Source of the DNA: Candidatus Atribacteria bacterium
GTDB taxonomy: Bacteria; Atribacterota; Atribacteria; Atribacterales; JASGLU01
Length of the DNA: 50,573 nucleotides
Reading direction: 5' to 3'
Assembly: GCA_030156825.1 (NCBI GenBank)
Contig: JASGLU010000004.1
Coordinates: 1-50,573, forward strand
Shown here piece after piece: positions 1 through 50,573 of this stretch (positions are counted from its first letter, which is position 1; each line of letters opens with the position of its first letter). The notes beneath the pieces are model-generated. The model searched no databases and was not told the origin of the DNA. It saw only the letters and a program-made list of their open reading frames with translations. Made by a program: the position numbers and the translations under genes.

Positions 1-30
1 GAGGAGGTGGAACAAATTGACAGAGAACTT

Positions 31-95
31 ATTTTCACCTAGAATTTTATATGAGGCATCGTATCTATTTCACCTACATTTTTAAATGAGGCATC
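31..95. repeat. Two imperfect direct repeats, ATTTTCACCTAGAATTTTATATGAGGCATC (31-60) and ATTTCACCTACATTTTTAAATGAGGCATC (67-95)
   Basis: Read directly; both contain TTTCACCTA..ATTTT(A)..ATGAGGCATC. Confidence 0.7.
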
Positions 96-285
96 AGGGG
101 CTTCCGCGTTCACCAAAGTGATATATAGAGCTCTGGTGGATATCTATATGTCGTCAATTCAGGCAAAGGACGGATACCCAGGGTACAACCCCTATATTCA
201 GAGTGGATCTCACCTTCATAGGGCTAATTATTATGCTCACAATTTAATTTCCTCAATTTTAGGTTTGGTAGGTCATCAATTGCTT

Positions 286-2186
286 TCAGCCCCTTCCCAC
301 ACGTAAACCATTAGCCACAGCCAGAAGTTCTGAAGCTTCGTGAAAGAAAACCGTGATGGCAACACTTAAAACTCCAATGAGGGCAGAAGGAATAAGGATC
401 CCCAGAATAACTAACGAGAAGGTAATGTTCTGAGTACTTATATCTCTTACCCTTTTCCCCAATTTGATGGCATAGGATACTTTTGTGAGGTCATCTGTGA
501 TAAGTGCGATATCAGCTGCTTCTATTGCAGCATCTGCACCTACCGTCCCCATAGCTATTCCCACATCTGCTCGGGCCAAAGACGGAGCATCGTTTATTCC
601 ATCTCCAACCATGGCGACGAAGCCATATCTTCCCCTTAACTCCTCTATTACTTTAATTTTATTTTCTGGCTTGAGCTCTGCCCTGACCTCATCCATGCCA
701 ATTTCTTTAGCAATTACCTTTGCTGCTACCTCATTATCTCCAGTAAGCATGGCAACTTTAACTCCCATATCATGAAGTTCCTCTACGGTTTTCTTTGCTT
801 GAGGTCTTATTACATCTCTGATAGCAATAATACCAGCAATACTCTCTTCGGTACCGACAAACATAACCGTTTTACCTTCATTTGTTAAATTTTCAATCGG
901 GGGGATTGACTGGCTACTATAACCGGCTCTTCTGAATAGTTCCTGCTTACCTACATAGACAATTTTATCCCCTATTTTTGCCTTTGCTCCATACCCGGCA
1001 ATAGCGCTAAAATTGGTGGCCTCTAAATCTTTAGCGCCGACTCCCTCTGCTTTTTCTATAATTGCTCTGGCTAAGGGATACTCCGAAAATCTCTCGACGC
1101 TGTAAGCTAAACTTAATACCTCTGATTCAGTCCCATTTAGGGTTATAATGTCTGTTAGCACCGGTTTCCCGGCAGTGAGGGTTCCAGTTTTATCAAAGGC
1201 AACAACTTTGACTTTGCCCAGGTTTTCCAAATGAACTCCCCCTTTGATGAGCACGCCACTTCTCCCTGCTCTCCCAATACCAGCCGCAACGGCTACCGGA
1301 GTAGACATGACAAGCGCACAAGGAGCAGCAGCTACTAAAAGAACAACCACCCTTGTTGCCCAATGCAATGTGGAAACCCCAAATAAAGGAGGAATAGCAA
1401 TTAGAAAAAGAGCACCGAAAAGAACTAAAGGAGTATATATTCTTCCAAACTGTTCAATAAATAATTGAGTCTTACCCTTTTGTTCCTGTGCTTCCTCGAC
1501 AAGCCGGATCATCTTAGAGAGAGTATTATCTTTGAAAGCTGCGGTTGCTCTAACCTCCAACACTCCTTCTTGGTTAATTGTGGCCGCAAACACTTTCATC
1601 CCTTCTTTCTTATCCACTGGGATAGACTCACCGGTCACCGATGCTTCGTTAATGCTGGAGCGTCCTCTTACGATAAGACCATCGGTTGGAATGGCTTCTC
1701 CAGGTCTTACAATGAACACATCTCCTACCGATACTCTTCTGCTCGTATGATGATTTCCTTCCCCTGCTTCAAAACTCGGGCTTCTTTGGGGGCAAGGTCA
1801 AGCAATTTCCTTATAGAGGCCCTGGTTCGTGCATAGGCGTATTCTTCCAATCCCTCAGCAGCCCCATATAGAAACACCAAAAATGCCGCCTCATCCCACA
1901 TCCCTAACGTTATCGAACCAATGGTGGCAGCGGCCATAAGAATTTCTATATCAACTTTTTTTTCAACTAACTTCTCAACCCCTTCCCGAATCCAGTGATA
2001 ACCACCCAAAAAGATTACAACAAGATAGATAGGAATCTCAGCGAGATGGGGAATTAAGCCAAGGTGGCTCAAAGCAAATGTTATACCAGTAAGTAAGCCA
2101 GCAATTAAAGCATTTCGTATTGGAGGGTATAGATACCACTTTCCTTCAAAGGTCGTTTCTTTTTCTTCGTTGTTGCCCATCTTCAA
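286..2186 (-). pseudogene. P1B-type heavy-metal translocating ATPase, split by a -1 frameshift near 1727-1740 (N-terminal ORF 1725-2186, C-terminal ORF 286-1719)
   Basis: DKTGTLT, GDGINDAP and CADD-like TM segments. The two ORFs are consecutive parts of one protein (..KEIIIRAEE | VSVGDVFIVRPGEAIPTDG..). Confidence 0.85.
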
Positions 2187-2265
2187 CCTCCCTCAACGGC
2201 AGTTGAGTCTAATATTTTTCACTTGGCCATCAACCGCTTGCTTTTTTAGAAAAAAGTGTTAGTAT

Positions 2266-2290
2266 AAAGTGTACTTAATTAGTATACTTT
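2266..2290. promoter_or_regulatory. Near-perfect inverted repeat AAAGTGTACT-TAATT-AGTATACTTT, operator-like
   Basis: 10-bp arms with one mismatch, in the divergent intergenic region between the metal ATPase and the cysteine desulfurase. Confidence 0.55.
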
Positions 2291-2434
2291 AAAAGTAAAA
2301 AGAGGACAAGTTGGTTTTGAGAAAGAAATCGTTCCAGGGAGAAACGGTCTTTTTCCTGTTTCAGAAAAAAAGACAGGAAGCAAGTTGCCCCGGGGAATAT
2401 ATCCAGTCAGTAATCGAAGAAAGGAGTTCCAATT

Positions 2435-3598
2435 ATGATTTACTTAGATTACAATGCCACCACTCCTTGTGATAAACGAGTGGTAGAAGCTATGCTTCCC
2501 TTTTTTCAAGAAAAATTTGGCAACCCCTCTTCCCTTTATTATCTGGGTCAAGAAGCCAAAAATGCTATCGAGGAGACTCGAGAAAGAATAGCCCGGTTTA
2601 TTGGAGCCCGGAAAGAAGAGATAATTTTTACTTCAGGAGGAACCGAAGCTAATAACTTAGCTATTCGGGGAACAATTGAAGCTTTAAAAAAGAAAGGTAA
2701 TCACCTTATTACTTCTTCTATAGAGCATCATTCGGTGCTAAAGGTATTCCAATCCTTAGAAAAAGAAGGTTTCGAGGTAACTTATCTCCCGGTAAACGAC
2801 GCAGGACAGTTGGACCCAGATACTTTGCAAAAATCCATCCGACCCTCCACTATCCTAATCTCCATTATGCAGGCCAACAACGAAACCGGAGTGATAGAAC
2901 CCATAAAAGAGTTAGCTTCCCTTGCCCAAACAAAAGGGATCGTTTTTCATACCGATGCTGTACAAACTATGGGGAAAATCCCGATAAAAGTAAAAGACTT
3001 AGGGGTAAGTTTGCTTTCTGCTTCGGCTCATAAATTTTACGGCCCCAAAGGAATAGGGTTTTTGTACCTGCGAAAAGGAACTCCTTTATCGCCCCAAATT
3101 CGGGGAGGAGAACATGAACGAAGGAAAAGAGCAGGAACAGAAAACGTACCAGCTATTGTGGGAATGGGAAAGGCAACGGAAATCGCCGCCGGAGAAATGG
3201 AAGCAGAAACCAAAAAAGTTGAAACTCTGAGAAATACCTTAGAAGAAGGTCTGTTGTCCACTATTCCTGAAATTGAAGTAGTTTCCCAAAAAGCTCCTCG
3301 TCTTTTCAATACCAGCTTAATTCTGGTAAAAGATGTGGAAGGGGAATCCATGTTGCTAAACCTGGACTTTGAAGGAATTGAGGTTTCCAGCGGTTCGGCC
3401 TGCACCTCGGGATCACTCGAACCATCTCATGTTCTTTTAGCCTGCGGTTATCCCCACGAGATAGCTCACGGCTCAATTCGTTTCAGTCTGGGCAAATTTA
3501 ACACTGCTGAAGAAATTAACCAGGTATTAGAAGTGTTTCCTAAAATAGTGGAAAAACTGAGAAAGATTTCACCCTTTGGCAAATCAGAGGTTCATTAA
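2435..3598 (+). CDS. nifS: Cysteine desulfurase (NifS/IscS family)
   Basis: MIYLDYNATTP start, SAHKFYGPKG PLP-lysine motif, SSGSACTSG active-site cysteine loop; SD AAAGGAG. Confidence 0.93.
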   Translation: MIYLDYNATTPCDKRVVEAMLPFFQEKFGNPSSLYYLGQEAKNAIEETRERIARFIGARKEEIIFTSGGTEANNLAIRGTIEALKKKGNHLITSSIEHHSVLKVFQSLEKEGFEVTYLPVNDAGQLDPDTLQKSIRPSTILISIMQANNETGVIEPIKELASLAQTKGIVFHTDAVQTMGKIPIKVKDLGVSLLSASAHKFYGPKGIGFLYLRKGTPLSPQIRGGEHERRKRAGTENVPAIVGMGKATEIAAGEMEAETKKVETLRNTLEEGLLSTIPEIEVVSQKAPRLFNTSLILVKDVEGESMLLNLDFEGIEVSSGSACTSGSLEPSHVLLACGYPHEIAHGSIRFSLGKFNTAEEINQVLEVFPKIVEKLRKISPFGKSEVH

Positions 3599-3612
3599 GG
3601 GAGTTGATAACA

Positions 3613-3987
3613 ATGTACAGTGAAAAAGTATTGGATCATTTCCGTAATCCTCGTAATGTAGGCAAAATAGAAAATCCCGATGGAGTGGGAAAGGTGGGCA
3701 ACCCAGTTTGTGGAGATGTAATGGTTATGTATTTGAAAATTAAAGAGGACGTAATCGAAGATGCTCGATTTGAAACCTTTGGTTGCGGAGCCGCTATCGC
3801 TACTTCCTCTATGGCAACTGAACTCATTAAAGGGAAAACCATTGAAGAGGCCCGGCAAATATCTAACAATGCAGTAGCTGAAGCATTAGATGGACTCCCT
3901 CCGGTGAAAATGCATTGCTCGGTTTTAGCTGAGGAAGGCATCAAGGCCGCTATCGAAGACTACTTGCAAAAAAAGAAAGAACAATAG
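3613..3987 (+). CDS. iscU: Fe-S cluster scaffold IscU/NifU
   Basis: MYSEKVLDHFRNPRNVGKIENPDGVG, GCGAAIATSS, MHCSVLAEEGIKAAIEDY; ATG at 3613 preferred over upstream TTG at 3604. Confidence 0.92.
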   Translation: MYSEKVLDHFRNPRNVGKIENPDGVGKVGNPVCGDVMVMYLKIKEDVIEDARFETFGCGAAIATSSMATELIKGKTIEEARQISNNAVAEALDGLPPVKMHCSVLAEEGIKAAIEDYLQKKKEQ

Positions 3988-4010
3988 GGGGTTCTTTTCC
4001 CCCATTGTTT
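3981..4010 (+). terminator. Hairpin AACAATAGGGGG-TTCTTTT-CCCCCATTGTT overlapping the iscU stop
   Basis: Inverted repeat read directly. Confidence 0.6.
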
Positions 4011-4173
4011 GGATTCCTGATAAAGACATTTAGGAATAACCATATGGAGGTTTTTTACCCTTCTTCAAGGGGGGAAAGGGTATAAAGTTCAAAATTAGTT
4101 CACAAATTAGCCACTAAAAAACCAAAAATTACACTTATCATGAAGAAAATTACAAAAAAGGAGATGAAGCAAC

Positions 4174-4677
4174 GTGAAACAAAAGTGGTTTTTAATCTCT
4201 CTAATCGGGGTGTTGGTCCTGGCTTTGGCTTTACCGGCTTTGGCCGAAGCCAGGGGGGACTTCCGCTCCCAAGGTGATAATCTCCAAAGGAGATACGGAA
4301 CTTCGGTTGCTGCTCCCTCAAAATCAAAAGCGGCTGATTTTGCTGAGTTTAACCTAACTGACGAGCAAAAATCTCAAATCTGGCAGCTGCAAAAAGAAAA
4401 CTATCAACTCAATCAGGAGTTAAAAACTCAACTGCAACTCATTAAATTTGATCTTCGAGAGCTAAATTTACAGCCGGTGAGCGAAGAAACTGCTGAGCAA
4501 ATCAGAGAAAAACTACAAGAAATGGCCCAAATTCGCCAGCAAATGAGGGAAAATCAGAACAACCAAATTAACCAATTACTTTCAATTTTAACTCCCGAAC
4601 AATTATCCCAACTGGCGGGAAATCTGGGCAACCGTGGCCTTGGCTTTAAATACGGTGATTGCCCCAGAGTATGGTAA
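4174..4677 (+). CDS. Spy/CpxP-like (LTxxQ) periplasmic protein
   Basis: Signal peptide; LTDEQKSQIWQLQ... and LTPEQLSQL repeats; followed by a two-component system. Confidence 0.7.
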   Translation: MKQKWFLISLIGVLVLALALPALAEARGDFRSQGDNLQRRYGTSVAAPSKSKAADFAEFNLTDEQKSQIWQLQKENYQLNQELKTQLQLIKFDLRELNLQPVSEETAEQIREKLQEMAQIRQQMRENQNNQINQLLSILTPEQLSQLAGNLGNRGLGFKYGDCPRVW

Positions 4678-4682
4678 AATTT

Positions 4683-4708
4683 ACCCGGGAGGAACTTTCC
4701 TCCCGGGT
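4683..4708 (+). terminator. Hairpin ACCCGGGAGG-AACTTT-CCTCCCGGGT
   Basis: Perfect 10-bp inverted repeat between the Spy-like gene and the response regulator. Confidence 0.6.
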
Positions 4709-4787
4709 ATTCGACTAAAGTCAAAATTATAAGTTTGGTCGGAAGGCAATTGAAAAAGCGCGAGTTAAAAAGGGGATAAACAGGAAT

Positions 4788-5474
4788 ATGAATACTATCC
4801 TAATAATAGAAGACGAAGAATCGGTACGAGAATTGCTACGGATATATCTTGAAAAAGAGGGGTTTGCCGTGGAAATGGCCGCTGACGGGGAAGAAGGTCT
4901 GGCAAAGATTCGCCGCACCTCACCGGATCTGATTATTCTTGATATTATGCTTCCCCAAAAAGATGGCTTCGAAGTATGTCGGGAAGTTCGTCAAAAGTCT
5001 GCTACCCCAATCATTATGTTAACTGCTCGAGGAGAAGAGTTAGACCGGGTATTAGGGTTAGAATTAGGAGCTGATGACTACATCCCCAAACCTTTTAGCC
5101 CCAGAGAAGTAGTAGCCCGAGTAAAAGCGGTGCTTCGCCGAACCAGTTTCTCTCCCCCAGAAACAAGAAAAGTGATAAAGGGAACCAATTTCCAAATAAA
5201 CTATCCTGCCCGGAAAGTGGAAATAAACCAGGAAGAAATAAATTTAACCCCAAAGGAGTTTGAATTACTATGGTTTTTAGTCAACCATCCTTATCAGGTT
5301 TTTACCCGGGATCAGTTACTCGAACAGATATGGGAATACGACTTCGGCGGCGACACCCGGACAGTAGATACCCACATCAAGCGTTTAAGAGAAAAATTAA
5401 GCCGAAGTAGTCTTTCTTCCGAAATCAAGACTGTCTGGGGGTATGGTTACAAGTTCGACCCCAACCAACCATGA
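4788..5474 (+). CDS. OmpR/PhoB-family response regulator
   Basis: Receiver DD/D/K motifs plus winged helix (RTVDTHIKRLREKL, TVWGYGYKF). Confidence 0.93.
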   Translation: MNTILIIEDEESVRELLRIYLEKEGFAVEMAADGEEGLAKIRRTSPDLIILDIMLPQKDGFEVCREVRQKSATPIIMLTARGEELDRVLGLELGADDYIPKPFSPREVVARVKAVLRRTSFSPPETRKVIKGTNFQINYPARKVEINQEEINLTPKEFELLWFLVNHPYQVFTRDQLLEQIWEYDFGGDTRTVDTHIKRLREKLSRSSLSSEIKTVWGYGYKFDPNQP

Positions 5475-7270
5475 AAAGAACTCTTTTTTCAAGGCTTTTT
5501 CTCTCTCATACGATAATAGTAATTTTTTTCAGCATAGTCTTATTTTTCTTATCTTCCCAATTTTTCTCTCAATACTACTTTTCCTTAAAAGAAAAAGAAA
5601 TGATACAAACCGGTCAGAGTATTAGCGAATTTATCTCTTCTTCCCCAGAAAATTTTGCTTCTCCTTCCCAGATATTAGAACTAATCCATCAGTTAAGTCC
5701 CAATTTCCAAGTTTTGCTAATTAACCAGGAAAGAAGCTCCAATTATTTCAACCATTTTTTACCTCCTCCCCGAGGGGATTTCTTTCGAAACTTTATGCAA
5801 AGAAGAGGGGTCGCCTCGTTTGAAGAAACATTGGCTAAAGTCTGGCAAGGAGAAACGATAAGTTGGAGGGGAGTTAACTCTCGCCTAAACCAAACTGTTC
5901 TGACAGTCGCCATCCCGGTTACTCAAAATGGAGAGATTTCTTCCGCTTTACTCCTTTTCACACCTATAGCCGATGTAGAAGCCACTACCGAAGCGGTAGA
6001 ACACTTGATTTTTCTTGCCAGTCTGGTTTCTCTCAGCTTTTCCTTGCTGTTAGCCTACTTCCTTTCTGGCTCCATCGTTCACCCGATTAGAAAACTAAGA
6101 GAAGCTGCTCAAGATTTAACTCGAGGCAATCTTCAGAAAAAAATAAAGTTGCCCAAGCGAAAAGATGAATTAGGCCAGCTGGCAGAAGATTTCAACCATT
6201 TATCCTCGGCTTTGGAAAAAACTATTGAAAACCTCCATTACGAAATCAAACAAAAAGAAAACATTTTATTAAACATGTCAGAGGGGGTAGTGGCTCTCAA
6301 TCAGCAAGGGGAAATAATTCTGATAAATCCGGCTCTGGCTAATATTTTAAAGGTAGAGATAAAACAAATAGTGGGAACATCTATTAATCGGTTATTCCCT
6401 CAACCAGAGATCCAAAATCTATTTTGGGAAGTGCTAAACCAGGGAAAACCTACATCAAGAGAATACAAACTGGAAGAAAGCAAACTCTATTTGCTGATCC
6501 ATGTAACACCTCTTTTAGAAGAAAAAGATATCCAGGGAGCAGTAGGGGTTTTTCAAGATATAACTGAACTACAGCAACTGGATGAGCTGCGACGAGAGTT
6601 TTTGGCCAACGCTTCTCATGAGCTGCGCACTCCCCTCACCTCTATTCAGGGGTTTGTAGAAGCCATCATAGATGGGGTAATAACCGACGAAGAGCTCAAG
6701 CATAAGTATTTACAGATTATTCACCGGGAGACTCTTCGACTCAGCCGACTTATCCATGACCTACTGGATCTTTCTCTTTTAGAATCGGAAAAAAGCAATT
6801 GGGAGATGTCTCCTTTAGATATGCCTTATTTAGTAAATCAGGTACTTTTAAAATTAACCCCGCAAATAGAAGAACAGGCAATAGTAATCAAAAAAAATTT
6901 TACTGCCAACTTACCTTTAGCTTGGGGCAATGCCGATCGAATTGAGCAAGTGTTAATCAATCTTCTTAATAACGCCATCACCTTCTCCCCCAAAAAAAGC
7001 GAAGTGGAGATAGAAATTGAGGGAACGGAAAAAGAAATAGTAATCTCAATTAAAGATGAAGGCCCAGGTATTCCTCCTGAAGAGTTCCCCTACATTTTTG
7101 AAAGGTTCCACCGAGTGGAAAAATCCAGATCTCGAAAAAGTGGCGGTGTAGGGTTAGGTTTGGCTATAGCCAAACAAATAGTGGAAAAACATGGGGGGGA
7201 AATAACCGCCCAAAACAGAACCCCACGAGGAGCAAGCTTTACCTTTACCCTACCTTTAGCCCACATTTAA
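5471..7270 (+). CDS. Sensor histidine kinase (HAMP-PAS-HisKA-HATPase)
   Basis: SHELRTPLTSIQGF H-box, GVGLGLAIAKQIVEKHGG G-box, HAMP and PAS segments. Confidence 0.93.
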   Translation: MKRTLFSRLFLSHTIIVIFFSIVLFFLSSQFFSQYYFSLKEKEMIQTGQSISEFISSSPENFASPSQILELIHQLSPNFQVLLINQERSSNYFNHFLPPPRGDFFRNFMQRRGVASFEETLAKVWQGETISWRGVNSRLNQTVLTVAIPVTQNGEISSALLLFTPIADVEATTEAVEHLIFLASLVSLSFSLLLAYFLSGSIVHPIRKLREAAQDLTRGNLQKKIKLPKRKDELGQLAEDFNHLSSALEKTIENLHYEIKQKENILLNMSEGVVALNQQGEIILINPALANILKVEIKQIVGTSINRLFPQPEIQNLFWEVLNQGKPTSREYKLEESKLYLLIHVTPLLEEKDIQGAVGVFQDITELQQLDELRREFLANASHELRTPLTSIQGFVEAIIDGVITDEELKHKYLQIIHRETLRLSRLIHDLLDLSLLESEKSNWEMSPLDMPYLVNQVLLKLTPQIEEQAIVIKKNFTANLPLAWGNADRIEQVLINLLNNAITFSPKKSEVEIEIEGTEKEIVISIKDEGPGIPPEEFPYIFERFHRVEKSRSRKSGGVGLGLAIAKQIVEKHGGEITAQNRTPRGASFTFTLPLAHI

Positions 7271-7352
7271 GTTATTACCCCATCTTCTAACCAAACAAAA
7301 TTGGTGCTATATTCTCCTTAAAGATGTTCAAGGCCGGAAAGGAGAACATAGC

Positions 7353-8540
7353 TTGTCTCGAACTAACTTTTATCTTTTCTTAGCCATAGCCGGAGTTTCT
7401 AATTTGACATTTTCTATGAATTCCATGCTTTTTTCGCTTTTTGCCCAAAAAGTTGGTTATTCTTCGCCAGAAACCGGCCTTTTAATTTCCATTTTGGCCA
7501 TCGGCTCGCTGGTTGGCGGACCGGTATGGGGAAGGATAACTGATTGCTGGGAACATAGAAAACTACTTATCAGCTTAAGCCTCTTAGGACAGGGTCTTTT
7601 TTCTTTTCTAACCCCATTAATTTCCCAAATCGAATGGTTAACCATAGCCCGTTTTTTCCTGGGTTTCTTTTTGGTTGCTCAAGCACCCATTCTCAACCAA
7701 TTAATGGTTAACGTTGCCGACATTGAAGAACGAAGCTATAAAATCAGTCTGCTCAATATCACCCGAGCAATTGCTTTCTCCTTAGGCTGTCTCCTGAGTG
7801 GAATTTCAATTGAAATTCAACCCGCCCTTAACTTTTATCTACCTGGAACAATGGCTTTTGTTACTTTTTTTCTATCTTTATTCTTGAAAGAGGTTGATCA
7901 GCTAATAACCTTTTCCCAAGAAGAAAATTTTGCCCCCAGTCACTCTTTTCTTCTTTTAGATAAAAACTTAGTTTGGTTCTTCCTTCCCATTTTCCTTAGA
8001 GCCTGTGGGATAAACGGTTTGAATTTCTTTGTCTCCCTTTTTTGGGAAACCCAGGGGCAAAGTTCCTCTTTTAGCGGGTTGGTTTTTGCGGTAGCCAATT
8101 TTTTCCAGTGGATATTTTTTCCTTTAGTTTCCCGAAAATGTTCCCGCTCCGAAGTTAAAAACATTCAAGCTATCTCGGTAGGATACTTTCTCAGCGTATT
8201 TCCTTTTCTGATCCTTCCTTTTTTGGGAAAAGGCTGGATTTTGCTCCTACCCCAGAGCTTAATCAGCATCAGTTTTGCCTATTTCTATCTGGGGTCTACT
8301 ATGAGTATCCGGTTTATAGTTGCTCCTCACCGCCAAACAGAAGCTATGGGCTGGATTGAAACCAGCATTAACTTAGGGGGTACTACCGGACCGCTTTTGT
8401 TCTCAATACTTCTTGCTGTCTTCCAGCAAAATTTTCCCCCGGTTATCTTTATTTTCAGTCTTTTTCCTATCAGTGCTCTGGTTACCTTTCTTTTTCGGAG
8501 AAAGAGTTTTCTCCCCGCCGAAAAAGAAAGCTCAATTTGA
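7353..8540 (+). CDS. MFS transporter
   Basis: 12-TM hydrophobic pattern; GGPVWGRITDCWEHRK loop; TTG start with SD AAAGGAG. Confidence 0.85.
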   Translation: MSRTNFYLFLAIAGVSNLTFSMNSMLFSLFAQKVGYSSPETGLLISILAIGSLVGGPVWGRITDCWEHRKLLISLSLLGQGLFSFLTPLISQIEWLTIARFFLGFFLVAQAPILNQLMVNVADIEERSYKISLLNITRAIAFSLGCLLSGISIEIQPALNFYLPGTMAFVTFFLSLFLKEVDQLITFSQEENFAPSHSFLLLDKNLVWFFLPIFLRACGINGLNFFVSLFWETQGQSSSFSGLVFAVANFFQWIFFPLVSRKCSRSEVKNIQAISVGYFLSVFPFLILPFLGKGWILLLPQSLISISFAYFYLGSTMSIRFIVAPHRQTEAMGWIETSINLGGTTGPLLFSILLAVFQQNFPPVIFIFSLFPISALVTFLFRRKSFLPAEKESSI

Positions 8541-8795
8541 AAACTCAATATGAGGAACCAAAGCCGACTTTACCTTCACTCCGGTAATAGCTCCTAATTT
8601 CCCAGTAAGAGCTCCAATTTGGTCAGTATCTCCATCCACAATTAGAGCAATCACCGACAGGTTTCTCTCCCGATAGGGAATACCCATTCTCCCCACAATA
8701 ATATCGCCAAAACCTCCCAAAACCTGATTTACCCTATCAGCCTGGTTTTCTCTATCGGTAACCACTATGCCAATTACTCCCACTCTATTTTCCAT
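8532..8795 (-). CDS. TM1266-type 'iron-only hydrogenase system regulator' family small protein
   Basis: ENRVGVIGIVV..VN..L..FGDIIVGRMGIPYRERNLSVIALIVDG pattern, ACT/NikR-C-like fold. Confidence 0.75.
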   Translation of the reverse strand: MENRVGVIGIVVTDRENQADRVNQVLGGFGDIIVGRMGIPYRERNLSVIALIVDGDTDQIGALTGKLGAITGVKVKSALVPHIEFSN

Positions 8796-10293
8796 GATTT
8801 TCCGCTGGCACTTCCTTTAAAAAATAATTTAGCTTCTGATTAAGTTTTTTTATATCTCCTTCCAGCTCTACGTAAGCTCGGAAATATTTTGCAAGCTTCT
8901 CCCACAAACGATTGTCGGGAATAAAAATCTGTTCCGGTCTGAAGGTAGTCCGGAAAGCTTCCTCAGCATCAGTATAAACCCCACTCCCTATCCCAGCTAA
9001 AAGAGCCGCTCCTTTGGAGCTTCCTTCCCGATCTTCCGGTACTACAATTTCTCTCCTTAAAACGGAGGCCTTCATTCTCATCCAGTAAGCGTTGTTCGTT
9101 CCTCCTCCCACGTTTACCGTTCTCTCAATGGAAACACCCAAGGCTTTCTCCATTTTCTGCCAAAGGCGGCCATATTCAAAACACAGACCGGCTACCACTC
9201 CCTCGGTCAGCTCCTCTTCTCCCACCGAACCATCTAAATTAAGAAACACCCCTTTAGCCTGGGGATAACTACTTCCTAAAAGATAAGGGAAAAAGAGGGG
9301 AAAATCAGGCTTGTTGACCGGGGAAAGGTTGGTAAAAAAAGCATAATCCCTTTTTATAATCCCCATCAGCCAATCGATAGAAAAACCACCACTATATATC
9401 CCATTCATAGCATAAAAAGAGGGGGAAACTACATGCCGCCCCCAGGAAAAAGGACTTTCCTCCTGCAGGGAAAATTCTAAGGGGGGAAATTCATCCAATC
9501 CCATAGTCAAAGATTCAGTGGTGCCAGAAGAAATAAGAGCCTGTCCTTTCTGAAACACCCCCGCTGCCAAGGCAGCACACAGATGATCGTGTCCTCCGGT
9601 AACAGCCACCACTTCCCGGGGTAAACCACACCGCTCAGCCACTTCCCCTCTTAAAGGACCCAGAGATACCCCCGAGGGAAAAAGAGGAGCCAGTTTATCA
9701 GAGGAGAGCCCAATTAAAGAGAGCAACTCATCCCACCACCGTCTTCGGCGCTGATCGAAAAACATAGTTCTCGAGGCTAAAGAGTAATCAAAAGACATTA
9801 CCCCGGTGAAAGAAAAAAGAATAAAACCCGACATAGAAGTCCAGGACTTAACCTGGGCGAAAGCCTGTGGTTCATTTTCTCGAGACCAAAAAAGTTTATA
9901 AAAAGAATACTTAGATTGTGGAGATAAACCGGTGGTATAATAAACTAACTGCTCATCAATAGTTTCTTTTAACTTTTGAAAAACCCCCTCAGTCCGTAAA
10001 TCAAACCAGGGAAGAGAACTAACAACCGGATTTCCCCCAGCATCTATTCCTACCATAGTTTCGGCAAAACTGGAAACACTTACCGCTTTTACCTGTTTGC
10101 GCAAATCAGACTGAAATCGGTTGATAGCACTGGCAATCTGAGCAAAAATCTCCCCCGGATTATACAACTCCCCCAGTTGGTCTTTTTGGGTAGGGGTATG
10201 AAAACTATCCTCGGCCTGGACTCTTCCCCGTTCATCGTATAGTCTAACTTTAGTGTTAGTAGTACCCACATCTATTCCAATAAGGAGACTCAT
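8785..10293 (-). CDS. FGGY-family carbohydrate kinase
   Basis: LLIGIDVGTTNTKVRLYDERG; VTGGHDHLCAALAAGV; NVGGGTNNAYWMRMKA. ATG overlaps the rnfB stop (ATGA). Confidence 0.88.
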   Translation of the reverse strand: MSLLIGIDVGTTNTKVRLYDERGRVQAEDSFHTPTQKDQLGELYNPGEIFAQIASAINRFQSDLRKQVKAVSVSSFAETMVGIDAGGNPVVSSLPWFDLRTEGVFQKLKETIDEQLVYYTTGLSPQSKYSFYKLFWSRENEPQAFAQVKSWTSMSGFILFSFTGVMSFDYSLASRTMFFDQRRRRWWDELLSLIGLSSDKLAPLFPSGVSLGPLRGEVAERCGLPREVVAVTGGHDHLCAALAAGVFQKGQALISSGTTESLTMGLDEFPPLEFSLQEESPFSWGRHVVSPSFYAMNGIYSGGFSIDWLMGIIKRDYAFFTNLSPVNKPDFPLFFPYLLGSSYPQAKGVFLNLDGSVGEEELTEGVVAGLCFEYGRLWQKMEKALGVSIERTVNVGGGTNNAYWMRMKASVLRREIVVPEDREGSSKGAALLAGIGSGVYTDAEEAFRTTFRPEQIFIPDNRLWEKLAKYFRAYVELEGDIKKLNQKLNYFLKEVPAENHGK

Positions 10294-11156
10294 GTTGTTA
10301 CCCCGGCTTTCTCCTTTGACTTTTCTCTCTGGTAGGTAACTATTCCCCCTTTCGGGGAAAATTTTACCAAGCAGCCGACCGGGCACTTCTCCAAACATTT
10401 ACCGCATAAATTACATTTTTGTCGATCAATATGAATTCGGCCTTCAGCGAAGCTAATAGCTTCTTCCGGACAAACTTTCACACACAGTCGGCATTTGGTA
10501 CAACCAAGCTGGCAAATCCGCCGGACTTCGCGGGCCTTATCCAGCGATTGGCAAGCCAATAAAACCTGTTCCCGATTCGGAACCAAAGCCAATACCCCCC
10601 GAGGACAAACTTCCACACACTTACCGCAGCCAGTACATTTAGCCAAATTAATTATCGGTAACCTATTATCCGGGTCTATAGTAATTGCCTCAAATGGGCA
10701 AACTTTTTGACAGCTCCCCAAACCTAAACAGCCAAAGCGACAGGCTTTAAAAGAGAGATTAAGCACAGAAGCAGCGCGACAGTCCTCAACTCCCTGGTAA
10801 AAAGCTTGGCTAACTGCCACCTCTTCTCCCCCCTGGCATAGGAGGACTGCTTTTTTCCCTTCTAAGTTATTTACTTCTTTACCAATTAATTTTCCAATAG
10901 CACTCCAAATTTCTGGTCCTCCCACCGGGCAACTATCTGGCTCAGCCTTGCCCTGAGCAATAGCCTCCGCTAAACCACTACATCCCGGGTAACCACAGGC
11001 CCCACAATTTGCTCCCGGAAGAACCTGTTCCACTTTTTGAACCAGAGGGTTAGTCTCCACTGCAAATTTCTGGGCCAACCAGGCAAGCATTACCCCAAAA
11101 GCCAGCCCCAAAAGACCCACTATCACTACCGGCAAAACCAAATCCACCTTTATCAC
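10290..11156 (-). CDS. rnfB: Rnf electron transport complex subunit B (ferredoxin-type)
   Basis: N-terminal TM, GANCGACGYPGC, multiple CxxCxxCxxxCP 4Fe-4S motifs. Confidence 0.94.
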   Translation of the reverse strand: MIKVDLVLPVVIVGLLGLAFGVMLAWLAQKFAVETNPLVQKVEQVLPGANCGACGYPGCSGLAEAIAQGKAEPDSCPVGGPEIWSAIGKLIGKEVNNLEGKKAVLLCQGGEEVAVSQAFYQGVEDCRAASVLNLSFKACRFGCLGLGSCQKVCPFEAITIDPDNRLPIINLAKCTGCGKCVEVCPRGVLALVPNREQVLLACQSLDKAREVRRICQLGCTKCRLCVKVCPEEAISFAEGRIHIDRQKCNLCGKCLEKCPVGCLVKFSPKGGIVTYQREKSKEKAGVTT

Positions 11157-11164
11157 CCCTTCTA

Positions 11165-11752
11165 TTATACCAAGCCCTTAAACCCGAGAAAGGCTAAAGC
11201 TAAAAGACCGGTAGCAATAAATGCTATTGGATATCCCTGGTAAAAAGGAGATAATCGGGAAAAGCGCAACCTTTCTCTGATTCCAGCTAAAAGCACCAAA
11301 GCTAAAGTAAAACCCAAAGCCACGCTGATACTATACACCACCACTTCTAACAGAGAATAACCGTAGTCCACCCCAAAAAAGGTGACCGCCAAAATAGCAC
11401 AATTGGTAGTAATTAAAGGAAGATAAATTCCCATTGCCCGGTAAAGGTTGGGAACATTCTTCTTGAGCACTATTTCTACCAACTGAACCAAGGTAGCAAT
11501 CACCAAAATGAAAACCATAATTCTTAAATACTCCAGGTTAAGCGGGAGCAGGATAAAAAACCACAAAAACCAGGTAACTATCGAAGCCAAAACCATAACA
11601 AAAGTTACCGCCATCCCCATGCCTATCCCGTTGGCCAGACTGGAAGACATCCCGATAAAAGGACACAATCCTATATAGCGGGCTAAAATGATGTTGTCGA
11701 CCAGAGCGGCACTAACAAATATCTTGAAAATTTGCACCAAGGTCTCGTCCAT
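11165..11752 (-). CDS. rnfA: Rnf complex subunit A
   Basis: FVSAALVDNIILARYIGLCPFIG; membrane protein; gene order. Confidence 0.93.
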   Translation of the reverse strand: MDETLVQIFKIFVSAALVDNIILARYIGLCPFIGMSSSLANGIGMGMAVTFVMVLASIVTWFLWFFILLPLNLEYLRIMVFILVIATLVQLVEIVLKKNVPNLYRAMGIYLPLITTNCAILAVTFFGVDYGYSLLEVVVYSISVALGFTLALVLLAGIRERLRFSRLSPFYQGYPIAFIATGLLALAFLGFKGLV

Positions 11753-12348
11753 TATTTACTCCTCCTTGAAAAGCGGTTTAAAAGAGCAATATAGACCCCA
11801 ATAACGAAAAAGGCACCCGGGGGAAGCACCATCACCATCATATTTTGATAGTGTTCGGGAAAAACGGGAATCGATAGAATCTGACCATATCCCAAAAGTT
11901 CTCTCACCAAACCAATAGCAGTAATTACTAACGTAAAGCCCACTCCCATTCCCAAAGCATCAACTATCGAGAGCCCAACTGGATTTCGGGAGGCAAAAGC
12001 TTCTGCTCTTCCCATAATCATACAGTTAACTACTATTAGGGGGATGAAAACTCCCATAGCCTGGGAAAGAGAAGGAAGATAGGCCTGCATAACCAAATCC
12101 ACCACGGTAGTAAAAGTAGAAATAATCACGATAAAAATGGGAATTCGCACCTGGGAAGGAACCCAGTTTCTAATGAGCGATACCACTGTGCTGGAAGAAA
12201 CCATAACAAAGGTCACCGCCGCACCCATAGCTAAACAGTTTTCTACTCGAACCGATACCGCTAAAACCGAACAAAGCCCAATCATCAAGCGCAAGATGGG
12301 GTTTTCTCCAATAATTCCGTTTTTGAAGTAAGACCAGAGGTTTTTCAC
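11752..12348 (-). CDS. rnfE: Rnf complex subunit E
   Basis: NPILRLMIGLCSVLAVSV, LGMGVGFTLVIT..RELLG; gene order. Confidence 0.93.
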   Translation of the reverse strand: MKNLWSYFKNGIIGENPILRLMIGLCSVLAVSVRVENCLAMGAAVTFVMVSSSTVVSLIRNWVPSQVRIPIFIVIISTFTTVVDLVMQAYLPSLSQAMGVFIPLIVVNCMIMGRAEAFASRNPVGLSIVDALGMGVGFTLVITAIGLVRELLGYGQILSIPVFPEHYQNMMVMVLPPGAFFVIGVYIALLNRFSRRSK

Positions 12349-12908
12349 AGATTTTCCACCTCCTCTAAATAGGAGACAACTTCTCTACAGGCCCGGGTTA
12401 CCGCCTGCGAAGAAATAGTGGCTCCAGCAATAGCCTCAATGTCCTCTCCAATTGTAAAAGGATCGGTCAGGGACTTGGAATAAAACTGTCCGATAAAATC
12501 AGGACTGGTAATATTAGAGCCCAAACCCGGAGTTTCCTGGTGGTCCAATATTTGAATCCCCACCAGCTCATTTTCCCGGCTGGAAATCCCAATTAGCAGT
12601 CGAATAGGGCCTCCATAGCCAGTGCTGGTTGCTTCAAATACAAAGCCCACCCTCTCTCCTGCTGCTTGCACTACAAAAATCTGAAGGAGAGAAAAATTCT
12701 CCCTCTCCCAGGGTAAATTTAAGCCCTCAGGTTCTACTTCCTTAAATTCCTCCGCCTGAGGGAAAACCTGTTTCAAAGCCAGCTCCAACTCCTCCCGGGC
12801 TCTTCTTTCAATCTCGGCTTGGGTTAGCTGATTGACCAGTGCTAAGGAGAAAGCGGCTACCACACAAACCAAACCTAAAATTAAAGCGGTTTGTAGGATT
12901 TTCTTCAT
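12345..12908 (-). CDS. rnfG: Rnf complex subunit G (FMN-binding)
   Basis: HQETPGLGSNI..F..QF, AIAGATISSQAVTRA flavinylation motif. Confidence 0.92.
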   Translation of the reverse strand: MKKILQTALILGLVCVVAAFSLALVNQLTQAEIERRAREELELALKQVFPQAEEFKEVEPEGLNLPWERENFSLLQIFVVQAAGERVGFVFEATSTGYGGPIRLLIGISSRENELVGIQILDHQETPGLGSNITSPDFIGQFYSKSLTDPFTIGEDIEAIAGATISSQAVTRACREVVSYLEEVENL

Positions 12909-13879
12909 CGTTTCTCACCTCCAAATTGCGGAGGGAGAATACGGTCAAGAAGCGGAACAGTAGCGTTCATAATCAAAATCCCAAAAGTAACTCCTTCCGG
13001 ATAGTTTCCCAATAACCTGATAATACCGGTGATGGCCCCCGCTCCCAGTCCAAAAATTAACTGCCCCCTTCTGGTCATGGGGGAAGTAACATAATCGGTA
13101 GCCATAAAACACCCCCCCATAATCGCCCCTCCAGCTAAAAGGTGAAAAAACAAACTTTCTCCTCCTAATAAAACCACCAGTGAAAGCCCTCCAAAAAAAG
13201 TTAGCGGTATATGCCAGCTGACAACTCCCCGCCAAAGGAGGTATAAAAACCCAAGTAAAAGCAACAAAACCGAAGTCTCGCCGATAGAACCTGGGACTTG
13301 ACCCAAAAATAAATGTTTTAGAATTTGGGGATCCAGTTCTTGCAAAAAGGGAAAGCCATTCATCTGATTAATCGTCAAAGGAGTAGCAGTAGTAACCACC
13401 TCTGCCCCTTCTGCTCCCGGTAAAAGAGCAAAAGGAGGACGGGCCATCCAGGTAGTCATAGCTTTTGGCCAGGAGATAAGCAGCACCGCTCTCCCCACTA
13501 AAGCCGGATTGAATATATTCTGTCCCAACCCACCAAACATCTGTTTCCCTAAAATAATTGCTGCCCCACTCCCCACCAAGGCTATCCAAAAAGGAGACCC
13601 GGGAGGCAGGGAAAGGCCTAAAAGCATACCAGTTACCAGAGCGCTACCGTCATAAATGGTAAGCGGCTTTTTGAAGATCAGACAATCTAAAGTTTCAAAC
13701 CCCAAACAGGCCAAAATAGAGATCAAAATAGAGGGAAAAACATACCGAAAGCCAAAAAAATAGCCACTTCCCACCGCAGCCGGCAAAAGAGCCAGGAAAA
13801 CCTGCCTCATCACCCAGGGAACAGTGGTTTTACTTTTGATGTGAGGAGACGGGGAAAAATAAAGTTCTTCTTCTGCCAA
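12905..13879 (-). CDS. rnfD: Rnf complex subunit D
   Basis: SPSPHIKS, YDGSALVTGMLLGLSLPP; TTG start at 13879 with SD GGAGGAG preferred to the longer ORF. Confidence 0.9.
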   Translation of the reverse strand: MAEEELYFSPSPHIKSKTTVPWVMRQVFLALLPAAVGSGYFFGFRYVFPSILISILACLGFETLDCLIFKKPLTIYDGSALVTGMLLGLSLPPGSPFWIALVGSGAAIILGKQMFGGLGQNIFNPALVGRAVLLISWPKAMTTWMARPPFALLPGAEGAEVVTTATPLTINQMNGFPFLQELDPQILKHLFLGQVPGSIGETSVLLLLLGFLYLLWRGVVSWHIPLTFFGGLSLVVLLGGESLFFHLLAGGAIMGGCFMATDYVTSPMTRRGQLIFGLGAGAITGIIRLLGNYPEGVTFGILIMNATVPLLDRILPPQFGGEKR

Positions 13880-13881
13880 CT

Positions 13882-15210
13882 TTAATCTCCTCCTTTCCTG
13901 CTCGAGCGAATAATTTCTGATTTTGCCAATTTTATCAGTTGGACAAGGGGAATGCCCGCCGGGCATTGATAAGCACAGGCTCCACACTCAATACAATCCA
14001 AAGCCCGCGCCGCCTTTGCCTCTTCAAAGGCCTCAAACTCGGATAATCGAGCCAACCAGCTGGGAATTAAATTCATAGGGCAACTGTTAACACACCTGGC
14101 ACAGCGAATACAGGGGTACTCTTTTTTCTCCCAAACACTCTGGAAAAAAAGAAAACCTGAAGTCCCTTTAATAACGGGAACACTTAAGGAAACCTGAGCG
14201 ATGCCCATCATAGGCCCTCCCATAACCACCTTTTTTAACGGTTCTCGTACTCCGCCACAGAAAGGAATAATATCTTCCAAGAGAGAGCCTATGGGAACTT
14301 TAAGGTTTTTGGGCTGAGCTATGGCATCTCCGCTAACCGTAATTACCCGGTCAATCAAAGGCAAACCTTCTTCTGCCATTCGGCCAATAGCCCAGGTAGT
14401 TTGCACGTTGTTTACCACCACTCCCACGTCTAAAGGTAGTCCTCCGGAAGGCACTTCTCGATTGAGAATAGCCCGAATCAAATGTTTCTCTGAACCCTGA
14501 GGATATTTAGTTTTGAGGGGAACTATCTCTACCGGCAAAGGAAGGTGGGGGGAAAACTCTTCCCACCGGGCAATGACTTCGGGTTTATTATCTTCAATTC
14601 CCACCAAAACCCTGCTTGCCCCACTTGCTCGGGCTAAAATTCTCAAACCTATTCCTATTTTGGAAATCTCTTCCAGCATCAAGCGCTGATCACAGGTAAG
14701 GTAAGGCTCACACTCGGCCCCATTTATAATCAAAAACTCAATATTTTTCCCTGCAGGTGGGGACACTTTAACATGAGTGGGAAAAGCCGCTCCCCCTAAA
14801 CCTACCATCCCCCCTTCTCTCAGCCATTCTCGGAGGAATTGAGGTTGCTGGTTTTCAATCTCCGAAATCGGCAGTGGATTTCTTCTTTCTTCTTCTGAAG
14901 AACCGTCATTCTCTAATACAATAGCCAGGCACTTCCCGCGCACCGGGTGAAACCATTCTTCAATCGAAGATATCTTGCCCGAGCAAGAGGCATGCAAAGG
15001 AGCAGTTACAAAAGCGTCTACATCGGCGATTTTCTGTCCTCGCTTAACCGCATCTCCTTTTTTCACTATTGGTTCCAAAGGAGCACCTGTATGCTGAATC
15101 AAAGGTAAAACCAATCTCTCCGGAAAAGGAAAGACCTCTATCTGCTTATGGGCAGTTATCTCCTTGTAAGTCGGAGGATGAACTCCCCCGGGAAAAGTTT
15201 TTGTTTTCAT
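13882..15210 (-). CDS. rnfC: Rnf complex subunit C
   Basis: FPGGVHP start, GLGGAAFPTHVK, two CxxCxxC ferredoxin motifs. Confidence 0.94.
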   Translation of the reverse strand: MKTKTFPGGVHPPTYKEITAHKQIEVFPFPERLVLPLIQHTGAPLEPIVKKGDAVKRGQKIADVDAFVTAPLHASCSGKISSIEEWFHPVRGKCLAIVLENDGSSEEERRNPLPISEIENQQPQFLREWLREGGMVGLGGAAFPTHVKVSPPAGKNIEFLIINGAECEPYLTCDQRLMLEEISKIGIGLRILARASGASRVLVGIEDNKPEVIARWEEFSPHLPLPVEIVPLKTKYPQGSEKHLIRAILNREVPSGGLPLDVGVVVNNVQTTWAIGRMAEEGLPLIDRVITVSGDAIAQPKNLKVPIGSLLEDIIPFCGGVREPLKKVVMGGPMMGIAQVSLSVPVIKGTSGFLFFQSVWEKKEYPCIRCARCVNSCPMNLIPSWLARLSEFEAFEEAKAARALDCIECGACAYQCPAGIPLVQLIKLAKSEIIRSSRKGGD

Positions 15211-15237
15211 AGACTAACCTCCAAACAACCGAGTCAG

Positions 15238-16584
15238 TTAATCAGGAAGAAAATCTTCTTCGATGAACCGGGTATGAAAACTACCCTCCATAAACTCCGG
15301 ATTCTGCAAAATCTTCATCTGAAAGGGAATAGTGGTGTGAATCCCGCTTACTTCCATAGACTGCAAGGTTTCTCGTGCTCGCCGAATAGCAAATTTCCGG
15401 TCACTATCCCAAACTACCACTTTGGCCACTAAAGAATCGTAATAAGAAGGAACGGTATAGCCCGAATAACAATGGGAATCTACCCTAACTCCCGGACCTC
15501 GGGGGAGGTCAAATTTGCTTATTTTTCCGGGAGAAGGGGCAAAATTTTTGTCAGGGTTTTCCGCGTTCACCCGCATTTCAATAGCATGACCCCGAATTAT
15601 TATATCCTCTTGCTTCAGACTTAAAGGTTCCCCCGCCGCCAAAGAGATTTGCTCCCGCACGATATCTACCCCGGTTATCATTTCGGTTACCGGGTGTTCT
15701 ACTTGAATACGAGCGTTAAACTCCATAAAATAATATTTCCCTTCCTCAGTAACCAAAAATTCCAAAGTACCACAGGTGCTGTAACCCAAAGCTTGCGTAG
15801 CCGCTACCGCCGCTTGTAAAATTTTATTCCTCACCTCCCGATCCAGAGTTGGAGCCGGTGCCTCTTCTAATATTTTTTGCCGCCGACGTTGAAGAGAGCA
15901 TTCCCGTTCCCCCAGATGAACCACTTTTCCAAACTTATCAGCCAGTATTTGCACTTCAATGTGGCGCGCTCTCCCCAATAACTTCTCAATATATACTTCA
16001 TCACTACCAAAAGCTAACGCTGCCTCTCGCTTAGCCCTTAAAAAAGCTTCTTCCAAACCTTCTGCTCGCTCTACTACTCTAATTCCTCTCCCTCCACCAC
16101 CTAAACAGGCCTTCACTGCCAAAGGATACCCCACTTCTCGGGCTACCGTTTTCGCTTCCGAAAGATCTGTTATCGGTGTCAATGAACCCGGGATTACCGG
16201 TATCCCTGCTTCCTGTACCACTTTCTTGGTAAAGAGCTTATTTTTCATCTTCTCCAAAATTTCCGCTTGCGGACCAATGAAGGTAATCCCCTCCGCTTCC
16301 AGCCGTCGAGCCAAAAGGAAATTTTCCGCTAAAAAACCGTATCCCGGATGTACCGCTGCCGGATGGGTCAAATGGCAAACTTTGATAATTTTTTCGATAT
16401 CCAGGTAGGTTTCATCCGCCTTATCCCCTCCCAAGGAAACCTTCTGGTCAACAAACCTGAGATGCAGCAACTCTCGATCCACGTCGGAAAATATCCCTAC
16501 GGTTTTAATCCCCATTTCCCGGCAGGCTCGAACAATTCGAAAAGCAATTTCTCCCCGATTGGCAATCAGTATTTTATCGAACAA
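15238..16584 (-). CDS. accC: Biotin carboxylase subunit (AccC/PycA type)
   Basis: FDKILIANRGEIAFRIVRACREMGI, GGGGRGIRVV, EFNARIQVEHPVTE. Confidence 0.9.
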   Translation of the reverse strand: MFDKILIANRGEIAFRIVRACREMGIKTVGIFSDVDRELLHLRFVDQKVSLGGDKADETYLDIEKIIKVCHLTHPAAVHPGYGFLAENFLLARRLEAEGITFIGPQAEILEKMKNKLFTKKVVQEAGIPVIPGSLTPITDLSEAKTVAREVGYPLAVKACLGGGGRGIRVVERAEGLEEAFLRAKREAALAFGSDEVYIEKLLGRARHIEVQILADKFGKVVHLGERECSLQRRRQKILEEAPAPTLDREVRNKILQAAVAATQALGYSTCGTLEFLVTEEGKYYFMEFNARIQVEHPVTEMITGVDIVREQISLAAGEPLSLKQEDIIIRGHAIEMRVNAENPDKNFAPSPGKISKFDLPRGPGVRVDSHCYSGYTVPSYYDSLVAKVVVWDSDRKFAIRRARETLQSMEVSGIHTTIPFQMKILQNPEFMEGSFHTRFIEEDFLPD

Positions 16585-16596
16585 AAAAATTCCTCC

Positions 16597-17967
16597 TTAA
16601 ATCGATATCTTCTCTTCTGGATAAGCAATAAGGTCTTTCTGTTCTCCAGCAATACGATACATAATAATTGTAAAAAGACCAACCTTACCGACATACATAG
16701 TAATAATAATCAAAAATTTACTCAAATTCAAAAGTTCACCGGTTATTCCTCGAGAAAGTCCTACCGTCCCATAGGCGGAAAACACCTCAAACAAAATATC
16801 CAACGGATCTCCCGGTTGAAAAAGCAGCATCAGTATCGAAATCCCTCCCACTAAAACAAGAGCCAGCTCAGCTAAGGCTATCGCCCGAAAGACAATATAT
16901 TGAGGTACTCGGCGGTGGAAAAGATTCACCTTTTCTTTTCCGGCAATCACAGCTTTAGCCACTCCCCAGATGAGAGCAAAGGCAGTAGTCTTAATTCCTC
17001 CCCCTGTCCCCCCAGGAGATGCTCCCACAAACATAAGAAATAAAAGCATAAAAACGGTAGCCGGCTGAAGATTGGCAATAGGAATAGTATTAAACCCGGC
17101 TGTCCGGGGAGTAATAGCCTGAAATAGGCTGGCCATTATCTTATCTGGCCATTCTAAAAAAGCTATCGATTGAGGGTTATTCCATTCAAAAATAGCAAAT
17201 AAGAAAGCACTCAATCCGATTAGAAACAAAGTTACAGTGATTACCACTTTAGAATGAAGCGAGGTTAATCGACCTTTTTCCAATAGTTCCTTCAGCACTA
17301 TAAAGCCAATCCCACCGGCTATAATAAGACACATCACCGTAAAATTCACTACCGGATCCCGGACAAAATCTTCTAAGCTATTACTGAATACGGAAAAGCC
17401 AGCGTTGCAAAAAGCAGAAATCGAATGGAAAACCCCGGCAAAAAGAGCTTTCTGCCAGGGAAAATATCTCAAAAATCTCAGGCAAAGAATAACCGCTCCT
17501 ACGCCCTCAATCACCAAAGTATATTTAACTATGGTTAGAACAAACCTAACCACTCCTCCTGCAGCTTCCAGGGTAAAAGATTCTTTTAAAGCCAAACGAT
17601 CCCGATACTCAATTTTTCTTCCCAGAACAAGGGCAATTAAAGTAGTCATCGTCATGTACCCCAGCCCCCCAATTTGGAGCAAGATCAGAATGGTTAGCTG
17701 ACCCCAGAAAGAAAAAAAAGTGGCGGTATCCACTACTATCAGTCCGGTAACACAAATGGCAGAGGTAGAAGTAAAAAGAGCATCCAGCGGAGAAAGCTGG
17801 TTACCAGGATTTACCATCTGGGGTAAGAGCAAAAGGAGTGCCCCCAGCAAAATGACAGCTATATATCCCAGCAAGATTATTCGGGTCGGTCTTGCGTTCC
17901 CCAATCGCTTTTTAAAACGAATCCAAAAAGGAGGTATTTCCTCCTTTTCTTCAGGGTAAAACTCCAT
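16597..17967 (-). CDS. TrkH/KtrB-family potassium uptake protein
   Basis: TSTSAICVTGL selectivity loop, GASPGGTGGGIKTTAF, SAYGTVGLSRGITG. Confidence 0.92.
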   Translation of the reverse strand: MEFYPEEKEEIPPFWIRFKKRLGNARPTRIILLGYIAVILLGALLLLLPQMVNPGNQLSPLDALFTSTSAICVTGLIVVDTATFFSFWGQLTILILLQIGGLGYMTMTTLIALVLGRKIEYRDRLALKESFTLEAAGGVVRFVLTIVKYTLVIEGVGAVILCLRFLRYFPWQKALFAGVFHSISAFCNAGFSVFSNSLEDFVRDPVVNFTVMCLIIAGGIGFIVLKELLEKGRLTSLHSKVVITVTLFLIGLSAFLFAIFEWNNPQSIAFLEWPDKIMASLFQAITPRTAGFNTIPIANLQPATVFMLLFLMFVGASPGGTGGGIKTTAFALIWGVAKAVIAGKEKVNLFHRRVPQYIVFRAIALAELALVLVGGISILMLLFQPGDPLDILFEVFSAYGTVGLSRGITGELLNLSKFLIIITMYVGKVGLFTIIMYRIAGEQKDLIAYPEEKISI

Positions 17968-17981
17968 TTATTATCCAAACC

Positions 17982-19121
17982 TTACAAGTTGTATTTTTTA
18001 GCTTCGTCAAACATTGCCATTATGTTCTCCGGAGGAACATCCGGTTGAACATCATGCACGGCAGTTAGCACATAGCCATCGGGCCCTAAGTGATCAATCC
18101 TTTGCCGCACTTCTTTTCTTACCTCTTCTTCGGTTCCCTGGGGAAGCACCCGGGTAGTGTCTATCCCTCCCCAAAAAGCCAGATCTTTACCAAACTTCTC
18201 TTTCAGAAGCTTAGTATCCATGCCTTCCGCTGAAACCTGGATGGGATTTAGAATATCCACCCCAATTTCTATCAAATCCGGGATAAAAGGAACAATACTT
18301 CCACAAGAATGATATAACAGCTTAGCTTGCGGTGCCAGCTTTTTTAACTCAGAAAAATACTCCTGATGGAAAGGTTTAATTAAATTCCGATAGGTAACCG
18401 GACTCATGATGGAGTTTTGAGCAGTAGCCAAATCGTCCCCCACAAAAACTATATCCAAAAATTCCCCTACTTCCTGGAGAAAAAGAGAATATCGCGCAAG
18501 TTGATAGCGGTACATCCCCTCCATTAAGGTAGTGGCCAAATCAGGGTTAAGCAAAAGGTCAACTAAGAACTCTTCAAAACTTCTGAGATACCAACAGGGC
18601 TCAAAAATACCGGTATCGATCATATCTCCTACTAAGAGGTATTCGCCCGCCTGCTTAAATTTTTGAGCTTGTTCCCGCACTCCGGTTAAATCCATGCTCT
18701 GGGCTGGATCCGGCCAGGGATAATCCTTTACTTCCCCCAGTGATTTACCCGCAAGCGGATGTTCCACCATATCATAATAAAGACCATCTTCTGGCATCCG
18801 ATACTTAATACCAAACTCACTAATATAAGTCCGCTCATCAAATATGGTTTTCTGAAAAATTGGCTGGGGATGAATCCCCCTGGTATCTATCTCCAGCAGT
18901 TCAAGAACCTCTTCATCAATAAAGGCAATTTGAAAATTTTCCATCATCAATCGGGTTTCTTTTTCGATTCCCAGAAACTTTTTCAAATTTTCGTAAGCTT
19001 TTCGGGTCATAGTGGTGCAATTAGTAGTTCCAAGATCAATTGGAACTCGGTCGGGAAACTGGTGATTTATCGCCCGCAAAGCTCTCTCTCTTGGCTTCAA
19101 CAGTAACTCCTCCTTTATCAA
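17982..19121 (-). CDS. Uroporphyrinogen decarboxylase-family protein (methyltransferase-like)
   Basis: PDRVPIDLG, VGDDLATAQNSIMSP, LLYHSCGSIVPFIPDLIEIGVDILNPIQ. Confidence 0.85.
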   Translation of the reverse strand: MIKEELLLKPRERALRAINHQFPDRVPIDLGTTNCTTMTRKAYENLKKFLGIEKETRLMMENFQIAFIDEEVLELLEIDTRGIHPQPIFQKTIFDERTYISEFGIKYRMPEDGLYYDMVEHPLAGKSLGEVKDYPWPDPAQSMDLTGVREQAQKFKQAGEYLLVGDMIDTGIFEPCWYLRSFEEFLVDLLLNPDLATTLMEGMYRYQLARYSLFLQEVGEFLDIVFVGDDLATAQNSIMSPVTYRNLIKPFHQEYFSELKKLAPQAKLLYHSCGSIVPFIPDLIEIGVDILNPIQVSAEGMDTKLLKEKFGKDLAFWGGIDTTRVLPQGTEEEVRKEVRQRIDHLGPDGYVLTAVHDVQPDVPPENIMAMFDEAKKYNL

Positions 19122-19195
19122 GCTAAATTTACTCTACCAGATTTCTCGTTTATTATACCTCCAATTTTTACCTCTGATTAACATTGTAACAAAAT

Positions 19196-19224
19196 TTGCA
19201 AATTCAGACTCCATAAGGTATTAT
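19196..19224 (+). promoter_or_regulatory. Sigma70-type promoter TTGCAA-N17-TATTAT for hflK
   Basis: -35 19196-19201, -10 19219-19224, 17-bp spacer; ATG 9 nt downstream. Confidence 0.5.
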
Positions 19225-19233
19225 AGGTTCATA

Positions 19234-20223
19234 ATGTTTGATGATGAGTTTGAAGGCAAAGTTATTAATTTGTATGAATCGAAGATTGCTCGCTTTTTTA
19301 AGCGTTTAGGTTATCTGGTAGTAATTGCTATAGTAGCTATCTACTTTTTAACTGGTATTTATACAGTTGGACCTGATGAAGTAGGAATGGTAAAAACTTT
19401 AGGAAGGTTTACTGGGCAAGTGCCCCCTGGCCTTCACTATCATCTTCCCTACCCCTTTCAAACTGTGATAAAACCAAAAGTAACCGAACTGCGGAGAATA
19501 GAGGTTGGTTTTCGTACTTTGCATCCGGGGCCACCTCCTCGCTACCAGCTTTTTCCGGAAGAATCCCTGATGCTTACCGGAGATGAAAATATTGTAGATT
19601 GCCAATATATAGTTCAATATCGAATCTCCGATCCCTACTCTTATCTGTTCCTTATTAAGGAGGCAGAAAGCGCAGTAAGAAACGCAGCCGAAGCCGCCAT
19701 GCGGGAAGTAGTAGGTAAGAAAACTATTGATGAAGTGTTAACTGTAGGTCGGTCTGATGTCCAGCAAGAAGTTCAATCTCTTATTCAAAGTATTTTAGAC
19801 AACTACCAAAGTGGAATTAACATCGTAGCCGTTCAGTTGCAAGAAGTTCAACCCCCACAAGAAGTAGCTTCCGCTTTCCGAGATGTAGCCAGCGCCCGGG
19901 AGGATCGGGTTCGTTTTATTAACCAAGCTCGAGCTTATCAAAATCAGATTATTCCCCAAGCCCGGGGAGAAGCGGCTAAAATTCTGGAAGAAGCTCAGGC
20001 TTTCCAGGCCACTATTACCAAAGAAGCCGAAGGAGAAACCGCTCGTTTCCTCCAAGTTTTAGCGGAATACCAGTTAAATCCTGATGTTTCTCGCGAGCGA
20101 ATTTTCTTGGAAACTATGGAGATTGTATGGCCTCAAGTAAATAAATTTATCTTCGACAGCCAGGAAAATAGCGAAGATGTTTTAAAACTTTTACCTTTGG
20201 TGAGAGAGGGCAAAGATGAGTAG
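19234..20223 (+). CDS. hflK: SPFH-domain protease modulator HflK
   Basis: N-terminal TM, GPDEVGMVKTLGRFTGQVPPGLHYHLPYP; followed by hflC. Confidence 0.9.
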   Translation: MFDDEFEGKVINLYESKIARFFKRLGYLVVIAIVAIYFLTGIYTVGPDEVGMVKTLGRFTGQVPPGLHYHLPYPFQTVIKPKVTELRRIEVGFRTLHPGPPPRYQLFPEESLMLTGDENIVDCQYIVQYRISDPYSYLFLIKEAESAVRNAAEAAMREVVGKKTIDEVLTVGRSDVQQEVQSLIQSILDNYQSGINIVAVQLQEVQPPQEVASAFRDVASAREDRVRFINQARAYQNQIIPQARGEAAKILEEAQAFQATITKEAEGETARFLQVLAEYQLNPDVSRERIFLETMEIVWPQVNKFIFDSQENSEDVLKLLPLVREGKDE

Positions 20224-21100
20224 AAAATGGCTGATTCGCCTTATTGTGGTTCTGGTAATTATAGCGGTTATAGTGATTACTCGCCCCTGGTATATTTTGG
20301 ATGAAACTGAACAGGCGGTTATTCTCCAGTTAGGGAAACCAATCGCTACCGTAAAAGAAAGTGGGCTTCACTTTAAATTGCCCTACCCTATACAAGTAGC
20401 ATACAAGTTTGATAAAAGGTTGCTGGAATATGATTCTCCCCCAGAAGAGGTAATCACCGAAGATAAAAAAACCATGGTAATTGATTACTATGCCCGCTGG
20501 CGGATAGTGGATCCCTTGCTTTTTTTACAAACCGTGGTAAGTGAAGCCAGGGCTATGGTAAGAATTGATGACATTGCCTATTCCGAACTTCGGACAGAAA
20601 TCGGCAAAGTTGAGCTAATAGATGTAGTGTTTAAAGAAAGAGGACAAATTATGGAAGAAGTAACCGCTAAAACCAACCTCAAGGCTCAGGATTTTGGCGT
20701 GGAAGTGGTGGATGTCAGGATAAAACGAGCCGATCTCCCTCCTCAAAACGAAGAAGCAGTTTTCCAGCGGATGCAAACCGAAAGAGAACAGCAAGCTCAA
20801 CAGTATCGATCGGAAGGCAAAGAAGAAGCAACCAAAATTCAAGCTGCCGCCGATCGAGAAAAAGCCTTAATCTTAGCCGAAGCGAGAAGAGAAGCTCAAG
20901 TTATTCGTGGAGAAGGAGAAGCTGAAGCTCTCAGAATCTATGCCGAAGCCTATAACCAAGACCCGGAATTTTTTGCTTTCTTAAGAACTATGGAAATGTA
21001 TGAAAAATCTTTCTCCGAAAAAGATACCCTCATCCTCACCCCTGAATCTGAAATATTAAACTACTTGAAGACCCCGAAGCAGCCTGCGGCGCAAGATTAA
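20216..21100 (+). CDS. hflC: SPFH-domain protease modulator HflC
   Basis: ILDETEQAVILQLGKPI, VVDVRIKRADLP, coiled-coil EGKEEATKIQAAADREK. Confidence 0.92.
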   Translation: MSRKWLIRLIVVLVIIAVIVITRPWYILDETEQAVILQLGKPIATVKESGLHFKLPYPIQVAYKFDKRLLEYDSPPEEVITEDKKTMVIDYYARWRIVDPLLFLQTVVSEARAMVRIDDIAYSELRTEIGKVELIDVVFKERGQIMEEVTAKTNLKAQDFGVEVVDVRIKRADLPPQNEEAVFQRMQTEREQQAQQYRSEGKEEATKIQAAADREKALILAEARREAQVIRGEGEAEALRIYAEAYNQDPEFFAFLRTMEMYEKSFSEKDTLILTPESEILNYLKTPKQPAAQD

Positions 21101-21104
21101 AATA

Positions 21105-21194
21105 AGGGGGTAAACCCCTATAACCCCAAAAAAACCAAACAAATCAAATATAAAAAGACAAAAACAACCGAGGAAGAGAAAACTTTCCTCGGTT
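21105..21194. repeat. 3'-UTR repeat/terminator: GGGGGTAAACCCCTATAACCCC, A-rich GACAAAAACA, then hairpin AACCGAGGAA/TTCCTCGGTT
   Basis: Read directly; same layout recurs at 28564-28639. Confidence 0.6.
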
Positions 21195-21219
21195 CCAATT
21201 GTTTCGATTTTTATCATCT

Positions 21220-21265
21220 CCTCTCCCTCGACGGGAGAGGATTAAGATGAGGATGAAAATGAACC
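21220..21265. repeat. Palindromic intergenic repeat CTCTCCCTCGACGGGAGAGG followed by ATTAAGATGAGGATGA
   Basis: Inverted repeat read directly; resembles CTCTCCC..GGGAGAGG-type intergenic palindromes seen in diverse bacteria. Confidence 0.45.
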
Positions 21266-21317
21266 TCAAGAACTCCATAACAATTTGGTCAATATCAAAA
21301 TGAAAAACCTTTAAAAG

Positions 21318-21345
21318 AAAGGAAGAGCCGAAAGGCTCTTCCTTT
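21318..21345. terminator. Hairpin AAAGGAAGAGCC-GAAA-GGCTCTTCCTTT, between convergent genes
   Basis: Perfect 12-bp stem with GNRA-like loop. Confidence 0.75.
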
Positions 21346-21392
21346 CAAGGGAGTTTGGTTTGAGGGAGGAGCTCGGGTTTAGCTTAATTTCT

Positions 21393-21968
21393 TCAAAAAG
21401 CAGGCTCTTCAACGGGAGCTTCCTCAGTTGGAACTTCCATAGGTTGTTCTTCCGTGCTAATGGCAGGTTCTCTAATTTCTTCTCCGTTGTCCAACTTAAT
21501 AATATAAACTATGTTGCCTTCTTCTTCTTCTGCTAATTCTGCTTCTACTACAGCTCTATCTGGATTGGTATTTAATACGTTAGTTACTGCTTGCTCTAAA
21601 GAAACTGTGGTTTGGGGTAAAAGAGCAACTGCTGAGCTCGTCTCGGGTATTTCTTCGCTATCCAACACCTCTCCAGTTTGCGCATCTACTTTGACTTCCA
21701 TTCCATTGCTGAGCTCAATCAAGTACGTTGGCCCGCCAAAAAGTGGATCACTAAACTTGGCAGATATTGCTTGCGCTTCAGGGAAAGCAGTTAAAGCTGC
21801 TTTTATAGCTGCATCCATAGGAAAACGCTCTGGTGCAGGCGGTTCCTCTGGTACCATAGGTTGACCCGGTATAGCCTCCTGGGCACAAGCCGCCACACTA
21901 AATCCTACACTAAGTAACAACGCCACTAAAACCCCAACAAAGTAACGGTTCTTTTTCATTTTTCTCAC
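21393..21968 (-). CDS. Secreted protein with two PepSY-like repeats
   Basis: Signal peptide; two modules of the type 'AAIKAALTAFPEAQAISAKF..YLIELSNGMEVKVDAQTGEVL'. Confidence 0.7.
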   Translation of the reverse strand: MRKMKKNRYFVGVLVALLLSVGFSVAACAQEAIPGQPMVPEEPPAPERFPMDAAIKAALTAFPEAQAISAKFSDPLFGGPTYLIELSNGMEVKVDAQTGEVLDSEEIPETSSAVALLPQTTVSLEQAVTNVLNTNPDRAVVEAELAEEEEGNIVYIIKLDNGEEIREPAISTEEQPMEVPTEEAPVEEPAF

Positions 21969-22092
21969 CTCTTTATTTTATTTGACGAGTTTTCCTCGTC
22001 TGAAAAGAATATAATCCCGAAAAATGAAAAGGTAATGAATACAACATTAACTTAAGATGAAATTTGAAAAACTTTAGTATAATAGAAGTACA

Positions 22093-22943
22093 ATGCGTAT
22101 CTTAGTGGTAGAAGACGAAAAACGTTTAGCGGAGGTTATCAAAAAAGGCTTGGTAGAAGAGGGTTATTCAGTTGATACCGCCTATGATGGAGTAGAAGGA
22201 CAATATATGGCCGAAAACACTCCCTATGACCTGGTAATTCTTGATATCATGCTGCCTAAAAAAGATGGAATCACTGTTTGCCAAGAACTACGCACCAGAG
22301 AAATTAACACTCCTATATTGATGTTAACTGCAAAAGATAGGATAGACCCCCATGCTGCTTGAGCCGCACCAGATAACAATGAAAACAGAATTCAATATAA
22401 TCTTAGAGAAACAATAGTGGTCTATCCTTTCAGTTTTTCGTTTCTTTAGTCTTTGCCTTTTATTTTTAGTTTTTCGGGGGGTTTAAGGGGGGCGAAGCCC
22501 CCATTATTGCCGTTTACAGGATAAAAGATAGGGTAAAAGGCTTGGATTCAGGAGCTGATGATTATCTGGTTAAACCTTTTGCCTTTAGTGAGTTATTAGC
22601 CAGAGTAAGAGCCCTTCTGCGGCGAGAAGCTATTTCTAAATCTCCAAAGCTTCAGGTGGGTAATTTGGTAATGGATACCTTGACTAGAGAGGTGTGGCAA
22701 GGAGATAAAAAAATCGAATTAACCACCAAAGAATATGCACTGCTCGAATACTTTATGCGTCACCCTAATATGGTAATTACTCGAACTATGCTTATGGAAA
22801 AAGTGTGGGATTATGATTTCGAAGGTATATCCAATGTTATAGACGTGTATGTTCGCCGATTGCGGCTTAAACTGGACGAGGTAGAAGGAGAAAGTATTAT
22901 TGAAACAGTAAGGGGAGCTGGTTATAGATTAAGGGAACCATGA
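22093..22943 (+). pseudogene. OmpR-family response regulator interrupted by a ~183 bp insertion; pieces 22093-22362 and 22542-22943
   Basis: Removing 191 bp (insert plus one duplication) gives ..[26 protein letters not shown].., a normal receiver-DNA-binding protein. Confidence 0.92.
22340..22522 (+). mobile_element. Short non-coding insertion element (MITE/REP-like) in the response regulator gene
   Basis: Flanked by AAAAGATA(GG) at 22332 and 22523; homologous to 47636-47896 (inverted) and partly to 50141-50204. Confidence 0.8.
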
Positions 22944-24367
22944 AATTTTTTAAAAGTGTTAAATTTCGCTTAACCGTTTGGTATCTAATAGTTATGAGTA
23001 TTTTGCTTTTTATTTTTGCTGCCGTATCTTACTTTACTCTTTACCGCAATCTATACGATAATTTAGACGACAACTTAGAAAACCGGTGGATTAAATTACG
23101 AGGCCTGCTACGAGAGTCTAAAGATAAAGTCGATATCGACATGGAAAGAGAGTTAGGAGAAATCATATTAATTTATTCCCCAGAAGGTATTCTACAAAAA
23201 AGCTCTGGACCTTTTACTGACACTTCCGATATTGTACCAGTAGTGCAAGAAGTAGCTCAAGGAAATCCTCTTTTTTTCAATACCACCACTACCTATGATC
23301 GAGAAATCCGATTTTACGCTGCGCCAGTCACGGTAGAAGAGACCTCTCTCGTGGTATTAATTGGTCGTCATTTTGACGAAATAAAAATTATTTTGGGGAG
23401 ATTGCGTACCATTTTTACCCTTTCCGGTTTAGCAATGTTATTTTTAGCTGGTATTGGAGGATTATTTTTAGCTAATCGAGTACTTCGCCCGGTGGACCGG
23501 ATAACTCGTACCGCTCAAAAAATAGGAGAAAGCAACCTGAGCCATCGGATAGAGATAGATAGTGAAGATGAATTAGGAAGGTTATCTCTTACTCTAAATC
23601 GAATGATAGCTCGTCTGGAAGACGCCTTTCGCCGTCAACAGCAATTTGCTGCTGATGCCTCACACGAGTTGCGTACTCCTTTGTCTGTCATTCAAGCAGA
23701 AGCCACTTTGGCTCTCAGCAAAGATAGAAAAATAGAAGATTACCGGGAAACCTTGGAGACAATTTCTCAAGAAGCTGCTTATATGTCATCAATAATTGAT
23801 AAATTGCTTTTTTTAGCCCGCAGTGATACTCGACAGGAACAATACAGTTCTGAAAAGGTTAATCTTCGGGAGTTAATTACCGACTTAGCAATCAATATAG
23901 AAACACTTGCTCAGGAAAAAGGGCTGAAATTGGAAGTAGGAACAATAGAAAATCTGGTGGTGAGAGGTGACAAAGATAGGTTAAAGCAACTTTTGTTTAA
24001 TCTTTTAGAAAATGCTATCAAGTATACTATGGTGGGAAAAATTTCTATCTCGGCTGTCCGAAAAGATAAGATGGCGGTAGTAACTATTGCTGATACTGGA
24101 ATTGGCATCCCCCCACAGGACTTACCTCATATTTTTGAGCGCTTTTGGCGAGTAGACAAAACCCGTTCTCGAGAGAACGGGGGTACGGGTTTGGGTTTGG
24201 CTATTGCCCAGGAAATTGCTGAAGCCCATGGTGGAAAGATTAAGGTAGAAAGTGAATTAAATAAAGGGAGTACTTTTTCAGTGATATTACCTATCTCTCC
24301 AGACATCTCTGAAAGTTCAGGCAAAAAGAAAATTAAACGGAAAAAGAAGCAGTTAAAAAATATTTGA
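22940..24367 (+). CDS. Sensor histidine kinase (HAMP-HisKA-HATPase)
   Basis: DASHELRTPLSVIQAEATLAL, DTGIGIPPQDLPHIFERFWRVDKTRSRENGGTGLGLAI. Confidence 0.93.
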   Translation: MKFFKSVKFRLTVWYLIVMSILLFIFAAVSYFTLYRNLYDNLDDNLENRWIKLRGLLRESKDKVDIDMERELGEIILIYSPEGILQKSSGPFTDTSDIVPVVQEVAQGNPLFFNTTTTYDREIRFYAAPVTVEETSLVVLIGRHFDEIKIILGRLRTIFTLSGLAMLFLAGIGGLFLANRVLRPVDRITRTAQKIGESNLSHRIEIDSEDELGRLSLTLNRMIARLEDAFRRQQQFAADASHELRTPLSVIQAEATLALSKDRKIEDYRETLETISQEAAYMSSIIDKLLFLARSDTRQEQYSSEKVNLRELITDLAINIETLAQEKGLKLEVGTIENLVVRGDKDRLKQLLFNLLENAIKYTMVGKISISAVRKDKMAVVTIADTGIGIPPQDLPHIFERFWRVDKTRSRENGGTGLGLAIAQEIAEAHGGKIKVESELNKGSTFSVILPISPDISESSGKKKIKRKKKQLKNI

Positions 24368-24587
24368 TAAATTTTTTGGGAAGAGCAAAATTTATTTTGA
24401 AAGTATGCAGTAGAAGATAATTTTTACTCAAAACTTGACAACCAACCTACCCACAAAAGGAGGAAAAATGTCAACCGAAATAAAGCAGCCCTCAAAAAAT
24501 TAATTGGTTTACCTCTTGAAGAAAAGAGTAAAATAAGAGACAATCTTTTCTGGTAGAAAAATATAAAACTAAAAAGGAGGCAACGAA

Positions 24588-25562
24588 ATGGCAGTTCAAT
24601 TTAGCGAACTCGGGTTAGTAAACACTCGAGAAATGTTTCGTCAAGCTATGGCTGGTAAATACGCCGTTCCCGCCTACAACTTCAATAATATGGAGCAACT
24701 CCAAGCCATAATTATGGCTTGTGTGGAGTGTAATTCGCCTGTAATTTTACAAATTTCCAAAGGAGCCCGTAAGTATGCCAACCAGACCCTTCTGCGCTAC
24801 ATGGTCCCGGGAGCAGTGGAAATGGCCAGAGAAGCAGGAAGTAAGATTCCTATTGCCCTAAACCTGGACCACGGGGACTCTTTTGAGCTGGCTAAATCTT
24901 GTGTCGACTATGGTTTTTCCAACGTTATGATTGATGGCTCACACCTTCCTTATGAAGAAAACGTAGCTTTAACCAAAAAAGTGGTGGAATACGCTCATCA
25001 ATATGATGTAACGGTGGAAGGAGAACTTGGTGTCTTAGCTGGAATCGAAGAACACGTTTCTTCCGAAGTTTCTCATTACACCAAGCCAGAAGAGGTAGAA
25101 GATTTCGTTAGTAAAACTGGAGTAGACAGCTTAGCCATATCTATCGGCACCTCCCACGGGGCTTACAAATTCAAATTAAAACCAGGTGAACCCTTACCCA
25201 CTCTCCGGTTTGATATTTTAGAAGAAGTTGAACGTCGGCTGCCTGGTTTTCCCATCGTTCTTCATGGAGCTTCGTCGGTCTTGAAGAAATACGTAGATAT
25301 TATCAACCAATATGGAGGGAAATTAGAAAATACCGCCGGTGTGCCTGAAGATCAAATTCAACGAGCTGCTAAATCGGCAGTATGCAAAGTTAATATCGAC
25401 TCCGACGGCCGATTGGTGATGACCGCTATGATACGCAAACACCTGGCCGAGCACCCTGAGGATTTCGACCCTCGAAAGTACTTGGGCCCAGCCAGAGAAG
25501 AATTAAAGAAAATGTACATCGCTAAATGTGAACTTTTAGGTAGTGCCGGAAAAGCCGGTTAA
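24588..25562 (+). CDS. fba: Class II fructose-bisphosphate aldolase family
   Basis: YAVPAYNFNNMEQLQAI, LNLDHGDSFE, VEGELGVLAG, VLHGASSV; SD AAAGGAGG. Confidence 0.92.
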   Translation: MAVQFSELGLVNTREMFRQAMAGKYAVPAYNFNNMEQLQAIIMACVECNSPVILQISKGARKYANQTLLRYMVPGAVEMAREAGSKIPIALNLDHGDSFELAKSCVDYGFSNVMIDGSHLPYEENVALTKKVVEYAHQYDVTVEGELGVLAGIEEHVSSEVSHYTKPEEVEDFVSKTGVDSLAISIGTSHGAYKFKLKPGEPLPTLRFDILEEVERRLPGFPIVLHGASSVLKKYVDIINQYGGKLENTAGVPEDQIQRAAKSAVCKVNIDSDGRLVMTAMIRKHLAEHPEDFDPRKYLGPAREELKKMYIAKCELLGSAGKAG

Positions 25563-25578
25563 AACTACTCCTAAAAAT

Positions 25579-25605
25579 AAGTGCCCTGCTTTAAGCAGGG
25601 CACTT
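25579..25605 (+). terminator. Hairpin AAGTGCCCTGCT-TTA-AGCAGGGCACTT
   Basis: Perfect 12-bp inverted repeat after the aldolase. Confidence 0.8.
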
Positions 25606-25723
25606 ATTACAGTTCAAATTGTACTTCTATTTTCTCATTACCTCAGCAAATTTTCTTTAACCCAAGTTGGAAAATGTGTCTTTTCTCTAATTTTGTTCGT
25701 TGAAATTCAAAAAACAACTAAAA

Positions 25724-26770
25724 TCAAAAAACCGATAAGGCATCTGTTACCAAAAAATCAATAAGTTGAGAAAAACTTAGCCCCTGAGCTCGACATTCTT
25801 TTGGAATAAGACTGTTATCGGTCAAACCGGGAATAGTGTTGAGTTCCAGCACATAAATAGTATCGCTTTTTTCCTGCACCATAAAATCTACTCGAGACAT
25901 CCCTCGACAACCTAAAAGTTGGTGAATACGAAGAGCCATTTTTTGAATAGCTTGGGTTAAAGCTGGCACAAGTGGCGCTGGAGTAATTTCCTGGGTAGCT
26001 CCCGGTGTATACTTAGAAAAAAAATCAAAAAAGTCCCTCTTTTGAGGAACAATCAAAACTGGCGGCAACGCTTGTGGAGGTTCTTTCCCCCCTCCCAATA
26101 CGCCACAGGTAACTTCCTTTCCCCAAATTCTTTCTTCAATTATTAGCTTTTCTCCTATCGAGAAAGCCTGATCCACCACCTCTTCTAACGAAGACAATCC
26201 TTCCCCTAAAAATATACCAAAACTTGAACCGGAAGAAGCTGGTTTTAACACCCAGGACGGGAAAAGCGAAGCTTTTCTTAAAATTAGCTGGCGGTTTTTG
26301 TTCCACTCTTTTTGAGTAAAAGTCCATCCTCGGGGAATAATAATGTTCTCGGCCAACATTATTTTACGAAAAATATCTTTATCCATAGCTATACTGCTTG
26401 CTAAAACTCCTGAACAAGTGTAAGCTATCCCGGCCAACTCTAAAAGGCTCTGAATACGACCATCTTCTCCGTAGGGTCCATGAAGCACAATAAAAACTAA
26501 ATCAATTTCCCTTTGAAGCCTAACAATGGCTTCCCCTAAATCTACTCCTTCCCAGAAAAGCAAGTTGAGATTTTCTGGTTGTTCTAAAAATCTTCGAGAG
26601 AAATACCATCGCCCTTCCTGACCAATAACTACCGGCCGAAGTAAATATTTTCCATAATCAGCGTTTCTAATAACTGCTCGACCAGAGGCTACGCTTACTC
26701 CATGTTCTTCGCTAACCCCACCCATCAAAACCGCTAATCTAAGTTTGCTGGGGCTCATAGTTTTTCCCAA
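25724..26770 (-). CDS. ddl: D-alanine--D-alanine ligase
   Basis: LRLAVLMGGVSEEHGVSVASG, VLHGPYGEDGRIQ, SRVDFMVQ..YVLELNTIPGLT. Confidence 0.92.
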   Translation of the reverse strand: MGKTMSPSKLRLAVLMGGVSEEHGVSVASGRAVIRNADYGKYLLRPVVIGQEGRWYFSRRFLEQPENLNLLFWEGVDLGEAIVRLQREIDLVFIVLHGPYGEDGRIQSLLELAGIAYTCSGVLASSIAMDKDIFRKIMLAENIIIPRGWTFTQKEWNKNRQLILRKASLFPSWVLKPASSGSSFGIFLGEGLSSLEEVVDQAFSIGEKLIIEERIWGKEVTCGVLGGGKEPPQALPPVLIVPQKRDFFDFFSKYTPGATQEITPAPLVPALTQAIQKMALRIHQLLGCRGMSRVDFMVQEKSDTIYVLELNTIPGLTDNSLIPKECRAQGLSFSQLIDFLVTDALSVF

Positions 26771-28508
26771 AAAACAATTCTCTATAAAAAGGGTTATGTT
26801 TTAGCAATTCCTGATGTGACCCTATCCCCTCTATTTTCCCATCCCGGAGAAGCACAATTTGGTCCAAATCCCTTACCATCTTCAGAGAATGGGCAATAAC
26901 AATTACAATTTTATCCCGCTCGATTTTAGAGATAGTGTCCAAAATATAGCTTTCAGACTTAGGATCAAGGTTAGAAGTAGCCTCGTCAAAAACTAAAATG
27001 GGAGGGTCCTTCAGTAAAGCCCGGGCAATAGCAATTCTTTGTTTTTGCCCTCCAGAAAGCCAACTACCATTTTCGCCCACGTCAGAATCATAGCCTTTCT
27101 CCAGTCCTTCTACAAACTCATGGGCATGGGCTTTTTTCGAGGCGTCCAAAAGCTCTTCATGAGAGGCTTTAAAATTACCGTAAAGAATATTATCCTGGAC
27201 TGTCCCTCCCATTAGAAGAGAATCCTGCCAAACAACCCCAATTGCATTTCTCAACGAGGAAAGCTTTAATCTTCTAATATCTATCCCATCGATTTCAATT
27301 TTGCCCTGAGTAGGGTCGTAAAAACGCATAAGAAGGTTAATCAAGGTACTCTTCCCGGCTCCACTCGGACCTACAATACCTACTTTCCTCCCTAAAGGAA
27401 TATCCAGAGTAAAATCTTTCAATACCATCTCTCCCTGGTAAGAAAAAGACACTCGATCAAATCTTATCCCCTGTTCAACCCCCTTCAGTTCCAGCGGTTC
27501 TTCCGGTTCTTGAATCTGCGGAGTGATATCCAAAAACTCAAAAATTCTTTCTGCCGAGGCCAAACTCTGCTGTAGAAGCTGATAACCAGAAGAAAAATGG
27601 GCAAGTGGGTTAGCCGCTGTGACCAAATAACCGATAAAAGCGATCAATCCTCCTGGAGTTAGGTTACCATAAATAACCTCCCGTCCTCCATACCAGACCA
27701 CCAAAGTTAATCCACAAGAAGAAATTAGTTCCACCAAAGGACTAAGTATAGCTTTGGCCTTTACTTGCTTCATAGCTAAATTAAAGTTAAGTTCGTTTTC
27801 TCGTTCAAATCGCTCAGTTTCATAGCGTCCGGTAACGTAAGACTGAATGATTTTCATTCCGGAAATGGTTCTTTCTACTAATGAGGTTAAGACCGCAGTT
27901 TTACTTTGAAGCAGGTGTGAAGCCCCTTTCACCTTTTTCCCTAAAACATCAATCCCCCACCCCACCAGAGGAAAAATCAACATAGAGAGTAGAGCTAACT
28001 TCCAGTGGAGAACAAAGAGAATTACAACAGAACCGGAAAAAATCAAAATATCCATAAGAATATTTAAAAAAGTATTGGAAAATAGATTCTGAAGAACTAA
28101 AACATCGTTGGTCATTCGAGAAATAACGTCTCCGGTAGGATGATTTTGGAAAAAAGAAGCCGAAAGGTTATGAAGATGGTGGTACAGCTCCGAACGCAAA
28201 CGAGCAATCACTCTGAAACCGGCCACCGAAATCCACAGGCTCTGGATATAAGAGGCTATCCCTTTTACCAGGAAAATAATTACTATAGAAGAAGCAATAA
28301 ACAGTAAAAGTCTCATATTTTTATCAATTAGAGCCTGGTCAATCATATCTTTTACTAACCAGGGCAAAGCCAAGTTGAAAATTGAACCCAAAGCGGCCAT
28401 AGCTACCGCCCCCACTACAAACCACCCATAGGGACGAAGGTAGCGTATTAACCTTGTTAAACTCTTTCCAGGTTTTAAAGGTGAATTTTCTTTAGTAGAC
28501 TTTCTCAT
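26739..28508 (-). CDS. msbA: ABC transporter, MsbA-like lipid A exporter
   Basis: Type I exporter TM domain; GPSGAGKST, LSGGQKQRIAIARAL, ILVFDEATSNLD; next to the lpx genes. Confidence 0.85.
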   Translation of the reverse strand: MRKSTKENSPLKPGKSLTRLIRYLRPYGWFVVGAVAMAALGSIFNLALPWLVKDMIDQALIDKNMRLLLFIASSIVIIFLVKGIASYIQSLWISVAGFRVIARLRSELYHHLHNLSASFFQNHPTGDVISRMTNDVLVLQNLFSNTFLNILMDILIFSGSVVILFVLHWKLALLSMLIFPLVGWGIDVLGKKVKGASHLLQSKTAVLTSLVERTISGMKIIQSYVTGRYETERFERENELNFNLAMKQVKAKAILSPLVELISSCGLTLVVWYGGREVIYGNLTPGGLIAFIGYLVTAANPLAHFSSGYQLLQQSLASAERIFEFLDITPQIQEPEEPLELKGVEQGIRFDRVSFSYQGEMVLKDFTLDIPLGRKVGIVGPSGAGKSTLINLLMRFYDPTQGKIEIDGIDIRRLKLSSLRNAIGVVWQDSLLMGGTVQDNILYGNFKASHEELLDASKKAHAHEFVEGLEKGYDSDVGENGSWLSGGQKQRIAIARALLKDPPILVFDEATSNLDPKSESYILDTISKIERDKIVIVIAHSLKMVRDLDQIVLLRDGKIEGIGSHQELLKHNPFYRELFFGKNYEPQQT

Positions 28509-28563
28509 ATAGAAAAATGTACCACTTTTTTACCTTATATGAAAGTATCTTCCCACACAAAAA

Positions 28564-28639
28564 TTACCGATGGAGGAAAGCTCTCTCTCGGTAGTTTTTG
28601 TTTTTGTCTTTTTTCAGGGGGTTTAAGGGGGTTTACGCC
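28564..28639. repeat. Terminator plus G-rich repeat at the lpxB 3' end (minus orientation: GGGCGTAAACCCCCTTAAACCCCCTG, A-rich GACAAAAACA, ACCGAGAG hairpin)
   Basis: Same arrangement as 21105-21194 after hflC. Confidence 0.55.
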
Positions 28640-29767
28640 CTATCGTTCGCTTATATACTGACCTATAACCTGGGTTACTTTTTCAAAAGTGTTACCCTGG
28701 GATAATTTTTCTCGAATTTCTTTGCTCCATGCCCAAGCCTTATCTCTAATACAGGGATCATTTAGAAGTTTCTCCATGGTTTGGCTCACCTGGTAAGGAG
28801 AAAAGTCCCGCTGAATCAGTTCTGGACAAATTTCCCTTTCCAACACAATATTAGGTAATCCCACCAAGTCAGTCTTAACCAACCAACGAGCAAAAAAATA
28901 AGTCAGCAAAGAAAGATGATAGACAATAATTTGAGGAACACCCATTAAAGCCACTTCCAGAGTTACCGTACCCGAACAAGATACACAAAGAGAGGCTCGG
29001 CTTAAAGCAGAATAAAGTTCCGAATGGGGCAAAATCGATACCGGTAAATCACCAACCTCTCTCTCCAATAAACTTTCTATTTGTGGCGAGGCAGAAATTA
29101 AATTAAAATGCATTTTGCTTTCTCTTTTTTCCCAGGAAGAAATAACTTTTTTCAAAACAGAGATAAAAGCCATTACTTCTCCCTTCCGGCTACCAGGTAA
29201 AAGTACTACTTCTTTCCCCAGGTTATTTTGTTCCTGCAGAGAGGGGAAAAAATCAACCTCTGGAATTAGCGAAACTAACGGATGGCCAACCCAGTTCACT
29301 TTTTCTGGAGAAAAATATCTTTCCTCCCAGGAAAAAACCGTTAGAATACGATCCGCCCATTTGGAAAGCTTAATCGCTCGTTGGGGTTTCCAGGCCCACA
29401 CCTGAGGTGGAATAAAATAAATCACTGGTATCCCCTGATTATAGGAAAATTGTGCCAATTTCAGGTTAAAGCCAGGGTTATCAATCAATACTACTACCCG
29501 TGGTTTTTCTCGTAATATGAGATCGGTAGTTTTTTTCCACACTCTCCTCCACCGAGGAAAAGAAAGCAATGCCTCCCAAATTCCAAAAGTGGCTATGGAA
29601 TCGGTGTAATAAATAACCTTCCCGCTGGAGCGAGCAATATGTTCTCCCCCCAGAGCATAAACGGTTAAGGTTGGGTATTTTTTTCGAAGCCGACTAACAA
29701 TCTCCCCTCCATAGCGATCACCCGAGATTTCCCCGGTCGAGATCAAAATTGAACTTTTATCATTCAT
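28640..29767 (-). CDS. lpxB: Lipid-A-disaccharide synthase
   Basis: ISTGEISGDRYGGEIV, IDNPGFNLKLA, YFIPPQVWAW, LLPGSRKGEV. Confidence 0.93.
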   Translation of the reverse strand: MNDKSSILISTGEISGDRYGGEIVSRLRKKYPTLTVYALGGEHIARSSGKVIYYTDSIATFGIWEALLSFPRWRRVWKKTTDLILREKPRVVVLIDNPGFNLKLAQFSYNQGIPVIYFIPPQVWAWKPQRAIKLSKWADRILTVFSWEERYFSPEKVNWVGHPLVSLIPEVDFFPSLQEQNNLGKEVVLLPGSRKGEVMAFISVLKKVISSWEKRESKMHFNLISASPQIESLLEREVGDLPVSILPHSELYSALSRASLCVSCSGTVTLEVALMGVPQIIVYHLSLLTYFFARWLVKTDLVGLPNIVLEREICPELIQRDFSPYQVSQTMEKLLNDPCIRDKAWAWSKEIREKLSQGNTFEKVTQVIGQYISER

Positions 29768-30585
29768 GGAATCAAATCCGACTGCTTAATACCCAAAATT
29801 GAAACTCCCAGCTGATCGGCCAATCTTTGGACTTTCTCTGGCTCTATCAAAAGAGTTTTTTCCGCTTCCAAAGCCAAAACACTTCCCCCTGCTTCCCGGA
29901 AAAGCTCCACTGTCTTTGGCCCTACCCCGGGAATGTCGATCAAATAATCCTGCCGACTGCGGGCCGCTTTAACCACTACTACTTTTCCCTGCGCTAATTT
30001 TATTCCCCTTTGAATGGTTTCATCTGTTCCCTCGGCTGCTTCTACCGCTATCACCGATTGTCCTTTCACCACCACCGTTTGACCAACTTCCTGGTCAGAC
30101 AAAAACCGGGCCAAGTGCCATCCATAAACAATATCTTGCCATTGATCAGCGGTAGGAGAACTGCGGGTAATAACTCTCGCTGGAGTTAAAAAATCGCCTA
30201 AAAAAGTGAGTGGAGAAACAATTTCCCATCCCTGCTGCTGTAACCAGTAAAAAATCTTCTCCAGTAGGGGCTTATCTTTCAAGTCCTGACTTCCACTTAA
30301 AAGGTCTAACTCTCTCGGCTTAGTCAACTGTTGATTAAAAAGATATTTTTTGGGGATTTTCCCGACCAGACAAACTTTACCAACCCCCCATTTGTGGGCA
30401 ATTTTCCCGATTTCAGATAACGAAAAACTGTCTAACTTTTCCGACCAAAAGTCAATCGGAAAAGGACGGAGGAAGGAAAACCCAATGCTAAATACCTGAT
30501 AGTCTCTTTCCAAAGCCCGTTCCCAAACCAAGTAAGGGAGAGAGCCCTCTCCCCCTATTAACAGAAGTTTTTCTTTATTAATCAT
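29764..30585 (-). CDS. lpxI: UDP-2,3-diacylglucosamine pyrophosphatase LpxI (DUF1009)
   Basis: LLLIGGEGSLPYLV, VGKIPKK, AVEAAEGTDETIQRG, DIPGVGPKTVE; between lpxA and lpxB. Confidence 0.9.
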   Translation of the reverse strand: MINKEKLLLIGGEGSLPYLVWERALERDYQVFSIGFSFLRPFPIDFWSEKLDSFSLSEIGKIAHKWGVGKVCLVGKIPKKYLFNQQLTKPRELDLLSGSQDLKDKPLLEKIFYWLQQQGWEIVSPLTFLGDFLTPARVITRSSPTADQWQDIVYGWHLARFLSDQEVGQTVVVKGQSVIAVEAAEGTDETIQRGIKLAQGKVVVVKAARSRQDYLIDIPGVGPKTVELFREAGGSVLALEAEKTLLIEPEKVQRLADQLGVSILGIKQSDLIP

Positions 30586-31363
30586 CTTTTGTTCCCACCC
30601 ACCGGGTAATACCTCTTTCCGTTTGAGCAAAAAAATTCAGTATCTCTCGGCTAAAATCAGAGGAAAAATGACTTTCGAGTTGAGAAAGAGCTTGCTCCTG
30701 GTTTCTACTTGAGCGCAGAAAACGATAGATTTTCCGAATCTCAACTCTGGCCTCTCTCTCTATACCTCTTCTTTTCATCCCCACCAAATTAAGTCCGTAC
30801 AGCCTTGCTGGATGGCCATCAGCCATGAGATAAGGGGGAATATCTTGCACCACTTTAGATAAACCTCCCACCATTGCCAGTTTCCCAACTCTAACAAACT
30901 GGTGCACTCCCACCATACCACTCAGGACCGCCCAATTTTCTATTTTAACATATCCAGCCAGGTTAGCCCCGTTGGCCATAGTAACTTCTTTCCCTATTTG
31001 GCAATTATGAGCTACATGCGCATAGGCCATAATAAAACATCCTGGACCAACTAAAGTCTTCTGTCCTTCCCCGGTTGCCCGATGCACAGTGGTAAATTCC
31101 CTCAAAATAGTGTCATCTCCAATGATTACTTCAGTCTCTTCCCCTTGGTAAGATACATCCTGGGGAGGAGTTCCGATCACTACATGGTGTCCAATAAAAC
31201 AGTTAGAACCAATACTAACCTTCCCTTCAATAATCGAAAAAGCTCCTACTTCGGTTCCATCTCCAATTTGAACTTTCTCGCCAATACAAGCCCCGGGGCC
31301 AATTTTTACTCCTTTTCCCAATTGAGCACCTTTTTGCACAAAGGCCGCCGGACTAATTTCCAT
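30578..31363 (-). CDS. lpxA: UDP-N-acetylglucosamine acyltransferase
   Basis: Hexapeptide repeats; REFTTVHRATGEGQKT, AYAHVAHNCQIG, GLNLVGMKRRG. Confidence 0.94.
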   Translation of the reverse strand: MEISPAAFVQKGAQLGKGVKIGPGACIGEKVQIGDGTEVGAFSIIEGKVSIGSNCFIGHHVVIGTPPQDVSYQGEETEVIIGDDTILREFTTVHRATGEGQKTLVGPGCFIMAYAHVAHNCQIGKEVTMANGANLAGYVKIENWAVLSGMVGVHQFVRVGKLAMVGGLSKVVQDIPPYLMADGHPARLYGLNLVGMKRRGIEREARVEIRKIYRFLRSSRNQEQALSQLESHFSSDFSREILNFFAQTERGITRWVGTKDD

Positions 31364-32210
31364 CTTCTATTCCTCGCAAACGGTAAATTAAACGAGCCAT
31401 TTCCCGGTTGAGACTATGCCCTGAACGCCATCCAAAAAAAGCTCCTCTAACTCTAACCCCCACCAACATTAAATCACCAACCAAATCGGCCAGCTTATGG
31501 TAAGCAGCCTCTCCTGACATCTGCGAAAAAGCGCTTTCTCCCAAATTACCCAAAATCAAAGCCTGATCTCTTACCCCTTGCCCAATATTCTCCTGAAGAA
31601 TCTGGGGTATTTCCCAATCAAAAGCAAAAGTGCGAGCTTTCGCCATTTCCTCCAATCCATCTTTCTCCGATATGCCGATTATCTGAGCGAAATGAGAGCG
31701 ATCAATTACATCCAGAAAATACCAAGCTCGAAACTCGATTGCCGGAAAAGCAAAAAGGAAACTCTCCCTATTCTTAGCTACTAACCACTCAGGAAGCAAA
31801 ATCTCCTCCCGGGGAGCACTTTGAATGGTGAAACCATTTTCTATCAGAAGTTCAAGCCAAAAAGAAACTCGACCATTACCCCCAGGGATTTCTTCCCCTT
31901 CCACAATTACTTCCAGGTTATCCAGATCAGCCAACCAACAAGCGGCCAACAGATGCTCAACAGTGGAAACCCTAAATCCACAGCGAGACAGGGAAGTAGA
32001 ACGAGAACTGGGACAAGCATATTCAACTAAAGCAGGGATAAGCAACTGCTTTTTCCCTTGAACAACCCGAAAAAAAATCCCTTTATTCTCCTCGGCCGGA
32101 TTGAGATAGACGGTAGTTTGCAGACCACTATGAAGCCCCCGGCCTGAGACCCTAAAAGAATGAGCAATAGTTTTTTGATAAACGGTGGAACGGTTATCAT
32201 TTTCCACCAA
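31353..32210 (-). CDS. lpxC: UDP-3-O-acyl-N-acetylglucosamine deacetylase
   Basis: TVEHLLAA, HKLADLVGDLMLVG, GHSLNREM zinc/catalytic motifs. Confidence 0.9.
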   Translation of the reverse strand: MVENDNRSTVYQKTIAHSFRVSGRGLHSGLQTTVYLNPAEENKGIFFRVVQGKKQLLIPALVEYACPSSRSTSLSRCGFRVSTVEHLLAACWLADLDNLEVIVEGEEIPGGNGRVSFWLELLIENGFTIQSAPREEILLPEWLVAKNRESFLFAFPAIEFRAWYFLDVIDRSHFAQIIGISEKDGLEEMAKARTFAFDWEIPQILQENIGQGVRDQALILGNLGESAFSQMSGEAAYHKLADLVGDLMLVGVRVRGAFFGWRSGHSLNREMARLIYRLRGIEDGN

Positions 32211-33210
32211 TTTTCTTCTCCAAACTTCTAACTCTTTGCCAAAGTTGAGGTAGTTTTTTGACCAATGCTTGCTGCCGCAAATGCTGGTGATGCTCTTGAG
32301 CGGGAAAACCAGAAACCGTCTTCCCGGCAGGAATATCGTTCACTACCCCTCCCCGACTCAAAACGGTCACCCCAGGTTCCAACTTGCAATGGTCTACTAC
32401 TCCCGATTGACCAGCCAAAACGCTGTTATCTCCTATGGTAGAGCTTCCGGCTATTCCAGATTGGGCTACAATAACCACATTTTTTCCAATTTTAACATTA
32501 TGAGCAACCATAACCAGGTTATCGATTTTGGTTCCCGCTCCAATCCGAGTTTCTCCCATAGTTGCTCGGTCAACGGTGCTATTAGCCCCTATTTCCACCT
32601 CATCTTCAATCACTACCCGACCGATATGAGGAAGTTTTAGATAGCCATCTTTTGTTCGTTCATAGCCAAAGCCATCGCCCCCAATTACCACCCCCGCTTG
32701 CAAAATAACCCGGTTACCTATTTGACATTGTTCTCGGATTACTACTTGGGGAAAAATCAGGCAATCAGCCCCAATTTTTACCCCCTTACCTACGTATACC
32801 TGAGAGAAAAGGCAAGTGCCGGCCGCTATGGTTGCTCCTTCTTCTATTACCGAAAAAGGACCAACCACTACCCCTTCTGCTAAAGAGGCTTGAGGGTGGA
32901 CAAAAGCAGAAGGGTGGACTCCCGCCGGGGGAAAGACAAACGGGGAAAAATATTTGGCCAGTTTAATATAAGCCAATCGGGGGTTATCAACTATCAGTAA
33001 GTTCTTACCGACTAAGCTTTGAGCTTCGACTTCTTCCAACACTATTGAGCAAGCCCGGGTCTCTCGGGCTTGCTCAAGATAACGAGAATGAAAAAGAAAA
33101 ACCAAATCCTCCGGTTGTGCTTCCTCCAAGTTATTGATCCCTTTAATCTCAAACTCGGTTTCTCCTACTAAGTAACCATCAACTAAAGCAGCAATTTCTT
33201 TTAGCTTCAA
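32197..33210 (-). CDS. lpxD: UDP-3-O-(3-hydroxyacyl)glucosamine N-acyltransferase
   Basis: Left-handed beta-helix repeats; GGDGFGYERTKDGYLKLPHIGRVVIEDEVEIGANSTVDRATMG. Confidence 0.94.
   Translation of the reverse strand: MKLKEIAALVDGYLVGETEFEIKGINNLEEAQPEDLVFLFHSRYLEQARETRACSIVLEEVEAQSLVGKNLLIVDNPRLAYIKLAKYFSPFVFPPAGVHPSAFVHPQASLAEGVVVGPFSVIEEGATIAAGTCLFSQVYVGKGVKIGADCLIFPQVVIREQCQIGNRVILQAGVVIGGDGFGYERTKDGYLKLPHIGRVVIEDEVEIGANSTVDRATMGETRIGAGTKIDNLVMVAHNVKIGKNVVIVAQSGIAGSSTIGDNSVLAGQSGVVDHCKLEPGVTVLSRGGVVNDIPAGKTVSGFPAQEHHQHLRQQALVKKLPQLWQRVRSLEKKIGGK
33045..33077. repeat. Perfect 13-bp inverted repeat (7-nt loop) inside lpxD
   Basis: TTGAGCAAGCCCG-GGTCTCT-CGGGCTTGCTCAA. Confidence 0.85.
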
Positions 33211-33225
33211 AATATCACTTCTCTT

Positions 33226-33768
33226 TTATTCTGCGGTCAACCTACCGATTGCCTCCACCACTTGGTCGGTAATGTCTATTCCCCCATAAAGAACCAGCGG
33301 CATCTCCATCAGTTGATTCTCCCCCACTGGCAACCGAAGTTCAGAGCGAATCACCAAACTCAACCCTTGAGACTCAGCTACCAGCCGGATAGCGTCAATT
33401 ACATCCTGATAGCGCTGGTTAACCATTTCTGTCCGCTGTTGCAACATCTGGTCTCTCACAGGCGCCCACTCGGCGTTCATCTCTGCTTCTAATTGTTGAA
33501 CTTCTTCCCGCGTCTTTCCTTTACCTTTTTCATTTAGCTCTTCCTGCCTTTTTTGTAGTTCGCTCATTAAATTTTCTTCTAACTCCAGCAACTTTTGACT
33601 GTTGGGATGAGCATTAAATACCCGATTCAGATCGATCAAGCCAACCTGGAATTCTCCACTTCCTGCGTCAGCTGCATAAACCGACGAAGCCATCACCGTT
33701 AAAAGTAAGATTACTATGGTTATCAACCAAAAACTGCTTCTCATTGTATCTCTCCTTTCCAACCACAA
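33226..33768 (-). CDS. OmpH/Skp-family periplasmic chaperone
   Basis: Signal peptide, VGLIDLNRVFNAHP, long coiled coil; next to Omp85. Confidence 0.8.
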   Translation of the reverse strand: MWLERRDTMRSSFWLITIVILLLTVMASSVYAADAGSGEFQVGLIDLNRVFNAHPNSQKLLELEENLMSELQKRQEELNEKGKGKTREEVQQLEAEMNAEWAPVRDQMLQQRTEMVNQRYQDVIDAIRLVAESQGLSLVIRSELRLPVGENQLMEMPLVLYGGIDITDQVVEAIGRLTAE

Positions 33769-33772
33769 AGTA

Positions 33773-35455
33773 CTAAAAAGTATGTCCTAAACTGAAGTAG
33801 GTTTGACCTCCCCGTTCTCCAATACCATAATCAAGCCGTACCGGACCAATAGGGGTATCTAACCGCAGTCCAACCCCATAACCGGTCTTCAAGCTGTCAA
33901 AGGAAATCGCCTCATCCAAAGCCCAAGCATAGCCAGCATCTCCAAACAAAACCAGCTGGGTGTCTTCCGCCACCTCCCATCGATATTCAGCATTGAACAC
34001 TATCATCTTTTCCCCTTCAAACTCAAACAGGTCATACCCCCGAAGGGTGCTCACTCCCCCTACTCCAAACTTTTCATAATCGGGTAAATAAGTGTCGGCT
34101 ATCCCTCCCATGAGTCTTAAGGCCAATACTGTGTCTTCTCCGGTATCGGTAAAATTTCTCACGTCAAGGATATACTTGTTAAAATCATAATCTCCACCAA
34201 AAGCTCCACCCGCTAATTCTACCTGGAGAGTCCCAAGCCACCCCTCATGAGGATTGGTTTTACTATCCCGGGTATCATATAAAACCATAGGAGTGAGAGA
34301 ATTGGTAATACCACCGTTGGCGGGAATTATTCCTTCTAAAGCCGTAGTCTGGATATCTTCCGATTTATAGCGCAGCCTCCAGGCCCACTCTTCATCAATC
34401 TCTCGTCCAAAAGTAAGTTGCCATCCGATCCGTTCTTCTTCATATTTACCTATTATTTCCCCTTCCTCCCAATTATTACGATCTCGAACCTGATCATAAA
34501 GCTCTAATCGGGAATAGGTAGGGGAACCAAACAGGTACGGTTCTTCAAAAGAAAACTGATAAAGGGTACGAGCACCAAACTCATAACGCAACTCCACCCG
34601 CTGACTGTTTCCTCCCAAATTTGACTCTTGATACCGAACATAGCCTAACCAACCATCTTCAGTATTATACCCCACCCCTACTGCGGCTTCACCGGTACTT
34701 TCTTCTACCACACTCACCTTAACTATTACATGGTCAACATCACTTCCTGGCTCAAGTTTCATACTGATATCTTTAAAAAAGCCAAGGTCATAAATTGCCT
34801 GAATACTTTTTGTTACCTCGGCAAAATCAAATACTATTGGAGGCTCAAAAACAAGTTCTCTCCGCACCACATACTCTTTGGTTTTTTCCAAACCTTCAAA
34901 ACGGACATCTTCTATTATCCCTTCTCGAATAGAGAAAGATAGAATGCCCTCCGGTGAAAAATCAATCTGGTCGATTCCGGTAATCAAAAAACCGTTATCG
35001 CTATAAAGAGCACGAATTCTTTCAAAATCATTTTGTAGAATCTGCCAGTTCATAACTTGTCCAGGGGACAATATCATTGCCTCCTGGATCAGTGAGTCTT
35101 CTATAGCGGTGTTGCCCGAAATTTGAATTTCTTTAACCACCGGTAGCTCTTCCACCTTATAAATCACTTCTATCCCGTCGGGATATTCTTTAGTCTCCAC
35201 CCAGACCCGGGAAAAATAACCCAATTCGTAAATAGCTTTTACATCATTCTGGACTTTCTCCTGGTTAAAAGGTTCCTTCAAAGAAAGAGAAACTGCTGAA
35301 AGAATTAAATTGGTGCTTATTTTTTCATTTCCTTCCACCCTTATAGCTACTACCGGGGGAAGAGCTGTTTGCGCCCAGGAAAAATTATAAGGAATTAAGG
35401 TTGCCAACAAAAAGATAAAAACTGCTAATCCAAAAAATATTTTTCTTTTTCCCAT
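33773..35455 (-). CDS. bamA: Omp85-family outer-membrane assembly protein, BamA-like with about three POTRA domains
   Basis: Signal peptide, POTRA modules, FGVGGVSTLRGY motif, C-terminal aromatic YFSLGHTF. Confidence 0.9.
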   Translation of the reverse strand: MGKRKIFFGLAVFIFLLATLIPYNFSWAQTALPPVVAIRVEGNEKISTNLILSAVSLSLKEPFNQEKVQNDVKAIYELGYFSRVWVETKEYPDGIEVIYKVEELPVVKEIQISGNTAIEDSLIQEAMILSPGQVMNWQILQNDFERIRALYSDNGFLITGIDQIDFSPEGILSFSIREGIIEDVRFEGLEKTKEYVVRRELVFEPPIVFDFAEVTKSIQAIYDLGFFKDISMKLEPGSDVDHVIVKVSVVEESTGEAAVGVGYNTEDGWLGYVRYQESNLGGNSQRVELRYEFGARTLYQFSFEEPYLFGSPTYSRLELYDQVRDRNNWEEGEIIGKYEEERIGWQLTFGREIDEEWAWRLRYKSEDIQTTALEGIIPANGGITNSLTPMVLYDTRDSKTNPHEGWLGTLQVELAGGAFGGDYDFNKYILDVRNFTDTGEDTVLALRLMGGIADTYLPDYEKFGVGGVSTLRGYDLFEFEGEKMIVFNAEYRWEVAEDTQLVLFGDAGYAWALDEAISFDSLKTGYGVGLRLDTPIGPVRLDYGIGERGGQTYFSLGHTF

Positions 35456-35473
35456 AGTTATGCCCTCCCACTC

Positions 35474-38400
35474 TTAAAAGTTGGTATGGTACTCTAATTT
35501 CCAATCTATTGCTCCATCTGAATCTAATCCCGTCTCAAGTGACCATTCTTTACTAAAATCTATCTCCAAATCCCAGCGATAATCCCAATTCTCACTCAAG
35601 TTTTGAGTATAACCTATTAACATATTTTCTCCAAGTCTTTTTTCTAATTTTAGTTGATAATCAGAGCCCTGATTAGAGGGGGAATATTCAAGCTTAAAAT
35701 CATCAATAAAAGGAATTTTATCAGTCAAATTATAGTCCCAACCCAGTAAAAATTGCAGCACCTTCCAGCCGATTGGCTCCAAATCAAGTTCTTCCAAGGA
35801 AACATAAGCATCTTTGTCTCCTAAAATTAAGAGCGATATGATCTCTTCTTTGGAAAGCAATGGTTCTGAACTAAAAATAATCTGATAGTTGCTCAAACTA
35901 CCGATTGTTTTCCAACTTATAACATATTTACCAAATTTTTTACTTCCTCCAAGGTGAAGCTGGGGATCGAGACCAAAAGAATCATCTAAAACAATATATC
36001 CGGCTAAAGGTAAAACTACGGTTATCAAATTATACTTACCTTCATCCACTTCTAATCTACCTTGATAACCCAAGCTCTCAGAAGAAGCTGAAATTTGCAC
36101 TTTACCCAGTAAAGAGAGGTCAACAAAGGGAGTTTTAACCCGAAAAGGGCTACCGGTTAAAAGGGTAATCTCTAAGGCAATGGGTAAGTTTGCCAGAGAA
36201 GCTTCCATATCCGATAGCAACAAAAGATAATCACTTTCTTCTCCATTACTCTGGTATAATCCCTCATATACAACCAGCTTACCAGTCATAAGCAACTCCT
36301 CCAATTTTCCCTTTAGCTGAAAATCACCTTCCCAGCTACCGGATATCCCCTCCCCCCAGTTCAGGTCAGAGGCATTTCCTGTAATAGAAAAAGAAAGGTC
36401 AACTTCTTCTCGGTTTAAACTACCAAAACTATAATAACTAAAACCCAAAACTTTTCCTTTAGCTTTTTCAATTCGCAGTTGTTCGTTTTCAAGTTTAGCT
36501 TGCAAGTCCTCAACCGTGGCTACCATCTGCTCTTTCCAGAATACCTCTCCCCCTTCTAAGCTAATTTCCCCTTGAAAAGTGGGTTCTTTAAAAGAGCCAG
36601 TCGCTTGCACTTGAGCTTTTAGCTGACCAGCTAAGCCAATATCTTGAAAGGTTAAAGGAAAAGCAAGGCCCGCCTTCGCTCGCAACAACAAATCCAGGGT
36701 TTCCTTTTCCAGGTCAATACTGCCCTCTCCATTGAGCAGGATAATTTTTTCCTCGTCCGCCAGTTGAAAATCCAAACCGGCCAGTAATCCCTCCTGATAA
36801 AAGCCGGCAAGCTTACCAGTAAAACTTCCATAATCGTCAGTAAATAAAACTATATTTTCCGCTCTAAATTGCCACCGATCATTATCCGGCATCAAGCGAG
36901 CGCTTAAGTCCAAACTACCTCGAGGAAAATTATCCACCGGCAAATCAAAAGGCAGGTTTTCTAATTGGAGTTTCTGAATGGTTATTTCCCCTTGCCTTAG
37001 CAAGGCTAACGCCATTGGCTCGGAAATAAAATCTGGGGATAAACTGCCCTCCCAAAAGTCAGGGGGAATTTCCCCTTGAAGACTTATGCTAACTTCCTGT
37101 GCAATCGGCAAATTTTGAAAACAGGGATTACTTAAATTGCCATCTAAAGAAAAAACTAACCGTTCCCAATTCCCACCTAAAACAAAAGAAACCTGCTCCA
37201 CATCTCCGGTTATTCCCTGATAAGAAAAGTCCCATCCTTCTATCCTACCCTGAAGAGCAATATCTTGGTAAGGAGTAATCTCTCCCTCCAAAAAAACTTT
37301 TCCCAAAGGCAAAGAAGCGGACAATTTTTCAACTGTTATTTTATTATCTCGCCAGGTAGCTTGCAAAAACAGTTCCTCCCCCTTGATTTCTCCCCAAATT
37401 CCAATCGGAGAAAAAAGAGAAAAATCAGCTTCAAATCCCTCCTCGGTTAGCAAAACTTTACCCTCTCCTTCCATCTGTAAAGCCAATTTTTCTTCCCCCA
37501 CCGGATAAATAAAAGGATAATGATCAAAGTTAAAGTGAATATCAATCTCTTCTTGGTTTTTTTGGATTTCTCCTGTAAGGTACCCTTCCTTTTTTTGCAC
37601 CACCAGATTACTTAAAATTAAAGCCTCATCCCTTATTTCACCTTTGCCTTGAACAATATTGCCCAGAATAATTTCTCCAAAGGATAGACTACCCTCCTGC
37701 AAAATAATTGATATTTCCATCTCCTCTCCAGGGCGCTTTTCTAAGTTAATTTTACCTCCAACTGACCCGGTAAGCGGAGTGTCAGTTGCTGGCAGCCAGG
37801 AAGAAATATCCACCTCCTGGAAAAACCCTTCCCCCCAAAAAGTTTTCTCCTGCCACTGACCCTGAAACTCTATGTTACCCTTTTCCAGGTTGCTTTCCCC
37901 CTTAATCCTTGCTTCTGCTCCATCCAAGCTAACTTCTACCCGGGGGGTTTTCAAAATTATATCTCCCACCTTCATTTCCTCTCCCACCAACTGGAAAAAC
38001 CCGCTTCCCCTACCAACAGCATCCAGGGAAAGCTTTCCTGTTAGTTCCCCTTTACCTTCAACCCCAGTAGGCAAAAGGGAATCCCCCAAATCCCAAGAGG
38101 TTTGTTCGGTTCTAAGTTCAACCCCTTCCTGGTCCAGTTTGCCCTCCCAAACTCCTTGAAAAGTTACTCCCTTCAGCTGGCATCCTGGTAAAAGTTCAAG
38201 CTGAAAGGAAGCGTCTGAGAAAAAAGAAAAATCAGCAGCTAACTGTAAGTCTTGAGCAGGAACTTCAGCTTTAACCATTCCCTTCAGTGCTTGTGACAAA
38301 ACAAACAATTGAGAAGAAAAATCTATCATTTCTTCCCCCCAAAACGCTTCTCCGGTTAGTGAAAGGGAAATATTTTGATCCCAAAAAAGATGCCCTTTTC

Positions 38401-39142
38401 CCTCCAAAGAAAAAGGCACCCCCCCCCTTTTTTCGGAATCAATCTTAAAGCGAGAAAACTCAAACCCCTCTTCTTCTGGTAAAATAGAAAAAGTAAGCTC
38501 AGTTCCCTCTCCCCAGTTCATCCCACCAGAAATTAATCCCGTATCCAGCCTCCACTCTCCTTCTCCATCAACCAGCAGCCAGTCATTCCCTCCCTTCCAG
38601 GATAGTTCTATTTTGTCGTTTTCCTCCCAAAAAGCTGCTAACGACCCTAACTCATGTTCTGCCTCAAAAACAATGCTTTCCCCCCTTTTACTATTAAGCC
38701 CGAGTTTAAAATGCAATGCTGGCCGATCCTCGTCTTGCCAGTAAAAATCAGCTATCAATAATTTAAAGGCCGGTAAAGAATTAAGGTCGATTTTAGATAA
38801 TTTTTCCCAGAAAGACAAAAACTGAGCCGAACTGGTAAAGAAGGCCTGCTGAGCAAAAAGAGTAATCTTTCCTAAAGAAAAAGTGGGAAATAAGTTAAAT
38901 GGGAAACGGATCAAAACTGCCGGGAGAAAAAGAGCAAACCCTTCTCCTTTTACCTCTACTTCTTCTAACTTCAATCCCAAAGGGAAAACTAATTTTGATC
39001 GCGCAAAGGATAAAAAAAAGTCTCCCCTATCCTGCAAAAGATAAGAAAATGCCAGTTCAACCAGTTTTTGGTGTCCAAAGTACAGAAAAAAGCCAATCAC
39101 TATTACCCCTATTAAAAGGAAAATCAAAATTCCCTTCCCCAC
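35474..39142 (-). CDS. tamB: TamB-like (DUF490) translocation/assembly protein
   Basis: 1222 aa, single N-terminal TM, AsmA-like beta repeats, C-terminal 'LSKEEIISLLILG'; next to Omp85. Confidence 0.85.
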   Translation of the reverse strand: MGKGILIFLLIGVIVIGFFLYFGHQKLVELAFSYLLQDRGDFFLSFARSKLVFPLGLKLEEVEVKGEGFALFLPAVLIRFPFNLFPTFSLGKITLFAQQAFFTSSAQFLSFWEKLSKIDLNSLPAFKLLIADFYWQDEDRPALHFKLGLNSKRGESIVFEAEHELGSLAAFWEENDKIELSWKGGNDWLLVDGEGEWRLDTGLISGGMNWGEGTELTFSILPEEEGFEFSRFKIDSEKRGGVPFSLEGKGHLFWDQNISLSLTGEAFWGEEMIDFSSQLFVLSQALKGMVKAEVPAQDLQLAADFSFFSDASFQLELLPGCQLKGVTFQGVWEGKLDQEGVELRTEQTSWDLGDSLLPTGVEGKGELTGKLSLDAVGRGSGFFQLVGEEMKVGDIILKTPRVEVSLDGAEARIKGESNLEKGNIEFQGQWQEKTFWGEGFFQEVDISSWLPATDTPLTGSVGGKINLEKRPGEEMEISIILQEGSLSFGEIILGNIVQGKGEIRDEALILSNLVVQKKEGYLTGEIQKNQEEIDIHFNFDHYPFIYPVGEEKLALQMEGEGKVLLTEEGFEADFSLFSPIGIWGEIKGEELFLQATWRDNKITVEKLSASLPLGKVFLEGEITPYQDIALQGRIEGWDFSYQGITGDVEQVSFVLGGNWERLVFSLDGNLSNPCFQNLPIAQEVSISLQGEIPPDFWEGSLSPDFISEPMALALLRQGEITIQKLQLENLPFDLPVDNFPRGSLDLSARLMPDNDRWQFRAENIVLFTDDYGSFTGKLAGFYQEGLLAGLDFQLADEEKIILLNGEGSIDLEKETLDLLLRAKAGLAFPLTFQDIGLAGQLKAQVQATGSFKEPTFQGEISLEGGEVFWKEQMVATVEDLQAKLENEQLRIEKAKGKVLGFSYYSFGSLNREEVDLSFSITGNASDLNWGEGISGSWEGDFQLKGKLEELLMTGKLVVYEGLYQSNGEESDYLLLLSDMEASLANLPIALEITLLTGSPFRVKTPFVDLSLLGKVQISASSESLGYQGRLEVDEGKYNLITVVLPLAGYIVLDDSFGLDPQLHLGGSKKFGKYVISWKTIGSLSNYQIIFSSEPLLSKEEIISLLILGDKDAYVSLEELDLEPIGWKVLQFLLGWDYNLTDKIPFIDDFKLEYSPSNQGSDYQLKLEKRLGENMLIGYTQNLSENWDYRWDLEIDFSKEWSLETGLDSDGAIDWKLEYHTNF

Positions 39143-39144
39143 AA

Positions 39145-40749
39145 CTACTCCTCAACTATAACTTTTTGTGAAGCTTGTCCCTGAAACATCAGAGGCAGGG
39201 GTAGATAGAAGGTAAAAACCTCTTCCTCGGTCCCTCCCCGAGGGACAACCTGAAAAGAAATTCCACCTTCCTTTAGCCGAGAAAGCTCTTGCTCTAAATA
39301 AGCAAAAAGGTTAGTTGAAAGGACAGGAGCAGGAGATTGTTCGGCAAAAACACGAGGCTTAACCAGCAAATCAGCTTCACCTAATGGAAAACTGGAAGGA
39401 AGTTGAAGGGTAAGGGGAAACTCTTGCAATCCTTGTCGGTAAAGAAAGAATCCTACTGTACCACTGAATCCCTCGCCTCGAGATATTTCCAAGGGAAAAT
39501 CAACTGTTTTAATTATTGCATTTTGCAAAGAAGGATAAAACTGCAAATCTATTTCTAAAGAAGAGACTTCCACCGCCTCGATAGGATTTTTGAACACCAC
39601 TCGAATAACTTCTCTTATTCTTTCCATTACCAAACTGGCAATGTCTACCTCGCTCGTCCAGAAAAAGTCATCCTGGAGGTAAAAGCGTTCTCCTGCAAAA
39701 GTTAATATCGCTTTAATGCTCCCCGAAGTTTGGCAGTCTAAAGCTCGATCGAGAGAATCAAGTACCAGCTGAGGAATAAGATCTACTAAAAAATCCTCGC
39801 CCTGAACCACTTTATAAGAAAAAGAAGAAGACTCTCCTCCTTGCTCTACCCTTATATCTAACTGACAGGCGGGGGGAACTACTCCAATTCTGCCTGCTAC
39901 CCCCACTGCTCGGTCTTGCCTAACCACCCCTTCCTGACGAATGGGTGTTCCTACCTTAAAAGGAAAATCCTTCCCTTCCAAACTAAAGTTGATATACACT
40001 GAAGAGAGAAAATAGTTTACCTCACCTGCGTGTAAAAAGGGATGGCCCAAAGCTAAAAATTTATCCTCTTCCCGCCAGGTTAAAGTACCAACACTTATAA
40101 TATCAGCATCCCCCGAAACCAGCTGAACTCCGATAGCGCTACCCGGTTTAAGTTCAACCATCTCTGGAACCTCTGCCAATGGGCGAGAATAATAGGGAAG
40201 AGTTGTTATTCCTTTAGCTTTAAACTGTTCTTCAATTTGCGCCATCGACCGCTCCCCCAAACCACGAACCAAAGTTGTTCCTCCAAAAAGGGGAACAGGG
40301 CTTACCCCCGCCGCAGGATTGCCTTTTGAGCTATCTTTTTCCCATAGTTTCAACATCGCCTCAATTGGAGTAACCACTCCAATTAAATTGTCTTTGGTTT
40401 CCCAACTATAGGCCAAGGCTCCAGCAATTTGTCCTTCAAAAAAAACCGGGCTACCACTCATACCTTGAGAGATACCTCCCATTTCCCTAACACGCTCATC
40501 GGTTACCAGAACTACGAAATAGCTCTCTTCAATCGAGCGACCTTCCACTACATCCAAAACCTCCAGGCTAAAGCTCTCTACCTCTGTTCCGTAAAAAACT
40601 GTTCTGGCCAAACCAACCATTCCCTGGGAAATTTGCGAAAAAGGGAAATAAGGAGAAGCTAAGGCTCTCGGAGATACAAAAAAAGCGGAAAGCGAAAAAA
40701 TCAGAAAAAAACAAAAAAAACTTACAGGTAAGTTTATTTTGTTACTCAA
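39145..40749 (-). CDS. SpoIVB-type (S55) serine peptidase domain protein
   Basis: GGISQGMSGSPVFFEGQIAGALAY..IGVVTPIEAML; ALGHPFLHAG. Confidence 0.82.
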   Translation of the reverse strand: MSNKINLPVSFFCFFLIFSLSAFFVSPRALASPYFPFSQISQGMVGLARTVFYGTEVESFSLEVLDVVEGRSIEESYFVVLVTDERVREMGGISQGMSGSPVFFEGQIAGALAYSWETKDNLIGVVTPIEAMLKLWEKDSSKGNPAAGVSPVPLFGGTTLVRGLGERSMAQIEEQFKAKGITTLPYYSRPLAEVPEMVELKPGSAIGVQLVSGDADIISVGTLTWREEDKFLALGHPFLHAGEVNYFLSSVYINFSLEGKDFPFKVGTPIRQEGVVRQDRAVGVAGRIGVVPPACQLDIRVEQGGESSSFSYKVVQGEDFLVDLIPQLVLDSLDRALDCQTSGSIKAILTFAGERFYLQDDFFWTSEVDIASLVMERIREVIRVVFKNPIEAVEVSSLEIDLQFYPSLQNAIIKTVDFPLEISRGEGFSGTVGFFLYRQGLQEFPLTLQLPSSFPLGEADLLVKPRVFAEQSPAPVLSTNLFAYLEQELSRLKEGGISFQVVPRGGTEEEVFTFYLPLPLMFQGQASQKVIVEE

Positions 40750-40752
40750 GTG

Positions 40753-41775
40753 TTAACCGTTCCTCCTTTTAGTAAAAAGAAACCCATCCTGAAGGGATTT
40801 AATATTGTCAAGCACTTTCCCTGCTCCTAAGGCTACACAGGAAATTGGATCTTCGGCTACATAAGCCGGGGTTCCCAAAGACTTACTCACTAATTCTTCT
40901 ATTCCTCTAAGCAGCGCCCCACCTCCAGTAAGACAAATACCTTTTTCCCCTACATCGGCCGCCAGCTCAGGTGGAGTATGTTCTAACACCATCCGGGCAG
41001 TTTCAACAATAGCCGACAAAGAATCGAGTAAACACTTGTATACCTCAGAGGAAGTTAAGGTAAGGTCCCGCGGAAGACCAGAAATTAGGTCTCTCCCTCT
41101 TAAAGCGATGGTTTCCTCCTTAGTTGGGGGAACAGCACAGCCAATCTGGATTTTAATGGTCTCAGCTGTTTTTTCTCCGATTAACAAGTTAAACTTTTTT
41201 CGCAAATGACGAATAATAGCTTCGTCAAACTGATCACCGGCAACCCTAACTGACCGACTAACCACTATTCCCCCTAAGGACAGAATTGCCACATCAGTAG
41301 TTCCTCCTCCAACATCAATCACCATGCTTCCCGACGGGCTGGTAATATCCAGCCCAGCCCCTAAAGCGGCAGCCATCGGTTCTTCAATTAAATAAGCCTT
41401 TCTGGCTCCCGCGTGATAGGCAGCATCAAGAATAGCCCGCTTTTCTACCTCCGTTCCCCCAGAAGGAACACAAACCACTACATCTGGTTTAAACAGGCCA
41501 CGACCGGCTATCTGCTTGATAAAATAAGTAAGCATCTTACGGGTTATTTCATAATTATCAATTACCCCACTTTTCAGAGGGCGATGGGCCACGATATATT
41601 CTGGGGTCTTGCCGATCATGTCTCTGGCACTTCTTCCAATAGCCAAAATTTTATTAGAATTTTTAGCCAAGGCCACTACCGATGGTTCATTTAAAACTAT
41701 TCCTTTTCCATGAACGTAAATTAAAGTGGTTGCTGTTCCCAGATCAATTCCCAATCGTTTATTCCACATTACCAA
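40753..41775 (-). CDS. mreB: Rod shape-determining protein MreB
   Basis: LGIDLGTATTLIYVHGKGIVLNEPSVVA, VIDVGGGTTDVAILSLGG. Confidence 0.94.
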   Translation of the reverse strand: MVMWNKRLGIDLGTATTLIYVHGKGIVLNEPSVVALAKNSNKILAIGRSARDMIGKTPEYIVAHRPLKSGVIDNYEITRKMLTYFIKQIAGRGLFKPDVVVCVPSGGTEVEKRAILDAAYHAGARKAYLIEEPMAAALGAGLDITSPSGSMVIDVGGGTTDVAILSLGGIVVSRSVRVAGDQFDEAIIRHLRKKFNLLIGEKTAETIKIQIGCAVPPTKEETIALRGRDLISGLPRDLTLTSSEVYKCLLDSLSAIVETARMVLEHTPPELAADVGEKGICLTGGGALLRGIEELVSKSLGTPAYVAEDPISCVALGAGKVLDNIKSLQDGFLFTKRRNG

Positions 41776-41785
41776 TTCCTCCCAC

Positions 41786-43045
41786 CTATTCTGCCAATCG
41801 CTCGATAGAAGCGCCCAGTTTTTTCAATTTGCTTTCAATCCCTTCGTATCCTCTATCTATATGAGAAACCCCATATACTAAAGTTTCCATCTCTGCCGCC
41901 AACCCGGCTAAAACCAGAGCCGCTCCGGCTCGCAGATCGGTGGCCCTCACCTCAGCACCAGTCAGTTTTTCCACCCCTAAGACCACCGCGCTTCTCCCCT
42001 CAACCTGGATTTGGGCTCCCATTCTTTCCAACTCTCCCACATGAGCAAAACGATTTTCAAACACGGTTTCAGTAATAACGCTAACTCCATCAGCTAAACA
42101 AAGCAAAGACATAAATTGAGCTTGCATATCAGTGGGAAAACCTGGATAAGGCATAGTTTTTATGGTAACTGGACGAGGTTGCTCCAACATAGAGATCAAA
42201 ATTCGGTCATTTCCCAACTTAGTAACCCTCGCTCCCGTCTCCTCCAGTTTGTTAAGTACCGATAAAATCAAAAAAGAATCTACTCCTCTTATTTCTACTT
42301 CACCCCCGGTAATTGCAGCCGCCACACAAAAAGTACCGGCTTCAATCCGGTCATTCATTATAGTATATTCGTTACCTAAAAGTTTTTTCTTCCCCCGAAC
42401 CACAATAGTATCAGTTCCGGCTCCCTGGATATCGGCCCCCATCAGAGAAAGAAAACGGGATAAATCAGCTATCTCCGGTTCTCGAGCAGCGTTGGTAATA
42501 ACCGTCTCCTCCTCAATAGAAGAAGCTAACATCAAAATGTTTTCGGTGGCGCCTACACTTGGAAAATCGAGATAAACCTGTCCTCCATGGAGAGATTCCG
42601 CCCAAGCCTCAACATAACCCGAATGCATAGAAACCTTAACCCCTAATTGAGAAAATCCTTTGAGATGTAAATCCACTGGACGCGAACCAATAGCACACCC
42701 ACCTGGAAGGGGAACCTGGGCTCGACCCAAACAGGAAATAAGCGGCCCCACTACCAAAAAGGAAGCCCGCATCTTGCGGATCAACTCATAGGGAGCTTCC
42801 GCCTTAGAAAGAAGTGTCGGATCAATCCGATAACTTCGGGCGTCTACTTTATCTACTTTAACCCCTAAGCTGGCCAAAACCGAGAGCATGGTTTGCACAT
42901 CCAATAAGTCAGGAACATTATGGATAATTGAAGGAGAATCTCCTAAAAGCGTAGCCGTTAAAATTGGAAGGGCAGCATTCTTAGAACCACCCACTTCTAC
43001 CAATCCCCGAAGGGGTTTATGACCTTTGATTAAAAATTTATCCAA
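41786..43045 (-). CDS. murA: UDP-N-acetylglucosamine 1-carboxyvinyltransferase
   Basis: GGSKNAALPILTATLL, LPGGCAIGSRPVDLHLKG (catalytic Cys); TTG start. Confidence 0.94.
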   Translation of the reverse strand: MDKFLIKGHKPLRGLVEVGGSKNAALPILTATLLGDSPSIIHNVPDLLDVQTMLSVLASLGVKVDKVDARSYRIDPTLLSKAEAPYELIRKMRASFLVVGPLISCLGRAQVPLPGGCAIGSRPVDLHLKGFSQLGVKVSMHSGYVEAWAESLHGGQVYLDFPSVGATENILMLASSIEEETVITNAAREPEIADLSRFLSLMGADIQGAGTDTIVVRGKKKLLGNEYTIMNDRIEAGTFCVAAAITGGEVEIRGVDSFLILSVLNKLEETGARVTKLGNDRILISMLEQPRPVTIKTMPYPGFPTDMQAQFMSLLCLADGVSVITETVFENRFAHVGELERMGAQIQVEGRSAVVLGVEKLTGAEVRATDLRAGAALVLAGLAAEMETLVYGVSHIDRGYEGIESKLKKLGASIERLAE

Positions 43046-43107
43046 CTCTCTTCCGCCTCTCCCAAGTACCTTTCCACTGAGTATTTATTATAGCTTAACT
43101 TTACCAG

Positions 43108-45264
43108 TCAAGAAACTACATCTTTAGAAGTTTTTTTCTTAAACTGATCGAATTGAAATCCGATTTTTCCACCGTCTTCCAGAACCAGGTAAGCAGAAAA
43201 CTTTTTCCCTTTTTTAGAGGTAAAACCAGAGATTTTATCTGATTTCCTTTGATTAAGCAACTTTTGCGCCTGGGTACGGGGAATTCTCCGGCCCAAAATA
43301 GTTTTCCAGATGGAAAAAGTACAACCCTCCTTCCAGCGAGAACAGCTGAAAGAGCGCCTATTTTCCAAAACTGGAGCCCCACATAAAGGGCATTCACCTA
43401 AAGGAGCTTGCAATTTTTCTCGAACCCCGTCTTCTTCTTTGTTCTTTATCTTATCTACCATCTCCCGGGTTAGCTGTTTGATCTCTTCCATAAACTTTTC
43501 CCGTAGATAATCTCCCTTTTCTATCATCTTTAGTTTCTTTTCCCATTTACCAGTAAGCTGAGGTGAAGCCAGCTCATCAATGGGGATTTTTTCCACTAAA
43601 CTAATCAGTTCCATTCCCTTAGGCGTGGGAACAAGCGTTTTTCGGTTTCTCTCAAGATACCCTACTTCTATCAACCGTTCTACAATAGCTGCTCGGGTGG
43701 CTGGGGTACCAATACCAGCTTCTTTCATGGCCTCTCTTAATTCTTCTTTTTCTACAAACCTACCGGCACCTTCCATTGCCGAGAGAAGAGTGGCTTCCGT
43801 ATACCGGGGGGGAGCCTTGGTTTCTTTTTCTTCCAGCCAAACTTTCTCTGTTTCTACTCGGTCTCCCTTCTTGACCACCGGCAGAGGTTGCTCTTTTTCT
43901 TTTTTCTCTTGTTTTTCTTCCTCTTCTTCCTCCACTTCCTCTGTTAGATACACCTTTCTCCAGCCGGGTTGGACCAGAACTTTGGATTTACTTAAAAAAA
44001 TTTCTTCTGCTACCTGGGTTTTAATCTGACGATGAGCCCATACCGCCTCCGGATAAAATACACAAATAAAGCGCCTTACCACTAAATCCATAATTTTTTT
44101 CTCGTCATCCCTTAAAGAATCCCAGCGGATTTCCTCTCCCGTGGGAATAATGGCATGATGATCGGTCACTTTAGTCCGGTCAAATATGCGTCGGTCACGA
44201 AGGGCAGATTTTAGATTTATCTTGGGAGAGGCAAATTGCTCAAACCCACATTCTTGTAGCATTGTCCAGGACTTTTGAATCTGTTCCATTAAGTCTTCTG
44301 ACAGGTAACGGGAATCGGTCCGGGGATAGGTAATGAGTTTTCGACTTTCGTACAATCTTTGGGCAATATTTAAAGTTCTCTGAGCAGAAAACCCAAACCG
44401 TTTATTAGCTTCTCGCTGGAGTTCGGTCAAGTCGTAAAGTAGGGGGTGAGGCTCCTTGACTTTACGCTGAGAAAAGCTTACCACTTCCCCTTCCTGGTCT
44501 TTAACTTTCTCTAATACTTTTTCTGCTTCTTTCTGGTCATAGGTTCGGTCTTCCCGGTTATGCCATTTACCCAAATACCTGCCTTTAGCAGAATTAAATT
44601 GGGCAAATATTTCCCAGTAAGGAACCGACTTAAAATTTTGGATCTCTCGTTCCCGATTTACCAAAATAGCTAAGGTAGGAGTCTGTACTCTCCCCACTGA
44701 AAGCAGCAATCGGTAACGAGAAGTAAAAGCCCGAGTACCGTTGATGCCTATCAACCAGTCTCCCTCGGACCGACAGCGGGCAGCGGCAGCCAAAAAGTCA
44801 AATTTATCTCCGGGGAGAATATTTTCCAAAGCTTGTTGAATAGCAGTTTTAGTCATAGAAGACAGCCACAACCGAGAAATCGGTTTTGAACACTTGGTAT
44901 AGTCGTAAATGTAGCGGAAAATTAATTCTCCTTCTCGGCCAGCGTCACAAGCATTGATTATCGTCTCCACTTCCGAAGAAGCCATCAGCTTTTTAATAGC
45001 GTTTAACCGCTTTATAGTGTTACCAATTGCTTTTAATTTAAATTGGTCGGGAATAACCGGCAAAAGGTCTAAGCTCCACCTTCTTAATTTTTTATCGTAG
45101 TATTCGGGGTCAGCCAAATTTACCAGATGCCCTACTGCCCAGGTTACTAAAAAATCACCTGCCTGATAGTAGTTTTCATTTTTTTTGGCTTTGCCCAACA
45201 CTTGAGCAATATCTCGAGCTACACTTGGTTTTTCGGTAATTATTAACTTCTTCCCCATCAACAT
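43108..45264 (-). CDS. topB: DNA topoisomerase III (type IA)
   Basis: LIITEKPSVARDIAQVLG, ACDAGREGELIFRY, TYPRTDSRYL, GIGTPATRAAIVERL. Confidence 0.93.
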   Translation of the reverse strand: MLMGKKLIITEKPSVARDIAQVLGKAKKNENYYQAGDFLVTWAVGHLVNLADPEYYDKKLRRWSLDLLPVIPDQFKLKAIGNTIKRLNAIKKLMASSEVETIINACDAGREGELIFRYIYDYTKCSKPISRLWLSSMTKTAIQQALENILPGDKFDFLAAAARCRSEGDWLIGINGTRAFTSRYRLLLSVGRVQTPTLAILVNREREIQNFKSVPYWEIFAQFNSAKGRYLGKWHNREDRTYDQKEAEKVLEKVKDQEGEVVSFSQRKVKEPHPLLYDLTELQREANKRFGFSAQRTLNIAQRLYESRKLITYPRTDSRYLSEDLMEQIQKSWTMLQECGFEQFASPKINLKSALRDRRIFDRTKVTDHHAIIPTGEEIRWDSLRDDEKKIMDLVVRRFICVFYPEAVWAHRQIKTQVAEEIFLSKSKVLVQPGWRKVYLTEEVEEEEEEKQEKKEKEQPLPVVKKGDRVETEKVWLEEKETKAPPRYTEATLLSAMEGAGRFVEKEELREAMKEAGIGTPATRAAIVERLIEVGYLERNRKTLVPTPKGMELISLVEKIPIDELASPQLTGKWEKKLKMIEKGDYLREKFMEEIKQLTREMVDKIKNKEEDGVREKLQAPLGECPLCGAPVLENRRSFSCSRWKEGCTFSIWKTILGRRIPRTQAQKLLNQRKSDKISGFTSKKGKKFSAYLVLEDGGKIGFQFDQFKKKTSKDVVS

Positions 45265-45324
45265 CTACTCCTTCTTTTGATATCTACTCCCTATCTATCG
45301 GTAAATAAACATTTATCAGTCTTT

Positions 45325-46170
45325 TCAATCCGATTTATTGGCCGGTCGACGGCGAGGAGAATAGGGAGTAGGAATATACTCCACCGATGGTCGTTGCTGC
45401 TGCGGTTGGGGGTAAAGGTCCATCAGTTCATAAACTTCATCCGGGAGTTCTTCCTTTACTGGAAAGCCTAATTCTTTAGCTATTTCTACCGTAATCGGAA
45501 AATCATGGGTCCAACGGCCTTCAGATAAGATTTGAGCCACCTTCTGTGCTTTCTCTTCCGGCATTTTATCGCTGATTAAATTATATATTACCTGATAAAC
45601 CTGTTGGATAGCTTTTCGAGCCACATCTCCCAGAATAAGGGTTTGGTCATCCCGATTAGGATTAGGTTCTTCCAAAGCTCTTAAAATTGAGGCTGCTGGG
45701 TACTGAGCCTCCCGGGTTCCAAGTTGAGGGTCTACCGGCCCTAATACCGCATTGGAATCCATCACGATTTCATCCGCTGATAGTGCAATCAAAGTCCCTC
45801 CCGACATAGCGTAGTGGGGAATAAAAACCGTAACTTTAGCTGGATGCCGCTTAATTGCACAGGCAATTTGTTCGGATGCCAGCACTAATCCGCCTGGGGT
45901 ATGAAGAATAAGGTCAATTGGCATATCGTCTGGAGTCAAATGAATAGCACGCAAAATTTTTTCCGAATCTTCTATATTTATAAAACGAGCAATGGGGAAC
46001 CCTAAAAAACTCATTGCTTCTTGACGATGAATCATAGCAATTACTCGAGAACGCCTTTTTCTCTCTAAATTCCGGATGGCGGCAATTCGTTGTTGATTCA
46101 ACATCTGTTGCCGTAACATCGGATAGTAGAGAGTAAAGATAATTATTAGCAAAATAATATCAAAAAACAT
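45325..46170 (-). CDS. Membrane-anchored ClpP/SppA-like serine protease, SDH family
   Basis: N-terminal TM; LILHTPGGLVLASEQIACAIKRHPAKVTVFIPHYAMSGGTLIALSADEIVMD. Confidence 0.85.
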   Translation of the reverse strand: MFFDIILLIIIFTLYYPMLRQQMLNQQRIAAIRNLERKRRSRVIAMIHRQEAMSFLGFPIARFINIEDSEKILRAIHLTPDDMPIDLILHTPGGLVLASEQIACAIKRHPAKVTVFIPHYAMSGGTLIALSADEIVMDSNAVLGPVDPQLGTREAQYPAASILRALEEPNPNRDDQTLILGDVARKAIQQVYQVIYNLISDKMPEEKAQKVAQILSEGRWTHDFPITVEIAKELGFPVKEELPDEVYELMDLYPQPQQQRPSVEYIPTPYSPRRRPANKSD

Positions 46171-46195
46171 GTTTTTACCTCCTTGTCAAAATTTG

Positions 46196-46780
46196 TTAGC
46201 CGGTTACTACTTTATGGTTGCTAATTTCATCCTGTTCAAATAGATCACCCCCGTAAGCATCGTATGCTACTATCAAAGGGAAATCTTTTACCCAAATACG
46301 CACCAAAGCCTGAGCCCCTAACTCCGGATAAGCCAAAACCTCTTTTTGGACCACAAACCGAGTAAGATAGGCAGCCGCTCCGCCACAAGCGATGAAGTAA
46401 ATCCCGAGATAATTTTTCAATAGTTCTTTTACTTTGTTTTCTCGGGAACCCTTACCAATGGTAGCTCTAACCCCCAACTGCAAAAAAAATTCCAAATATC
46501 GATCCATTCGCCGGCTGGTGGTGGGGCCAATCGAGCCGATTACTTCTCCCGGAGGAGTAGGACTGGGACCAGCATAGTAAATAACTGCTCCTTCAGGATT
46601 AAACGGTAAAGCATGGTTAGAATTAAAATCAGCTATTAACCTCTTATGAGTCGCATCCCGAGCTAAATAAACTTCCCCATTTAAAAGAACCAGATTCCCC
46701 GCCCGAAGTATTTTCACCTCGTCCAATCCCAAAGGGGTTTCTATGGTTAACCATTCTTGCGTTCTCACCTTCATCACCAC
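46196..46780 (-). CDS. Class I fumarate hydratase, beta subunit
   Basis: GEVIGSIGPTTSRRMDRY, ATIGKGSR; adjacent alpha subunit. Confidence 0.9.
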   Translation of the reverse strand: MVMKVRTQEWLTIETPLGLDEVKILRAGNLVLLNGEVYLARDATHKRLIADFNSNHALPFNPEGAVIYYAGPSPTPPGEVIGSIGPTTSRRMDRYLEFFLQLGVRATIGKGSRENKVKELLKNYLGIYFIACGGAAAYLTRFVVQKEVLAYPELGAQALVRIWVKDFPLIVAYDAYGGDLFEQDEISNHKVVTG

Positions 46781-47616
46781 TTAAGAGTTTTTTGCCGAAA
46801 AACATGACAGCTACTTACCAAACCAACCGGAAGGCTGGCGATATGGCAAGGATAGCTTTCTATCCGTACTTCCAGGCAGGTATTTTTTCCTCCCACTCCC
46901 TGGGGACCAATCCCTAAGGCATTAATATCTTGCTTCCATTTTTCCTCCAGCTCGCGGTAACGACGATCAGCGTTGACTTGACCCAAAGGACGAGCCAAGG
47001 CATGAGAAGCCAAATAAAGGGCATAAGCCCCATTGCCACCAATTCCCACTCCTACTACCAGAGGAGGACAGGCGCGAGCGGCTTTTTTCTCTAACTCGTT
47101 CAAAACATATTTTTCCACTTCTTCTGGGCCATCTCCTGGGTTAAGCATACCCAAAGCAGTAATATTATCACAGCCTCCACCTTTAACCAACAGAGAAATC
47201 TCCAAACTGTCCCCGGCCATCAAATCAAAAAAATAAACCCCGGGGGTGTTGTCTTCGGTATTCTTCCCCCAAAAAGGGTCAGAAACAATCGATTTTCGAA
47301 AATACCCCTCCCGATACGCTAAACGGATTGCTTCATCCAATCCACTACGGATAGTTCCTCCTTCAACCAGTAGCTGGTCACCCACTCGAACTTCGGCCAT
47401 TACCATTCCCGTATCCTGACAAAGAGGGAGCTTTTTTTCCTGAGCAACCTCATAATTCTCCAAAATCTCAGATACCATTTCTTTGCTTATTTCATTTTCT
47501 TCCTCAGTCAATAAGCGAAGCATATGTTGCCGCAACTCAGGAGGAACGGTTGTATTCAACTCTAAAAGGGCGGTTTTAACCGCCTGGACTATATCATCCC
47601 AGATAACTACCTTCAA
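46774..47616 (-). CDS. Class I fumarate hydratase, alpha subunit
   Basis: PLCQDTGMVMAEV, KGGGCDNITALGMLNPGDG, ACPPLVVGVGIGG. Confidence 0.92.
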   Translation of the reverse strand: MKVVIWDDIVQAVKTALLELNTTVPPELRQHMLRLLTEEENEISKEMVSEILENYEVAQEKKLPLCQDTGMVMAEVRVGDQLLVEGGTIRSGLDEAIRLAYREGYFRKSIVSDPFWGKNTEDNTPGVYFFDLMAGDSLEISLLVKGGGCDNITALGMLNPGDGPEEVEKYVLNELEKKAARACPPLVVGVGIGGNGAYALYLASHALARPLGQVNADRRYRELEEKWKQDINALGIGPQGVGGKNTCLEVRIESYPCHIASLPVGLVSSCHVFRQKTLKW

Positions 47617-47635
47617 GAATCATCCTCTTCTTTAT

Positions 47636-47896
47636 CGGTTATAATAGGGGCTCCGCCCCCCTTATAACCGAACTATAGAGGGTAACCCCCTATAACCCCC
47701 CGGAAAACTAAAAGATTAAAGACAAAGACCAACTTGAGGGAGTATATTCCCTCCTTCAGTCTTTTCTATGTTGTATCTCTTTTCCGTCATACCCGAAATT
47801 AGTAATCAGGTATCCAAAACGGATTTCTTCTCCCTCCGAGAGGGAATTTTGTTTCCATTGTTATCTGGTGCCGCCATGCGGCATGGCCATCTATCC
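47636..47896 (-). repeat. Second, larger copy of the structured repeat family, inverted relative to 22340-22522
   Basis: Revcomp starts GGATAGATGGCCATGCCGCATGGCGGCACCAGATAACAATGGAAACAAAATTC and ends GTCTTTGTCTTTAATCTTTTAGTTTTCCGGGGGGTTATAGGGGG..GGGGGCGGAGCCCC..ATTATAACCG. Confidence 0.75.
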
Positions 47897-48301
47897 TTCT
47901 TCTCTTACAATCTCAAAAATTTTACATAGTAGCAATATACTTCATTCGACTTAGAAAGGCAACCACCCACAGTTTACAGAGTAAACCTCCGCTTAAATCA
48001 TAAAATCTATCATTAGCCTAAATCTTTTCCTCAGGGAAAAATTAAGACTAACTTTAATCGTTTGGTAAAAAATAACAACCAAAGCAATTTCCCAAAAGGA
48101 ACAAGTTCAAAGATTAATGGTTATCTTGCTTATTTTTATAATATAATTGATTCATAATCTCCTAACTTATCAGTCTTTCAATTTGAGTTACCCAAAAATG
48201 ACAAGCTCAAAGGAAAAGACTTGATATAGGCTGATTGTTGGCACCTATAGCGCAACTTGGGTTAGGATAAATTTAGATCAAACTGGTCGAGACTAAAAAT
48301 T

Positions 48302-50059
48302 ATGAAAAGAAAACTTTTCTGGCTTACTTTTGCTACAAGTGTATTCTTTTCTCTAACCGGTTTCCTTTTCCCCGGTGAGCTTGTCCAGGCCTTAAGCGAA
48401 GAAAACTTGATCTGGCAGGCAGAATATTCAGTTCAGTTTAAAGACCGACCGGTAGGTAAAGTCATTCTCGGTATGTCACCCCACCCCGAGAATAATCAAT
48501 TGTTCTGGCTTTGGCGCCGGCAAACCATATCTGCTGCCACTATCTCTGGTCTACCTCCGGGAACCAGGATTGAGGAAGCCACTCTGCTCGATCTCCAGGC
48601 CAAACTACCTCTTAGCTATCAAAAACAACAAATTTTCGGTAATCGAAAAAATACCGTTACTTATAGCTTTGATTACCAATCGAACACGGTTACCCTCTCT
48701 CAAACAATGGGAGACTACTCTGCTTCCCAAACGAGCTATCTTAGTAATACTATCTATGACCCTCTTTCCCTTCTTTTCCTGATTTTAGAAAATGATTGGG
48801 AAGAAAAAAGCGAGCTACAACTATTCTCGCTCACCTCCGGCCTGGTAGAAGCCAAACTAAAGGCAAAGGAGTTGCCGTTAACATTAAATTCTACTTCCCA
48901 CTCAACCCAGAAGATAGAGCTAAAAAACCAGAATTTTTCCCAAATTTTATATTTAGACAGAGAGCAAAAATACATAGTTAAAGTTGAGTCCACCGCTCCC
49001 CGGATAAAAATAATTTTAACCGGTTGGCAAGAAAAAGAAATCGAATTGCCCGAAATAATCCAATCTAAGCTTCGTCTTCCTGAACCAAAAAAAACACCGG
49101 TTACTCCTCCTAAGGAAAAATCCGATTTACCTTTCACAGAAAGACAGGCTTTCTTTTACAATCAAAATCTAAGATTAGCTGGCACTTTGACCTTACCCTC
49201 TGTTCAAAGTGGCCCTTTCCCAGCCGTGCTTATTATAGGCGGATCAGGCCCACTGGACCGCAACGGTAATATCCCCGGCAGTATTTTTCAACCCAACCTT
49301 CTCCAAGCCTTAGCCCACAACCTTTCGGCAGCTGGATTTCTTACCTTCCGGTATGACAAGCGGGGAGTGGGACAAAGTAGTGGAGATTATACTACCGCCG
49401 GCTTTTTCGACCTGATAGAAGACGCCCGTTGCGCTTTAAGCTTTCTAAAAAAACAACCAGCGGTCGAGCTAAAACATATTAGTATTCTGGGCCACAGTGA
49501 AGGGGGGATGATTGCTTATAGTTTAACCGCTGAAGAGGCAGTGATATCAGCTTTGATTCTTTTAGCCACTCCTGCTAAACCTTTAGTCGAGCTGGTCAAA
49601 GAACAAACAACATACCTCTATCTTATTTCCGGAATTACCAACCAGGAAACGATTAAAAAAGCTATCGAAAATCAGGAAAAAATAGTTGAAGCCATAAAAG
49701 AAGGAAAAACAACTGTTGAAGGAATCTCTATTCCCCTTTGGAAATGGTGGAAAGAACATCTTGAATTTCAGCCACTCGAATTTCTGGAAAAAGTCCAGGT
49801 ACCAACTTTGATTCTCCAGGGAGGAAAAGATTACCAGGTCACGGAAGAAGACGCTGATATTTTAATCTCCACTTTAGAAAAAAATGGTGTTCCAGCCAAA
49901 AAGCTAATTTTCCCCGAGCTGGACCATTTTTTTAGACCGACAAAAAGTGAACACTCCTCCCCCGAGGAATATTTAAGCCAAAAACGGGTAATTCCTCCCT
50001 ACGTTTTTCAAGAAATTCTTGACTGGTTGGAAACAACAGCTCTTCTCCCAAATAACTAA
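48302..50059 (+). CDS. Secreted alpha/beta hydrolase
   Basis: Signal peptide; VLIIGGSGPLDRNGN, FRYDKRGVGQSSGD, ILGHSEGGMIAY, LDHFFRP. Confidence 0.85.
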   Translation: MKRKLFWLTFATSVFFSLTGFLFPGELVQALSEENLIWQAEYSVQFKDRPVGKVILGMSPHPENNQLFWLWRRQTISAATISGLPPGTRIEEATLLDLQAKLPLSYQKQQIFGNRKNTVTYSFDYQSNTVTLSQTMGDYSASQTSYLSNTIYDPLSLLFLILENDWEEKSELQLFSLTSGLVEAKLKAKELPLTLNSTSHSTQKIELKNQNFSQILYLDREQKYIVKVESTAPRIKIILTGWQEKEIELPEIIQSKLRLPEPKKTPVTPPKEKSDLPFTERQAFFYNQNLRLAGTLTLPSVQSGPFPAVLIIGGSGPLDRNGNIPGSIFQPNLLQALAHNLSAAGFLTFRYDKRGVGQSSGDYTTAGFFDLIEDARCALSFLKKQPAVELKHISILGHSEGGMIAYSLTAEEAVISALILLATPAKPLVELVKEQTTYLYLISGITNQETIKKAIENQEKIVEAIKEGKTTVEGISIPLWKWWKEHLEFQPLEFLEKVQVPTLILQGGKDYQVTEEDADILISTLEKNGVPAKKLIFPELDHFFRPTKSEHSSPEEYLSQKRVIPPYVFQEILDWLETTALLPNN

Positions 50060-50140
50060 AAGAAAGGAGAAGGGTAAAATAAAACTGAGCGTATCCAAAT
50101 CATGCTCGTCAGCGTGCCCACAACGGAACTATTAGAGAGA

Positions 50141-50204
50141 GACTCCATGCTGCTTCGGGGCACCAGATGGCAATAAACCTCTCATTAAGAGAGGAGAGAA
50201 ATTC
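50141..50204 (+). repeat. Partial third copy of the repeat family
   Basis: CCATGCTGCTTCGGGGCACCAGATGGCAAT shares CCATGCTGCTT and GCACCAGAT with 22349-22378, followed by a CCTCTC/GAGAGG hairpin. Confidence 0.6.
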
Positions 50205-50222
50205 TTACCTATAATAAAAAAA

Positions 50223-50258
50223 ACAGGGGGAAGAGAAACGCTTCCCCCTGTTTTTTTT
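50223..50258. terminator. Bidirectional hairpin ACAGGGGGAAG..CTTCCCCCTGT flanked by A and T tracts
   Basis: 11-bp stem; lies between the hydrolase and rpmG 3' ends. Confidence 0.8.
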
Positions 50259-50409
50259 ATCGTTTGGTTTCTCGATGAACCGTATGCTTCCTACAGGAAG
50301 GACAAAATTTACGAAATTCTAATCGGTTTTTAATATTCTTTTTGTTTCTACTTGCTTGATAATTTCTTCTCCGACATTCGCTACACTCTAAAAGAACCGC
50401 TTCTTGCAC
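50257..50409 (-). CDS. rpmG: Ribosomal protein L33
   Basis: Manual translation [50 protein letters not shown], two CxxC pairs; too short for the ORF track. Confidence 0.92.
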
Positions 50410-50432
50410 TTTAGTTGCCCCCTTAGTAGTTG

Positions 50433-50573
50433 TTACTCAATAATATCAGTTACTACCCCAGCTCCTACAGTTCTACCTCCTTCACGGATAGCAAACCGCA
50501 GACCTTTTTCCATGGCAATCGGGTAGATTAACTTTACCTCTAAGTTAGCATTATCTCCGGGCATAACCATCTC
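50433..50573 (-). CDS. tuf: Elongation factor Tu, C-terminal fragment (5' end outside window)
   Basis: [46 protein letters not shown]. Confidence 0.94.

Follow-up and report, generated by a model that had tools for sequence, protein, structure and literature searches.

Several repeat systems of bacteria offer points of comparison for the locus described here. PATEs are miniature derivatives of IS200/IS605 elements that are moved by TnpA, a Y1 HUH transposase, and they resemble the present family in lacking genes, in making no target duplication and in lying with one border next to a short fixed word. Their sub-terminal hairpins and their internal complement of the cut site have possible counterparts here in the hairpins near the unit ends and in the minimal unit, respectively. 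However, we found no TnpA partner in the genome or beside the copies, the target here is 7 nt long, the end of the unit is itself the target and gives rise to arrays, and the units have cargo and are hypervariable over their first 25 nt. REP/BIME elements and their RAYT proteins (GTAG and CGTC families; PMC3733652, PMC8266576) share with our family the hundreds of mostly intergenic palindromic copies and a probable single-strand mobilization, and CGTC-like palindromes are also present in the cargo here. In contrast with REP/BIME, the head hairpin described below has no GTAG or CGTC tag, its foot reading ..CA-TGCTGC..GCAGCA-CCAG.., the conserved head is 45 nt long, the borders are exact and accompanied by a target word, and no rayt gene flanked by heads was found.

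The pneumococcal BOX elements have a modular boxA-boxB-boxC structure and can be likened, by description, to the present family as a mosaic of conserved end modules with a variable, repeatable and structured middle, although we know of no GGATAGA target or tandem array logic for them. Integron cassette arrays consist of head-to-tail units separated by folded attC sites; here too, different units are separated by a folded site of conserved structure and entry takes place at old junctions. Unlike integron cassettes, the units that we describe are gene-less, attC boxes were not seen by eye, no integrase was found beside the arrays and solo insertions in new places are common.

Two copies in the window define a repeat family

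The window, i.e. the whole 50573-nt stretch of DNA that we analysed, contains two copies of the element, and the features associated with them are collected in Table 1. The first-pass annotation had assigned these copies to a single repeat family, and this assignment was borne out by a 54-nt alignment of the heads, which scored 61 compared with a best value of 30 among 300 shuffles, and by the presence in both of the box GCACCAGATAACAATG. The resemblance proposed for the 3′ parts (T-tract, GGGGGG hairpin and GCCCC..ATTAT..CCG) is also real and recurs at 26–68 other places, and the description of conserved ends enclosing a variable, hairpin-rich middle, which is mosaic in character, was likewise confirmed.

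Table 1 Features of the two copies and their surroundings in the window
Feature	Position	Strand	Remarks
Copy 1	22340..22518	+	Full-length type-A unit, 179 bp, GGATAGACC...GCCGTTTACA; inside OmpR-type response-regulator gene
Copy 1 head and closing complement	22340..22428	+	GGATAGACC ... GGTCTATCC
Copy 1 hairpin and conserved ACCAGATAACAATGAAAAC	within 22340..22428	+	CATGCTGC-TTGA-GCCGCACC
Target word, right border of copy 1	22519..22523	+	GGATA, native to response-regulator gene
Response-regulator gene split by copy 1	22093..22943	+	Halves join in frame without exactly 22340-22518
Predicted joined flanks on excision of copy 1			AAAAGATA-GGATAAAAGATAGG
Copy 2	47637..47896	-	Long type-B unit, 260 bp
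Copy 2 ends	head at 47896, 3′ end at about 47637	-	
Copy 2 head	47844..47896	-	GGATAGATGGCCATGCCGCATGGCGGCACCAGATAACAATGGAAACAAAATTC; hairpin TGCCGC-ATG-GCGGCA
Copy 2 3′ module	47637..47705	-	G-rich double hairpin GGGGGGTTATAGGGGGTTACCC.. + GGTTATAAGGGGGGCGGAGCCCCTATTATAACC
Presumed target word 3′ of copy 2	47630..47636	-	GATAAAG compared with canonical GGATARA; deduced from family borders
Fumarase alpha-subunit gene	46774-47616	-	Start codon 47616

The middle of copy 2 is, as had been noted, longer than that of copy 1 and rich in hairpins, with an RNA-fold z-score of −5.9, and Rfam returned no matches in the window, nor over the copy 2 element at E values of up to 1. Because the start codon of the fumarase gene lies only 20 bp downstream of copy 2 and both share the same orientation, the element is probably part of the upstream region of this gene, where any regulatory effect is only putative. 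The usual last 8 nt are missing from its 3′ end, where ..CCGTTTACAGGATAAAG is replaced by ..CCGATAAAG, and as the terminal GTTTACAG of full-length copies is thus absent, copy 2 is probably older and damaged.

Copy 1 splits a response-regulator gene, and omitting 22340-22518 from the sequence, without any duplication, restores a full-length protein that aligns without gaps with the solved homologue DrrD (1kgs) through LTAKDRIKDRVKGLDSGADDYL. When an 8-bp duplication is modelled at this site, three residues are deleted from a segment that is of conserved length; AAAAGATA is therefore native to the gene and no duplication accompanies copy 1, and a flanking duplication of 8–10 bp was dropped as a candidate after this homologue alignment. 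The first-pass annotation had also raised a possible 8-bp flanking match, AGAGAAGA/AAAGAAGA, which as a target duplication is refuted by the restored response-regulator frame and by the natural empty site described below. The gene for the histidine-kinase partner (22940-24367) is intact, although the response regulator itself is broken.

The family is abundant in Candidatus Atribacteria

The genome from which the window derives (G000; 1.98 Mb in 98 contigs) holds 78–93 copies of the family. BLAST with copy 2 returned 79 pieces, the pattern CACCAGATAACAATG (core 15-mer, up to two mismatches) gave 83 matches compared with 2 for the reversed pattern, and a stricter definition of the head retained 78 heads on the stretches fetched from this genome. 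These copies are spread over many contigs and are often found at contig ends, so that the assembly is broken at them. A complete relative of 3.1 Mb (G008) contains 221 heads at up to three mismatches and none for the reversed pattern. Among 25 genomes of the class that were searched, 12 carry the element, namely G000 (family f1), seven f3 genomes (genera g6 and g9) and four f2 genomes (genus g10). Named records with good heads are nearly all Candidatus Atribacteria MAGs, with the addition of one contig filed as Deltaproteobacteria (L101), and searches of IMG/VR, PLSDB and a phage collection gave zero copies. Four scan matches in other phyla (L107, L110, L112 and L115) were rejected as chance 20-mer matches without a recognizable head. 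As far as we have checked, the family is previously undescribed.

Anatomy of the unit

Full-length units have defined termini and run from GGATAGACC to TTTWCA, the 3′ end being either TTTACA or TTTTCA. Each unit starts with GGATAGAC(C)NNCATG, followed by the hairpin and then by ACCAGATRASRATGAAAA. The hairpin is found as TGCTGC/GCAGCA, TGCCCC/GGGGCA, TGCCAC/GTGGCA, TGTCAC/GTGACA and other variants, and the proportion of paired stem cells in a set of 28 diverse heads is 88%, compared with 79% after shuffling. Compensatory change was clearly detected in these heads, with 23 cells altered on both sides of the stem compared with 7.7 in shuffled data, a value of 23 being reached in none of 500 shuffles, and this signal was lost when the partner was slid by one to three columns.

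Type-A units have a middle with AATTCAATATAATCTTAGAGAAACAATAGTGGTCTATCC and type-B units one with hairpins as in copy 2, and the middles in genus g6 are combinations of CGTCATTGCGAGG..GGCAATCTC, CCCTCACCCTAACCCTCTCCC and GACATGCCATGGCATGTCG repeats, some of which resemble (by eye only) the CGTC palindromes of PMC3733652. A minimal unit of 129–134 bp, arranged as GGATAGACC-head-GGTCTATCC-T-rich-ACGCCGTAGGCTGCTATCCTGTNGTAGTTTACA, is present in both f1 and f3, and the cargo of longer units is composed of other dispersed repeats. The minimal unit shows terminal pairings CTATCCTGT/ACAGGATAG, and its internal GGATAG words pair with both presumed TATCC cut sites; both of these internal pairings are missing from the 299-bp unit, which is clearly mobile. 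Every type of unit also has a hairpin towards the end opposite the head, its sequence and distance differing between types.

Recent amplification is evident in two genomes. In G020 at least 35 copies match the minimal unit at 89–95%, and a burst of thirteen units of 129–130 bp has exact ends; in G008 nine distinct units of 299–300 bp have ends exactly alike and display 98.4% identity. The first-pass annotation had suggested a mobile structured DNA or RNA unit; its mobility is upheld by the interrupted gene, the empty sites and these bursts of near-identical units, and its structure by the covariation of the head hairpin, while recognition as single-stranded DNA fits the evidence at least as well as action as an RNA.

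Head-less cargo modules of terminator-like appearance follow genes in the window at 21101-21260 and 28540-28660, comprising a T-tract with a GGGGGTTTAAGGGGG-type hairpin and a CCGAGGAAG..CTTTCCTCGG hairpin. In addition, a second dispersed family (AAAAGACTGATARATMAGG .. AATTGTAGTATAAA .. AACTTGGGTTA) lies at 48165-48290 and 25648-25669 of the window and at many other loci of the same genome, in which AGACTGATAGATAA directly precedes about a dozen heads. Class C introns insert behind terminators, and a probable group II intron (GTGCCCGGCATGGGCA...), identified by eye, was found behind a GGGGG hairpin inside one G008 unit (L181, from about 1620). A sub-threshold match to a T-box leader (69.8 bits, with a gathering value of 93) is located at 1063-1271 of L188, upstream of a unit and an argC-like gene.

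Units insert exactly beside a target word

The right flank of the units reads GGATAGA or a close variant (GRATARR), with 0.9–1.7 bits per position over the seven positions, of which only positions 6 and 7 represent independent conservation, as the pattern used to search for right ends contained GGATA (positions 1–5). On the left flank only an A at −1 is conserved. A natural empty site in G022 (C597) reads AAAAAAAGAATAGGCTCC and shows no duplication, and its filled counterpart in G008 consists of AAAAAAAG, a unit running from GGATAGACC to TTTTCA (GGATAGACC..TCTTTTCA), and GAATAAGCTCC. At both sites for which the empty state is known or could be deduced, the unit's own GGATAGA lies on the left and the target's own word on the right. 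These data clearly show that insertion is exact, directly 5′ of GGATAGA, and takes place without duplication of the flank. A generic indel search for further empty sites was swamped by cargo repeats.

Arrays and the variable first 25 nt

Many units are arranged head to tail, with junctions at which TTTWCA is directly followed by GGATAGACC. The recent units of G020 lie largely at the borders of older units, and orthologous sites in several g6 species hold different units. The target word also opens every unit, so that the borders of old units serve as entry points for new ones and head-to-tail arrays build up. At L205, at L220 and in G000 (C33:9940/10232), adjacent units share rare letters of the head but differ in their bodies.

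Sequence variation within the bursts is concentrated at the 5′ end. In the alignment of the nine near-identical 299-bp units, the first 25 of 301 columns (positions 1–3, 9–11 and the loop) hold 20 of the 26 non-consensus letters, and for the thirteen G020 units the first 26 of 130 columns hold 16 of 27. Such clustering cannot be the outcome of neutral drift. Where array neighbours were scored as differing in their bodies, the 5′ part is nevertheless identical in 5/31 pairs, compared with about 1.5% expected, the bodies in one of these five pairs (C82) starting alike. These patterns would be accounted for by a putative transfer from a resident head, by exchange or by copying, when a unit inserts. 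We tentatively raise the further possibility of a mobile array system in which the body is transposable and the first 25 nt (target word, linker and loop) are renewed at each insertion from the resident head.

Proposed mechanism and alternatives

In the single-strand transposition of IS200/IS605 elements, internal guides pair with the cut sites (PMC5934647, PMC6006769). We consider the chances about even that the units described here move as single strands by means of an HUH-type transposase with the same logic, acting on the strand opposite the head. This proposal is based on the exact insertion without duplication, the short one-sided target, the sub-terminal head hairpin and the internal pairings of the minimal unit, and the lack of these pairings in the mobile 299-bp unit speaks against it. 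A tyrosine HUH transposase would cut single-stranded DNA on the strand complementary to the head, and, read on that strand, insertion would take place 3′ of TCTATCC with sub-terminal hairpins at both ends. Each cut site (TATCC) of the minimal unit would pair with an internal GGATAG, much like the guides of IS200/IS605. The enzyme would act in trans and might be encoded in a stretch of the genome that is missing from the assembly, or have been lost. On entering an existing array, the new unit could take over the first 25 nt of a resident head, by exchange or by copying; the concentration of changes in this segment is not predicted by simple IS200/IS605 transposition. In G008 the copies show only a weak preference for one orientation with respect to replication (48 to 31, p = 0.07).

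As no intact Y1 transposase (PF01797) was found in G000, which has only a 65-amino-acid open remnant, we do not file the family under IS200/IS605. The same domain was absent from the head-bearing assemblies G014, G015, G018, G019 and G024, which are incomplete, and TnpB above the cut-off was found in no head-bearing genome but only in genomes without heads. A Y2 search of the genomes of the order gave no match, with the control also silent. An all-against-all comparison of open frames near heads revealed no gene family that recurs or is linked to the ends, and transporter genes near heads were dismissed as coincidence. A Y1 protein of roughly 290 amino acids is present in G008 and shared with G005, and the CGTC-like palindromes of the cargo are possible substrates for it. 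The Y1 loci that were fetched have no flanking heads; in G005/G008 one head lies about 1.3 kb past the gene.

An integron- or phage-integrase-like system, in which circular units would be integrated at a 7-bp common core GGATAGA by a tyrosine recombinase and arrays would grow by way of resident heads whose hairpin resembles a folded attachment site, is possible but on the doubtful side. It would account for the 7-nt direct repeat GGATAGA at both borders, which has the size of an integrase overlap, for the head-to-tail arrays and the conserved hairpin of variable sequence, for the different bodies at the same sites in several species and for the rare 5′ letters shared by neighbouring heads despite different bodies (5/31 compared with about 1.5%). 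However, the core differs between unit and target at the two sites with a known or deduced empty state, the unit's version consistently lying to the left and the target's to the right, the attC consensus (RYYYAAC/GTTRRRY) was not seen by eye and no recombinase gene recurs beside heads. An ordinary MITE moved by a DDE transposase would be bounded by terminal inverted repeats and flanked by a duplication of its target, here of 8 bp as hinted at in the first-pass annotation, and indeed GGATAGACC...GGTCTATCC of type-A and minimal units resembles such repeats and AAAAGATA lies on both sides of copy 1. As GGTCTATCC is internal, the actual 3′ border being TTTWCA, and AAAAGATA belongs to the response-regulator gene, with an empty site that also shows no duplication, this explanation is already refuted for the cases examined and is scarcely tenable for the family.

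Exact insertion into a coding gene and bursts of identical units at unrelated places argue against a stationary regulatory RNA head (a 5′-UTR switch or terminator) whose copies would be spread passively when arrays recombine or undergo gene conversion, as does the lack of a match to any Rfam family over the window element (E up to 1). We regard such an RNA as improbable, even though structure is kept by compensatory change, copy 2 immediately precedes a gene that is oriented alike and bodies and heads recombine. Mobilization could also be due to a recombinase of the RNA-guided IS110 type, or to a reverse transcriptase acting in trans such as that of a group II intron, and this would fit the multicopy IS110 of G008 (nine matches) and G015, the probable intron inside one G008 unit (L181) and the conserved structured head. 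It is nevertheless decidedly improbable, as IS110 is absent from G000, G014, G018, G019, G021 and G024 and the target is conserved on one side only.

Significance

The family is abundant, with 221 copies in one closed chromosome and, on a rough estimate, approx. 1% of the genome of the window, and it belongs to a phylum that is mostly uncultured. The element breaks a regulatory gene, sits directly before other genes, breaks assemblies at arrays and carries other repeat families. With many filled and empty natural sites, single-strand transposition and cassette integration differ in testable predictions. The hypervariability of the first 25 nt lies outside any textbook route of transposition, and if these 25 nt are indeed renewed from the resident head at each insertion, heads would act as docking sites that can be used repeatedly, with exchangeable gene-less bodies loaded behind them, in a cassette system without attC.
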